From the NCBI GenBank assembly GCA_036559195.1, contig DATBTN010000043.1, forward strand, positions 1 through 51,278: a stretch of 51,278 bases of DNA, given 5' to 3'. How positions within the stretch are numbered: position 1 is the first letter of the stretch; each line of letters begins with the position of its first letter. Below the pieces are notes generated by a model, which was not told where the DNA came from, made no database searches, and saw nothing but the letters and a program-made list of their open reading frames with translations. The DNA is from Candidatus Baltobacteraceae bacterium (GTDB lineage: Bacteria > Vulcanimicrobiota > Vulcanimicrobiia > Vulcanimicrobiales > Vulcanimicrobiaceae). The translations under genes and the position numbers were made by a program. Positions 1-51,278 of this stretch are shown piece after piece.

Positions 1-157
1 TCGGCTCGCTGCGGAAATCGCGCTCGAGCGAGAGAATCGCATCGAGTTGATTACCGGCGCTCATGTGCCGCAGTTGGATCAAGGCGGCCACGGCGCTCGC
101 GGCGATCACCACGAACGTTCCCATGGTCGCGATCGTGTTGAAAAGCTCGATCGGCAT
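1..157 (-). CDS. Partial membrane-anchored hypothetical protein (N-terminal 52 residues)
   Basis: The frame is open to the left edge, so only the N-terminus is visible. It begins MPIELFNTIATMG, followed by one strongly hydrophobic helix (about residues 8-26) and then a soluble segment containing AGNQLDAILSLERDF. This layout resembles small bacterial proteins with one N-terminal membrane helix and a cytosolic helical tail, but I do not recognise the family. Its ATG shares one base with the stop of the upstream cyclase/NB-ARC gene (TAATG), so the two are probably translationally coupled and may act together. The function is unknown. Confidence 0.6.
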   Translation of the reverse strand, partial: MPIELFNTIATMGTFVVIAASAVAALIQLRHMSAGNQLDAILSLERDFRSEP

Positions 158-2913
158 TAGATCGCTAAACCTTCTTCGATCGCTTGATCTTCGGTCATCG
201 TGGCGCCGTCGGCCATCAGCATCGTCAACTCGTCTTCCGGCACGTGCTCGCGCAGCAGCGCCAGCGTTTGATCGTACGTAATCTGTTCGGTAAGCTCGCG
301 TTTCGCGTTGATCGAAACGTAAAAGGCGCCGACCCGTCCGAGTAAACGCGCACTTCGCTTGTAGTCTCCGTCGCGAGCCGCGACGCCGGCGAGGTGCTGC
401 AGGCAGATGAAGGTTTGGGCCATTATTTGCATATCGCGGGCCATGCGCAAGGATGCGCGGGCGTGGACCCGGGCGTCGTCGGTTTTGCCGAGAAACAATT
501 CGTACGCCGCAATATTCGTGATCAAGCCTGCAACCAAGTGGGACTTTTCGTTTCCGATCGTCCCGGCCTCGAACGCCCGCTTCAACGCTCCCTCTGCATC
601 GCCGCTGGCAAACTCGCTTTCGGCCATATTCATCGCCGCTCGACGCAGTTCGCGATCGTCGCCGAAACTGCGCGCCGCCGAGAGCGCTTGCGCGTACATT
701 TCGCGCGCCTGCGCGACCTCGCCGGTCAGCCATAGCGCGGTTGCGATGTCCGAGAGCGTGCGCCCCGTCCAGCGCTCGTCGCCGACCTCGCGAAAAACGG
801 CCAACGCGTCTTGTAAATACGGAAGCGCCGCCGCGTTCTCGTCTTGACGAATCAAATAGAATCCCATCAGCCGCGTTGCGAGCGCCGATTCGCCGCGCCG
901 GCCGAGGCCATCGTACAGTTCCCGCGCGCGAGAAGCCGATTCGAAGACCCGGGGATCGGCGGTGGTATCGACTTCTCCGAAGGCCCGAAAGAGCCGCGCT
1001 TGAACCTCGAGCGGCACGTCGGTCTGGGCGCTCTGGGTGGCGATTCTGATCCAGCGTTCCCCTTCACCGGCCGAGAGATCGCGCCAAAAATTCCCGAGCG
1101 AGCCGACGATCGTGCAGCCGAGCGCGATATCGTGACGCTCCACGATCGTCCACGCGAGCGCCGCGCGAATATTGTCGACCTCGGGTTCGATCGTGGTCAG
1201 AAACGTCTGAATGGGACGCTTCGCCGAGCCCGCGTCGGCTGCGGTCGCCATCTGCGCGACGAATGACGCGTGCCGAAACGCAAAACGGTCGAATTCGCCG
1301 GACGATTCGATCTTTTCGAGCGCGTATTGCCGGGTCGATTCGAGCAGCCGATAGCGTTCGTCGCGTCCGCTCAAATCGACGACGGCAAGCGACTTGTCGA
1401 CCAGTGCCGAAAGCACGTCGAGAACCTCCCAGTCCTCAACCAGATCGTCGCTGCAAACCGCCGTCGCCGCTTCCAGCGTCCATCCGCCCGCAAAAACTGC
1501 AAGGCGTTCGAAGAGCGCCCGCTCTTTCTCCGAAAGGAGATCGTAACTCCAGTCGATGAGCGCGCGCATCGTCTGTTGGCGCGGCAGCGCCGTGCGGCTT
1601 CCGCCGGTGAGAATCCGAAATCGCTCGTTGAGCCGATCCGCGAGGCTCGCGACGTTCATTACTTTCACCCGCGAGGCGGCCAACTCGAGCGCCAGCGCGA
1701 TTCCATCGAGCCGACGCGCGATCCGGACCACGTGCTCCACGTTCTCGTCGGTGAGCGAGAACGATTCGCTCGCCGCTTGCGCCCGATCGACGAACAAGGC
1801 GATCGAGCCGTATTCGAGTGCGGCTTCGGTCGTCAAGCGCTGGCCGGCTTCGGGAAGTGTGAGCGACGCCACGCGGTGCACGGTTTCGCCCGCAATATCC
1901 AATCCTTGGCGCGAACTCGCAATAACTCTGACGTGCGGGCATCCCCGAATGATCGCGTCGATCATGCGAGCCGCCGCCTCCACCAAATGCTCGCAGTTAT
2001 CGAAGATCACGAGCGCCTTCTTGCGCTTGAGGTAGTTCACGGACGCCTCGGTGGCCGAGCGCCCCTCGCCGGCGTTGACGTTAAAGACCGAGGCGACGGC
2101 GTCGGGAAGCGATTGCGCGTCGCGAATCGGCGCGAGTTCGACGAACCACACGCCGTCTTCGTAGTCGTCGAGCACGTCGGCGCCGACTTGCAAAGAGAGC
2201 CGCGTCTTCCCGATTCCGCCCGCACCCACGAGCGTGAGCAGCCGCGCCTTTGCAAGGCGTTCCTTGAGTGCGGCGATCTCGGGCTCGCGGCCGACGAAGC
2301 TCGTTACTTGAAGCGGCAGATTGTTCGGCAATTCATCGAGCGAGCGCAGCGGTGGAAATTCAACCGGCAAGTCGGGCGCGCAAAGCTGATAAACTTGCTC
2401 GGGGTAGGTGAGATCGCGCAGCCGCTGGAGGCCCAGATCGCGCAGCGAACTCTGCGCCGGCATTTCGTCCTGCGCGAGTTCGGTGGTGACGCCGGAAACC
2501 AGCACCTGGCCGCCGTGACCGATCGAGAGCAGGCGCGCGACGCGATTGACCGCCGGCCCGAAGTAATCGCCGTTACGTTCTTCGGAATGGCCGGTATGCA
2601 GCGCCACGCGTACCCGCAGCCCGTCGATGTTGCTGAAGTCGCGCGCGGCCAAGCTGCGCTCGGCATCGAGTGCGGCGGCTACCGCATCGGGTGCGCGCGA
2701 GAAGACGGCGCAAAACGCGTCGCCGACCGTTTTAAAGACTTGGCCCGCATGGCGTTCGATCGCGGCCTGCACGATTGCGTCGTGCCACGAGAGCGCGTCG
2801 CGCATGGCTTCGCGATGCAGTTCCCAACGCTGGGTGCTGCCCTCGATGTCGCTAAAGAAGAACGTTACCGTCCCGGTGGGCAACGGGCGAGTCGGCGTAA
2901 GAACGTCGGACAA
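157..2913 (-). CDS. Class III adenylate/guanylate cyclase domain fused to NB-ARC ATPase and TPR repeats (STAND-type signalling protein)
   Basis: This protein of about 918 aa has three parts. Residues 12-178 form a class III nucleotide cyclase domain with the metal-binding stretch FFFSDIEGST, the KTVGD segment and the AVNRVARL helix carrying the transition-state Asn and Arg, so the domain looks catalytically intact. Residues 200-480 are an NB-ARC/STAND ATPase with Walker A GAGGIGKT (about 230-237), Walker B ALVIFDNCEHL and the sensor-like RVIASSRQGL. The C-terminal 400 residues are helical TPR-like repeats. It resembles actinobacterial AfsR/cyclase-ATPase proteins but lacks a DNA-binding domain, so the probable output is cAMP or a protein contact. 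I chose the TTG at 2913 because GGAGGT at 2918-2923 lies 4 nt upstream; the GTG at 2919 overlaps that site. The ligand is unknown. Confidence 0.88.
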   Translation of the reverse strand: MSDVLTPTRPLPTGTVTFFFSDIEGSTQRWELHREAMRDALSWHDAIVQAAIERHAGQVFKTVGDAFCAVFSRAPDAVAAALDAERSLAARDFSNIDGLRVRVALHTGHSEERNGDYFGPAVNRVARLLSIGHGGQVLVSGVTTELAQDEMPAQSSLRDLGLQRLRDLTYPEQVYQLCAPDLPVEFPPLRSLDELPNNLPLQVTSFVGREPEIAALKERLAKARLLTLVGAGGIGKTRLSLQVGADVLDDYEDGVWFVELAPIRDAQSLPDAVASVFNVNAGEGRSATEASVNYLKRKKALVIFDNCEHLVEAAARMIDAIIRGCPHVRVIASSRQGLDIAGETVHRVASLTLPEAGQRLTTEAALEYGSIALFVDRAQAASESFSLTDENVEHVVRIARRLDGIALALELAASRVKVMNVASLADRLNERFRILTGGSRTALPRQQTMRALIDWSYDLLSEKERALFERLAVFAGGWTLEAATAVCSDDLVEDWEVLDVLSALVDKSLAVVDLSGRDERYRLLESTRQYALEKIESSGEFDRFAFRHASFVAQMATAADAGSAKRPIQTFLTTIEPEVDNIRAALAWTIVERHDIALGCTIVGSLGNFWRDLSAGEGERWIRIATQSAQTDVPLEVQARLFRAFGEVDTTADPRVFESASRARELYDGLGRRGESALATRLMGFYLIRQDENAAALPYLQDALAVFREVGDERWTGRTLSDIATALWLTGEVAQAREMYAQALSAARSFGDDRELRRAAMNMAESEFASGDAEGALKRAFEAGTIGNEKSHLVAGLITNIAAYELFLGKTDDARVHARASLRMARDMQIMAQTFICLQHLAGVAARDGDYKRSARLLGRVGAFYVSINAKRELTEQITYDQTLALLREHVPEDELTMLMADGATMTEDQAIEEGLAI

Positions 2914-2917
2914 GCAC

Positions 2918-2923
2918 ACCTCC
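2918..2923 (-). promoter_or_regulatory. Ribosome binding site deciding the start of the cyclase gene
   Basis: GGAGGT on the minus strand sits 4 nt before TTG 2913. It would overlap the alternative GTG at 2919, so it favours the TTG start. Confidence 0.55.
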
Positions 2924-2972
2924 GATGCGCTAAATTACGCTATCCGAAAGGCGGCACCTCGGGCCGTTCGGC

Positions 2973-4214
2973 TCAGTCGTGGGTCCAATCCAGCATCTCG
3001 CGCCATTGGGGTTTGGGATAGCGCTGTTTGCCCTTGATCGTGTCCACGTACTTGCGCTTGCCGCTGCGATTGCCTTTGCCCATGAAGAGGCCGCCGACGA
3101 GGCGATCGTCCCAGAAGTAGAGGGCGCGGTACCAGCCCTTCTCGGCGTCGGTCGAGCAGACGGTCTCGATATCCGGCCGATACTCAGGCGAGAGGCCGAA
3201 CTGCGTGATCGTTTGCCCTTTGAAGAGCATGCTCGAGTACTCGGGCACGTCGTGGTACCGCTCGTCGCCGCCGACCATGTTGATGGCGACCACTTTGCCG
3301 TGCGCGCCGGCGTTATTCCAGGTCCCCATGCGGTAGCGCATCTCGAGCGTCGGATCGTAAAAATCTGCAATGTCGCCGGCGGCGAAAATCCCGCCGATAT
3401 TCGTCTCGAGGCGATCGTTGCACAGAATGCCGTTCTTACTGGTTTGCACGCCGGAGCCGTCGAGCAGTTCGGTGTTCATCGTGAGCCCGAAGCCGATGCC
3501 GTAGCACTGCGCTTCGATCTCCGCGCCGCTCTTGAGACGCAGCTTCGTGGCGACGCCGTTGCTGCGCACGAAATCGACGACCTCGTCTTCGTAGTGAAAG
3601 TGAACGCCGTCGGCCCGCGCCGCTTTGTCTACGAGGCCGCCGGCGACCTCGTCGAGCATGCGGTGCAGAAAGCGCGGGCCGCGCAGGACCCAGTGCGTTT
3701 CGACTTTGCGCGACACGAACGCCTCGGCCAGTTCGTACGCGATGAACGATCCGCCGATCGCAACGGCGGTCTTGGTGTGTTCGAGCTGCTCCGAAATCGC
3801 TTTGGTATCGTCGAGATACTGGTAGTTGTACACGTTCGCCGCGTCGGAGCCCGGCGCCGGGTGCGGGTTCGGGCGTCCGCCCGTCGCAACGAGCAGCGCA
3901 TCGTAGGGATACGATTTACCGTCGGCGATGACCACGCGTTCCTCCGGAATGACGCGATCGACGTGCGTTCGCAGAAGCAGCGCGATCTGATGCTTGTCGT
4001 GCCAAGCCTGATCGCGGATGATCACTTTCGCTTCGGTGACTTGCTTGCGCAGCAGCGGCGGTAGCGCGATGCGATTGTAGAGCGTGTAGGGCTCGTCGGC
4101 GAACATCGTGATCGAGCACGAGGGGTCGTGCTTGCGCAGCGCTTCGGCGCAGGTCGTTCCGGCAAAGCCGTTCCCAACGATCACGTAACGGCGCGTGTCT
4201 CCGACCGAATGCAA
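2973..4214 (-). CDS. NAD(P)/FAD-dependent oxidoreductase (pyridine nucleotide-disulphide reductase fold)
   Basis: The protein is 413 aa. The N-terminal FAD motif is YVIVGNGFAGTTCAE (about 9-23), followed by the ALLVATGGRP strand and the second FAD motif GGIFAAGDIAD. The central NAD-binding motif reads AVAIGGSFIAYELAE, in which the third glycine of the usual GxGxxG is replaced by alanine, so NAD(P)H binding may be altered. It resembles the FAD domain of NirB and rubredoxin or ferredoxin reductases and would pass electrons between NAD(P)H and a small redox partner; no partner gene is nearby. The start is TTG, with GGGAG 7 nt upstream. It lies 59 bp upstream of the cyclase gene on the same strand and is divergent from the small gene at 4285. 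The substrate is unknown. Confidence 0.85.
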   Translation of the reverse strand: MHSVGDTRRYVIVGNGFAGTTCAEALRKHDPSCSITMFADEPYTLYNRIALPPLLRKQVTEAKVIIRDQAWHDKHQIALLLRTHVDRVIPEERVVIADGKSYPYDALLVATGGRPNPHPAPGSDAANVYNYQYLDDTKAISEQLEHTKTAVAIGGSFIAYELAEAFVSRKVETHWVLRGPRFLHRMLDEVAGGLVDKAARADGVHFHYEDEVVDFVRSNGVATKLRLKSGAEIEAQCYGIGFGLTMNTELLDGSGVQTSKNGILCNDRLETNIGGIFAAGDIADFYDPTLEMRYRMGTWNNAGAHGKVVAINMVGGDERYHDVPEYSSMLFKGQTITQFGLSPEYRPDIETVCSTDAEKGWYRALYFWDDRLVGGLFMGKGNRSGKRKYVDTIKGKQRYPKPQWREMLDWTHD

Positions 4215-4284
4215 GCTCGATCTCCCTATCTAGAGGCGACGAAGAGGCACGCATTCGCCGGGCCCGGAAAGCGCTCCCGTACGA

Positions 4285-4620
4285 ATGGAAGTACGACTGG
4301 TCGCGTTGCTGGCCTCATTCATCGGCACGAGTGCCGATTACTCGCTCGCGCGCCTCGAGTTCGCCACTCGCCATCCGGCGCTCGCCGCACCGCCGACGAT
4401 CGATCGCCTCCCCGACGCCTCCGAAGCGACCTTACGCACGCGCTGGCCGCAGATCGAGGCGCAACTTGAGGCCGCATTGGCGTTTACGAAACAGTTGGAG
4501 GCCGCCCCCGGTAGTGTGGGTGCAGACGACACGACTGCCGGCTGGCTGCGACGCACGCTCCAAGAACTCGATCAACACGCGCGCGCTATCCGGTGGGTAC
4601 TAACGGTGGACGAACGATGA
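4285..4620 (+). CDS. Small helical hypothetical protein
   Basis: A 111-aa predicted cytosolic protein, mostly helical, with heptad-like stretches such as TRWPQIEAQLEAALAFTKQLE and a C-terminal TLQELDQHARAIRWVL. I do not recognise the family and see no catalytic motif. It starts at ATG without a strong ribosome binding site and overlaps the next small gene by ATGA (4 bp), so the two are co-translated. The 70-bp gap to the divergent oxidoreductase must hold both promoters. Confidence 0.55.
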   Translation: MEVRLVALLASFIGTSADYSLARLEFATRHPALAAPPTIDRLPDASEATLRTRWPQIEAQLEAALAFTKQLEAAPGSVGADDTTAGWLRRTLQELDQHARAIRWVLTVDER

Positions 4621-4835
4621 ACAACGACTTCATAGAACGCGCGAAGCGCAAAGCCCAAGACCTCGGCAAACAACTCAACGAAACCGTTGAGAAGCAGCGC
4701 GAACAGCTCTCACCGCAAGTGCACGACGCGCTCAATCAAACCCAAGCCCAAGCCGAAGACGCCCTAACCGAACTCAAAGGCTTCGTAAAAAAAACCGCCC
4801 AATCCATCCGCGACGACATCAACAAACGCCCATAA
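4617..4835 (+). CDS. Small charged amphipathic helical protein
   Basis: A 72-aa highly charged protein with no membrane segment. It begins MNNDFIERAKRKAQDLGKQ and continues as one long amphipathic helix rich in Q, E, K and D, ending DDINKRP. The composition resembles apolipoprotein-like or YtxH-like stress proteins, but the assignment is only by composition. The ATG at 4617 overlaps the stop of the preceding gene as ATGA, which is preferred over the in-frame GTG at 4593. It is followed directly by a repeat cluster. The function is unknown. Confidence 0.6.
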   Translation: MNNDFIERAKRKAQDLGKQLNETVEKQREQLSPQVHDALNQTQAQAEDALTELKGFVKKTAQSIRDDINKRP

Positions 4836-4848
4836 GACAACCCCCACT

Positions 4849-5036
4849 TCCACAAGCTCACCATGACAAAGAACACCCCTTGTCATCCTGAGCTTGTCGA
4901 AGGACGGAGCCTGTCGAAGGACGTGGTTCGACAAGCTCACCATGACAAGAACGCTTCTTCTTTGTCATCCTGAGCCTGTCGAAGGACGAGCCTGTCGAAG
5001 GACGTGGTTCGACAAGCTCACCATGACAAGAACGCT
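4849..5036. repeat. Cluster of dispersed TGTCATCCTGAGC-TGTCGAAGGACG repeats, both orientations
   Basis: This intergenic stretch consists almost wholly of copies of a short repeat. Forward units such as TGTCATCCTGAGCTTGTCG (from 4881) and a second from about 4962 alternate with inverted units containing TTCGACAAGCTCACCATGAC (4927 and 5007). A composite block of about 80 bp (GAGCCTGTCGAAGGACG followed by its inverted partner) occurs twice in tandem. Related copies lie at 11641-11793, 21094-21284 and 29333-29362. The inverted pairs can form hairpins and may end transcription between the + strand gene to the left and the converging - strand gene to the right. Confidence 0.9.
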
Positions 5037-5041
5037 CCGTC

Positions 5042-6205
5042 TTAGAGAGAGTGCAATCCTAGGGCTACCATCATTCTGAAGCCGACGTCGAGGGCGCCCT
5101 CGTCGATATCGTAGCGGGCGCTGTGTTGCGGCTGGGTGCCGAGTTCGGTGCCGCGCGCGCCGACGACGAAATAGGCACCGGGGCGCTCTTCCATCATGTA
5201 GGACATGTCCTCAGCCCACATCACGATATCGTGCGGATCGACGACGTTCGCCTCGCCGAGTTCCTCGCGGCCGACTGCGCGCACGATGTCGTTCATCGCC
5301 GGATCGTTGACCGTCGGCGGATATCCCATGCGATAGCGCATCTCGTATTCGACGCGCATCGCGATCGAGAGCCCTTTGAGGATGCGCTCCATGCGCTCGG
5401 GCATGGACGCGCGCACGTCTTTATCGAACGAGCGAACCGTGCCTTCCATCTCCGCTTCGGTGGGAATCACGTTGAACGTCGAACCGCTTGAGAACTTGCC
5501 GACGGTAAAGACCGCGGGATCCTTCGGCGCGATCTCGCGGCTCACGACGGTCTGCAGCATCGTGACGAACTGCGCTCCCGCCACGATCGGGTCGATCGCG
5601 CGTTCGGGCATCGCCCCGTGGCCGCCCTTGCCGCGCAGCGTCAGATGGAACTCGTCGGAGGAAGCAAAGAACGCACCGTCGCGCACGCCGATCTTCCCAA
5701 CTTCCAACCCGCTAAAGACGTGCAATGCGAAGACCCGGTCCACGTGCGGATTCTCGAGCGCGCCGTCTTCGATCATGAGTTTGTTGCCGGCGTAACCTTC
5801 TTCGCCGGGTTGAAAACAGAATACGAGCGTGCCGGAGATCTCGTCGCGGCGGCGCGCGAGTTCCTTGGCGGCGCAAAGTAAAATCGCGATGTGTGCGTCG
5901 TGTCCGCACGCGTGCATCACGCCGTTTTTGGTCGACTTATATTCGACGTCGGCAACTTCGCTCACGGGCAGCGCATCGATGTCGGCACGCAGCAGCGTCA
6001 CCGGCCCGGGCCGGCCCCCTTTGAGCGTGCCGAGGATGCCCGTCTTCCCGACCCCGGTACGCAGATCGTCCAAATCGAGCGCGCGCAACTCGCGTTCGAT
6101 GTACGCGCCCGTTTCAAACTCGACCATCGAGAGTTCGGGATGCATGTGAAAGTGGCGACGTACGCGGACGAGTTCGTCGTGCGGTATCTCGAGCGAGGCG
6201 ATCAT
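5042..6205 (-). CDS. M20 family metallo-amidohydrolase (hippurate/N-acyl amino acid hydrolase type)
   Basis: A 387-aa cytosolic peptidase M20D-type enzyme that hydrolyses an amide bond of N-acyl amino acids or similar compounds with a di-metal centre. It has RRHFHMHPELS near the N-terminus, the metal-ligand motif MHACGHDAHIA, FQPGEEGYAGNK carrying the catalytic Glu pair, FALHV, and GKGGHGAMP of the dimerisation/lid domain. The length is usual for the family (380-400 aa). The ATG at 6205 begins MIASLEIPHDELVRVRRHFH, with no strong ribosome binding site. Its stop lies next to the repeat cluster. The exact substrate (hippurate, N-acetyl amino acid, indole-acetyl conjugate) cannot be read from the sequence. 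Confidence 0.9.
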   Translation of the reverse strand: MIASLEIPHDELVRVRRHFHMHPELSMVEFETGAYIERELRALDLDDLRTGVGKTGILGTLKGGRPGPVTLLRADIDALPVSEVADVEYKSTKNGVMHACGHDAHIAILLCAAKELARRRDEISGTLVFCFQPGEEGYAGNKLMIEDGALENPHVDRVFALHVFSGLEVGKIGVRDGAFFASSDEFHLTLRGKGGHGAMPERAIDPIVAGAQFVTMLQTVVSREIAPKDPAVFTVGKFSSGSTFNVIPTEAEMEGTVRSFDKDVRASMPERMERILKGLSIAMRVEYEMRYRMGYPPTVNDPAMNDIVRAVGREELGEANVVDPHDIVMWAEDMSYMMEERPGAYFVVGARGTELGTQPQHSARYDIDEGALDVGFRMMVALGLHSL

Positions 6206-6249
6206 GCAAATCGGGTTTGCCGCGCGCGCGGCGGGGACCTGGCCGCTGC

Positions 6250-7068
6250 TTAAATCGTGTACTCCATGCGATATCGCAGCTCCGAAACGACCGGAATGCA
6301 GCGAAAGATGCTGGGGTTGTATGGCACCGCCGCGAGCTGTTGGCGCGCGTATGCGTCGAACGAGGTACTGCCGCTGGGTTGCAAGAGGTCCACCGCCGCG
6401 GCTCGTCCGTCGCTATCGATCGAGATTCGAAACTCGGCCTTTGCGTGGCGTCCGGCCTTCATATCGTAGAAACTCGATTCGTGCGCGATCTGCCCGGCCA
6501 TACTGGCGTCGCGGTAGGGCACCTTGCAATCCAGCGCCGGCAGATCCAGCTTAAAATCGGCGGCCGTACTCGCAAACGTGCGGTGCTCGCCGCGCTTTAG
6601 CGGCGCCGGCGACGCGGTCAACGTACGCCGCTCGTCGTCACCCAACGTCGGAACCTTGTAGGGAAACGTCGGGCAGGATTGCGCTTTGCCCGAAGCGTCC
6701 ACCACGTCGTCGACCCACGCGTAGCGGATGCGATCGGCGCGAGGCAACGAGATCATCGCGCTGTCGGCTTGAAAATGCATCGGGTCGGTCTCCGACGGCA
6801 CGAATCGGATATCGCTAAAAGCGACGGTATAGGCTTTGGTGTCGCTAACGACGATGAGGTGACCGCTCACGCGTTGTGCCGAGTCCGATGCGAGCGTGTA
6901 GAGGTAGTGCAGGTTCTCGTCTAACGCGTTCGCCGGTCCGTCGGTACCGTAATTCCACGGCGTTAGAAAATCGACGTCGGCGGCGCAGAAGACCGACGCT
7001 CGCGCGTTCGCGTGAAGCGCGCCGCAGGCCAGCATGGCGAGGACCAGCATCCATACACCCTTCCTCAT
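6250..7068 (-). CDS. Secreted protein with TonB C-terminal-like domain
   Basis: About 272 aa. The start at ATG 7068 gives a good signal peptide (MRKGVWMLVLAMLACGALHANARA), whereas the longer open frame would run into the divergent dehydrogenase gene. The middle domain (about 30-150) is unrecognised. The C-terminal 80 residues contain HAKAEFRISIDSDGRAAAVD and SFDAYARQQLAAVPYNP, the pattern of the TonB_C/energy-transducer fold. It lacks the proline-rich periplasmic linker of true TonB, so it is more likely a periplasmic or exported protein using the same fold. It is divergent from the E1 alpha operon across 82 bp. I infer a role outside the cytoplasm but no specific function. Confidence 0.7.
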   Translation of the reverse strand: MRKGVWMLVLAMLACGALHANARASVFCAADVDFLTPWNYGTDGPANALDENLHYLYTLASDSAQRVSGHLIVVSDTKAYTVAFSDIRFVPSETDPMHFQADSAMISLPRADRIRYAWVDDVVDASGKAQSCPTFPYKVPTLGDDERRTLTASPAPLKRGEHRTFASTAADFKLDLPALDCKVPYRDASMAGQIAHESSFYDMKAGRHAKAEFRISIDSDGRAAAVDLLQPSGSTSFDAYARQQLAAVPYNPSIFRCIPVVSELRYRMEYTI

Positions 7069-7150
7069 ACCGTTTTTTTTGCCGCGCCGCCTCGCGGTTA
7101 CTGCTTCGAGGCGCAGGATTTCCACACAGATTCGGGCGAGTAGCCGGATT

Positions 7151-8176
7151 GTGGCCGCCAACACAAAAGCGACGCTGTCCTTCGAGCGACACGGGCTTAC
7201 CGATCTACAACTCATCGAGATGCTGCGCATCATGACGATGCAGCGAACGCTCGAGAATCGCGGATTTCAGCTCAATCGGCAGGGCAAGATTCCGTTTGCG
7301 TCGGCAAGCGAAGGCCACGAAGCTGTGCAAGCGGGCGCGGCGCTCGCCTTCGAGCGCGGCAAAGATATCCTCGCTCCCTACTACCGCGATCTCGGCCTCG
7401 ATATCGGCATCGGGCTAACGCCGTACGAGGTGCTACTCTCGCTCTTCGCGCGGGCCGCCGACCTTTCGGGCGGCCGCCAGTTTCCCCACCACTACGCCAG
7501 CCGCAAGCTCAACCTGTTCTCGATCAGTTCGATCATCGCCGCGCAGGTGTGCCACGCCGTCGGCGCGGCGTACGCGATCAAGCTCCGCAAAGAGGCCGGT
7601 CGTGCCGTACTCACCACCTTCGGCGACGGGGCGACGAGCGAGGGCGAGTGGCACGAATCGCTAAATTTCGCCGCCGTGCACAAGCTGCCGATCGTGTTCC
7701 TCTGTGAGAACAACGAGTGGGCGATCTCGACCCCGATCTCGCGCCAGAGCGGCCAAACCGATATCTATAAGAAAGCGGCGGGCTACGGCATGCCGGGCGC
7801 GGTGGTCGACGGGTTCGATCCGATCGCGTGCTACGCGGCCGTCAAAGAGGCGATGGACCGCGCCCGTTCGGGCGGCGGCCCCACCCTGGTCGAGGCTAAG
7901 TGCTACCGCTTTCTCTCGCACACGACCGACGACGACGATCGCACCTACCGCAGCCGCGAAGAGGTGGAGGCGCGGCGCAAGGACGATCCGGTACCCAAAT
8001 TCGAGCGGTTTTTGATCGATCGCGGCGTCCTGACCGCCGAGAAGGTGGCCGCCTTGAAGTCATCCGTCCTGGCCGAGGCGAACGAAGCCACGGACAAGGC
8101 CGAAGCGATGCCCTACCCCGAGCCCGGCGACCTCTACACGAATCTCCACGCCGGCCCCTGGGAACCGTGGCAATAA
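7151..8176 (+). CDS. 2-oxo acid dehydrogenase E1 component, alpha subunit (copy 1)
   Basis: A 341-aa thiamine-diphosphate-dependent E1 alpha subunit of the pyruvate/branched-chain 2-oxo acid dehydrogenase type. With E1 beta it decarboxylates a 2-oxo acid and passes the acyl group to lipoyl-E2. The ThDP/Mg motif runs from GDGATSEGEWHES to CENNEWAIS, with the usual spacing, and the phosphorylation-loop-like HTTDDDDRTYRS is present. I chose GTG 7151 because the resulting N-terminus aligns residue by residue with the second copy; the longer frame overlaps the divergent gene. It is 53 bp upstream of a very similar second E1 alpha gene, sharing NRGFQLNRQGKIPFA. Whether the substrate is pyruvate, acetoin or a branched-chain acid cannot be decided. 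Confidence 0.92.
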   Translation: MAANTKATLSFERHGLTDLQLIEMLRIMTMQRTLENRGFQLNRQGKIPFASASEGHEAVQAGAALAFERGKDILAPYYRDLGLDIGIGLTPYEVLLSLFARAADLSGGRQFPHHYASRKLNLFSISSIIAAQVCHAVGAAYAIKLRKEAGRAVLTTFGDGATSEGEWHESLNFAAVHKLPIVFLCENNEWAISTPISRQSGQTDIYKKAAGYGMPGAVVDGFDPIACYAAVKEAMDRARSGGGPTLVEAKCYRFLSHTTDDDDRTYRSREEVEARRKDDPVPKFERFLIDRGVLTAEKVAALKSSVLAEANEATDKAEAMPYPEPGDLYTNLHAGPWEPWQ

Positions 8177-8229
8177 CGTAAGCCGAACGGGTCCGTCCGT
8201 ACTTACCTTCTGAGGATCATCTCGAACAT

Positions 8230-9258
8230 ATGGCAAAAACCGATACTCAAGTGCGCAAGACACTCGAGCGGCGCGGGCTGTCCGACGAACAGCTCAAAGC
8301 GATCTTCCGCAACATGCTGCTCCAGCGCCAACTCGACAATCGCGGCTTTCAGCTCAACCGGCAAGGCAAGATTCCGTTCGCGCTCGGCAGCGAGGGGCAC
8401 GAAGCCCTGCAGGCCGGCGCGGCGATGGCGTTCGAGCGCGGCAAGGATATCCTCGCGCCGTACTATCGCGATTTGGGACTTGCCGTCGGCATCGGCTTCT
8501 CGGCCTACGAAGTGCTCCTCTCGCTCTTTGCGCGTCAAGCCGACCACAACGGCGGTCGCCAATTCCCCAACCACTATTCGAGCAAAAAAGCCGGCATGAT
8601 GTCGTTCTCATCGATCCTCGCGGCCCACATCCCGCACGCGGTCGGAGCGGCGTACGCGATGAAACTGCGCAAGGAGACCGGACGCGCGGTGCTCGTCACC
8701 TGCGGCGACGGCACGACCAGCGAAGGCGAGTGGCACGAATCGATGAACTTCGCCTCGATTCACAAGCTGCCGATCGTAATGCTCGTCGAAAACAATCAAT
8801 GGGCGATCTCGACCCCGCTCGACCAGCAGATGGGCCAGCCCGATATCTACAAGCGCGCCGAAGGCTACGGCATGCCGGGCGAACAGTTCGACGGGTTCGA
8901 TCCGATCGTCACGTACGACGTCGTCAAGCGTGCGATGGATCGTGCGCGCAACGGCGGCGGCCCCTCGCTCGTCGAGGGCGTTTGCTACCGCTTCCTCGCC
9001 CACTCAACCGACGACAACGATATGACCTATCGCAGCAAAGACGAGGTCGCCGAACATCGCAAGAACGATCCGGTCCCGCTCTTTGAAGGCGTTTTGCTCG
9101 CGGCCGGCGTCATGAACGCGGCCGATGTCGATGCGATGAAAAAAGACGTGCTTCGTGAAACGAACGAAGCCACCGACAAAGCCGAAGAGCAGCCCTATCC
9201 GGCCGCCTCGGAACTCTATACGAATCTCTTCGAAGGAGCCTGGGAACCGTGGCTGTGA
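8230..9258 (+). CDS. 2-oxo acid dehydrogenase E1 component, alpha subunit (copy 2)
   Basis: A 342-aa paralogue of the preceding gene with the same fold and length. The ThDP motif is intact (GDGTTSEGEWHES ... VENNQWAIS), and the loop HSTDDNDMTYRS matches the regulatory loop region. It differs from copy 1 near the active-site rim: STPLDQQMGQ against STPISRQSGQ, and a different N-terminus. The C-termini are parallel (YTNLFEGAWEPWL against YTNLHAGPWEPWQ). GAGG lies about 12 nt before ATG 8230. Its 3' end overlaps the E1 beta start, so this copy is the one most tightly coupled to E1 beta, while copy 1 could serve as an alternative alpha subunit. Confidence 0.92.
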   Translation: MAKTDTQVRKTLERRGLSDEQLKAIFRNMLLQRQLDNRGFQLNRQGKIPFALGSEGHEALQAGAAMAFERGKDILAPYYRDLGLAVGIGFSAYEVLLSLFARQADHNGGRQFPNHYSSKKAGMMSFSSILAAHIPHAVGAAYAMKLRKETGRAVLVTCGDGTTSEGEWHESMNFASIHKLPIVMLVENNQWAISTPLDQQMGQPDIYKRAEGYGMPGEQFDGFDPIVTYDVVKRAMDRARNGGGPSLVEGVCYRFLAHSTDDNDMTYRSKDEVAEHRKNDPVPLFEGVLLAAGVMNAADVDAMKKDVLRETNEATDKAEEQPYPAASELYTNLFEGAWEPWL

Positions 9259-10250
9259 GTTCGCCGTCGCAAGTAATGAACAACGTCGAAGCCGTGCGCG
9301 CGACGCTGTACGAAGCCATGAAGTCCGACGATCGCACCGTCATTCTCGGTGAAGACGTGGGCGCTCGCGGCAACGTCTTTCTCATCACCAAGGATTTCGT
9401 GCAAGAGTTCGGCACCGAGCGCGTCATCGATACGCCGATCGCCGAAGCTTCGATCGTCGGCATCGCCGTCGGCATGGCGATGGAAGGCCTGCGCCCGATC
9501 GCCGAGATTCAGTTTGCCGATTTCATCTATCCGGCGTTCAATCAGATCGTTGGCGAGGCCGCGAAGACGCGCTATCGCAGCAACGGCGAGTACACCTGTC
9601 CGCTCGTGATCCGCACGCCGTACGGCGGCGGCGTGCGCGGCGCGCTCTCACACTCCGTTTCGATCGAAGCGCTCTTCTATCACGTACCCGGTTTGAAGAT
9701 CGTCGCGCCGTCGTTCCCGGCCGACGTCAAGGGGCTGCTCAACGCCGCGATCGACGATCCCGATCCGGTTCTGTTTCTCGAGCATAAGAAGACCTATCGC
9801 CTGATCAAAGGCGAGGTTCCCGAAGGGCATTACACGATTCCGATCGGTAAGGCCGACATCAAGAAGGCCGGCGAGAAACTCACCGTGGTTTCGTACGGAC
9901 TGTACGTGCACTGGGCGCTCGACGCCGCCAACCAACTGGAGAAAGAGGGCATGTCGGTCGAGGTGATCGACCTGCGTTCGATTCGTCCGATGGACAAGCA
10001 GACGATCTTGGAAAGCGTGCGCAAAACGCGCAAACTTTTAATCGTACACGAAGACAACAAATTCGGCGGCATCGGCGCGGAAATCTCCGCGATGGTCGCC
10101 GAAGAAGCGCTCTTCGATCTGGATGCGCCGATCCGCCGCCACTGCGCGCCGGACGTTCCCGCGATGGGCTACGCGCTTCCGCTCGAGGAAGAGTACATGA
10201 GTTCGCCGGGCGAGATGGCCGAGGCGATGCGAGAGATGGTGCGTTTCTAA
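9249..10250 (+). CDS. 2-oxo acid dehydrogenase E1 component, beta subunit
   Basis: A 333-aa transketolase-like pyrimidine-binding and C-terminal domain protein, the partner of E1 alpha in a cytosolic alpha2beta2 E1. Recognisable segments are VILGEDVGARGNVF, DTPIAEASIVGIAVG, the FADFIYPAFNQI strand, RTPYGGGVRGALSHS and the C-terminal EVIDLRSIRPMD. The GTG at 9249 has AAGGAG about 10 nt upstream; GTG 9255, giving a GTGA overlap, is an alternative. The overlap with E1 alpha copy 2 and the 2-nt gap to E2 indicate one operon. The specificity of the complex is not evident. Confidence 0.93.
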   Translation: MAVSSPSQVMNNVEAVRATLYEAMKSDDRTVILGEDVGARGNVFLITKDFVQEFGTERVIDTPIAEASIVGIAVGMAMEGLRPIAEIQFADFIYPAFNQIVGEAAKTRYRSNGEYTCPLVIRTPYGGGVRGALSHSVSIEALFYHVPGLKIVAPSFPADVKGLLNAAIDDPDPVLFLEHKKTYRLIKGEVPEGHYTIPIGKADIKKAGEKLTVVSYGLYVHWALDAANQLEKEGMSVEVIDLRSIRPMDKQTILESVRKTRKLLIVHEDNKFGGIGAEISAMVAEEALFDLDAPIRRHCAPDVPAMGYALPLEEEYMSSPGEMAEAMREMVRF

Positions 10251-10252
10251 TT

Positions 10253-11623
10253 ATGGCTACCACGATTACGATGCCGCAGCTCGGCGAGACCGTTACCGAA
10301 GGCACGGTCGAACGCTGGTTGAAAAAGGCCGGCGACACCGTCGAGAAGTACGAGGCGTTTCTCGAAGTTTCGACCGACAAAGTGAACTCCGAGGTTCCCT
10401 CGCCCGTGACGGGAACGATTCGCGAACTGCTCGTCGCCGAAGGCACGACCGTGCCCACCGGAACCCCGATCGCGATTCTCGATGAAGTCGGCGCGGCAAC
10501 GGGCGCGGCCGCTGCCGCTGCATCGCCCGATGCGATGGCCGAAAGCGCCAACGCCGAACCCGTTCCGGGATTCAACATTCCGCAAACCCCGGTGCCGAGC
10601 GCCGCCGAAGCGGTCGCCGCCAAACCGGCGCCCGCGCTTTCGAACGGCCATTCGACCAACGGACATTCGGCCGCCGCCCAAGGCACGCCCGAACATGCCT
10701 TGCGCGGCGCTTCGCCCGCAGTGCGAAAACTCGCGCGCGAACATCACGTGGACGTTCGCGCGCTCAACGGCTCGGGTGCGAAGGGCCGCGTTACCGCCGA
10801 CGACGTGCTCGCGGCCGCGCGCACGGCACCGGCACCGAGCGCTCCGGCGAAACCGAACGCGCCGGCGACGGCTCCCGGACCCGGCGGTACGAGCAGCTAC
10901 GGTCAACCGATTCCGGGCACGACGATCGCGCTCAATAGTTCGCGGCGCATCATCGCCGAACGCATGGTCGAGAGCAAGCACACGGCGCCGCACGCGTGGT
11001 CGATGGTGGAAGTCGACGTTACCAACGTCTGGAAGTGGCGCACCCGCGAAAAGGATCGCTTCGAACGCGACACGGGGTACAAGCTGACGCTGCTGCCCTT
11101 CTTCATCCGCGCCGTCGTCGAGTCGCTCGCAGCGTTTCCGCTGATGAACGCCAAGTTCGTGACCGCCGATGCCGCTCCGGCGTCGATCTACGTGCACGGC
11201 GACGTGAATATCGGGATTGCGATCGGTCTGCCGACGAATCTGGTCGTACCGGTAATCAAGAAGGCCGATTCACTCTCGATCAAGGGATTGGCGATCGCCT
11301 CCGGCGACTTGGTCGACCGCGCGCGCAAGAACAAACTCTCGGCCGACGATCTTCAAGGCGGCACGTTCACGGTCAACAACAACGGTGCGAATGGATCGTA
11401 CGCTTCGGCGCCGATCATCAACGGCGGCCAAGCCGGCATCGTGACGATGGAGACGGTCGTAAAGAAACCGGTCGTCACCAAGGACGATGCAATCGCGATC
11501 CGCCAGATCATGAACGTCTGCCTCTCGCTCGATCACCGCGTCGTCGACGGCTACGTCGCAAGCGGCTTCCTCGCCGATCTCAAAAAACGCCTAGAAGCAA
11601 TGGGCCCCGAAGGCGCTCTCTGA
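10253..11623 (+). CDS. Dihydrolipoamide acyltransferase, E2 component of 2-oxo acid dehydrogenase
   Basis: A 456-aa E2 core that accepts the acyl group from E1 on its lipoyl arm and transfers it to CoA. Residues 1-78 are the lipoyl domain with the lipoylated lysine in EVSTDKVNSE (Lys43). Residues 80-150 are an Ala/Pro linker. Residues 153-190 are the E1/E3 peripheral subunit-binding domain (ASPAVRKLAREH ... GRVTADDVL). Residues 215-450 are the acyltransferase domain ending with the catalytic DHRVVDG. There is one lipoyl domain, as in branched-chain and many bacterial E2s. No dihydrolipoamide dehydrogenase (E3) follows; the gene ends at a repeat cluster, so E3 must be encoded elsewhere. Confidence 0.93.
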   Translation: MATTITMPQLGETVTEGTVERWLKKAGDTVEKYEAFLEVSTDKVNSEVPSPVTGTIRELLVAEGTTVPTGTPIAILDEVGAATGAAAAAASPDAMAESANAEPVPGFNIPQTPVPSAAEAVAAKPAPALSNGHSTNGHSAAAQGTPEHALRGASPAVRKLAREHHVDVRALNGSGAKGRVTADDVLAAARTAPAPSAPAKPNAPATAPGPGGTSSYGQPIPGTTIALNSSRRIIAERMVESKHTAPHAWSMVEVDVTNVWKWRTREKDRFERDTGYKLTLLPFFIRAVVESLAAFPLMNAKFVTADAAPASIYVHGDVNIGIAIGLPTNLVVPVIKKADSLSIKGLAIASGDLVDRARKNKLSADDLQGGTFTVNNNGANGSYASAPIINGGQAGIVTMETVVKKPVVTKDDAIAIRQIMNVCLSLDHRVVDGYVASGFLADLKKRLEAMGPEGAL

Positions 11624-11640
11624 TCCCCCTTTGCCACACG

Positions 11641-11793
11641 CACGGTTCGACAAGCTTGTCGAAGGACGAGCTTATCGAAGGACCAAACCGCTCAAAGCAA
11701 TACCGCGTGTCATTCGTCGTGCTTCGACAAGCTCAGCATGACAAGCCATTGTCATCCTGAGCCTGTCGAAGAACGGAGCCTGTCGAAGGACGT
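11641..11793. repeat. Second cluster of dispersed TGTCGAAGGACG repeats, entering the AraC coding end
   Basis: This holds several units in both orientations, including the perfect 18-bp palindrome TTCGACAAGCTTGTCGAA (11646-11663), an inverted copy GTGCTTCGACAAGCTCAGC (from 11719) and a forward copy TTGTCATCCTGAGCCTGTCG (from 11750), followed by a second GAGCCTGTCGAAGGACG. It lies between the converging E2 and AraC genes and could fold as a bidirectional terminator. The last 20 or so codons of the AraC gene are read from it. Confidence 0.85.
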
Positions 11794-12632
11794 CGTCCGT
11801 TTTGTCGCGATGACCGGTAGAGTGACGGCGATTCGCCCGTGCATTTCTTGAAGAATCGTGAAAAGTGCGCCAGATCTTTGAAGGCCACTTTCTCCGCGAT
11901 TGAAGCTATCGAATCCTCAGTACGTTCGAGCAGCTCCCGGGCGCGCGCGAGCCGCAGCTCCAGAAGATAGCCGTACGGCGTTTTTCCGGTTGCGGATCGA
12001 AATTGGCGAAGCGCGGTAAATGGCGAGAGCCCGAGTTCGCGAGCCACGTCGGAAAGTCCGATCGACTCGAAGGCGTGCATTTCGATGAAGCGTTTCGCCC
12101 GCTGCATTCGCAGCTTCGGCGCGGCGATATTCGAGTCGCGCCTCGAAATAGCGGACGCCTCATCGAAGAGCGTAAACACCGCCGAATCGAAACTGTCGTC
12201 GTCCAACAAGTGCGGCAGGTTCCCGATGAGTCTCACCAGCAGTGCTTGCGCGGGTACGACCTGGGTCAAGAAGAGTCGTCGGCAATCCGGATCGATCGCA
12301 TCGTCGCGTAGGCCGACGACCAGGTTGCCGTCTTCGCAGCCGCGGTAATGTCTGCAACTATAGCCGTCGCCCGCCGACCCAACCATCATGGAGCGCGCGT
12401 CGATGTCGGCCCTACCCGCGGCTCCGTGAAACTCCCAGTGCTCTTTCGTGGTCAGGACGATGCAATTAAACGCAAACATCTTGTTATCGGCGCGTTCCGG
12501 ACCGCGAAGCGCATCGTGCGTGTAATCGAAAATCGCGGCAAATCGCGTGGAGCGTATCGGTAACAGCGCACCGCATCCGATGTTCACCGGTGCGCTGAGA
12601 TCCTGGGCGGGATCGGGTCGAGATGAAACCAT
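11733..12632 (-). CDS. AraC family transcriptional regulator
   Basis: A 299-aa protein. Residues 1-165 are a sensor region without a confident family match. Residues about 170-275 carry two helix-turn-helix motifs of the AraC/XylS type: IGLSDVARELGLSPFTALRQFR, then SIASIAEKVAFKDLAHFSRFFKK followed by CTGESPSLYR. The AraC domain should end near SLYR. The final residues, containing STGSVLRQAQDDNGLSC, are translated from the repeat cluster and are unlikely to be part of the original protein. AGGA lies about 10 nt upstream of ATG 12632. It is divergent from the TonB-dependent receptor gene across 214 bp and is the obvious candidate regulator of it. The inducer is unknown. Confidence 0.88.
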   Translation of the reverse strand: MVSSRPDPAQDLSAPVNIGCGALLPIRSTRFAAIFDYTHDALRGPERADNKMFAFNCIVLTTKEHWEFHGAAGRADIDARSMMVGSAGDGYSCRHYRGCEDGNLVVGLRDDAIDPDCRRLFLTQVVPAQALLVRLIGNLPHLLDDDSFDSAVFTLFDEASAISRRDSNIAAPKLRMQRAKRFIEMHAFESIGLSDVARELGLSPFTALRQFRSATGKTPYGYLLELRLARARELLERTEDSIASIAEKVAFKDLAHFSRFFKKCTGESPSLYRSSRQNGRRPSTGSVLRQAQDDNGLSC

Positions 12633-12846
12633 CTACAACGTGTCCTAAACGCCTCGACCCAAGCGCGACTTTTAGCAAACACAGATCTTTCCGTAACGCT
12701 TTTAGGTCGATCGTTGTGACATGGCATTAACGTCGCAAAAGACGAGCAATATTATTCAAATGTAGATCTGCACGTCGTCAGAAATGGCGCTCTCGTTAAG
12801 GCACGAGGCGCGACAGTGCAGCCCGTGCCGTCTAAAGGAGACTACG
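12633..12846. promoter_or_regulatory. Divergent AraC / TonB-dependent receptor intergenic region with candidate promoter and operator
   Basis: This 214-bp region is clearly more AT-rich than its surroundings. On the + strand TTAACG (12727-12732) and TATTAT (12750-12755) are 17 bp apart, a plausible sigma70-like promoter for the receptor gene. CAGATCT (12682-12688) and AGATCTG (12764-12770) are inverted copies of one heptamer flanking this promoter and could be regulator half-sites. I see no cobalamin-type riboswitch features. Confidence 0.35.
12834..12840 (+). promoter_or_regulatory. Strong ribosome binding site for the TonB-dependent receptor
   Basis: AAAGGAG ends 6 nt before ATG 12847. It decides this start over the in-frame ATG at 12784 and gives a clean signal peptide. 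Confidence 0.75.
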
Positions 12847-15800
12847 ATGTTCATGCCACGATACCGCGCCAAACGCGCGATTGTGGCCGTCGCATTGCTC
12901 ATCGGAATGCTCAGCCAGGGAACATGGACACTGGCTGGGACCACCGGTCGCATGAACGGCACGGTCGTGCAAGCAGATAACGGCGCACCCATCGCTAACG
13001 CCAAGGTAACGGCGGTAAGCCCAACGCAAACGTCGGCAACCGTTACCGACGGATCGGGTCACTTCGGGTTCATTTCCCTCTCTCCCGACACGTACAGCGT
13101 GTCGGTTGAAAAAGACGGATTTATCGCGACGAGCGAGGCGGGCATCAGCGTGTTCGCCGATGCAACGCAATCCGTGGCCATTCGCATGCAATCGTCGCTA
13201 AAGACGATCGCCAGAGTCCGATCGCTTTCAACGGCCAGCCTCGTTCGGTCGGGAACGACGGCCGACGTCTACTCGATCAATGCAGCTACGCAAGATAAGA
13301 TGTCGGGATTGGGCGGCGGCGGCGGGCTCAACAGCGCGTATTCCGCGATTGCCTCCGTGCCCGGTGCGTTTGTCCCGCTCAATCAAACCGGCTACTTCCA
13401 GACGGTTCACATTCGCGGCGGCGACTACGACCAGGTCGGATACGAGTTGGACGGCGTGCCGGTAAACCGCTCGTTCGACAACTATCCGTCGGGTGCGGCG
13501 TCCTCGCTCGGACAGCAAGAGGTTCAAGTCTACACCGGCGCCTCGCCGGCAAACTCCGAAGGTCAGGGACTGGCCGGCTACATCAATCAGGTCATCAAGG
13601 CCGGCACCTATCCGGGTTTCGGTTCCGCGAATCTCGGCATCGGCGCGCCCTCCTTCTACCACAAGGCCTCGGTTGAGGCCGGCGGTTCGCAGCCGGATCG
13701 TCTCTTTTCGTACTACGCCGGTATCGGCGGTTACGATCAAGACTTCCGCTACGTAGACCAGAATAACGCCGCCGGACGCAGCGAGCTTGCCGGCCCGCTC
13801 GCGCCGGTGGCCGCGGGCACCGGAACCTGCCCGGCCGCACTCGCGCCTACCGGATGCTATCTGCTGCTGCCGTACCAATATACGTTTCAGTCGGGCATTG
13901 CCGACCGCGACGTCGTTGCAAATCTACACTTCGGCATCCCCCACCACCACGACGGCGGCCGCGACGATATCCAACTGCTGTGGGATAGCGGCAACCTCAC
14001 CAACCCCTTCTACAATTCGACCAACGACGAAGGCGGGTTCGCCGCATTCGGCGGTGCGGCAAACGCGCCTGCGTTCGCCGACGGTTATCAATGGACGTGC
14101 GGCGGCGTCGGCAGCACGACGAACGTGTTAAATAGCGCGTGCGTCACCCACTACGCCTACCCGGGAACTCCACCGCACGTCTTCGGCGGCACGATTCCGC
14201 CCGATCTGCGCGACGTACTCCGAAACAGCCAGGAGATCGTGAAGCTGCAGTATCAGAAGAATTTCGGCAGCGATGCGTTCTTCCGAATCTACGGCTACAC
14301 GTACTACAGCAGCTGGACCCACAACGGTCCGAACAGCGCTTCCTCGAACTTCTTAGCGTGCTGCGCCTCGGACTACGAACTGAGTTCGCACACGCGCGGC
14401 GTGAGCGCCACCTTGAGCAAGCAGTTCAATGCGAAAAACCTCCTGAGCCTGCAGGGCGCTTATACAACCGCGTCGTCGGTGCGCGACAACAACACGCAAA
14501 TGTTTAACACCGGCGGAGCCCGCTCCAGAGGCATCGTTATGGTCAACGCCAACGATCCGCTCAGCGGAAACTGTTTCGATGCAAGCGGTACGAACATCAC
14601 CTGCAATCCGGCCGGCGATGCCAACGGCAATCGCGCCAACTTCGCTACGTGGGGCGGCGTCTCCAGAGGCACGGTCCCGGCGCTCGCAGCGTCGTGCAAC
14701 ATTCCCGGCGGCAGCGCCGGCCCGTGCACCTGGCTCATTGCGGAAAACTCGCTCTGGGCGACCTATAACGCGGTCACCCCGAAATTTACAGCCCTTTCCC
14801 TCACCGATGAATTCCGTCCGACCGACAAGCTGCTGCTCAACCTTGGGTTGCGGTACGATCGGTTCCAATTCGTCGGTGGAGATACGCACGTGAACGATCC
14901 CGCGCGCGCGTTTTGGTTTAAGGCGTGGAACCTCGACAACTGCATCAACGCGGCCGGCGTTCCCGTCGACAAGTCGGCGATCGGCGCGGGCTTGCTGCCG
15001 AACAATCCGTGTCCGGCGGGTTACACCGCCGCAGACATGCGCAACGTCTCGGGAACGACCACCTACGGCGTCTTCCAGCCGCGGCTGGGCGGAACGTACA
15101 CGCTCAATCCAGATACGGTCGTTCGCTTCTCGGCGGGCAAATATGCCGAACCACCGAACGCGGCGTTCGAGCAATACGATACGCTTCAGGAAAATACGCC
15201 GTTCGAACTTCCGGGATCGAACGCGTTTTATTCGCTCGGCTTCACCACGCCGGGCCAACACGCCGTTCGTCCCCCGACCTCGCTGAACTTCGATCTCTCG
15301 CTAGAAAAACACCTCAAAGGCACGGATTGGTCCTTTAAACTCACCCCGTTCCTGCGCGAAACGAAGGACCAGATTCAACAGTTCTTCCTGGATCAGAAGA
15401 CGGCGTTTTCCTCCGGGATCAACGTCGGCCGTCAGACCAGCAAAGGCGTCGAATTCCAGTTGAGCAAAGGAGACTTCAGCCGCAACGGGCTTTCCGGGCA
15501 ACTCTCGTTTGCCTACACGCATTCGGGAATTCGCTACGACACGCTCAGCAACGGCTCGACGGTCGTAAGCGGCGTCAATACCGATATTCAACGATACAAC
15601 GCGCTGACCAAGAGTGGCGGCGGATCGCCGTGCTATCTCGCGGGCGCGGCTTCCGGGTGCGCCGTCGCGGGCGCGATCGCCAACCCGTACTACAACGCGC
15701 CGGTGCAAGCCCTCATCGACCCGACCCAGTCGTTCGCGACCTACACGATCTTCCCGGGGCCGACCCAGTCGTCGGCCGTTGCGTACGGCGCGCCGTACGT

Positions 15801-16425
15801 CGCGACCGCGATCCTGAACTACAAACACGATCGGATGACGATCACGCCGTCCCTGCAATTCCAAGGCGGCGCCCGGTATGGCGCACCGGAAACCACCAAC
15901 GGTATCGATCCGGCCACCTGCGGTGCGCCGCTCGGCGGCGGCACGGCCAACGACCCGCGCTATCCGTACGGCGCTGCCGGCGGCAATCCGTACGATGCCA
16001 CGAATTGCGGCGGAACGGTTGCAATTCCAGACCCCTACACCAACGCGTTCGACAACCTCGGCTCGTTCGTACAGCCGAATCAACTCGCCGCGAACCTCCA
16101 ACTGAGTTACGAAATATCGCCGAAAATAACGGTGGTTGGCACGTTTGCGAATCTCGTCGGTACGTGTTGGGGCGGCACGAAGGCTGCGTGGACGCTTGCG
16201 AGCGACCACAACGTCTGCTCGTACAATATCCTCAATACCGGCGGCGCGATCGGCCCGGTCGGCAATCTCTACAATCCGCCCGCAACGGTTGGCGACTTTC
16301 AGCGATTGATCCGCTATCCATACGCCGCCTACCTCGGCGGAGCCAACACGAACACCGCCGCCGGAAACTTCAACCAAACCAAACAACCCTTCCAGTTCTT
16401 CCTAGAGGCTCGCATCAAGCTCTAA
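12847..16425 (+). CDS. TonB-dependent outer-membrane receptor with N-terminal carboxypeptidase-regulatory-like domain
   Basis: About 1192 aa. The signal peptide is MFMPRYRAKRAIVAVALLIGM up to about residue 30. Residues 33-115 form a CarboxypepD_reg-like beta-sandwich (GRMNGTVVQADNGAPIANAKV ... LSPDTYSVSVEKDGF). The plug domain contains VHIRGGDYDQVGYELDGVPVN and QEVQVYTGASPA. The rest is a large beta-barrel with long extracellular loops and a C-terminal strand FFLEARIKL, without the usual terminal Phe. The size and N-terminal domain resemble the large receptors of Acidobacteria and Eremiobacterota rather than siderophore receptors of Proteobacteria. The substrate is unknown; import of an oligosaccharide, peptide or metal complex is possible. 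No SusD partner is present. It is divergent from an AraC regulator and ends at a hairpin terminator. Confidence 0.9.
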   Translation: MFMPRYRAKRAIVAVALLIGMLSQGTWTLAGTTGRMNGTVVQADNGAPIANAKVTAVSPTQTSATVTDGSGHFGFISLSPDTYSVSVEKDGFIATSEAGISVFADATQSVAIRMQSSLKTIARVRSLSTASLVRSGTTADVYSINAATQDKMSGLGGGGGLNSAYSAIASVPGAFVPLNQTGYFQTVHIRGGDYDQVGYELDGVPVNRSFDNYPSGAASSLGQQEVQVYTGASPANSEGQGLAGYINQVIKAGTYPGFGSANLGIGAPSFYHKASVEAGGSQPDRLFSYYAGIGGYDQDFRYVDQNNAAGRSELAGPLAPVAAGTGTCPAALAPTGCYLLLPYQYTFQSGIADRDVVANLHFGIPHHHDGGRDDIQLLWDSGNLTNPFYNSTNDEGGFAAFGGAANAPAFADGYQWTCGGVGSTTNVLNSACVTHYAYPGTPPHVFGGTIPPDLRDVLRNSQEIVKLQYQKNFGSDAFFRIYGYTYYSSWTHNGPNSASSNFLACCASDYELSSHTRGVSATLSKQFNAKNLLSLQGAYTTASSVRDNNTQMFNTGGARSRGIVMVNANDPLSGNCFDASGTNITCNPAGDANGNRANFATWGGVSRGTVPALAASCNIPGGSAGPCTWLIAENSLWATYNAVTPKFTALSLTDEFRPTDKLLLNLGLRYDRFQFVGGDTHVNDPARAFWFKAWNLDNCINAAGVPVDKSAIGAGLLPNNPCPAGYTAADMRNVSGTTTYGVFQPRLGGTYTLNPDTVVRFSAGKYAEPPNAAFEQYDTLQENTPFELPGSNAFYSLGFTTPGQHAVRPPTSLNFDLSLEKHLKGTDWSFKLTPFLRETKDQIQQFFLDQKTAFSSGINVGRQTSKGVEFQLSKGDFSRNGLSGQLSFAYTHSGIRYDTLSNGSTVVSGVNTDIQRYNALTKSGGGSPCYLAGAASGCAVAGAIANPYYNAPVQALIDPTQSFATYTIFPGPTQSSAVAYGAPYVATAILNYKHDRMTITPSLQFQGGARYGAPETTNGIDPATCGAPLGGGTANDPRYPYGAAGGNPYDATNCGGTVAIPDPYTNAFDNLGSFVQPNQLAANLQLSYEISPKITVVGTFANLVGTCWGGTKAAWTLASDHNVCSYNILNTGGAIGPVGNLYNPPATVGDFQRLIRYPYAAYLGGANTNTAAGNFNQTKQPFQFFLEARIKL

Positions 16426-16457
16426 CACAACGAGGTCCGGGAATCTGTGGAAGCAGC

Positions 16458-16492
16458 AAGGAGCACCGTTGCGACGGTGCTCCTTACGTTTT
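16458..16492 (+). terminator. Rho-independent terminator after the TonB-dependent receptor
   Basis: A perfect 12-bp stem, AAGGAGCACCGT / ACGGTGCTCCTT (16458-16469 and 16474-16485), closes a TGCG loop and is followed by ACGTTTT. It separates the + strand receptor gene from the converging DUF4438 gene. Confidence 0.85.
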
Positions 16493-17358
16493 CAGCGCAG
16501 TTTTAAGATCGACGCGAGGTTTGCCGTATCGTCGATGACCGGTTCGATTTTGCCGGTGGAGGAGGTGAGCAGCGACGTGACGCCCGGGCCGTGTCCGGAG
16601 ACGAACGAGCGGCCGTGCACGACGACGCCGACCGAAATCGCTCCCGTTCGATAGATGCGTCCGAACGAGTGGTCGGCGTTGACGATCGCGACGATATCGC
16701 CCAGACGAAGCTCGCGCAGGCCGTACTGCTCGGCCACGGCATCGTCGAAGGTTTGAATATCGTAGTCGCCGCGTACCACCGTCGAGCGTCCGAGCCCCGA
16801 TCCCATCACCGCGGCGGGAACGATTCGCGCGACGCGCGCGCGGACGTACGACTCGTCGAACTCGAGCCCCCACGCGTCGACGAACTCGGGGTCGGCGTTG
16901 AAAATCTTCACGTCGGGCGTGTCGAGCAATCGCATCCCAAGCCCGCGCGACCAAATTTGGATCTTATCGCCGATCGCCATCTCGCGCATGATCTCGGGCG
17001 TAAAATCCACGAGCACGTGTTCGATGCCGCCGTGCTTGCCGGTAACGCGGCCGCGCTTGCCCTTCGCATCGCCCGTGAGGATCACGGCCTCGTTGCCGAT
17101 GCACGAAAAGGTGTTGAAAGCGACGTTGATGCGATCGTCCGGATTGCGCGCGCTGACGGCCGGCTCGATGTGATCGGCCGCGAAGGCAAAGGCCGAGTCG
17201 CCGACCCGCACGTTGGGATTGATTCCTCCGACGCTCGGAAGGATCAGCGGCTGACCGTCAAAACTGACGTCGTAAAGCCCCGTATTGAGTAAGGCGGGCG
17301 CAACTTCGCCGACTACGGCGGTCGTGACGAGTTCGGCGTGGTTGATACGGACGCTCAC
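16492..17358 (-). CDS. DUF4438 domain protein
   Basis: A 288-aa cytosolic-looking protein of the DUF4438 family, whose function is unknown to me. Family-like segments are the GGINPNVRVGDSAFAF stretch, DHIEPAVSARN, FSCIGNEAVILTGDAKGKRG, VTGKHGGIEHVLVDF, and the GDKIQIWSRGLGMRL strand. The regular Gly-rich beta segments suggest a beta-rich fold. GTG 17358 is chosen because AAGGAG (17364-17369) lies 5 nt upstream and the product then begins VSVRINHAELVTTAVVGEV; the longer frame would run into queD. It is divergent from queD across 61 bp, so a shared promoter region is likely, but a functional link to queuosine is not shown. Confidence 0.75.
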   Translation of the reverse strand: MSVRINHAELVTTAVVGEVAPALLNTGLYDVSFDGQPLILPSVGGINPNVRVGDSAFAFAADHIEPAVSARNPDDRINVAFNTFSCIGNEAVILTGDAKGKRGRVTGKHGGIEHVLVDFTPEIMREMAIGDKIQIWSRGLGMRLLDTPDVKIFNADPEFVDAWGLEFDESYVRARVARIVPAAVMGSGLGRSTVVRGDYDIQTFDDAVAEQYGLRELRLGDIVAIVNADHSFGRIYRTGAISVGVVVHGRSFVSGHGPGVTSLLTSSTGKIEPVIDDTANLASILKLR

Positions 17359-17363
17359 GGGGG

Positions 17364-17369
17364 CTCCTT
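17364..17369 (-). promoter_or_regulatory. Ribosome binding site of the DUF4438 gene
   Basis: AAGGAG on the minus strand, 5 nt before GTG 17358. It fixes the start and excludes the longer frame. Confidence 0.65.
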
Positions 17370-17419
17370 GGCGAGAACGGGGTACGCTCGACCGTGCACC
17401 GAACGGTAAGCGCGCACCC

Positions 17420-17791
17420 ATGCAGATTGTTAAGCATTTCCGGTTCGAGGCCGCGCACGTTCTCCCTTATCACGACGGCAAGTGCTCGCGGCTGCACGGT
17501 CACTCGTACCGCCTCGAGGTGGCAATCGCCGGGCCGCTGCGGCAGGATGGCCCTGCCCGCGGGATGATCGAAGATTTCGACACGATCAAGGCCGTCGTGC
17601 ATCGGCACGTTATCGACGTGCTGGACCACCAGAACCTCAACGACGTCCTCGAGAATCCGACCTGCGAGCGAATCGTCGCCTGGGTTTGGGAGCGCCTGGC
17701 CGCGCACTTGCCCGGCCTCGACACACTCGTGCTCTGGGAGACCGCCACGTCGTGCGCGGTTCTTCGTAAGGCCGATGCTGCAGCTCGCTGA
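17420..17791 (+). CDS. queD: 6-carboxy-5,6,7,8-tetrahydropterin synthase (QueD)
   Basis: A 123-aa enzyme of the 6-pyruvoyl-tetrahydropterin synthase fold. It converts 7,8-dihydroneopterin triphosphate to 6-carboxytetrahydropterin, the first committed step towards preQ0 and queuosine. The zinc ligands are His13, His26 and His28 (FEAAH, LHGHSY), the nucleophilic Cys22 is in GKCSR, and the DHQNLND and TCERIV motifs are present. The length matches bacterial QueD. ATG 17420 begins MQIVKHFRFEAAH. It overlaps queE by 17 bp and starts an operon of overlapping genes. Confidence 0.93.
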   Translation: MQIVKHFRFEAAHVLPYHDGKCSRLHGHSYRLEVAIAGPLRQDGPARGMIEDFDTIKAVVHRHVIDVLDHQNLNDVLENPTCERIVAWVWERLAAHLPGLDTLVLWETATSCAVLRKADAAAR

Positions 17792-18350
17792 GATTTTCTA
17801 CAGCATTCAAGGCGAAGGCACGTACAGCGGAACGCCGGCGGTCTTCGTGCGGCTCGCCGGCTGCAATTTAGCCTGCGATTTCTGCGATACCGACTACTCG
17901 CTGAAGTTCTTCGCATCGGTCTCCGAGGTCGTCGCTCGGGTGCGCGCGATCGGCGGCGCGTGCCCGATGGTGATCCTCACGGGGGGCGAACCGCTCGCGC
18001 AGTCCGAGACTCTCGATCTGATCGGCGCGCTGCGCGACGACGGGCGGCGCGTGCACATCGAATCGAACGGAACGCTCGCGACCGAACTGCCCGACGACGT
18101 GTGGCTTTGCGTTTCGCCGAAGGAGCGCGTCGATCCGCGCATGGCGGAGCGTGCGAACGAGGTGAAGCTGATCGTCGACGAGCGCGTACCCGAAGAACAT
18201 CTCGCGCTCTTCGCGCGACAGCCGACGATTCTGCTGCAGCCCGAAGGCAACAAGCCGCGGAATATCGAGATCGCGCTCGAGTACGCCAAGGCGCATCCCG
18301 TGCGCTTCCGTCTCTCGCTCCAAACGCACAAATTCATCGGCGTCCGATGA
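17775..18350 (+). CDS. queE: 7-carboxy-7-deazaguanine synthase (QueE, radical SAM)
   Basis: A 191-aa radical SAM enzyme that contracts 6-carboxytetrahydropterin to 7-carboxy-7-deazaguanine. The cluster-binding CxxxCxxC is CNLACDFC (Cys30, 34, 37). The substrate motif FYSIQGEGTYSGTP is at the N-terminus and LTGGEPL is the SAM-binding GGE motif. At 191 aa it is at the short end of the family. It overlaps queD by 17 bp and mqnB by ATGA. No queC is in the window, so the ATP-dependent conversion of the 7-carboxy product to preQ0 must be encoded elsewhere. Confidence 0.93.
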   Translation: MLQLAEIFYSIQGEGTYSGTPAVFVRLAGCNLACDFCDTDYSLKFFASVSEVVARVRAIGGACPMVILTGGEPLAQSETLDLIGALRDDGRRVHIESNGTLATELPDDVWLCVSPKERVDPRMAERANEVKLIVDERVPEEHLALFARQPTILLQPEGNKPRNIEIALEYAKAHPVRFRLSLQTHKFIGVR

Positions 18351-18955
18351 TTCTCGTTACGTGCGCGGTGGGTAAAGAGCTGGCATTCTTCGCGCCGCAG
18401 CCGCACGTGGAGATGCTCGTCACCGGCGTCGGCCCGGTCGAGGCGGCGGCCGCCGTGTCGCGCGCGCTCGCGCAGGGCCCATATGACTTGGTGATCAGCG
18501 CGGGCATCGCCGGCGCGTTCGCCGGCGCGGCCGATGTCGGCGACGGCGTGGTCGTCTCCGACGAGTTACTCGAACTCGATATCGAGACCGGCGAGCGAAT
18601 CCCCTTACCGGGCGACGCACGTATCGTCGATCGAGCGAACTCCGATCTCACGCTCGTCGATCGCCTCGTCGAACTCGGCTTCGCGCGCGTTCGCGGTATC
18701 ACGGTCGGGCGCGTGACCGCGACCGGCGCAACGGCGGCGCGGCTCGCCGCGCACGATGTCGGCGTCGAGTCGATGGAAGGGTTTGCGGTATTGCGCGCGG
18801 CCGAGATCGCCGGCGTCCCGGCGGTTGAAGTGCGCGGTATCTCCAACATCGTCGGCGACCGCGCGGAAAGCCGATGGAACTTTGCCGCGGGCGCGGCGGG
18901 TTTAGAACGTGTATTAAACGCTTTGCTCGGTTCGATTGGAACGGTAGATGGATAA
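18347..18955 (+). CDS. mqnB: Futalosine hydrolase (MqnB)
   Basis: A 202-aa nucleosidase of the MTA/SAH phosphorylase fold that removes the base from futalosine to give dehypoxanthine futalosine in menaquinone synthesis. Family features are VTGVGPVEAAAAVSRAL, VISAGIAGAF near residue 45, the ESMEGFAV active-site region and the late VRGISNIVGDR stretch. ATG 18347 overlaps the queE stop by 4 bp (ATGA), and the end overlaps mqnD by 8 bp. Pairing with mqnD supports futalosine hydrolase rather than a general MTA nucleosidase. Confidence 0.88.
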   Translation: MILVTCAVGKELAFFAPQPHVEMLVTGVGPVEAAAAVSRALAQGPYDLVISAGIAGAFAGAADVGDGVVVSDELLELDIETGERIPLPGDARIVDRANSDLTLVDRLVELGFARVRGITVGRVTATGATAARLAAHDVGVESMEGFAVLRAAEIAGVPAVEVRGISNIVGDRAESRWNFAAGAAGLERVLNALLGSIGTVDG

Positions 18956-19784
18956 ACCCCTGACCCTCGCGTACTCGCCCTGTCCCAACGACACGTATAT
19001 TTTCGCCGCCCTCACCAACGGGTTGATCGACGACGTGCCCGAGGTTCGCGTCGCGCTCGAGGACGTCGAGAATCTTAACAACTCCGCTGCCAAAGGCGAT
19101 TACGAACTTACGAAAGTGAGTTACGGTGCGATCCCATCGCTGATGGACAAGTACCGCATCCTACGCGCGGGCGGTGCGCTCGGGCGCGGCTGCGGGCCGC
19201 TGCTGGTAGCGCGTAAGGGCACCTTCACGACGCTCGAGTCGCTCGGGGACAAGCTCATCGCCATCCCGGGCGAGCGCACGACCGCCTTCATGCTGCTGCG
19301 TCTGGCGATGGGGCTGACTCCGCCAATCATCGGTATGCGCTTCGATAAAATCGTCGAGGCCGTCTCTAAGGGAACCGTCGATGCGGGCCTGATCATTCAC
19401 GAATCGCGCTTCACCTATCAAAACGACGGCCTCGTCGAAATCGTGGACTTGGGCGACTGGTGGGAATCGGTCTCGGGCATGCCGATTCCGCTGGGTGCCA
19501 TCCTCGTTCGCAACGATCTCGACGATACGCGGGCAGCCGAGATCGACGATGCGATCCGGCGCAGTTTGAAGTTCGCACGCGAGAACGACGATACGATTAT
19601 CGGCTACGTGCGCGAACACGCTTTCGAGATGGACGATGCGGTCATGCGCAAGCACATCGACCTCTACGTTAACGAGTTCAGCGACGACGTCGGCGACGAA
19701 GGCATCGCGGCGGTTCGCGAACTCTTCAAGCGCGCGCACGCAGCCGGGATTCTTCCCGATCCGATGGAGCCGAAGTTTGTTTAA
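18948..19784 (+). CDS. mqnD: 1,4-dihydroxy-6-naphthoate synthase (MqnD)
   Basis: A 278-aa enzyme of the periplasmic-binding-protein-like fold that converts cyclic dehypoxanthine futalosine to 1,4-dihydroxy-6-naphthoate in the futalosine menaquinone pathway. The N-terminal LAYSPCPNDTYIFAAL is a hallmark of the family, followed by KVSYGAIPSL, GRGCGPLLVARK and DAGLIIHESRFTY. There is no signal peptide, so it acts in the cytosol. It overlaps mqnB by 8 bp and the muramidase gene by 8 bp. mqnA, mqnC and mqnE are not in the window. Confidence 0.94.
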   Translation: MDKPLTLAYSPCPNDTYIFAALTNGLIDDVPEVRVALEDVENLNNSAAKGDYELTKVSYGAIPSLMDKYRILRAGGALGRGCGPLLVARKGTFTTLESLGDKLIAIPGERTTAFMLLRLAMGLTPPIIGMRFDKIVEAVSKGTVDAGLIIHESRFTYQNDGLVEIVDLGDWWESVSGMPIPLGAILVRNDLDDTRAAEIDDAIRRSLKFARENDDTIIGYVREHAFEMDDAVMRKHIDLYVNEFSDDVGDEGIAAVRELFKRAHAAGILPDPMEPKFV

Positions 19785-21009
19785 ATCACTTCGACGGGCC
19801 CTGGCCGCCTTTGCCGTGCTCGCTTTTGCCGCAAGTGCGTTTGCGGGTGCGGGCGAGCTGCCGCGAGCGAAGATCGCGCTCGGCGACGAGGTCTTTCTGC
19901 AATCGGCCTGGCACGATCTGCACGGGCGCTGCGTCGGGGTCATTACGAATCAGACGGGCGTCACGTCGCGGCTGGTCAACATCGTAGACGCCATTAAAGC
20001 CAACCCGCGGATTTGCATCAAGGCAATCTACTCTCCCGAGCACGGCCTGCGCGGCGATCGCCCCGCCGGCAGCTATGTTTCGTCATACACCGACTCGCGC
20101 ACGGGCCTGCCGGTCTATAGTCTCTACGGCAAGCAAAAACATCCCACCGCAAAAATGCTCGCGGGCGTCGACGTGCTGCTCTTCGATATTCAGGATGTCG
20201 GCGATCGCCCGTACACCTACGTTTCGACGATGGCCTACGCGATGGAAGCTGCCAAGGCGTACGGTAAGCAGATCTGGGTTCTGGACCGTCCGAACCCGCT
20301 GGGCGGCGAAGCGGTTGAAGGTCCCGTGCTCGATTCGCGCTTTAAATCGTTTATCGGCCTCTATCCCATAGCGATGCGCCATGCGATGACCGTCGGCGAA
20401 CTCGCGTCGCTCTTCAATACGGAGTACGGCATCGGCGCGAACCTGCGCGTCGTTCGCATGCAGGGCTGGCACCGCAGTATGCTTTGGCCCGAGACTGGGC
20501 TGCAGTGGGTTCAGACTTCACCGAACATCCCGGAGTGGAGCACCGCGGTCGTCTATCCGTGTACCGGATTGCTCGATAATATCGGTCTTAACGGCGGCAT
20601 CGGCACGACCAAACCCTTCAAATATGCAGGCGCGGTCGGCCTCGATGCCTACCGGCTCGCAGCGGCGATGAATGCGAAGGATCTGCCGGGCGTCTATTTT
20701 CGGCCGGCGTATTGGTCGCCGTTCTTCGGCGCGCTCAAGGACCGGCAGGTCGGCGGTGTGGAGTTAGTCGTTTACGATCCGCGCGCGTTCCCATCGGTAC
20801 GCACCGCCCTCGATCTCGCGACCGCCGTGCGCGACATCGCGCCCGCGTTCCTAAAGATCGACGCGAAAGCACTCGATATCGATTGGGGCACCGACTCCCT
20901 GCGACGCGGCCTGCAAGCCGGCCGCTCCGCCGACGCAATCTGGTCGTCCTGGCAGCCCGCAGTCGACCGATTCAAAACGATCCGCGCCAAATATTTGCTT
21001 TACGACTAA
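19777..21009 (+). CDS. namZ: DUF1343 exo-beta-N-acetylmuramidase (NamZ-like), exported
   Basis: About 410 aa. TTG 19777, with GGAG roughly 8-10 nt upstream, gives the signal peptide LFKSLRRALAAFAVLAFAASAFAG, so the protein is exported. NamZ/DUF1343 motifs are VGVITNQTGV, IYSPEHGLRGD, LPVYSLYGK, LLFDIQDVGDRPYTYVSTM and WVLDRPNPLGGE. The characterised Bacillus NamZ removes MurNAc from the non-reducing end of peptidoglycan fragments, so wall turnover or recycling is the likely role. It overlaps mqnD by 8 bp and ends the operon. Its link to menaquinone genes may be only shared transcription. Confidence 0.9.
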   Translation: MFKSLRRALAAFAVLAFAASAFAGAGELPRAKIALGDEVFLQSAWHDLHGRCVGVITNQTGVTSRLVNIVDAIKANPRICIKAIYSPEHGLRGDRPAGSYVSSYTDSRTGLPVYSLYGKQKHPTAKMLAGVDVLLFDIQDVGDRPYTYVSTMAYAMEAAKAYGKQIWVLDRPNPLGGEAVEGPVLDSRFKSFIGLYPIAMRHAMTVGELASLFNTEYGIGANLRVVRMQGWHRSMLWPETGLQWVQTSPNIPEWSTAVVYPCTGLLDNIGLNGGIGTTKPFKYAGAVGLDAYRLAAAMNAKDLPGVYFRPAYWSPFFGALKDRQVGGVELVVYDPRAFPSVRTALDLATAVRDIAPAFLKIDAKALDIDWGTDSLRRGLQAGRSADAIWSSWQPAVDRFKTIRAKYLLYD

Positions 21010-21093
21010 TTCGAGCGTCGTCAAGACAAAGACGGGAAGCGTGGCGCGACAAGGGCGGCGAAGCGTTGTTGCGACAAACGGCTTGCGCAACTG

Positions 21094-21248
21094 TTTGTCA
21101 TGCTGAGCTTGTCGAAGCACGACGCTTGTCATGCTGAGCTTGTCGAAGCACGACGCTTGTCATGCTGAGCTTGTCGAAGCACGGCGCTTGTCATGCTGAG
21201 CTTGTCGAAGCACGGCGCTTGTCATGCTGAGCTTGTCGAAGCACGACG
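21094..21248 (+). repeat. Five tandem copies of a 31-bp repeat
   Basis: The unit is CTTGTCATGCTGAGCTTGTC followed by GAAGCACG(A/G)CG. Successive units begin about 21094, 21125, 21156, 21187 and 21218; the first has TT in place of CT at its start. The only difference inside later copies is an A/G in the last bases. It is the local tandem amplification of the dispersed repeat found elsewhere in the window. Confidence 0.95.
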
Positions 21249-21251
21249 GAG

Positions 21252-21284
21252 TTCGTCCTTCGACAGGCTCAGGATGACAAAGCG
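21252..21284 (-). repeat. Inverted copy of the dispersed repeat next to the tandem array
   Basis: TTCGTCCTTCGACAGGCTCA followed by GGATGACAAAGCG is the reverse complement of the TGTCATCCTGAGCCTGTCG form. It could pair with any of the five tandem units to form a long hairpin between the converging muramidase and PilZ genes. Confidence 0.85.
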
Positions 21285-21368
21285 AAAGTTGGCGTCAGAG
21301 CGTTGTAATTGCTGATGACAAGCGCAGGTTGGCGGGGGAGCGTTGTCATGCTGACAAGGGGGGGATGG

Positions 21369-21893
21369 TTATTCGCCGTGGCGGGTGCGTAGGTAGTTGA
21401 TCTGCCAGAGATGGATGAAGCGTTGGAGTTCTTCTTCCGTTTTGGGATCGATACGCTCGAAGGAAATGCCGTGCGCGAATTTGCGCGTTTCGACATCGAG
21501 AAACGAGGTGTGCACCTTCGCGTCGATATGAACCGGAGCGAAGCCGGGCGGTGCGACCTTGACCGTTTCCGGGCGCAGTCCGAACGGACTCTGCTCGTAC
21601 ATCTCTTTTTCAACGGTCATCGCCGCCAAGAACTCGTCGGGCAGGTTGAAATCGAGCGTGAGGATCGAATCCTTGATAAAGTCTTCGTCGCACGCCAAAC
21701 GCAGGCCACCGGCGCTCAGATCGTTCGCGCGCGCGCTGCGGCGCCCCGGGCGTCCGGCGAGCGTGTAGAACACGTCGAACTCCACCGGCATGCGAAACGC
21801 GGAGCGCTTCTGATCGGCGCTCGGGACCATGTGACGGACGGATCGCCGCTGCTCGTGTCTCTTCTTGCGGCCTCCGAAAAGGAATGAAAACAT
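21369..21893 (-). CDS. PilZ domain protein (probable c-di-GMP receptor)
   Basis: A 174-aa cytosolic protein. After a basic N-terminus (FLFGGRKKRHEQRRS) the PilZ domain begins at about residue 30 with KRSAFRMPVEFDVFY, supplying the RxxxR half of the c-di-GMP site, followed by ARANDLSAGGLRLACDE, the DxSxxG half. The remainder is beta-strands and a C-terminal helix (TEEELQRFIHLWQINYLR). Both binding motifs are intact. It probably binds cyclic di-GMP and acts on an unknown partner, often motility or surface polysaccharide systems. It is divergent from glcD. Confidence 0.87.
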   Translation of the reverse strand: MFSFLFGGRKKRHEQRRSVRHMVPSADQKRSAFRMPVEFDVFYTLAGRPGRRSARANDLSAGGLRLACDEDFIKDSILTLDFNLPDEFLAAMTVEKEMYEQSPFGLRPETVKVAPPGFAPVHIDAKVHTSFLDVETRKFAHGISFERIDPKTEEELQRFIHLWQINYLRTRHGE

Positions 21894-21954
21894 CGCTCGT
21901 CAAGCCGTTAAAAACTGCAGGCCTCGCCTCCTGCTCGAACGTACCTCAACCTCG

Positions 21955-23334
21955 GTGCTAGAGCAACGCTTGATCGACGCGATCGGTCCCGACGCCGTGA
22001 AGACGGCCCCGGAAGATCTTGCCGTGTATGCCTTCGATGCGTACTCGGAGGGCCCGCCGCCGGCGGCAGTCGTACTGCCTGCATCGACGCGCGATGTGGC
22101 CGCGGTCGTGAAAATCGCGCGCGATTGCGGCGAGCCGATCGTCGCGCGCGGCGCCGGAACCGGTCTCTGCGGCGCGGCGGTCCCGACGCAGGGCGGCATC
22201 GTCGTTTCGTTCGCTCGAATGAACCGCGTACTCGAGATCGATGCACGCAATCGGCGCGCCCGCGTCCAACCCGGGCTCATCAATCTCGAACTCTCGAAAC
22301 GGGTCGCCGCGAACGGGCTCTTTTACGCGCCCGATCCGTCGTCGCAAAAGATCTCGACGATCGGCGGAAATATCGGAACCAACGCCGGCGGCCCGCATTG
22401 CCTTTCGTACGGCACCACCGTCAACCACATTCTCGGTCTCGAGATTATCGACGATTCGGGCGAGGTGTTTACGACCTCGCTCGACGATCCCGGCTACGAT
22501 CTCACCGGCACGCTCGTCGGGAGTGAAGGGACGCTCGGAATCGTCGGCTCCGCGTGGGTTCGTCTGCTGCGCGCTCCCGAGTCGACACGCGTTTGGCTCG
22601 CCGCATTCGGCGACGTCGAATCCGCCTCCGAAGCCGTTTCGGCGATCGTCGGCGCCGGCATCGTGCCGACGGCGCTCGAAATCATGGATGCCGTCATAAC
22701 CCAAGCCGTCGAAACCGCCTTTCACGCCGGCTATCCCACCGACGCCGGCGCCGTACTCCTGATCGAAAACGCCGGCTTTGAAGACGACATGGCCTATGCG
22801 GAACGCGAGATCGAACGCATCGTAAAAAGCCACGGCGCAATCTCGTGGCGCAGCGCGCGTAACGCCGCCGAGCGCGAAGCGCTGTGGGCCGGCCGCAAAG
22901 GGGCGGCGGGCGCGGTCGGCCAGATCGCCCCCAATTACTACATTCAAGACGTCTGCGTGCCGCGCACGAAGCTCCCACAAGCGCTGCGCGCGGTAACGCA
23001 CGCCGCCCGCAGCAACGGGATCGAAGTAGGCAACGTATTCCACGCCGGCGACGGAAACTTACACCCGCTGCTGATGTACGACAAACGCGACGCGCGCCAA
23101 GTCGGTGCGGTAATCGAGGCCGGAAACGAGATACTCGGAGCCGCGATCGACTTGGGCGGTACGATCAGCGGCGAGCACGGTATCGGTTTCGAAAAGCGCG
23201 AGACGCTCACGCGCGTCTTCACGACCGACGATCTCGCGACGATGGCGCGCGTTCGCGACGTCTTCGATCCACGCCGCATGCTCAACCCAGAGAAGATCTT
23301 TCCCAGCGGTGCGTCTTGCGCGGAGGTGCGATGA
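21955..23334 (+). CDS. glcD: FAD-linked oxidase, glycolate oxidase subunit GlcD-like
   Basis: About 459 aa, PCMH-type FAD-binding domain plus C-terminal oxidase domain. It would oxidise glycolate or a similar 2-hydroxy acid. FAD-contact segments are IVARGAGTGLCGAAVPTQGG and STIGGNIGTNAGGPHCLSYG; the C-terminal GNVFHAGDGNLHPLL and SGEHGIGFEKR are typical. The frame extends upstream into the divergent PilZ gene; GTG 21955 is the first start beyond it and gives VLEQRLIDAIGPDAV, but no good ribosome binding site is visible. It overlaps glcE by ATGA. Confidence 0.88.
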   Translation: MLEQRLIDAIGPDAVKTAPEDLAVYAFDAYSEGPPPAAVVLPASTRDVAAVVKIARDCGEPIVARGAGTGLCGAAVPTQGGIVVSFARMNRVLEIDARNRRARVQPGLINLELSKRVAANGLFYAPDPSSQKISTIGGNIGTNAGGPHCLSYGTTVNHILGLEIIDDSGEVFTTSLDDPGYDLTGTLVGSEGTLGIVGSAWVRLLRAPESTRVWLAAFGDVESASEAVSAIVGAGIVPTALEIMDAVITQAVETAFHAGYPTDAGAVLLIENAGFEDDMAYAEREIERIVKSHGAISWRSARNAAEREALWAGRKGAAGAVGQIAPNYYIQDVCVPRTKLPQALRAVTHAARSNGIEVGNVFHAGDGNLHPLLMYDKRDARQVGAVIEAGNEILGAAIDLGGTISGEHGIGFEKRETLTRVFTTDDLATMARVRDVFDPRRMLNPEKIFPSGASCAEVR

Positions 23335-24548
23335 CGCTCGAGCGCGTGGTGCCGGCGAGCGTTGCGGAACTTCGCGAAACGATTGCCGCCTGCGATCGGC
23401 GCGGCGCGGCCATCGTCGTGCAAGGCGGCAACACATTGCGCGGGATGGGGTTTCCGCCGACGCGCGCCGACGTTGAATTGGTAACGACCGGTCTCGACCG
23501 CGTCGTCGCGCACGAGGTTCGCGATCTCACGTGCGCCGTGCAGGCGGGAGTGACGATCGCGGCGCTGGGCGAGGCGCTAGCGGCGGCGGGCCAGTTCGTT
23601 CCGCTCGACGCGCCGGCGCGGCGCACGGCAACCGTCGGCGGAACGATGGCAGCGGGATGGCTTGGCCCGCGCCGACACCGCTACGGACGCGTTCGCGATT
23701 ACGCGATCGGTTCGGAAGTCGTGCTCGCCGACGGCACGGTCGCGCACGCGGGCGGTATGGTCGTTAAAAACGTGACCGGCTACGACATGAGCAAGCTCTA
23801 TATCGGCTCGTTTGGAACGCTCGGCGTTCTCACGCAGCTCAACTTCAAAACGCTGCCGCTTCCCGCGACGGCGCGCGTCGTGCTCGCTCGCCTTCCCGAA
23901 GGCTCTCGTACGCGGGCGATCGCCCATCTCACGAACCTTGCGATCGCGCCTGCGGCGTTGCTCTGCGTCGAAGGGTACCGCAAGGCGATCGATGGCGAGG
24001 ACGGCGTCGACGGCCGCCTCTGCATCTTTTTCGAGGGTTCCGAAGCGCTCGTGGAGCGCGCGACCCGCGATCTGCGCTCGGCACTCGGTCGGGCCGGCGT
24101 ACCGGAGGCAACCATCGTCGACGCGGGCGCGCGCGAGACGTTCCAACGCGCGCTCGATGCGACGATTGCCAACGTCGCCGAACGTTCGGTTACGTACCGA
24201 TCCCTGGGCACACCCGAAAGCGCCGAAACCCGGTCGCTTGCGATGCGCGACCTGGCGAACCGGCACGAACTCTTTACCGACGTGCTGATCGATCCGCTCA
24301 ACGGCGACGCCATCGTGCGCGTGAGCGAGCGCGACACGCTGGCGTTCGCCGCGCGCATCGAGCGCTTCGACGACGTCCTGCACGAGATCGTTCCAAACGC
24401 CGTGGTGATCGCCGGCGCCGCCCCGATGCGCGCCTCTCTGCGCGTGTGGGGCGAAGATCCGCCGGCGCTGGCACGGATGCGCGCGATCAAAACGCGATTC
24501 GATCCGCACAACACGCTCAATCCGGGCCGCTTTCTCGCGGGTCTGTAA
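23331..24548 (+). CDS. glcE: FAD-binding oxidase subunit, GlcE-like
   Basis: A 405-aa FAD-binding subunit that partners GlcD in glycolate oxidase. FAD motifs are IVVQGGNTLRGMG and ATVGGTMAAGWLGPRRHRYG, followed by KNVTGYDMSKLYIGSFGTLG. The C-terminal half resembles GlcE more than D-lactate dehydrogenases. ATG 23331 overlaps the GlcD stop (ATGA). The expected iron-sulphur subunit GlcF does not follow; the next gene is a terpene synthase. Electron transfer must therefore rely on a distant GlcF or another acceptor. Confidence 0.85.
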   Translation: MTLERVVPASVAELRETIAACDRRGAAIVVQGGNTLRGMGFPPTRADVELVTTGLDRVVAHEVRDLTCAVQAGVTIAALGEALAAAGQFVPLDAPARRTATVGGTMAAGWLGPRRHRYGRVRDYAIGSEVVLADGTVAHAGGMVVKNVTGYDMSKLYIGSFGTLGVLTQLNFKTLPLPATARVVLARLPEGSRTRAIAHLTNLAIAPAALLCVEGYRKAIDGEDGVDGRLCIFFEGSEALVERATRDLRSALGRAGVPEATIVDAGARETFQRALDATIANVAERSVTYRSLGTPESAETRSLAMRDLANRHELFTDVLIDPLNGDAIVRVSERDTLAFAARIERFDDVLHEIVPNAVVIAGAAPMRASLRVWGEDPPALARMRAIKTRFDPHNTLNPGRFLAGL

Positions 24549-24553
24549 CGCCG

Positions 24554-25624
24554 ATGCTCGATAGAGAGATCCGGTTCGCCATCGGCATGGTGGTGCGGCG
24601 CCCGGCCCGCTTGCGTTTCCTGCTCCAGGGCGGCCCGCTCGGCGCCCTCGATCTCCTGCATTTTTTGCGTCGCATCGTGCCGGTTGCGAAAGCCGAACTC
24701 GCTCGAATCGAACGAATAGCCGATCGCATTCCCGACGATCGGCTCCGGCACGAAGCCCTGCAGAGCATCGGCACGAAGGCCTATCACGTTGCGGGCGCCG
24801 CGATACTCGCAACGTTTTTGCCCCGCGGCGCCCGCGAGCATTACATCAAAATCGTAACGCCGCTCGAATCCATCTACGACTTCCTCGACAACCTGTGCGA
24901 CCGCCATCCCGACGTGCCGATCGAAGCGTACCCGATCCTTCACCAAGCGCTCGCCGACGCGCTCGATCCCGAGGCGCCGCTGCACGAGTATTACGCGCGC
25001 GGCCCGCTCGGCGACGACGGCGACTATCTACGCTCGCTCGTCGAGCGCACGCGCTCCGCTCTCAAGCGATTGGAAGGACACCAACTGCTCCTTCCCTATT
25101 TTCGCGAGGCGGCAACGCTCTATACGGATCTGCAAACCTTCAAACACTACCCAAAAGAGCGGCGCGAGGACGCCTGCATCGCGTGGTACGAGCGTCAGGG
25201 CGGCCGCTTCGGGGATCTCTCCTGGTGGGAGTTCGCTAGCGCGGCGGGCTCTCAGTTCCAGGTGTACGCTCCGCTCTACGTCGCCTTCTGCAGCGACTTC
25301 CGTCAGCTCGACCGAACGTTTAACGCCTATTTTCCGGCCTTTTCGGCGCTTCACGTGTTGCTCGACTACTTTATCGATCAGCGCGAAGATCGCGAGCACG
25401 GCGAGTTGAATTTCGTGGCGTGTTACGAAGACTTCGCGACGTTCGCTCTCCGCGCGCAGTCGCTCGCCGGCCGCGCGCGAGAGCGATTCGCACGACTTAC
25501 CCGCCCGCGCGCGCACGATTTCGCGCTTCGCATCATGTGTCTGTTCTATCTCACGCATCCGAAGGTTTTCGAGCAAGGGCTCGACGCACAGGCACAGACG
25601 CTCCTGGCGGCCCTCGCCGGCTAG
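24554..25624 (+). CDS. DUF2600 family large-terpene synthase (YtpB, tetraprenyl-beta-curcumene synthase-like)
   Basis: A 356-aa protein clearly related to Bacillus YtpB, which cyclises C35 heptaprenyl diphosphate to tetraprenyl-beta-curcumene. Shared blocks occur in the same order: YDFLDNLCDR (Asp-rich motif, about residue 115), LYTDLQTFKHYP, WWEFASAAGSQ, HVLLDYFIDQREDREHGELNF. The aspartates of both acidic motifs are present, so activity is likely. There is no signal peptide. ATG 24554 is 5 bp after the glcE stop, suggesting co-transcription. The product could be a C30-C35 cyclic terpene used in the membrane, but the substrate length cannot be read from sequence. Confidence 0.9.
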   Translation: MLDREIRFAIGMVVRRPARLRFLLQGGPLGALDLLHFLRRIVPVAKAELARIERIADRIPDDRLRHEALQSIGTKAYHVAGAAILATFLPRGAREHYIKIVTPLESIYDFLDNLCDRHPDVPIEAYPILHQALADALDPEAPLHEYYARGPLGDDGDYLRSLVERTRSALKRLEGHQLLLPYFREAATLYTDLQTFKHYPKERREDACIAWYERQGGRFGDLSWWEFASAAGSQFQVYAPLYVAFCSDFRQLDRTFNAYFPAFSALHVLLDYFIDQREDREHGELNFVACYEDFATFALRAQSLAGRARERFARLTRPRAHDFALRIMCLFYLTHPKVFEQGLDAQAQTLLAALAG

Positions 25625-25666
25625 CCCTCCGGCAAGATCGGTCGCCTTTCCCGCGAAGGCGCCAGC

Positions 25667-26509
25667 ATGCGTATCGCATTGTTCGGGGCATCGGGGTTCG
25701 TCGGGCGTCATCTCGCGGGCGCGCTGCGCGCGCGCGGGGACGAGGTCCGCACTGGGTCGCTGCGCGACGCCGCGACGGCGGCGGCGCTAGCGGATGGCTG
25801 CGACGCGATCGTCAATCTCGCGGGCGAACCGATCGCGCAGAAGTGGAGCGATGAGGTCAAGCTGCGAATCGAGCGGAGCCGCACGGCGCTGCCCCATGCA
25901 TTCCTCGACGCCGTCGCGACGGTGGCGCAGCGCCCCACGGCATACGTCTCGGCTTCGGCGGTCGGCTATTACGGAACGAGCGAAGAGCGCACGTTCACCG
26001 AAGTGAGTGGACCGGGCGACGACTTTCTGGCGCGCGTGTGCGTGGAATGGGAGCGAGAAGCCGAACGGGCTGCCGGTTTGGGCATGCGCGTCGCGCGGAT
26101 TCGCACGGGGGTTGCGTTGGGGGCCGGAGGCGGCGTACTGGAGCGGCTCGTTCCACCGTTCAAAATGGGCGCCGGCGGTAAAGTCGGCAGCGGCCGTCAA
26201 TGGTACTCGTGGATCCACGTCGCCGATCTGGTCGGCGTCTACCTGCTCGCGCTCGACGGCGGCGAGGGGGCGCTGAACGCAACGGCTCCCACTCCCGTGC
26301 GCAACGAAGAATTCACGCACGAACTCGGCAAGGCGCTGCACCGTCCAACGCTCTTTGCGATTCCCACGTTCGCGATTAAGAACATGCTCGGGGAAGGTGC
26401 GGTCGCGGTACTCGAAGGTCAGCGCGTTTTGCCCGAACGCGCGCAGGCAGCCGGCTATACATTCGCCTTTCCGACGATCGACGCGGCCTTTGCAGACATC
26501 TTCCGCTGA
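25667..26509 (+). CDS. TIGR01777 family NAD(P)-dependent sugar epimerase-like protein (YfcH type)
   Basis: A 280-aa Rossmann protein. The N-terminal nucleotide motif is MRIALFGASGFVGRHLA, NLAGEPI follows near residue 50, and SASAVGYYG carries the Ser/Tyr region. The late WIHVADLVG and a DUF1731-like C-terminal segment (ERAQAAGYTFAFP) are the family signature. The E. coli homologue is YfcH. The reaction is not established for the family. GAAGGCG precedes ATG 25667. It overlaps the acetyltransferase by about 20 bp, so the two form a pair. Confidence 0.9.
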   Translation: MRIALFGASGFVGRHLAGALRARGDEVRTGSLRDAATAAALADGCDAIVNLAGEPIAQKWSDEVKLRIERSRTALPHAFLDAVATVAQRPTAYVSASAVGYYGTSEERTFTEVSGPGDDFLARVCVEWEREAERAAGLGMRVARIRTGVALGAGGGVLERLVPPFKMGAGGKVGSGRQWYSWIHVADLVGVYLLALDGGEGALNATAPTPVRNEEFTHELGKALHRPTLFAIPTFAIKNMLGEGAVAVLEGQRVLPERAQAAGYTFAFPTIDAAFADIFR

Positions 26510-27044
26510 CACGCAGCGCCTGCGCAGCGAGCGTCTCGACCTCGAGCCGGTGCGCGTGGCCCACGCGGACGAGGCGTGGCCGCATCTCGACGACGAGCGC
26601 ATGTGGACGTACTTCCCGGCGTTGCGCCCGCCGACGCTCGAGCGGCTGCGCGAGATCTACGCGCGGCGCGAGCGAGGATACACGCACGCCGACGGCGCGC
26701 AGGTGTGGGGCAATTGGATCGCCCGCGAACGCGCCACCGGTCGGGTCGTCGGCGACGTGCAGGCCACGATCTATCCGCAGCGACGCGTCGCCTACATCGC
26801 CTACGGAATCTACGTCGAACACCAGCGTCGCGGTTTGGCGCTCGAGGCGGCTCGCGCGTTAATCGACCACCTGCATGACGCCCATGGCATCCGGCGGGTC
26901 TTCGCCGAGATGGATACGCGCAACGCGGCGTCGTATCGTCTGGCGGAATCGCTTGGCTTCGCGCGCATCGAGACGCGCGCGGCGATGGACCGCGGCAACG
27001 GCATCATCTCCGCCGAGTACGTCTACGAACTGCTGCTCGACTAA
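26490..27044 (+). CDS. GNAT family N-acetyltransferase
   Basis: A 184-aa acetyl-CoA-dependent acyltransferase resembling the RimJ/RimL group. The N-terminal RLRSERLDLEPVRVAHADEAW is the usual first strand, IYVEHQRRGLALEAARAL carries the acetyl-CoA pyrophosphate loop (QRRGLA), and DTRNAASYRLAESLGF is the fourth motif. I chose TTG 26490 because it is the last start before the RSERL strand; it overlaps the epimerase gene by 20 bp. The substrate is unknown. It converges on trxB with only 18 bp between stops. Confidence 0.82.
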   Translation: MQTSSADTQRLRSERLDLEPVRVAHADEAWPHLDDERMWTYFPALRPPTLERLREIYARRERGYTHADGAQVWGNWIARERATGRVVGDVQATIYPQRRVAYIAYGIYVEHQRRGLALEAARALIDHLHDAHGIRRVFAEMDTRNAASYRLAESLGFARIETRAAMDRGNGIISAEYVYELLLD

Positions 27045-27062
27045 ACGATTCGCGAGTTCGGT

Positions 27063-28001
27063 TTAGGCGACGACTTGCTCGACGGGAAACTCGAGCGCTT
27101 CGAGATACTTCTCCGCATCCATCGCCGCACGGCAGCCCGCGGCGGCCGCGGTGATCGCCTGCTTGTAACGGAGGTCGTTCACGTCGCCGGCTACGAACAC
27201 GCCCTCGATGTTGGTCGAAACGCCGTCGTCCGATGCGATATACCCCATCGCATCGAGATCGAGCTGACCGTCGAAGATCGCGGTGTTGGGGTCGTGCCCG
27301 ATCGCGATGAAGAGGGCGTCGGCATCGAACTCAAAGCGGCTGCCGTCGTTGAGGTTGTGCAGCTTGAGGGCGCGCAGCTGGCCGTCGCCGATCGCCTCTT
27401 CGACCGCCGTATCCCAAATGAAGTCGATCTTATCGTGCGAGCGCGCGCGGTCGGCCATGATCTTGCTCGCGCGCAGACTATTGCGGCGATGAATGACCGT
27501 GACGCGCCGGCCGAATCGCGTGAGGAAGAGCGCCTCCTCCATCGCGGAGTCGCCGCCGCCGACGACCACGATGTGTTTGTCGCGGAAGAACGCGCCGTCG
27601 CAGGTCGCGCACGTGGAGACGCCGCGGCCGCGCAAGTGCTCCTCGCCTTTTATACCGAGCCACCGGGCGTTCGCTCCGGTCGCCACGATCACGCTCTTCG
27701 CGTGATATTCGTCGTCGGACGTGCGGACGACGAGCGGCCGCCCGGCGAGATCGACGCTCGTGACGTCGACGTTTTCGATCCGCGCGCCGAAGTGCTCGGC
27801 CTGTTCGCGGAACTTGATCATCAGATCCGGCCCCAGAATGCCTTCGGGAAAGCCCGGGTAGTTCTCTACCTCGGTCGTGAGCATCAATTGGCCGCCGTAC
27901 ATCCCGCCGGCCAGCACGAGCGGCTTGAGGTTTGCCCGAGCGGCATAAATGGCGGCGGTCAAACCCGCCGGTCCCGATCCGATGATAATAACGCGTTCCA
28001 T
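27063..28001 (-). CDS. trxB: Thioredoxin reductase
   Basis: A 312-aa FAD/NADPH enzyme that reduces thioredoxin. The FAD motif MERVIIIGSGPAGLTAAIYA starts the protein, the redox-active disulphide is in STCATCDGAF, the NADPH motif VVVGGGDSAMEEALFL follows, and the second FAD motif is EGVFVAGDVND. Length and domain order match bacterial low-molecular-weight TrxB. ATG 28001 is the natural start; the longer frame would read through the divergent HTH/hydrolase gene. No thioredoxin gene is adjacent. Confidence 0.95.
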   Translation of the reverse strand: MERVIIIGSGPAGLTAAIYAARANLKPLVLAGGMYGGQLMLTTEVENYPGFPEGILGPDLMIKFREQAEHFGARIENVDVTSVDLAGRPLVVRTSDDEYHAKSVIVATGANARWLGIKGEEHLRGRGVSTCATCDGAFFRDKHIVVVGGGDSAMEEALFLTRFGRRVTVIHRRNSLRASKIMADRARSHDKIDFIWDTAVEEAIGDGQLRALKLHNLNDGSRFEFDADALFIAIGHDPNTAIFDGQLDLDAMGYIASDDGVSTNIEGVFVAGDVNDLRYKQAITAAAAGCRAAMDAEKYLEALEFPVEQVVA

Positions 28002-28071
28002 ACCTGGCTTTTCGACCGCTCCCCCGCGCCCTCCGGTTGCGCCGGGGACCGGAAAGGTCGTAGGGTGAGGC

Positions 28072-28908
28072 ATGGCTCTCGAAGACGAATTCGCGGATAT
28101 TCTCAAAAAAGCGCTGCGCGGGACCGGCACGAGCGTAACGTCGCTCGCGCGGACGATCGCGATCCCGGCCGACGCGCTCCACGCATGGACGGCCGGAACG
28201 GACCGGCCAACCGACGAGCAGGCGCGCGCGGTGGCGGCTGCGCTGCACCTCGATCCCGGCAACCTTGCCGACGCCGCCGCCGAACGCTGGCATCCCGATC
28301 CAATCGCGCTTCCCGACGTCCGCCATCATCCGCAGCATCCGCACCCCAGTAACGGATACGTCTTCTTCGTCGACGGCGGGCGCCGCGCGGCGCTCGTCGA
28401 TCCGGCCGGCGTGCCGGCGAACCTGCTGCGCGTCCTGCGCGATGGTCCCTATCATTTGGAGTACATCCTCGTAACGCACAAGCACGCCGACCACTGCGAC
28501 GCGACGGCCGAGATTGCGGCAGCGTTCCCGCACGCGAAGATCGTGATGCATCGGGCCGACGCACACGCGATCGGCGAACTTGCCGGGCGCGCGCTACCGA
28601 TCAAAGACGGCGAGGAGTTGCCGTTCGGCGACGGGGTCGCCGTGCGAATGCTGCATACGCCCGGTCATACCGACGGGTCGTCGTCGTTCGTTTTTCGCTC
28701 GACGGTCTTTACGGGCGACACGCTATTTGCGGGCAGCATCGGCGGCGCTTACGGCGACGCGAGTACGTATGCGGACATCTTAAAGAGCGTCCGCACGCGA
28801 CTCTTCACGTTGCCCGACGAAACGGTCGTGATGCCGGGACACGGTCCGCCAACGCGAATCGGGTGGGAGCGAGCCCACAACCCGTTCTTTCCGAACGAAT
28901 CCGCTTAG
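28072..28908 (+). CDS. Metallo-beta-lactamase fold hydrolase with N-terminal helix-turn-helix domain
   Basis: A 278-aa fusion. Residues 20-70 form an XRE-like helix-turn-helix (VTSLARTIAIPADALHAWTAG, then a third helix region ending LHLDPGNLA). Residues 80-270 form a glyoxalase II-like metallo-beta-lactamase domain with THKHADHCD as the HxHxDH metal motif, HTPGHTDGSS, FTGDTLFAG and the final PGHGPPTR, so both metal sites look complete. Hydroxyacylglutathione hydrolases do not normally carry an HTH. It is divergent from trxB across 70 bp, which hints at thiol or redox chemistry. It could be an enzyme that binds DNA, or the HTH may have become a dimerisation domain. Confidence 0.85.
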   Translation: MALEDEFADILKKALRGTGTSVTSLARTIAIPADALHAWTAGTDRPTDEQARAVAAALHLDPGNLADAAAERWHPDPIALPDVRHHPQHPHPSNGYVFFVDGGRRAALVDPAGVPANLLRVLRDGPYHLEYILVTHKHADHCDATAEIAAAFPHAKIVMHRADAHAIGELAGRALPIKDGEELPFGDGVAVRMLHTPGHTDGSSSFVFRSTVFTGDTLFAGSIGGAYGDASTYADILKSVRTRLFTLPDETVVMPGHGPPTRIGWERAHNPFFPNESA

Positions 28909-29282
28909 CGTTTGACGTCGAGCGTCGCCAGGCCGCCGGAATCGCTGCTCACGATGACGTGCGTCCGGTGCGGCGCGGCATCGTCGTCGCGGATGACCTG
29001 AAATTCGATCGTTCCGCTGCCCGCCGCCGAGAGCGGCAGCACCACGCGTGACGGCGAGCAAACGCGAGCCGTACAGAACGACGCGATCCATCCGGGCGCC
29101 AGACCCGACGCGTGCAGATGCATTACGGCGTTCGGCGCGCCGCGCACGCTCAAACGATATGCGACCGCATCGGGATTTGCAGCCGCCGGAACTTTTCCGT
29201 GCCACGGCGAGAGCGCGAGCAAATCCGCCTGCGAGGCGACCGCGACCGCGGTCGTGAGTACGAGCGCCCCAAACAACAACAT
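28905..29282 (-). CDS. Exported small protein of unknown function
   Basis: About 125 aa. ATG 29282 gives MLLFGALVLTTAVAVASQA, a signal peptide; AGGAG lies 10 nt upstream, so it is preferred to ATG 29291, which is only 1 nt from that site. The mature part contains YRLSVRGAP and SGTIEFQVIRDDDAAP strands and two cysteines (FCTARVC), suggesting a small beta-sandwich held by a disulphide. I do not recognise the family. Its stop overlaps the stop of the converging hydrolase gene by 3 bp. Confidence 0.6.
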   Translation of the reverse strand: MLLFGALVLTTAVAVASQADLLALSPWHGKVPAAANPDAVAYRLSVRGAPNAVMHLHASGLAPGWIASFCTARVCSPSRVVLPLSAAGSGTIEFQVIRDDDAAPHRTHVIVSSDSGGLATLDVKR

Positions 29283-29332
29283 GCGTACCATGCTCCTAGA
29301 ACGCCCCAACCTCGCCCGCCGGATGCATTCAC

Positions 29333-29362
29333 CCCTTGTCATGGTGAGCTTGTCGAACCGTG
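29333..29362. repeat. Single dispersed repeat copy
   Basis: CCCTTGTCATGGTGAGCTTG followed by TCGAACCG is one copy of the same dispersed family, next to the 3' end of the ABC permease gene and upstream of the small exported protein gene. Confidence 0.75.
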
Positions 29363-29366
29363 GGGG

Positions 29367-30146
29367 CTAGGTTCGGAGTTTGTAGCCGGCGACGGTCATG
29401 CGTAGGGCGATCGCCAGAGAGATGACCGATAGGACGGCGATCACGGTGAGCGAGAGCCAGAGCGGCAGATAACTTTGGCCCGTGTAGCTGAACCGGAACG
29501 CGTCGATCGTGTAGAACATCGGGTTGATGAGTTCGAAGTTGCGGATCATCGGCGGTAGGAGCTGCGCCGAAGTGAACGTTCCGCCCACGAAAACGAGCGG
29601 CGTGATCGCGAAGGTCGTGAGCACGGCGAGGTGATCGAACTTCTCCGCCATGAGGCCGAAGACGATCCCGAGGGTCGAGAAGAGCATCGAGACCACGATC
29701 ATGACGGCGAAGTACAAGAACCAGTTGCTCGGCAGCGTATGCACGAGCATGAACCCGAGCACCATGATGATGTTCGCGATGATGAACGCGCGCGCGATGC
29801 TGCCGAGGATGTAGCCGAAGACCATCTCGTAGGCCGACATCGGCGCGATGAGCATCTCCTGAATCGAGTTCATGAAGCGCCCTTGGAAGACCGAGCTGCT
29901 GCACTCGCCGTACGACGAATCGATGACCTGCAGCATGATGAGTCCCGGAATCAGAAACTCGGCGTACGAAACGCCCTGCACGCTCTTGATACGGCTGCCC
30001 AACGCCAAACCGAAGACGAAAACGTAGAGCAGCGTCGTGATGATCGGCGGCCAGATCACCTGATTGATGATCTTGAGGCTGCGCACCATCTCGCGCTTCA
30101 TGAGCGTCATCATCGCGACGCCGTTGAACCGGCTTACGGCGATCAC
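29367..30146 (-). CDS. ABC-2 type transporter permease
   Basis: A 259-aa inner-membrane permease with about six membrane helices, pairing with the ATPase upstream in an export system of the drug/polysaccharide ABC-2 class. The N-terminal MMTLMKREMVRSLKIINQ leads into helix 1, and FVGGTFTSAQLLPP before ELINPMFYTIDAFRFSY is the conserved ABC-2 loop. I chose GTG 30146 because it overlaps the ATPase stop as GTGA, which suits coupled translation; an internal ATG is possible. The exported substrate is unknown. Confidence 0.88.
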   Translation of the reverse strand: MIAVSRFNGVAMMTLMKREMVRSLKIINQVIWPPIITTLLYVFVFGLALGSRIKSVQGVSYAEFLIPGLIMLQVIDSSYGECSSSVFQGRFMNSIQEMLIAPMSAYEMVFGYILGSIARAFIIANIIMVLGFMLVHTLPSNWFLYFAVMIVVSMLFSTLGIVFGLMAEKFDHLAVLTTFAITPLVFVGGTFTSAQLLPPMIRNFELINPMFYTIDAFRFSYTGQSYLPLWLSLTVIAVLSVISLAIALRMTVAGYKLRT

Positions 30147-30901
30147 GAACGCGTCAATTCCAAGAAAATATCCTGCAGATTCCCCTCGCGGCTCGCGAGC
30201 AGATCGCTGGTCGATTCCAGCGCCACGATGCGGCCCGCACGGATGATGCCGATGTTGCGGCAGAGCGCTTCGGCCTCTTCCAGGTAGTGCGTCGTAAGCA
30301 CGACCGTGGTCCCTTCGGCGTTGAGGCGGCGCAGCAGCGCCCACAGCTCGAGACGCAACTCCACGTCGACGCCGGCGGTCGGCTCGTCGAGAATCACGAG
30401 TTTCGGTGAGTGAATGAGCGCGCGGGCGAGCGTGAGGCGCCGTTTCATGCCGCCCGAGAGCTTCATGTAGTCTTGCTTGGCCTTCGAGGCGAGGCCGAAT
30501 TGTTCGAGCAACTGGTCGGCGCGCTCGCGCACCTCGTTTGGTTTCAGTCCGAAGTATCCGGCTTGGTAGATCAAGATATCGCGAATCGAAAGATAGCGAT
30601 CGAAATTGTACTCTTGCGGAGCCAGACCCACGAGCGCGCGAGCTTGGCGCCAGTCGCGCAGCGTGTCGTGACCGAAGATGTTGATCGACCCCGAGTTCAG
30701 GCGCGCCAACCCGACGATCGCGTTGATCGTGGTGGTTTTCCCGGCGCCGTTCGGGCCGAGAAATCCGAAGAAATCGCCCGCTTCCACCCGCAGCGAAACA
30801 TCGTCGACGGCGGTAAAATCACCGTAGCGTTTGACGATATGATTGAGTTCGATTGCAGCGGGCCGGTCGTGCGTACCGTTTCGAAGCCCGGCGTCTATCA
30901 A
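30143..30901 (-). CDS. ABC transporter ATP-binding protein (DrrA/CcmA-like)
   Basis: A 252-aa ATPase of an ABC-2 exporter. Walker A is GPNGAGKTT, the Q-loop sits in GLAPQEYNF, the signature is LSGGMKRRL, Walker B is KLVILDEPTAGVD and the switch His is in LTTHYLEEAE. TTG 30901 overlaps the stop of the upstream phosphoesterase (TTGA) and gives LIDAGLRNGTHDRP before the first strand; the longer frame is a shadow of that gene. It overlaps the permease by GTGA, so three genes form one coupled operon. Confidence 0.92.
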   Translation of the reverse strand: MIDAGLRNGTHDRPAAIELNHIVKRYGDFTAVDDVSLRVEAGDFFGFLGPNGAGKTTTINAIVGLARLNSGSINIFGHDTLRDWRQARALVGLAPQEYNFDRYLSIRDILIYQAGYFGLKPNEVRERADQLLEQFGLASKAKQDYMKLSGGMKRRLTLARALIHSPKLVILDEPTAGVDVELRLELWALLRRLNAEGTTVVLTTHYLEEAEALCRNIGIIRAGRIVALESTSDLLASREGNLQDIFLELTRS

Positions 30902-31629
30902 GGTATGAGTGCCTTCAACCGCTTGTAGCGGTGCCTTCGCAGAATGGAGATGAGTTCGCCACTCTCCGGAATCCCGCAATCGGCCAATTGGGTTGCAACG
31001 CGTTTGATATCGAAGGCGACGCGCCGATGGCGCACTTCCCAGCCGCCCGAACGCTCCGTCAGGATCGCGTAGCCCGCTCGCGGATCGCCGTCCTTCGGCA
31101 ATCCCGCCGACGCCACGTTGACGAGCAGCTTTCCGCGCCACGCGCGAACGTACGGCAAGTGCAGGTGCCCGAACGCAATCGTCTGGGCTGTCTCCGCACC
31201 GATGAGCCGCTCGAGGGTGGCGTCGTCGGCATCGGGCCACAGATGCTCGTCGTCGCTGGTCGGGTTGGCGTGACAGATCAGCAGTTGATTCTCCGGCGGT
31301 CCAAAGCGCAATTCCGTCGGCAGTTCTCGCAACCATTTGATCGATTTTTCGCCGAGTTCGTTGCGCTGCCAGACGAGCTGCTTGCCGTCGGTCTCGGCGC
31401 TGCCCGTAGTTTCGCCGGTATCGGCAATGTAACGGTCGGTATTGCCGCGCACGCACTGCGCGCCGACCTCCACGAGCCGCTGCACGACCTTCTTCGGCTT
31501 GGGGCCGTCCATGCAGAGATCGCCGGCCGCGACGAGCACGTCGGCGCCGCCCTGGCTTTGAAGATCGGCTAAACAGGCATCGAGGCCGACGAGATTACCG
31601 TGAATATCCGAAAAGATCGCTACGCGCAT
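30898..31629 (-). CDS. Metallophosphoesterase (YfcE/MJ0936-like)
   Basis: A 243-aa calcineurin-like phosphoesterase. The metal-binding blocks are MRVAIFSDIHGNLVGLD, VAAGDLCMDG, VRGNTDRYIAD (GNxD/H), LLICHANP and IAFGHLHLPY. It probably hydrolyses a phosphodiester or a small phosphorylated metabolite in the cytosol. Its stop overlaps the ABC ATPase start by 4 bp. The coupling to an exporter is unexplained by the known family. Confidence 0.87.
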   Translation of the reverse strand: MRVAIFSDIHGNLVGLDACLADLQSQGGADVLVAAGDLCMDGPKPKKVVQRLVEVGAQCVRGNTDRYIADTGETTGSAETDGKQLVWQRNELGEKSIKWLRELPTELRFGPPENQLLICHANPTSDDEHLWPDADDATLERLIGAETAQTIAFGHLHLPYVRAWRGKLLVNVASAGLPKDGDPRAGYAILTERSGGWEVRHRRVAFDIKRVATQLADCGIPESGELISILRRHRYKRLKALIP

Positions 31630-31640
31630 AGATTGTAAAA

Positions 31641-32480
31641 TCAGATTCGTTTGAGCGGAATTGCGAGCATCGCCGGCGTGATGCCGATTTTGCCGAAATC
31701 GTAGAGGTCGATCGCTTCGACGTGGATACCGCTGCGGCGCAGGAGATTGACCGAACGCGAATAGCGAACGTCGGCGAGCACGTGGTGCTCCCCGATTGCG
31801 AGTACGCCGGCACCGAGATCTTCACCGTGCTCCAGCACGATCGTTTTGAATCCGGCTTTCGCGAACGGCGCACGATCGACGTGCTGTGCCGCGAGTACGA
31901 CCGCGTCGCTCGCGACCGCGCTTGCGACCGCGCGCAGCGCGGGGACGCTCTCCGAAACGCGAACCTCGACGGGCGCAAAGCCGTGCGCGCGCGCGATTTG
32001 CGCGAAGCCCGCTCGGCCGAGCGCGTTGCTGCGTTTGCTCACCGCGACAAAGGCGGTGTTTCCCGCCAGCAAAACGTCGTTGCCGCCGAGCACGCCCGGC
32101 GCAACCAAGTGGCCGGCCATCGGGATGTCGAGCCGGCCGAATTCGTGCTCCATGCGCTCGATCTCGGGACGCCGCGAAAGGGCGGCGGGACGCATCAGCG
32201 CGACGCCGTCTTCGAACGTCACCGCGACGTCGCCGGCGGCGCTCGCGAACGCCTCGTCGCCGTGCGGCGCGAGCACGGTGACCTCGCAGCCGTAAAACTT
32301 GAGCGTCTTGGTTAGGATTTCGAGCTGGAGCTTGGCGCGCTCGTAGTTCGCACTAGGCTCGCCCTGGAGCGGCCGGGCGGTGGCGATCGCCGGGGCCGGG
32401 GCAACGAGCAGCGCCGCGCGCAAAGCGCCGGTCGGGTGCGCGCAAAGGCGCGGGCCGTAGTGTACCTTATCCTCAGTCAT
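31641..32480 (-). CDS. DDAH/amidinotransferase-fold protein lacking the catalytic residues
   Basis: A 279-aa protein with the overall sequence pattern of dimethylarginine dimethylaminohydrolase (pfam Amidinotransf): GHLVAPGVLGGNDVLLAGNTAFV, then SKRSNALGRAGFAQIARAHG, and the C-terminal IDLYDFGKIGITPAMLAIPL. Where active DDAH has the nucleophilic Cys near the C-terminus (TCLS), this protein has PAML, with no Cys in the C-terminal half. The His of the usual HLKS motif is replaced within ALRAVAS. Its N-terminal half has two cysteines (LCAHP and FYGCE), neither in the catalytic position. It is therefore probably not a hydrolase. ATG 32480 overlaps the upstream phosphoesterase gene by 8 bp. Confidence 0.75.
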   Translation of the reverse strand: MTEDKVHYGPRLCAHPTGALRAALLVAPAPAIATARPLQGEPSANYERAKLQLEILTKTLKFYGCEVTVLAPHGDEAFASAAGDVAVTFEDGVALMRPAALSRRPEIERMEHEFGRLDIPMAGHLVAPGVLGGNDVLLAGNTAFVAVSKRSNALGRAGFAQIARAHGFAPVEVRVSESVPALRAVASAVASDAVVLAAQHVDRAPFAKAGFKTIVLEHGEDLGAGVLAIGEHHVLADVRYSRSVNLLRRSGIHVEAIDLYDFGKIGITPAMLAIPLKRI

Positions 32481-35292
32481 TTTCCGATTTCGTCGAGTGC
32501 AGCGCGCGAAGCGCCGCTTGGTAAAGGGTCCGTTGGGCCGCGGCGTAGGCGTGCGGCTCCATCGTCGCCTCGCGCTTCGCCAGCCGGTCGGCCTGACGCG
32601 AGAGCGCGACGATTCGAGCGCTACGTTCGACATCGGCGTCCGGTCCACTTTGATCGGTCTGCGCGAGCAGCGCGGCGATTCGGCGCCCCTCGACGCTCGC
32701 CGTCTGGGTCGCCACCGGCAGTGCGGTGAACGGCGCCATATTCGGGGTCGGCGTGAAGAAATCCGAGAGGTCGGTCGCTACCAGATCGTTGAGGGCCAAC
32801 GGCGGCAGGCCGAGCAGTTCCTCTTCGGTCTTGAGAATGCTGACCGTCGAGGTGTGCCGATTTCCAACGTAATGCCGCTTCGCGTACGGAGAGACGACGA
32901 TCGCGTACGTACGATGCTCGTTCACGTGATCGCGCGAGGACTGCGCGTCGTCCGGCGTAATGAAAATGGCCGTCGACGCCCATTCGGGCTGGTGGCTTAA
33001 ATAGTCGACGATCCTGCCGAGGGCGCGGTCGCCGTCGGCGACTTCCTCCGGCAGCGGCGGAATGTTGGGGCCGAAACCGCCGTGATCGTCCGGCAGCCAA
33101 ATATAGGTGAAATCCGGTGCCGGATTGCGCGACTTGTACGTGCCGTAGTCTTTGACGAATTCGGTCGCGCGCCGAACGTCGCGAATCCGCAGATTCCATC
33201 CCGGATAGTTCGTATCGATGTGCCCGCCAAGGGCCGCGAGAGCCGGCACGTCGAGCGAATATGTTCCGCCCAGGCCGCTCGTTGGCGCGTTTTGATCGTT
33301 CGCTCCGCGGAAATTCGGATCGTCCGTCTTCGGGTTCTCGGCCGCACCCTCATCGTACCCCGAGAGGCGGATTAAATCGCCGTAATCGCGATAGGTCATT
33401 CCGGCGCGCTGCGTGCTGTTGAAAATGTAGCCCGCGCGCGGGTAATCTTCGGGATCTTCGTTTTTGTTCACGTTCGGCGAGCGACCGCCCTTGACGAGCA
33501 GCGTCTTCTCGGAGTACGCCGTCGCCACGCCGCCGGCTGCGAACTGATGCCCCGCGTCCGACTCTTCGGCGTCGGCATAGAGGTTGGCAGCCAATCCAAA
33601 TTCGCGAGCGAGCGCGTGCAGATTGGGTGTGATCGTCTCCCCGTAAGAGACCAGCGACGGATCGCCGTTACCGTGCGGCGCACCGTTGCCGTCGGTAAGA
33701 TCGCCGAGCATCGCATCGTACGTCTTATTCTCTTCGAGAATGAAGACCACGTGTTTGATCGCGCTGCTGCGCTCGCCCGATCGCATCGGCGGCACGAGCG
33801 CGTCGGGTTTGGCGATCCGCGCGCGCCGCGTGTATTTGAGCGCCGCTATCGTCGTCTTCGGAAGCGGAAGCTTACGCAAGTCGATGCGCTGCAGCGTGGC
33901 CCACACCGTGTTGCTATCCTGCTCGGCTTGATAGATGTGCCCGTCGGCGGCTTTCTTGTAGGGCGGCCCGCCTTCGAAGCGCGGCTCTTGATTGAACCCC
34001 TTCGCATTAGCAACGTAGAGGTAGCGCCCCGTTGCCGAGAGCGCGAGCGCCGTCGGATACCACCCGGTCGGAATCAGTCCCAAGCGATGCAGGTGTACCG
34101 GGTCGCGCGAATCGAGTACGGCAACCGCATTCATCCCGGCAAGCGCCACGTACAGTCGCTTACCGTCGGGGCTGCCGACGATGGCATCAGGCTGCGTGCC
34201 GTACGGTGCCTTGTCGAAGAGCCGTAACTGGATGCCGCCGACCACGCGCGGAATGCCGCTCAACCGCACCACCGCGATACGATCGACGTTGGTCATCGCG
34301 ACGAAGGCGTACCGTCCGTCCTTCGAAACGGCGATCGCCGTCGGCGCGGCGCCGCCGACGAGATCGCTCCCGTCGGGCATCTTATCCATCGCGAGCGATG
34401 CGGTCGAGGCGTCGCTCACGTCGCCGTCGCTCGCGAGCGCGATGCTGCTCAGCGCGGAGGCGTTCGCCGGCGAGGCCGGGGCGTTCGCGAATGCGGGCGC
34501 GCTCGCGGGTTGAGGCAAAAAGGCGTATCGCATCAAACCGGGATCGGTGACGTACAAGCGCTTGCCGGCCACCGCCGCGCCGTAGGGGAAGTACCCCACC
34601 GCCACGTCGTGCATGGCGCGGCGCGTCGCCAGATCGATCGCGGTTACGCTATTTGCAAGGTTGTTGACCACGTACGCGATGCGGTGGTCGGGCGAGAGCG
34701 CGATCGTTCCCGGAAATGCGCGATTTTTATTTGCGAAGCGCGGATCGGTCGGCCCTGGAATCGCCAAAACGTTCGGCTCTTCCAGGAGTTTACCGGCAGC
34801 CGTGAGGTGAAAAAAATGCATGAGGTTCGTGGGACCGCCGGAGGCCAAAACGAGCGTCTGCGACGGATTTTTCGGATCCTTCACTGCGGCGACGCCGACC
34901 CACAGACCCCAATGCCGATCGGCTTTGAAGACGTCGGTCACGCGCATCGTCGCCGCGTTCACCACCGTCAGCGTGTAACCGCCCACAACCTTCGGATCGA
35001 TCGTGCTGCGCGCGTCGCCTTCACGCTCGTCGTCGTTGGTGACGATCGCGTACTTTCCATCGGGCGAGAGTGCGACGCCGAGCGCATTCATGCCGACGAC
35101 GACGCTCTTGCCGACGGGCGCAACGGTGCGCCCGTTCGGCAGGATCACATCGTAGGGATTTGCTCCCCGAGGGGTTCCTGCGGGGCGGTCGCCGGCGGGC
35201 GCGGAGTAGGTGGTCAATCGGGCAGAACTCGCCTGGCTCGCACCCATCAAGGCGCAGGCCAAAGCGGCCGCTAAAAGGCGTCGCAGCATCAC
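32473..35292 (-). CDS. Exported YncE-type beta-propeller / alkaline phosphatase-like phosphoesterase, bifunctional
   Basis: A 939-aa secreted protein. The signal peptide is RLLAAALACALMGASQASSA. Residues 60-520 contain repeated SPDGKYAIVTND, SPDHRIAYVVNN, SKDGRYAFVAMT, SPDGKRLYVALAG and SATGRYLYVANA motifs, about seven blades of a YncE/lactonase-like propeller. Residues 545-900 are a phosphoesterase domain: HVVFILEENKTYDAMLGD, then GHQFAAGG, WLPDDHGG and IFITPDDAQSSRDHV, with metal-ligand aspartates and histidines. Such proteins are usually periplasmic or extracellular. It probably releases phosphate from an organic ester. It overlaps the DDAH-like gene by 8 bp. Confidence 0.88.
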   Translation of the reverse strand: MMLRRLLAAALACALMGASQASSARLTTYSAPAGDRPAGTPRGANPYDVILPNGRTVAPVGKSVVVGMNALGVALSPDGKYAIVTNDDEREGDARSTIDPKVVGGYTLTVVNAATMRVTDVFKADRHWGLWVGVAAVKDPKNPSQTLVLASGGPTNLMHFFHLTAAGKLLEEPNVLAIPGPTDPRFANKNRAFPGTIALSPDHRIAYVVNNLANSVTAIDLATRRAMHDVAVGYFPYGAAVAGKRLYVTDPGLMRYAFLPQPASAPAFANAPASPANASALSSIALASDGDVSDASTASLAMDKMPDGSDLVGGAAPTAIAVSKDGRYAFVAMTNVDRIAVVRLSGIPRVVGGIQLRLFDKAPYGTQPDAIVGSPDGKRLYVALAGMNAVAVLDSRDPVHLHRLGLIPTGWYPTALALSATGRYLYVANAKGFNQEPRFEGGPPYKKAADGHIYQAEQDSNTVWATLQRIDLRKLPLPKTTIAALKYTRRARIAKPDALVPPMRSGERSSAIKHVVFILEENKTYDAMLGDLTDGNGAPHGNGDPSLVSYGETITPNLHALAREFGLAANLYADAEESDAGHQFAAGGVATAYSEKTLLVKGGRSPNVNKNEDPEDYPRAGYIFNSTQRAGMTYRDYGDLIRLSGYDEGAAENPKTDDPNFRGANDQNAPTSGLGGTYSLDVPALAALGGHIDTNYPGWNLRIRDVRRATEFVKDYGTYKSRNPAPDFTYIWLPDDHGGFGPNIPPLPEEVADGDRALGRIVDYLSHQPEWASTAIFITPDDAQSSRDHVNEHRTYAIVVSPYAKRHYVGNRHTSTVSILKTEEELLGLPPLALNDLVATDLSDFFTPTPNMAPFTALPVATQTASVEGRRIAALLAQTDQSGPDADVERSARIVALSRQADRLAKREATMEPHAYAAAQRTLYQAALRALHSTKSEND

Positions 35293-35322
35293 ATCGTAGG
35301 GGGTACGGACGGCCGCCGAGGG

Positions 35323-36822
35323 TTACCTTCTCGAGATTAAGCCCGTCTTATGCAGCGCCGAGTCGAGGCGTGCGATGCCTTCGCGCGCCCGATCTTGCGG
35401 TAGATGACCGAACGACAAACGGATTGCAGGCGGCCCCTGACGCGTGGGATACGACGTCTCGGCCGGCATCACCAGAACGCCTTCGCGCGCGCATTCCTCG
35501 AATGCGGCTTGAGTCGAAACGCGCGGGGGCAACGGAAGCCAGACGTTCATGCCGGCGGCCGGCGATCGAACCTCGGTCCACGATACCGTCTGCGCCAGCG
35601 CATCGATAAACGCGTCGCGCCGATCGCGATAGAGCCCCCGCGCTTGGCGCAAATGGCGCGCGTATCCGGGACCGCTCATAAAGCGCCACAGCGCGCGCTG
35701 GGTGAGCGTCGACGTAAACACGTCGGTTCGCGCCTTCGCGAGTTCGAGCGCGTCGGCGAGCGCGCCCTTACAGTAGAGATACCCGATGCGCAACGCCGGA
35801 AAGATCGACTTCGAGAGGCTCTCCATCGCAATGACGCGGCCGTCGGTATCGTATGACGCTAGCGGCGGCGGCGCGGCGGCGTCGTACGTCAATTGCCAGC
35901 CCGTTTGGTCCTCTAGGACGACGACGTCGTAGCGCCGCGCGAGCGCTACGATTTGTTTGGCACGCCGCGGGGGCAGGACCGCACCGGTCGGATTCTGCGC
36001 GATCGGATTGACGTAGAGCAAACGCGGACGATACTCGCTAAAGACGCGTTCGACGTCGTCGGGGCGCACGCCGTCGACGTCGCTTGCCACTTCCACGTAC
36101 GTAACGCCGCGCGCATCGAAGACGCCGAGCGTGCCGGAATAGGTCGGGCTCTCGGCGGCGACGACGCTGCGCGCTTCGAGCAGCACGGTCGCGACCAAAT
36201 CGGCGGCCTGCTGCGCGCCCGAGCACACCAGGATGTCCTCGGGTTCCGCCGCGCATCCACGCGCGCGTAAGTGCGACGCCAACGTCTCGCAAAGATCTCG
36301 ATCGCCGGTGGTCGCCCGGTACTGCATCAATTCGGCGGGATCGTCGAGCAGCGTTCGGTGAAAAGCGCGGCCGAAATCGTGTAGTGGAAACGTCTCGGGC
36401 GCCGGGTGACCGGTCGCGAGGGTGATCGCACCGGGAACCGTCGCTCGCGTGAGCTGCTCCATCACGCCTTCCATCCGCTCCGCGCGCGCGAAGCGGCCAA
36501 CGTCGGGCTCCCAACGCCGCGCGAAGGGCTGAGTCTGATCGGGCAGCTGCGCCACGAACGTGCCCTTCCCGACGCGCGACGTGACCCGGCTGCGCGCGGT
36601 CAGCAGTTCGTAGGCTTGCGAGACGGTCACGAGCGCGCAGTCGAGTGCGCGCGCAAGCTCGCGCATCGCCGGCAATCGATCCCCCGGATGTAGCCGCTGC
36701 GATTCGATCGCATCGACGAGTTGATCGGCAATTTGAACGTAGAGCGGTCGCGGGTCGTTCGGCTCGAGGACGACGCCCAGCTGCGCCGGGGTCGGGCTAC
36801 TTCGAGTCGAGTCGATAGCCAA
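35323..36822 (-). CDS. MocR/PdxR family regulator: GntR HTH fused to PLP aminotransferase fold
   Basis: A 499-aa protein. Residues 25-95 are a GntR winged helix (RPLYVQIADQLVDAIESQRL, PGDRLPAMRELARAL, ALVTVSQAYELLTA). Residues 130-495 are a fold-type I aminotransferase domain with YVNPIAQNPTGAVLPP and the PLP lysine region MESLSKSIFPALRIGY. MocR proteins normally regulate vitamin B6, GABA or taurine genes. The start is TTG 36822, which overlaps the preceding response regulator by 26 bp. Its target cannot be named from neighbours. Confidence 0.9.
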   Translation of the reverse strand: MAIDSTRSSPTPAQLGVVLEPNDPRPLYVQIADQLVDAIESQRLHPGDRLPAMRELARALDCALVTVSQAYELLTARSRVTSRVGKGTFVAQLPDQTQPFARRWEPDVGRFARAERMEGVMEQLTRATVPGAITLATGHPAPETFPLHDFGRAFHRTLLDDPAELMQYRATTGDRDLCETLASHLRARGCAAEPEDILVCSGAQQAADLVATVLLEARSVVAAESPTYSGTLGVFDARGVTYVEVASDVDGVRPDDVERVFSEYRPRLLYVNPIAQNPTGAVLPPRRAKQIVALARRYDVVVLEDQTGWQLTYDAAAPPPLASYDTDGRVIAMESLSKSIFPALRIGYLYCKGALADALELAKARTDVFTSTLTQRALWRFMSGPGYARHLRQARGLYRDRRDAFIDALAQTVSWTEVRSPAAGMNVWLPLPPRVSTQAAFEECAREGVLVMPAETSYPTRQGPPAIRLSFGHLPQDRAREGIARLDSALHKTGLISRR

Positions 36823-37489
36823 TTCCGCGCACGCTCGCGATCTCGACCGGCGCGTCGATCTCGCTTAACTTCTTGCGCAGCGCCGCGATGTGCACGTCGA
36901 CCACGCGGGTCGGCACGCCCGACGTATCGTTCCACACGTGTTCGAGGATCTGCGCGCGCGTCAGCAGCCGGCCCTCGGCCTCCGCCAAGAACCACACCAG
37001 TCGAAATTCGAGCGCCGTGAGCGTGACCTGCTGGCCGTCGTTGTTGAGCGTGTGAAAATCGCGAACGAGGCGTGCGGATCCGATTTGCAGGACCCCGTCT
37101 TCATCTTTCTTTTGCAGCAACTTGTCGCGCCGCCGTAGAAACGACGCGATGCGCGCCACCAGTTCGTTGCCCGAAAACGGCTTCGTAATGTAGTCGTCGG
37201 CGCCGAGCCCGAGCCCGAGCAGCACGTCTTGCTCGCGCGAGTGCCCGCTGACCATCAGCACGAATGCGTTGGTCGTGGTCGCGAGCGACGTGCACACGTC
37301 GAGGCCGGAGATATCGGGCAGGCCCACGTCGAGAATGACGATATCCGGCTTGTAGCTCTCCGCAAGCTCCAGCCCTTCGGCTCCCGTGCCGGTCACTTTT
37401 ACTTCGTAGTCCGAGCGCTCGAGGACGGTCTTTTCGAGCAATTGGATATCTTCGTCGTCCTCGATTACCAGAATGCGAGCCAACGCCAT
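36797..37489 (-). CDS. OmpR/PhoB family response regulator, orphan
   Basis: A 230-aa two-domain regulator. The receiver domain (1-120) has the acidic pocket in VIEDDEDIQ, the phosphoacceptor Asp in DIVILDVGLPD (about Asp54) and the Lys in YITKPFSG. The C-terminal winged helix contains LTALEFRLVWFLAEAEGRLLTRAQ and VVDVHIAALRKKL. No sensor kinase is adjacent, so the partner kinase lies elsewhere. It overlaps the MocR gene downstream by 26 bp and follows the malic enzyme gene by 9 bp, suggesting a shared transcript. Confidence 0.93.
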   Translation of the reverse strand: MALARILVIEDDEDIQLLEKTVLERSDYEVKVTGTGAEGLELAESYKPDIVILDVGLPDISGLDVCTSLATTTNAFVLMVSGHSREQDVLLGLGLGADDYITKPFSGNELVARIASFLRRRDKLLQKKDEDGVLQIGSARLVRDFHTLNNDGQQVTLTALEFRLVWFLAEAEGRLLTRAQILEHVWNDTSGVPTRVVDVHIAALRKKLSEIDAPVEIASVRGIGYRLDSK

Positions 37490-37498
37490 AGGGACTCC

Positions 37499-38941
37499 TT
37501 ACGCTGAGGTCGTGATGTCTTCCCCTTCGGACAGGACCAGCGTTCGGCGCGCGACCCCCTCATCGACCGCGGCCTGCGCGACGGCTCTGGCCACCGCATC
37601 CACGACCCGCGTATCGAAGACGCTCGGAATGATATACTCGGCATTGCGTTCGTCGTCGGTGACGATCGACGCGATCGCGTGAGCCGCAGCGAGTTTCATC
37701 TTCTCGGTGATGCGGCTCGCGCGCGCGTCGAGCGCGCCGCGAAAGATTCCCGGAAACGCCAGCAGGTTGTTGACTTGATTGGGGAAATCGGAGCGGCCGG
37801 TCGCGATCACCGCAACGTACGGCGCGGCCACGTCGGGCATGATCTCCGGCGTTGGGTTCGCCATCGCGAACACGATCGGATCGCGCGCCATCTGCTCGAT
37901 ATCTTGCGCCTGCAAGATGCCCGGTGCCGAGACGCCGATGAAAACGTCGGTCCCCTTCAGGACGTCGTGCAGCGATCCGCGCCGGTTTTCGCGGTTGGTG
38001 TTCTCTGCCAGCCAGCGCCAGTGCGAGTTCTCGTAGCGATCGTCGCGATTGAGGGCGCCCGCGCGATCGACCGGAATCACGTCGCGGACGCCGGCCTCAA
38101 GCAGCATCTTGATCGTCGCGGTACCCGCGGCGCCGCTCCCGGAGACGACGACCTGCAGATCTTCGAGCCGCTTACCGACAACGGCCGCCGCATTGATGAG
38201 CGCCGCCATGATCACCACGGCCGTGCCGTGCTGATCGTCGTGCATCACGGGAATGTCGAGCGCCTCGATCAGCCGCCGTTCGACCTCGAAGCAGCGCGGT
38301 GCCGAGATATCTTCGAGGTTGATGCCGCCGAAAACCGGTGCGATTCGAATGACGGTCTCGACGATTTCGTCGACGTCCTTCGTGTCCAAGCAGATCGGAA
38401 AGGCGTCGATGCCCGCAAACTGTTTGAAGAGCATCGCCTTGCCCTCCATAACCGGCAACGCCCCGAGCGGACCGATATCGCCCAACCCAAGCACCGCCGT
38501 GCCGTCGGAGATAACCGCGACGGTGTTGCGTTTGATGGAGAGCTGGAACGCCTTGCTCGGGTCGGCGGCGATCGCCATCGAAACGCGCGCGACGCCGGGT
38601 GTGTACACGGTCGAGAGATCCTGCCGCGTCTTGACCGGGATCTTCGGTTCGATCCGAATCTTGCCCCCGAGATGAGCGAGAAACGTGCTGTCGGAGACGC
38701 TGATGACGCGTACGCCCTCGATCGATTCCACGGCCTCGCGGACGCTCTTTCCGACGACGTCGGATGTAACGTTTACCGTGAAGTCGCGCACGACGTGGGT
38801 CTTCGTGACCGAGCGCATGTCGACCGCGGCGATCACGCCGCCGGCATCGCCGATGGCCGACGCCAGCTGCCCGAAGGCTCCGGGACTATTCGACATCTCG
38901 ATGCGCATGATGAGCGTGAAACTAATAGAAACCTGTGGCAC
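37499..38941 (-). CDS. NAD(P)-dependent malic enzyme with N-terminal ACT domain
   Basis: A 480-aa enzyme decarboxylating malate to pyruvate. The ACT domain occupies residues 1-85 (FTLIMRIEMSNSPGAFGQL, AIGDAGGVIAAVDM), so an amino acid or metabolite probably regulates it. The catalytic part has TVYTPGVARV, NTVAVISDGTAVLGLGDIG, VMHDDQHGTAVV and the nucleotide motif VVVSGSGAAGTA. GTG 38941 (VPQVSISFTL) matches the expected ACT N-terminus; the much longer open frame runs into the TldE gene. The ACT fusion is a known arrangement of some bacterial malic enzymes. Confidence 0.92.
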   Translation of the reverse strand: MPQVSISFTLIMRIEMSNSPGAFGQLASAIGDAGGVIAAVDMRSVTKTHVVRDFTVNVTSDVVGKSVREAVESIEGVRVISVSDSTFLAHLGGKIRIEPKIPVKTRQDLSTVYTPGVARVSMAIAADPSKAFQLSIKRNTVAVISDGTAVLGLGDIGPLGALPVMEGKAMLFKQFAGIDAFPICLDTKDVDEIVETVIRIAPVFGGINLEDISAPRCFEVERRLIEALDIPVMHDDQHGTAVVIMAALINAAAVVGKRLEDLQVVVSGSGAAGTATIKMLLEAGVRDVIPVDRAGALNRDDRYENSHWRWLAENTNRENRRGSLHDVLKGTDVFIGVSAPGILQAQDIEQMARDPIVFAMANPTPEIMPDVAAPYVAVIATGRSDFPNQVNNLLAFPGIFRGALDARASRITEKMKLAAAHAIASIVTDDERNAEYIIPSVFDTRVVDAVARAVAQAAVDEGVARRTLVLSEGEDITTSA

Positions 38942-38991
38942 CGCTAGTAGGTTCAAGGGCGCCCGAACCGAGCCTCCCTCGTCAAAAGGGC

Positions 38992-40344
38992 TTAGCTGCC
39001 GCTGATCGTCATTTCGGCTACGCGGAACGACGGGGAGACGACGGGGCCATCGAAGCGGAGGTCGTCGGCGACGGCGTCGATGCCGGCCAGCATCTCCGTG
39101 AAGGTGCTCGCGATCGTGAACTCGTCGATCGGGTAAGCGAGTTCGCCATTCTCGATCGCGAAGCCGCGCGCGCCGCGGCTGTAAATGCCGCTCGCGTGCT
39201 CGGTTGCAAAGCCGATCGTATCGAGCACGAGCACGCCGCGTTTGGTGCGGGCGATCACTTGATCGAGCGCCCAGGTTCCCGATTCCAAATAGAAGTTGTT
39301 CGGGCCGATGCTTCCGCCGCTCGCGTTGCCCGTACTCGCGGCGCCGAGTTTGCGGGCGTAGTACGTGTCGTACAGCAGCGTGCGCAAGGTTCCGCGTTCG
39401 AACACCGAGGTGCGCCGCGTCGGGACGCCTTCGCCGTCGAACGGCGAGCTTCCGAGCAATCCCGGGAGCGTGCCGTCGTCGACGATGGTGACGAACGGGC
39501 TGCCGATCGTCTCGCCCACGCGCTCGCCGAGCCACGAATTTCCAATCGCGACGTTCGAGGCGCAGAGTGCGGCGAAGAGATCGGAGAGCACCGCCGCCGC
39601 GACGTCGCGTTCGAAGATCACCGGCATCCGCCCGGTCTGCGGTTTGCGGGCGCCGAAGAGTTCCACCGTACGGCGCACGGCCATTCGCGCGACGTCCTCG
39701 AGCGATTCCAGCTCGCGCAGTCCGCGCCCGGCGGTGCCGTAGGCGCCGGTCCGTTTTGCTTCGCCATCGCGCGCGACCGGACTGCTCGAACGCGAGACGC
39801 GCGTCGAACGATAGGCGCCGGCAAAGCCGAACGAGTTGGCGAGCGCCGTCGTCGTGACGCCGTCGCCGTAGTGCGACCCGTTACTATTTTCTATCCGCGG
39901 ATCGGCCTCGCGAATCAGTCGCTCGAGCTGCAGCGCCTCATCGACCTTGCTCTGCGCGTCGCGGCCGACGATATCGTCGGCGTACAACTCCAGATCCACG
40001 CGTCCGTATGGATCCAAATCGCCGGGCTGCGGGAGACCGCCGAACTCGTCGTTCGCAACGTGGCGCGCCTGGGCGACCGTTTCCGCGATCGCCGCTCGCA
40101 GATGCTCGGAATCGAAATCGGTGGTACCGAGCGTCGCTTTGCGCCCGTCGACAAACACGCGCACCTGCAGCGATTTCCCGGTCGACTGCTCGAGTTTGGT
40201 AATCGTTCGATCGCGCGCCTCGGTCGAGAAGCGATCGCCGATCGAGAGCGTTGCGTCGGCTTGCGAAGCCCCTGCGGCAATCGCAATCCGCACCGCGTCG
40301 CGCGCGTAGTCGACGGCGCCGGCGGCATCGAGGCTACTCGACAT
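38992..40344 (-). CDS. pmbA: TldE/PmbA subunit of the TldD/TldE metalloprotease
   Basis: A 450-aa partner of TldD in the heterodimeric protease that trims small peptides, including microcin-type modified peptides. PmbA features are LQVRVFVDGRKATLGTTDF, NSNGSHYGDGVTTTALANSF, VFERGTLRTLLYDTYYARKLG and the late GPNNFYLESGTW. It lacks HExxxH, as TldE subunits do. ATG 40344 overlaps the TldD gene by 11 bp. No precursor peptide gene or radical SAM enzyme is adjacent. Confidence 0.92.
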   Translation of the reverse strand: MSSSLDAAGAVDYARDAVRIAIAAGASQADATLSIGDRFSTEARDRTITKLEQSTGKSLQVRVFVDGRKATLGTTDFDSEHLRAAIAETVAQARHVANDEFGGLPQPGDLDPYGRVDLELYADDIVGRDAQSKVDEALQLERLIREADPRIENSNGSHYGDGVTTTALANSFGFAGAYRSTRVSRSSSPVARDGEAKRTGAYGTAGRGLRELESLEDVARMAVRRTVELFGARKPQTGRMPVIFERDVAAAVLSDLFAALCASNVAIGNSWLGERVGETIGSPFVTIVDDGTLPGLLGSSPFDGEGVPTRRTSVFERGTLRTLLYDTYYARKLGAASTGNASGGSIGPNNFYLESGTWALDQVIARTKRGVLVLDTIGFATEHASGIYSRGARGFAIENGELAYPIDEFTIASTFTEMLAGIDAVADDLRFDGPVVSPSFRVAEMTISGS

Positions 40345-41728
40345 TCGAGCCTCCGATCGTCACCGCCGAGATCTTGACCGTCGGCATGCCGACGCCGACG
40401 GGAACGTATTGGCCGCCCTTACCGCACGTATAGTGGCGGTTCGCGAGGCGGCTGTCGTTGCCGACGGCCACAACCTTCGTCATGACTTCGGGTCCGTTCC
40501 CCACGATGGTTGCGTTTTTAAGCGGTGCGGTAATCTTGCCGTTTTCGATGAGGTACCCTTCGGCAACCATGAAGACGAAATCGCCCTTGCTGATCTCCAC
40601 TTGACCGCCGGCAAAGGACTTCGCATAGATACCGCGCTTCGTCGAGGCGAGAATTTCCTCGACGGTCGATTCGCCGCTGGGCATGTAGGTGTTGCACATG
40701 CGCGGCTGCGGCATGACGCGAAACGATTGGCGCCGTCCGCTCCCCGTCGATCCGGTCCCCATCAACACGCCGTTGAGATGGTCTTGCATGTACCCCCGCA
40801 AGATGCCGTTCTCCACGAGCACCTTGTGCGCGCCGGGCGTGCCCTCGTCGTCGACCGCCAAACTTCCGCGCTCTTCGGGCAGATTGCCGTCGTCGTAAAT
40901 GGTTACCAGTTCGCTCGCGACACGTTCGCCCACGCGGCCGCTGTAAAGTGACACGCCCTGACGGTTGAAATCCGACTCGAGGCCGTGGCCGACAGCTTCG
41001 TGCAGCAGCACGCCGCCGCCGCCCGATCCCACGACCATCGCCATCTCGCCGGCCGGCGCGGGAATCGCCTCCAGATTGGTCGTGGAGATGCGTGCGGCGT
41101 CGAGCGCTAGCGACTCCGGCGTTCGATCGTCGTAGTACGCGATCGACGTGCGGCCGCCGTCGCCGACGTACCCGTAGCCGCGCTCGCCGTTCTTGTTCGA
41201 TACCACCTGCACGCCGAGCGAGATGAGCGGCCGGTGATCGTGCACGAAGCGACCGTCGCTGGTCGCGATCCAGACGTCCTGCAACTCGTCGCTGATCGTC
41301 GCGTTCACTGCCGAAACGTGCGGATCGAACCCGCGTGCCGCGATATCGGCCCGCTCCAACAGCTTAACGTAGGCCTCCGACGGCGCGTGCGTGACGCGTA
41401 GCGCGTCGTAAAGGGGAGCAACGCTTTGCGCGGCGATGCGAACGCTGCGCGTACGCGCGGAAGGATCGCGGGCGATCAGCGATGCAACTTCGGCGGCCTT
41501 CACGAGAGCGTCGAAGGAGAGATCGTCGGAATATCCGTAGCCGGCCGACTCGCCGACGATCACGCGAATGCCCACGCCTTGCGTGATCGACAAACCGCTT
41601 TCATGAATCGAGCCCGATTGCAATCGAAATGACGTCGCGGTGCGGCGTTCGCAGAAAACGTCGGCGTAATCGCCGCCGCGCCCTAGCGCCGTAGCAAGCA
41701 GACGCTCCAAAATCTCAGGTTCGAGCAT
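40334..41728 (-). CDS. tldD: TldD metalloprotease catalytic subunit
   Basis: A 464-aa zinc protease subunit. The zinc motif HEAVGHG (HExxxH) occurs in GGGGVLLHEAVGHGLESDF around residue 235. Other conserved parts are GVGIRVIVGESAGYGYSDDL, EERGSLAVDDEGTP, SFRVMPQPRMCNTYM and ISKGDFVFMVAEGYLIENG. It overlaps tldE by 11 bp, so the heterodimer is made from one operon. It cleaves unstructured peptides in the cytosol. Confidence 0.95.
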   Translation of the reverse strand: MLEPEILERLLATALGRGGDYADVFCERRTATSFRLQSGSIHESGLSITQGVGIRVIVGESAGYGYSDDLSFDALVKAAEVASLIARDPSARTRSVRIAAQSVAPLYDALRVTHAPSEAYVKLLERADIAARGFDPHVSAVNATISDELQDVWIATSDGRFVHDHRPLISLGVQVVSNKNGERGYGYVGDGGRTSIAYYDDRTPESLALDAARISTTNLEAIPAPAGEMAMVVGSGGGGVLLHEAVGHGLESDFNRQGVSLYSGRVGERVASELVTIYDDGNLPEERGSLAVDDEGTPGAHKVLVENGILRGYMQDHLNGVLMGTGSTGSGRRQSFRVMPQPRMCNTYMPSGESTVEEILASTKRGIYAKSFAGGQVEISKGDFVFMVAEGYLIENGKITAPLKNATIVGNGPEVMTKVVAVGNDSRLANRHYTCGKGGQYVPVGVGMPTVKISAVTIGGSNVE

Positions 41729-41746
41729 ACGGCTCCCGAGTTTGGT

Positions 41747-43282
41747 TCAAAACTCCGAAAGCCTGTCGATGGCCGCGACGATCGCTGCGTCCGGATCGCC
41801 CGGCGAGCCGTTGACGATGAAGGCGAAGCTCAGTCGCCCATGGTGACGCGTGTTGACGTAGCCCGCAAGCGAGGAGGCGCCGAAGATATGCCCGCTCTTC
41901 GCACGCACCCGGCCGAGCGCGGTCGTGAACCCGTAGTGTTTGAGGGTACCGTCGAAACCGCCGCGCGGAAGCAGCAGGTAGAGCGGGTTGCCGAGCGGAT
42001 CTTGCTGCTCGTATGACAGAATCGTCGCGAGCGTTAGCGCGGCCACCCGATTGGCGTGAGCGAGTCCGCTGCCGTCGACGAGATGCAGGCCGGGCGTCGG
42101 TACGCCGCTAGCGTGAAGGAAGTTGCGCTCCGCCGCCAGACCGTTCGCGTCGGTCGCCGCGGCGCCGTCGAGTCCGCCGGCCACGCGCATCAACTGTTCC
42201 GCATAGTGATTGTCGGAATGGAACAGCATGTCGGCAACCAAATCGCGCAGCGGGGCCGATCGATGGTCCCACAAAACGAGCGTACGCAGCGGAGCCGTTC
42301 CCGTATGCGGGCGCGCGCCGACGGAGATGCCGCGTGCCTCGAACAGTTGCGATACGACGGAGCCGACGTACTGCGGTATCCCGTGAACGGGCACCCAGAA
42401 CTTTTCGGTTACGCCCGGCGGGATCGCACCGCTTGCGATAAACTGATTCGGCGTCTGGGTCGCCGCAATGATGACGTCGTCGGCGCCCGAGTTGCTGGTG
42501 ACGATCGATCCGCTGTAGTGCACGGAAGCGCTGTGGGGGTCGATCGCAATGCGCGCCGCGCCTCCCGGCGCGGTTCCGGTGATATCGAATTCAACGGTGT
42601 CTTCGTCGAGCGAGATTCCGCTGGTAGCGGCTTCGAAGTCTTCGTTCGCGTCGTCGGCGTTCCACAGCGGGTTGATCTCCTCACCGGCGATCGCACTGCC
42701 GTCGACGACGATCGAGCCCTCGATATGGCGCAGACCTTGCTGCGCTAAGAGTTTCACCCCGCCGCGCAGGTCGGGGCTGCGCAGCGACGGGTCGCCCGAG
42801 CCGACGACCCAGAGGTCGCCCTCGAGCCGGCCGTTAGCCGGCCGGCCGCTCGCGGCATAGAGCGTGTGAAAGCGATACTCCGGCCCCAAATCGTCGAGCG
42901 CCGTCGCCGCGACGACGAGCTTGAGCACCGACGCGGGCATCGCGGCCGCGCGCGCCCGATCGTCGTAGAGCGTCTTGCCGCCCTGCGATAGCACGGCGCA
43001 GCTCCACGCCGCCGCACCGTTGGTACCGCGGTCGAGCGCGCCGCGCAGCGCGCGATGCAACGCGTCGCGCTGCGTCCGCGTCCAGGCGGGTGCCGCCGTG
43101 ACGGTGACTCGCGCCGGCGTCGCCACCGCAACGCGAGGTGCTCGCGCTGCCCCGCCGCCGCGTCGGTGAAGCAGCAGTACGGCGACGATTGCGAGTACGG
43201 CGACGAGGAGGGCGAGAACCGTTAGGCGTTTACGTCCGCGCGAGCGTCTCGATCTGTTCCTGAATCTTGCGCTGTTCTTCAC
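41747..43282 (-). CDS. dacB: D-alanyl-D-alanine carboxypeptidase/endopeptidase (PBP4, DacB-like)
   Basis: A 511-aa S13-family penicillin-binding protein. A strongly basic N-terminus (NRSRRSRGRKR) is followed by one membrane helix (about residues 20-40), giving a periplasmic enzyme. The catalytic SxxK is in MPASVLKLV, SxN is in FHSDNHYAEQ, and the KTG-like motif is AKSGHI. An inserted domain separates the first two motifs, as usual for PBP4. GTG 43282 is the only plausible start, so the gene begins 53 bp inside the aminopeptidase gene. It trims or cross-cuts peptidoglycan peptides. Confidence 0.88.
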   Translation of the reverse strand: MKNSARFRNRSRRSRGRKRLTVLALLVAVLAIVAVLLLHRRGGGAARAPRVAVATPARVTVTAAPAWTRTQRDALHRALRGALDRGTNGAAAWSCAVLSQGGKTLYDDRARAAAMPASVLKLVVAATALDDLGPEYRFHTLYAASGRPANGRLEGDLWVVGSGDPSLRSPDLRGGVKLLAQQGLRHIEGSIVVDGSAIAGEEINPLWNADDANEDFEAATSGISLDEDTVEFDITGTAPGGAARIAIDPHSASVHYSGSIVTSNSGADDVIIAATQTPNQFIASGAIPPGVTEKFWVPVHGIPQYVGSVVSQLFEARGISVGARPHTGTAPLRTLVLWDHRSAPLRDLVADMLFHSDNHYAEQLMRVAGGLDGAAATDANGLAAERNFLHASGVPTPGLHLVDGSGLAHANRVAALTLATILSYEQQDPLGNPLYLLLPRGGFDGTLKHYGFTTALGRVRAKSGHIFGASSLAGYVNTRHHGRLSFAFIVNGSPGDPDAAIVAAIDRLSEF

Positions 43283-45779
43283 GTAATGTATCGAGATCGC
43301 TCCGTAGTCCGGTTACTTGTGCTGGAACGTGCTGCGCTTCACGCACGCGAATCGCGGCTTCGGTAGCGCTTCTGCGGATACGCCCGTCGAACGCGCTTTG
43401 CGCGAGCCGATCGAGCGGCCCGAGCAGGCGTTTGTCGCCCGTATGCTCCGCGGCGGCGATCGCCGAAATCGCGACTAAGAACATCGGGTCGTCGAGCAGC
43501 TGCGCGATCGCCTCAACGGCGCGCGCGCGTTCGCCATCCTGCAGTTCCGCCACGCGTCCGAGCGCGGCGATCGCCGCGCGTCGCAGCGCCTCTTCGCGAC
43601 CCAGAGCGGTCGCATCGATCAGCGCGCCGGTCGCGCGCGGATCGGCGAGATCGCCGAGCCCGCGAGCCGCCCCCGATTCGATGACGCCGTTCCAGCTCGA
43701 CGTTTGGAGCGCGTCGCGCAGAACGTCGTACGCCCTTGCATCGCGCGTCCTACCGAGCGCGTGCAGCGCGGAGGCCTGCACGAAGTACGATTCGTCGTCG
43801 CGGGCGAGCGGTAGGAGCGCGGTCGCTGCGTCCGCATCTTTAAACGTACCGAGCGCCGCGGCGGCGGCGCGGCGCACCTTCGGGTGCCGATGCGCGAGCG
43901 CGCCGATCAGCATCGCGCGAGCCCAGGGCGCGTGCGTCCCGGCGAGAGCGCTTGCAATTTCGTCCAAGACGCCCCAAAACGGTTCGCGTTCGAACGCCGC
44001 CGCAAGCGCCGCTCGCGCCGGCTGCGAAGCGTCTTTGGCGAGTTCCCGGGCCGCGCGGATGCGCGCCACGATATCGGCGTCGCCCTGCAGCGTTGCGGCC
44101 GCGTAGTCCACACCCAGTTTGTAGGTTACGCTCCCGAGAATGTAGGCTCCGGGGTCGATGCGTACGAGTTTTGGTTCGCGATCGAGCGGAACGGTAAACG
44201 TCTCGTGCGCGCGCTCGACACGCACCCGAACGCGTTTCTCGCCGGCGAGCGGCTCGCCGCCGAAATCGGTTGCGGGCCGTTCGGGCAAATCGAACGCAAA
44301 GCCGAGATCGAGATCGAAGCGATAGGCGGGGTTTTCCTCGTCGACCTTCTGAACCTGATCGATAGTGATAGTTGCCGCCCGGCGTTTGGCGTCCCATTTT
44401 ACGCCGTACTCGAGTTCGGGATGACCGCCGCGCATCACCCACTGATCGAAAAATTCGCGCAGGTTGCGGCCCGTCGAATTCTCGATCGCGCGGATCAGAT
44501 CGATCGTCTCGACGTTGCGCTCCGCGTTGTCCTTTACGTAGCGCGCGATCGCGCGCCAGAAACGTGCCTGGCCGAGCTCGCCGCGAAGCATGTGCAGGAC
44601 GGCACCGCCCTTCTCGTAGAGGTGGCGGTCGAAGAGTTCGATCGGATCGCGGAACCGATTGCAGACGATCGGGCGGCGATAACGATCGCCGTCTTCGTGC
44701 AAATAGCGAGCGACGCAGCCGAAGATGTCGTAAAGGTATTCGTCGTAGCCGAGATCCGCTTCGCGAAAGACGGCCTCGAAATAGGTCGCGAACCCTTCGT
44801 TGAGCCACGCCTGCGACCAGTCGCGGCACGTCAGCAGATCGCCGAACCATTGATGCGCGAGTTCGTGCGAGACCAGCGGGTCGCTCGAGAAATCGAGGTG
44901 CGCTTTTGCGTCGTGCAGCGTGCGGTCGGTCTGCGTGGTCGCCGAGGTGTTCTCCATGCCGCCAAAGATGAAGTCGCCGACCGCGATCTGCGAATACCGT
45001 TCGTAGGGATACGGCGTGCCGATCTTACGTTCGAAGACTTCGATCATCTTAGGCGTCTTGCCGAAGGCGCGCTCGCCGTCGCCCTCGCGCCCGGGCAGCA
45101 CGTAATAGTAGACCGGTTTTGGCGCCTGCGTCTGCAGCACTTCGACAAACGGTCCGACCACGAGGGTCACCAGATACGTCGAATGCGGAACGTTCTGCTC
45201 GTAGCGAAAGATCGTGTTCTCGCCGTCGTCGCGGCGTTCCGCGAGCTTGCCGTTGGAGAGCGCGAACTGGCCCTTGGGAACGACGATCGTCGCCGAGGTC
45301 GTTTGTTTTTCGTGCGGGTAATCCAAGCACGGGAACCAGTAGCGCGCGTTCTCGTCTTGGCTCTGCGTCCACGCGTGTTTGACTTTATTCGGGTACGCCT
45401 CGCTCGGCGCGACGAAAAAGAGGCCGTGGCGCGGTTTGTCGGCTTCGTAGGCGATTGCGAACGTCGCTCGTTCTCCCGCGCGAATCGCCGGGTCGAACGC
45501 GATATCGAGCGTACCGTTGCGGCGCGTAAAGGACTGCGGCTTTCCGTCGCGCTCGACCGAAACGATCGTGAGGTCGATTGCGTCGAGCGACAGGCGAGCG
45601 ACGCTTTCATCCAGCGCGCGCACCGTCGTCGTGCAGGTCCCGGCCAGCCGCCGCGCATCGAGATCGGGCGTCAAATGAAGGTCGATGTGTTCGACATCGA
45701 CCTGCTTATCGGGACCGTATTGCGCGCGAGCACCCGGCAGCGCGAACGCGCGATGCGCGCTGGTTTCGTCGTTGATCAT
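43230..45779 (-). CDS. M1 family metallo-aminopeptidase with C-terminal HEAT-like repeats
   Basis: An 849-aa protein. The N-terminal beta-domain contains ENARYWFPCLDYPHEK. The exopeptidase motif is GGMENTS, the zinc motif is HELAHQWFGDLL and the third ligand is in WLNEGFATYFEA, so it is a complete M1 aminopeptidase. After about residue 590 come alpha-helical HEAT/PBS-lyase-like repeats (RRAAAAALGTFKDADAATAL, VQASALHALGRTRDAR and others), ending in the coiled DTLREEQRKIQEQIETL. ATG 45779 overlaps the SDR stop (ATGA). It releases N-terminal amino acids in the cytosol. Confidence 0.92.
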   Translation of the reverse strand: MINDETSAHRAFALPGARAQYGPDKQVDVEHIDLHLTPDLDARRLAGTCTTTVRALDESVARLSLDAIDLTIVSVERDGKPQSFTRRNGTLDIAFDPAIRAGERATFAIAYEADKPRHGLFFVAPSEAYPNKVKHAWTQSQDENARYWFPCLDYPHEKQTTSATIVVPKGQFALSNGKLAERRDDGENTIFRYEQNVPHSTYLVTLVVGPFVEVLQTQAPKPVYYYVLPGREGDGERAFGKTPKMIEVFERKIGTPYPYERYSQIAVGDFIFGGMENTSATTQTDRTLHDAKAHLDFSSDPLVSHELAHQWFGDLLTCRDWSQAWLNEGFATYFEAVFREADLGYDEYLYDIFGCVARYLHEDGDRYRRPIVCNRFRDPIELFDRHLYEKGGAVLHMLRGELGQARFWRAIARYVKDNAERNVETIDLIRAIENSTGRNLREFFDQWVMRGGHPELEYGVKWDAKRRAATITIDQVQKVDEENPAYRFDLDLGFAFDLPERPATDFGGEPLAGEKRVRVRVERAHETFTVPLDREPKLVRIDPGAYILGSVTYKLGVDYAAATLQGDADIVARIRAARELAKDASQPARAALAAAFEREPFWGVLDEIASALAGTHAPWARAMLIGALAHRHPKVRRAAAAALGTFKDADAATALLPLARDDESYFVQASALHALGRTRDARAYDVLRDALQTSSWNGVIESGAARGLGDLADPRATGALIDATALGREEALRRAAIAALGRVAELQDGERARAVEAIAQLLDDPMFLVAISAIAAAEHTGDKRLLGPLDRLAQSAFDGRIRRSATEAAIRVREAQHVPAQVTGLRSDLDTLREEQRKIQEQIETLART

Positions 45780-46531
45780 GGCGGTGGGGCGTTTCGCTCG
45801 TAGGGTTCGATCAACCCCCCGGTCACATTGAGCACGGCGCCGTTGACGAAATCGTTCTCGGCGGCGATGAAGAACTGAACGGCCCGCGCGATATCTTCCC
45901 ACGTCCCGGGGCGGCCGCGCGGGTTCGCCGCGCTTTGCTCTAACGCTTCGGCCCGGCTTAGCGACTTCTCACGAATATCGCCGGGTTCGATGACGTTGAC
46001 CGTGATGCCGCGGCGGCCTTCCTCCAGAGCGAGGGTCCGGGCGAACGCGACGACGCCTGCCTTGGCGGCCAGATGCAGCGCGAGCCCGCGAGCGGGCCGC
46101 GTCGTCTGCGAACCGTTCATACCGAAAAAGACGAGGCGGCCAAAATGCGCCGCGCGCATGTGCGGGAGCACCGCCGCGGCCGCTTGCACCGCGCTGCGCA
46201 AATTGCCGTCGATCATCGCGTGGTACTCCGCCATCGTGCTGCGCTCGAATCGAGCGATGCTCATGGGCCCCACCGCGTGGACGAGTGCGTCGAAGCCGCC
46301 GCGCCCGGCCACGATCCGCGCGAGCGTCTCCGCGACGAGTTGCTCGCCGGCGAGGAAATCGAGTTCGTAGGCTTCGGCGGCGCCGCCCGCATCGCGAATG
46401 AGTTCCAGCGTGCGCTCCGGCGGCGTGCCCCCCGGCCGGAAGGTTAACGTCAGCTCGTGACCGTCGCGCACCAGCGCGACGGCGATGCCCTGCGCCAGTC
46501 CGGCGGCGGCGCCCGTCAGTAAGACTCGCAT
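45776..46531 (-). CDS. Short-chain dehydrogenase/reductase family protein with atypical active site
   Basis: A 251-aa SDR-type Rossmann protein. The nucleotide motif is MRVLLTGAAAGLAQGIA, in which the last Gly of TGxxxGxG is Ala. The usual NNAG is replaced by LVHAVGP. At the catalytic YxxxK position it reads LALHLAAKAG, with His in place of Tyr, although VNVIEPGDI and the C-terminal GAVLNVTGGL are typical. It may be inactive or use other chemistry. It overlaps the M1 peptidase gene by 4 bp. Confidence 0.8.
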   Translation of the reverse strand: MRVLLTGAAAGLAQGIAVALVRDGHELTLTFRPGGTPPERTLELIRDAGGAAEAYELDFLAGEQLVAETLARIVAGRGGFDALVHAVGPMSIARFERSTMAEYHAMIDGNLRSAVQAAAAVLPHMRAAHFGRLVFFGMNGSQTTRPARGLALHLAAKAGVVAFARTLALEEGRRGITVNVIEPGDIREKSLSRAEALEQSAANPRGRPGTWEDIARAVQFFIAAENDFVNGAVLNVTGGLIEPYERNAPPP

Positions 46532-46571
46532 GCGCTCGTCGTTTCACGCACCGCTCGCCTTGGCCTTGAAG

Positions 46572-46605
46572 CGAAACGGCGCCGGGATTCCCCAGCGCCG
46601 TTTCG
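46572..46605 (-). terminator. Strong inverted repeat between the SDR and surface-protein genes
   Basis: CGAAACGGCGC (46572-46582) pairs perfectly with GCGCCGTTTCG (46595-46605) around a 12-nt loop that can itself pair GGG with CCC. It lies just after the end of the surface-protein gene on the minus strand. No T-run follows, so it is a possible weak terminator or mRNA-end structure. Confidence 0.55.
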
Positions 46606-46632
46606 ACCTACGGCTCGGCCGATAGATCGCTT

Positions 46633-47688
46633 TTACGTGGAATAGAGTACGGGAAGCTCGGCGGCTGCGCCGTCGGGCGATTGCGATTGGATCAGGACGC
46701 GCACTTGGCCGCCGCCGAAAGCGTTGACTTGAACCTGCTGGCTGAAGCGCCCGTTCGCATCCGCAGTCGTATCGACTTGGAAGCTGCCGGTTCCGATCGG
46801 GATCGGGCCGAGATTGGCGACGCCCGTTGCGATAATGTGCACTTTCGAATTGGGCAGCGTCGTTCCGCGCAGCGTAAAGCTGCTGCCGACCTTCGTTCCG
46901 GCGCCGGGGGAGGTTAGGTGAACGAAGTTTTGCGAGACGCCGTTTTGGGTGCTAAAGCTCCATTGACGATCGAAGCCGGCGCCGGCCGCCGTGGTGCCCG
47001 TGAGATGCACCGTGTGCGATCCCGAGCTGAGCATATTGCGCGGCGTAAAATAGAACGCCGTGCCGCCGCCGTTGAGGTAGACATCCTGCGTCACCTCGCG
47101 ATTATCCAGAAATACGTGGAGGGAATCGCGGTTGATCGGCTCGCTGAAATCGGCGCTGATGCGCGGCTGCAGCGTGTTGGAGTGCGTGTTCGGCCGGCGA
47201 TTCTCGAGCCGGAAGGATGCGTTGCTTACCGGCGCCGGATTTGAAGACGTGCTGCTGTTGCCGTTGCCGTTGATGTAGACCGTGTGCGAACCGTAGTTGT
47301 AATTGACCGTCGCTCCGAGCGCCTGTGCGACGAAGCGCAGCGGCACGAGCGTGCGCGCTCCCACGAGAAACGGCGCTTGATCGAGGTAGGCGGTTTGCCC
47401 GTTGACCGTCGCCTGGTTGGAACCGATGTGGAGGGCGACGCTGCGCCCGTTGCCTTGCGCGTTGATCTCGCCGTTGGCGTAGACGACGCTCGCTCCCAAG
47501 CGTTCGAAAACACCGCGCAGCGGTACGAAGACTCGCCCGGCGCGTTCGATCGGGGGCTGATCGAACGTCACGGTCGATCCGTTAACGACGATTGGAATGG
47601 CGGCCGCAGCGGCGGGGCCGATCGCGACGAAACCGATTGCGAGTGCGAACGTAAGCGCACCGCAAATCAGCCGTTTGTATAAATGCAT
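46633..47688 (-). CDS. Exported protein with two copper-amine-oxidase N-terminal domains and Ig-like domains
   Basis: A 351-aa exported protein. The signal peptide starts MHLYKRLICGALTFALAIGF. Two Cu_amine_oxidN1 repeats follow: PIVVNGSTVTFDQPPIERAG to FVPLRGVFERLGASV, and TVNGQTAYLDQAPFLVGA to VPLRFVAQALGATV (about residues 30-145). Then come an Ig-like fold (SADFSEPINRDSLHVFLDN) and a beta-rich C-terminal region (GTTLPNSKVHIIATGVANL). The ATG is preferred to the longer frame because it gives the signal peptide. Such domains bind walls or matrix. It is separated from the RND gene by a strong terminator. Confidence 0.88.
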   Translation of the reverse strand: MHLYKRLICGALTFALAIGFVAIGPAAAAAIPIVVNGSTVTFDQPPIERAGRVFVPLRGVFERLGASVVYANGEINAQGNGRSVALHIGSNQATVNGQTAYLDQAPFLVGARTLVPLRFVAQALGATVNYNYGSHTVYINGNGNSSTSSNPAPVSNASFRLENRRPNTHSNTLQPRISADFSEPINRDSLHVFLDNREVTQDVYLNGGGTAFYFTPRNMLSSGSHTVHLTGTTAAGAGFDRQWSFSTQNGVSQNFVHLTSPGAGTKVGSSFTLRGTTLPNSKVHIIATGVANLGPIPIGTGSFQVDTTADANGRFSQQVQVNAFGGGQVRVLIQSQSPDGAAAELPVLYST

Positions 47689-47745
47689 GGTGGTTGATCT
47701 CTCCTCCGAGTCCAAGTAGTAGGTGGGGTTCGCAGAAACACTTAC

Positions 47746-47785
47746 CCAAAAATAACGAGCAAGCGGTGTAGCCACCGCTTGCTCG
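47746..47785 (-). terminator. Rho-independent terminator after the RND transporter
   Basis: On the minus strand a perfect 13-bp stem, CGAGCAAGCGGTG / CACCGCTTGCTCG (47756-47768 and 47773-47785), loop GCTA, is followed by TTATTTTTGG. The stem and T-run make this a strong terminator, placed 20 bp past the RND stop. Confidence 0.92.
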
Positions 47786-47804
47786 CTTGGAGGCGGCCGA
47801 ATCG

Positions 47805-50800
47805 TTAGTGCTGCGCGGCAGGTTCGAGGGGCTGGAGTTCGGCTTTAACCGCTTTGCGATCCGCCCGGCGTTCGAGCGCGCCCATCCACGTGTTGTAAAT
47901 CATCGGCACGAGAAAGAGTGTGAGAACGAGCGAACTCGTGAGACCGCCGATGATGACCGTGCCGATGGCTTGCCGCCACTCGCCGCCTTCGGCATATCCC
48001 AACGCGAGCGGCAGCATGCCGAAGATCATTGCCGCCGTCGTCATGACGATGGGCCGAAAACGTGTTCCGGCCGCTTGCAAGACCGCATCGCGAACCCGTA
48101 TGCCGCGCTTGCAGAGCGTGTTGGAGTAATCGACGAGCAGGATGCCGTTCTTCGCGACCAATCCGAAGAGCATGACGATTCCAAGCATCGAGATGATGTT
48201 GAGCGACTGTGCCTGGCCGCCCGGCAACCGGCCCATCACCGCCAGGAAGATCAGCGCGCCGATGATCGCGAGCGGCACGGAGAACATCACGATGAACGGT
48301 TCGAGGAACGATCCGTAGAGAATGACCATGAGCATGTAGATGAGCAAGAACGAGGTGACGAGCGCGATGCCCATGTTTTTAAAGGTCTCGACCATGTACT
48401 GCGAGTTGCCTTCGGGCTTGAGGCTGACGCCTTCGGGCAAGAAGCCCGGCTCTGCGAGTTTCTTTTCGAGCGGTCCCGAGACCTGACCGAGCGAGTAGCC
48501 GGGTAGAATGTCGCCAAGCACGTTGACGACGCGCTGACGGTTCATGCGTTCGATCTTCGTCGGCGCTTTGGTCCAAACGAAGGTTGCGAGCGTACCCAGC
48601 GGCACGAGCGTTCCATCCTGCGCCCGGACGCGCACGTTCTTGAGATCTTCGACCGTGTTGCGATCCGCACTCGGGAACTGCACGCGAACGTCGACTAGAC
48701 CCGTTGAGGTTCGCACTTTGGTCGCGACCGCACCGTCGACCGCGATGCGCGCCACGTTGGCGACGTCGGCCGGATTCACGCCGAGCACCGCACACTTCGC
48801 GCGATCGACATCGACGTTGAGGCGCGGCGCGCCGGCTTCGGCGCTCGTCTGCACGTTGACCGATCCCTTGAGCGTACGCAGATAGCTTGCGACCTTTTCA
48901 GCCGCCGGACCGATTTGATCGTCGGGACCGGTGAGCGCGTAAAAGATCGCCGAGCCGTTTCCGCTGTCGCCGGCTACCTCGAATTGCGCGCCCGGAACCA
49001 GATACACGAGTTTGCGAATTTGATCGCTGGCTCGATTCGTATCCTTGATGTGGTTGTCGTCCATCTGCGCGTTGAGCGTCGCGTAGTTGCCGCCGGTCAC
49101 GCTGCCGTGACCCGACTGTTTGCGTCCAACGGTCGAGCTGACCGACTTTATGCCGTCGATCTGCATCGCCGCCTTTTCGAGGCGCACGACGTATTTGTTG
49201 GTGGTAGCGATCGGGGTGCCGGGCGGATAGGTCACGGTCATCCCGATGGAGCCGTCTTGCTGCGCGGGAACGAAGTCCGTGCTGATACCGCCGAGCAGCA
49301 CCATAGCTCCGCAGAGAATCGCCGGCAGAACGAGCGTGACGATCGTGAGCGGGCGTTTCGTGCCGAGCGAGGCGAAGCCGCGTTTCTTGCCGGCGAATCT
49401 GCGCAGCGCGAATGCGATCGCATAGGTCAGGACCGTAGCGGCCACGATTCCGATATCGATGCCGATGGTCGTTTGCCCCGCGCCCATGGCAAGCGAAAGG
49501 GCATTGAAAAATAGCACGGCGCAAACGAACACGACGAAGGTGCCGTGCTCGAGCGCGAACGGCAGCGCTTTGTGGCGGTACCACCCGAGTACGGCGTCGT
49601 AGCGGTGTACGAATGCGTTGAGGACTAGCAGTGCGACGATGAAGACGCCCGCCGTGCTGAGCAGGTACCACCCGGTAACGGTGCCCACGCCGAAGAGCAC
49701 GACCGACAAGGTGAACAAGATGGCGTCGAGCAGACGGTTGTCGAGTGCCTTGAGCCATTTGGGCGGCGCTTCGGAGCGCTTGATGACGCTCCAGCGCGCG
49801 GCGAGCAACGGCGTTAGCGTGAACGAGACGAGCAGCGAAAACAGCGTCGCGATCACGACGACGGCCGCGAACTCCTTGAGGTACGCGCCGACGATTCCAG
49901 GCAAGAACGCGATCGGCAGGAACACGATCACATCGACCATCGTAATGGCGATCGCCGCGCTGCCGATCTCGGTGCGCCCCGTAATGGCCGCGTTCATCGG
50001 ATCTAAGCCTAAGTCTCGATGCCGCGTAATATTTTCCAGGACGACGATCGAGTCGTCGACCAGAATGCCGATGATGAGCGAGAGGCCCATCATCGAGAGC
50101 GAATCGATGTGGAAACCGAAGAGCCGCATGAGGATGAACGTGGCGAGAATCGATGTCGGAATCGCCAGGAATACGACGACCGCGTTGCGCCACGCATGCA
50201 GGAAAAGCAGCATCACGATCGCCGTGAGGAAGATGCCCTCGAGCAGCGATTGCCCCACGCCCCAGAGACTCTTGGCCGTATAATCGGCCGGCGCGTCGAT
50301 CTCGTGGAACTTCAGCTGCGGAAATTTCGCCTCGATCGTAGCCATTTGGGCGCGGGCGGTTTGGGTCGACTTGATCTGATCGGCACCGAGCGTGGGATTG
50401 ATGGCCATATACACGCGCGGCTGCCCGTTGAAGTGCGATATCGAACGCATCTCGACGTGTCCGTCTTCCACGGAGGCGACGTCGCCGACGTGCATGCTCT
50501 TGTTCGACGAGCCGGGCACCATCAGCGGGATGCCGAGAATGTCCGTCGCTTGATCGATGTAGGAGTGAATCGCAACGGTGCCTTCTTGCGTAGGCTGGGT
50601 CATGATGCCGCCGGGGACGTTGATGTTATTGGCCGCGACGGCGCCGAATACGTCGCCGAGCGTCGCGTTTGCGCCGACCAGCCGCGTGGGATTCGGACGA
50701 ACGAGAAATTCGCGATCCGCCGTTCCGCGAACGTCCACGGACTGAACGTTGGGAATCTGCTGCACGAGCGGCGTGACCTGGTTGTTCACCATGTCGGCGA

Positions 50801-51260
50801 TTTGGGTTTGACTCAGCGACTTCGAACTTATCGCGACGTCGAGCAACGGCGGTTCCGACTGTCCCTCTTTGGTGACGTCGGGCGGATTGAGGTCGCTCGG
50901 CATGTACGTGCGGGCGATGTCGACGCGGCGCTGCACGTCGATCGCGGCGAGATTGAGATCGGTGCCCATCTTGAAGATGACGACGACCGCCGCGCTGCCT
51001 TCCTGTGCGGTGGCGTCGAGTTCGTCGAGGTTTTCAAGGCCGGTCATCTGGTCTTCGATCGGCTTGATGACCATGCGCTCCATGTCTTGCGGCGACGCCC
51101 CCGGGTAGCCGGCGAAGACGACGACGACCGGAAAATCCGTGCCGGGCGGATTGGAGCTACGGCCGAGCTGCGTAAACGAGATCAGGCCGAAAATCACGAG
51201 CGCGGCGAACACCATAGTGGTGATCACCCAACGGTTGATAGCAAAACGGGTCAGCCACAC
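47805..51260 (-). CDS. RND efflux transporter (AcrB/HAE1 type) with extra central membrane helices
   Basis: An 1151-aa inner-membrane pump driven by proton flow. The N-terminus is WLTRFAINRWVITTMVFAAL (helix 1). The first periplasmic loop (35-330) and the TM2-6 block follow, with IIGILVDDSIVVLENITRH (about residue 400), the motif carrying the proton-relay Asp residues. The usual C-terminal block is present, with FGLVAKNGILLVDY. Between the sixth and seventh usual helices there are about 120 extra residues with four more hydrophobic segments (about 510-531, 533-551, 570-592 and 593-618). GTG 51260 has AGGAGT 8 nt upstream. An adaptor or outer-membrane partner is not in view; it may lie to the right of the window. 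Confidence 0.92.
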   Translation of the reverse strand: MWLTRFAINRWVITTMVFAALVIFGLISFTQLGRSSNPPGTDFPVVVVFAGYPGASPQDMERMVIKPIEDQMTGLENLDELDATAQEGSAAVVVIFKMGTDLNLAAIDVQRRVDIARTYMPSDLNPPDVTKEGQSEPPLLDVAISSKSLSQTQIADMVNNQVTPLVQQIPNVQSVDVRGTADREFLVRPNPTRLVGANATLGDVFGAVAANNINVPGGIMTQPTQEGTVAIHSYIDQATDILGIPLMVPGSSNKSMHVGDVASVEDGHVEMRSISHFNGQPRVYMAINPTLGADQIKSTQTARAQMATIEAKFPQLKFHEIDAPADYTAKSLWGVGQSLLEGIFLTAIVMLLFLHAWRNAVVVFLAIPTSILATFILMRLFGFHIDSLSMMGLSLIIGILVDDSIVVLENITRHRDLGLDPMNAAITGRTEIGSAAIAITMVDVIVFLPIAFLPGIVGAYLKEFAAVVVIATLFSLLVSFTLTPLLAARWSVIKRSEAPPKWLKALDNRLLDAILFTLSVVLFGVGTVTGWYLLSTAGVFIVALLVLNAFVHRYDAVLGWYRHKALPFALEHGTFVVFVCAVLFFNALSLAMGAGQTTIGIDIGIVAATVLTYAIAFALRRFAGKKRGFASLGTKRPLTIVTLVLPAILCGAMVLLGGISTDFVPAQQDGSIGMTVTYPPGTPIATTNKYVVRLEKAAMQIDGIKSVSSTVGRKQSGHGSVTGGNYATLNAQMDDNHIKDTNRASDQIRKLVYLVPGAQFEVAGDSGNGSAIFYALTGPDDQIGPAAEKVASYLRTLKGSVNVQTSAEAGAPRLNVDVDRAKCAVLGVNPADVANVARIAVDGAVATKVRTSTGLVDVRVQFPSADRNTVEDLKNVRVRAQDGTLVPLGTLATFVWTKAPTKIERMNRQRVVNVLGDILPGYSLGQVSGPLEKKLAEPGFLPEGVSLKPEGNSQYMVETFKNMGIALVTSFLLIYMLMVILYGSFLEPFIVMFSVPLAIIGALIFLAVMGRLPGGQAQSLNIISMLGIVMLFGLVAKNGILLVDYSNTLCKRGIRVRDAVLQAAGTRFRPIVMTTAAMIFGMLPLALGYAEGGEWRQAIGTVIIGGLTSSLVLTLFLVPMIYNTWMGALERRADRKAVKAELQPLEPAAQH

Positions 51261-51268
51261 GATATCAA

Positions 51269-51274
51269 ACTCCT
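51269..51274 (-). promoter_or_regulatory. Ribosome binding site of the RND transporter
   Basis: AGGAGT on the minus strand, 8 nt before GTG 51260. The next bases run off the right edge, so an upstream gene in the same operon cannot be excluded. Confidence 0.7.
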
Positions 51275-51278
51275 GGGG

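Follow-up and report, generated by a model that had tools for sequence, protein, structure and literature searches.

A putative stand-alone class IB large-terpene synthase in Candidatus Eremiobacterota

Introduction

We propose that a DUF2600 gene in a soil bacterium of Candidatus Eremiobacterota probably encodes a stand-alone class IB large-terpene synthase, which would draw on the polyprenyl diphosphate pool of menaquinone biosynthesis and yield a linear or monocyclic polyterpene (C25-C45). The proposal is built on the gene, its genomic setting and a predicted structure. The class IB synthases characterised in the literature that we found come from Bacillus-type Firmicutes only, and the Eremiobacterota sequences make up a second, separately diverged branch that is widespread in a diderm phylum: a known kind of enzyme, in a different phylum and in a stand-alone genomic setting. 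At least 12 near-complete genomes have DUF2600 without a detectable squalene synthase or squalene-hopene cyclase, and because these two enzymes are undetected there, DUF2600 may supply the sole large isoprenoid membrane lipid of such genomes besides quinones. Likewise, since profile searches detected no squalene or hopanoid enzymes in the host genome, the gene may give the host its one means of making a sterol-like membrane lipid.

Results

The DUF2600 protein

Coordinates are positions in the window, the whole 51,278-nt stretch of DNA that was analysed (contig DATBTN010000043.1), and are collected in Table 1. The reading frame is intact, with an ATG, 356 codons and a stop, and it is the single DUF2600 copy that a PF10776 profile search found in the host genome. 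The PF10776 (DUF2600) profile matches residues 43-352 (E 3.4e-81) and covers model positions 1-311 of 328 at 273 bits, against a cut-off of 25. A search of NCBIfam assigned the protein to no family, and PF19086 (Terpene_syn_C_2) gave no match, in a search in which the positive controls were also silent. With phmmer, the sole relative in the PDB was BalTS (5yo8/6loo/6lop, labelled tetraprenyl-beta-curcumene synthase; E 1.3e-42).

Table 1. Positions and supporting matches of the features discussed in the text
Feature	Positions	Strand	Basis
TonB-dependent receptor-like outer membrane protein, carboxypeptidase-regulatory domain, 1213 aa	12784-16425	+	
mqnB (futalosine hydrolase), menaquinone pathway	18335..18955	+	TIGR03664 131.6 bits, above cut-off
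mqnA/mqnD-type menaquinone biosynthesis gene	18948..19784	+	PF02621 E 1.1e-73
glcD-like FAD oxidase gene, conserved neighbour	21865..23334	+	PF01565 + PF02913; glcD model 452 bits, below the 568-bit cut-off
glcE-like FAD-binding gene, directly upstream of DUF2600	23331..24548	+	PF01565
DUF2600 / putative class IB large-terpene synthase gene, 356 aa	24554..25624	+	PF10776, PDB match, AF2 model, dN/dS
First class IB Asp-rich motif DFLDNLCD, residues 109-116	24878..24901	+	regular expression on translation
Second class IB Asp-rich motif DYFIDQRED, residues 271-279	25364..25390	+	regular expression on translation
yfcH / TIGR01777 oxidoreductase, downstream flank of DUF2600	25667..26509	+	TIGR01777 303.5 bits, above cut-off

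Class IB enzymes are distinguished by the Asp-rich motifs DYLDNLxD and DY(F,L,W)IDxxED (PMC7839719). The window protein has both, with Phe for Tyr in the first, where most relatives have DYLDNLCD; regular expressions found no canonical DDxx(D/E) or NSE/DTE motif in its translation, and its motif pattern is thus that of class IB. An alignment of 23 sequences, the others 37-66% identical to the window protein, has 48 invariant columns, among them Asp109, Asp112, Asp116 and Arg117 of motif 1 and Asp271, Asp275, Glu278 and Asp279 of motif 2. The Tyr that follows the first Asp of motif 2 is replaced by Ser or Ala in some relatives. A divergent copy from family f1 (L016:1498-2574, minus strand, genome G040) reads DYLDTLCD and DSFLDQAED, and its acidic residues are kept.

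The AlphaFold (AF2) model, calculated with the 23-sequence alignment as input, has a mean pLDDT of 95.2 and a pTM of 0.93. VIA-align superimposes it on 6loo with Z 41.7 and an rmsd of 2.1 Å over 326 residues, and on 5yo8 with Z 41.0; the next matches are other class I terpene synthases, at Z of about 20. Foldseek concurs (5yo8, E 5.3e-18). The predicted model thus has the class I alpha-helical terpene synthase fold of BalTS. In seven pairs of close relatives dN/dS is 0.09-0.20, a range that indicates purifying selection, and the gene appears to be maintained as an enzyme. The agreement of motifs and profile is far beyond chance. We therefore predict with high confidence in family and fold that the window protein is a genuine YtpB/BalTS-type class IB synthase, and have moderate confidence in its putative terpene synthase activity and product.

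Host, distribution and descent

The host is represented by a 2.48-Mb metagenome-assembled genome (MAG), 96.9% complete, and its named relatives are Ca. Eremiobacterota MAGs (NCBI phylum Vulcanimicrobiota), a group reported to be abundant in oligotrophic environments. We call the host diderm because the window encodes a TonB-dependent receptor and an AcrB-type RND pump and because TEM showed an LPS-covered outer membrane in a cultured member of the phylum (PMC9758169). The first-pass annotation had described a YtpB-type DUF2600 synthase with both Asp-rich motifs in a diderm, non-Bacillus context, and the PF10776 and BalTS matches, the motifs themselves, the fold, the Eremiobacterota relatives and the outer-membrane evidence bear it out.

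DUF2600 is present in 65 of the 148 sampled genomes of the phylum, all of them within two families of one class, here f1 and f3. The scan patterns were built from Eremiobacterota sequences and 80 of 188 loci were kept, so other phyla may carry the gene as well. In the DUF2600 tree a fully supported branch (100/100) parts the Bacillota sequences, BalTS included, from those of Eremiobacterota, and because of this split a recent transfer from Bacillus is not supported by the sequences; f1 and f3 form separate clades. The root of the tree is not known, and the topology fits ancient inheritance or an old single exchange alike. We found no report of the gene in the titles and abstracts of the Eremiobacterota literature on terpenes, hopanoids or squalene.

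Two records may be noted. A sequence submitted as 'Proteobacteria' (L018 / L103; G064:C102, JAJPHJ010000106.1; Centralia_MAG_155) clusters with the f3 sequences in the tree of DUF2600 proteins, and this label is probably wrong. Genome G106 carries two full-length DUF2600 matches (G106:C120:836-1768 and G106:C15:156866-157798).

Gene neighbourhood

The DUF2600 start codon lies 6 bases past the glcE stop codon (24546-24548). The products of glcD and glcE are FAD_binding_4 proteins like GlcD and GlcE, with scores under the NCBIfam equivalog cut-offs. Each of the 16 f1 loci examined has both genes upstream of DUF2600, L046 with a gap of some 2 kb, and 14 of the 16 have yfcH downstream. The first-pass annotation had placed the gene directly after glcDE, which is true as a location, and had taken this placement as a hint of unusual membrane lipid chemistry, which does not hold. 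In f1 genomes that lack DUF2600 (L140-L144; genera g4 and g7) the order is glcD-glcE-yfcH with nothing between, that is, an empty site, which could reflect either loss or later insertion. The surroundings of DUF2600 differ in the sister family f3: no homologue of glcDE lies near it, and it adjoins RapZ/CofD-type genes, with a Met-zincin in one locus. Because of the uninterrupted glcD-glcE-yfcH order and the placement of the f3 gene we rejected glcDE as a functional partner, and we judge these genes to be syntenic neighbours without a functional link to DUF2600.

Where relatives have genes between DUF2600 and yfcH, these vary (M28 peptidase, aminopeptidase P) and include no lipid enzyme. Similarly, no tailoring enzyme or biosynthetic cluster is conserved beside DUF2600 in the f1 or f3 loci.

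Further upstream, mqnB and an mqnA/mqnD-type gene point to a futalosine route to menaquinone, and the relation of mqnB to DUF2600 would be indirect, via the polyprenyl pool. These two genes stand in a row with queD and queE (17285-19784, plus strand), such that queuosine-precursor genes adjoin futalosine-route genes; of 20 relative loci, 14 also have queE, mqnB and the PF02621 gene. A gene for a NamZ exo-beta-N-acetylmuramidase (PF07075 + PF20732) lies at 19807-21009 (plus strand), upstream of the glcDE site, and 14 relative loci have a match in the corresponding position. Scans of the window for tRNAs and Rfam families were empty.

Partner enzymes in the host genome

The genome was searched family by family with profiles, and the controls for HepS, SHC and SQS/PSY all gave the expected signals. 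Two PF00348 prenyltransferase genes were found. The first (L032/C51) directly follows a gene that we take to be ubiE/menG; its product resembles HepT and octaprenyl/decaprenyl synthases, has Ala five residues ahead of the first Asp-rich motif and matches octaprenyl diphosphate synthase 4jxn best in the PDB (E 7.5e-60). The second (L033/C71) follows a gene that is presumably ispH; its product is GGPPS/FPPS-like and has Tyr five residues ahead of the motif. Ala at this fifth position marks long-chain enzymes and Tyr marks short-chain enzymes. In the PDB search the first enzyme is nearer to octaprenyl/decaprenyl synthases than to HepT, and a C35 substrate is thus not assured by the sequence. There are also two UbiA genes in the host genome.

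HepS (PF07307) was found neither in the host genome (G000) nor in G008, and its control was detected in B. subtilis. Likewise, the N- and C-terminal domains of SHC/SqhC (PF13249, PF13243), both detected in B. subtilis, were absent from the host genome, as was SQS/PSY (squalene, phytoene synthase). A single absence from a MAG that is 96.9% complete may be an assembly gap, although the same combination of absences is seen in 12 near-complete genomes, and an unrecognised cyclase outside the named families could exist. The search for partners that the first-pass annotation had proposed thus returned a long-chain prenyl diphosphate synthase and no tetraprenyl-beta-curcumene or squalene-hopene cyclase, and with HepS, SHC/SqhC and SQS/PSY undetected the parallel that it had drawn to the C35 terpenes of Bacillus is not supported.

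The phylum as a whole has SHC in 94 and SQS/PSY in 105 of 148 genomes. SHC is present in 38 of the 65 DUF2600 genomes and missing from the other 27; 15 of these 27 are also without SQS/PSY, and 12 of the 15 are at least 92% complete. Because of these 27 and 15 genomes, DUF2600 in this phylum is independent of a class II cyclase. Five genomes with DUF2600 and without SHC and SQS/PSY (G022, G034, G040, G024 and G044) carry two prenyltransferases and no more, matching the two kinds in the host; G008 has four.

Discussion

How would such an enzyme work, and what would it make? We propose that Mg2+ is held by Asp109, Asp112 and Asp116 together with Asp271, Asp275, Glu278 and Asp279, and that, by class I chemistry, the bound Mg2+ would trigger diphosphate ionisation in an all-E prenyl diphosphate of medium or long chain. 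Quenching of the resulting cation could then give a linear beta-prene, or its closure a single curcumene-type ring. The enzyme likely shares its substrate with the menaquinone route, given the long-chain trans-prenyltransferase right after menG/ubiE and the FPP/GGPP-type enzyme beside ispH. Because no class II cyclase was detected in the host genome, the product is probably final: a membrane-resident C25-C45 polyterpene hydrocarbon that would need no hopanoid pathway. There is precedent in B. subtilis, where YtpB closes one ring (PMC7839719) and spores accumulate the equivalent intermediate, tetraprenyl curcumene, as such (PMC11708026). The PDB title of 5yo8 is that of a beta-C25/C30/C35-prene synthase, with linear products, and since this is the nearest solved enzyme, the name 'tetraprenyl-beta-curcumene' is not inferable from sequence. 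Chain length, the choice between a linear and a monocyclic product, and the membrane role are the least certain parts of the proposal, and the membrane role is one that we infer. A bolder version, which we consider rather unlikely, is that in this diderm lineage without a hopanoid pathway the stand-alone synthase makes a C40-C45 hydrocarbon of menaquinone length, the only surrogate for sterols or hopanoids and a class of membrane lipid not yet described.

A cultured relative brings the product within reach. Genome G008, which we take to be that of Vulcanimicrobium alpinum WC8-2, has DUF2600 behind glcDE (L002/L034), as well as SHC and SQS/PSY. The description of V. alpinum mentions 'seven unidentified lipids' and a non-spore-forming genus, and it gives the major quinone as MK-9 in the text and as MK-7 in Table 1 (PMC9758169). 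This conflict bears on the chain length that reaches the DUF2600 enzyme. With an orthologue in culture and seven unidentified lipids, the product is directly testable.

Four other explanations were weighed. The enzyme could instead take short substrates (FPP, GGPP or GFPP), and its product would then be a secondary metabolite, secreted or volatile, of the sesqui-, di- or sesterterpene type; the 5yo8 title implies that BalTS takes more than one chain length, and the host has its GGPPS/FPPS-like enzyme. However, neither f1 nor f3 loci have tailoring enzymes or a cluster beside the gene, and broad retention under purifying selection suits a housekeeping lipid more than a volatile, which makes this explanation unlikely. 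We consider it quite unlikely that the protein is a genuine tetraprenyl-beta-curcumene synthase and belongs to a sporulene pathway like that of Bacillus, which leads from heptaprenyl diphosphate through tetraprenyl-beta-curcumene to a cyclised C35 product. The family and motifs are those of YtpB, and the HepT-like enzyme beside menG recalls the Bacillus arrangement hepS-menG-hepT. The V. alpinum report can be read both ways, with its MK-7 in favour and its MK-9 and non-spore-forming genus against (PMC9758169). The title of the closest solved relative, beta-C25/C30/C35-prene synthase, also speaks against it, as do HepS and SHC/SqhC, neither of which was detected in the host genome; we accordingly do not assign the gene to the Bacillus sesquarterpene/sporulene pathway, with the small doubt that 96.9% completeness leaves.

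It is very unlikely that DUF2600 serves to relieve the menaquinone route of excess long-chain prenyl diphosphate, its product being incidental. Loss of YtpB together with MenA limitation does lead to a build-up of heptaprenyl diphosphate in B. subtilis (PMC7038271), and the candidate substrate enzyme adjoins menG; many relatives, however, are without DUF2600, and such relief is therefore not generally needed in the phylum. Finally, the replacement of the motif 2 Tyr by Ser or Ala in some relatives might suggest that terpene synthase activity was lost and the fold kept for another task, which we regard as highly improbable, since every motif acid is conserved throughout the 23 aligned sequences, with identities of 37-66% to the window protein, and purifying selection is strong. 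Thus, a stand-alone class IB synthase that feeds on the menaquinone polyprenyl pool is the reading that we prefer.

Comparison with known systems

The hopanoid pathway of other Eremiobacterota (SQS/HpnCDE and squalene-hopene cyclase) also ends in an isoprenoid membrane lipid and is a possible functional equivalent, but its enzymes are unrelated to the DUF2600 enzyme and none was detected in the host genome. YtpB of B. subtilis shares the PF10776 family with the window protein, and B. subtilis was the sole match among 14 control genomes. However, B. subtilis has HepS and SqhC, both undetected in the host, and the host clade stands apart from Bacillota. BalTS of Bacillus alcalophilus (PDB 5YO8, 6LOO) is alike in its whole-length fold, with 30% identity over the structure alignment, and in both Asp-rich motifs. 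In comparison to BalTS, the window protein belongs to another host phylum, a diderm one, its activity is a prediction, its first motif has Phe in place of Tyr, and it has, together with some of its relatives, about 25 additional residues near the N terminus.
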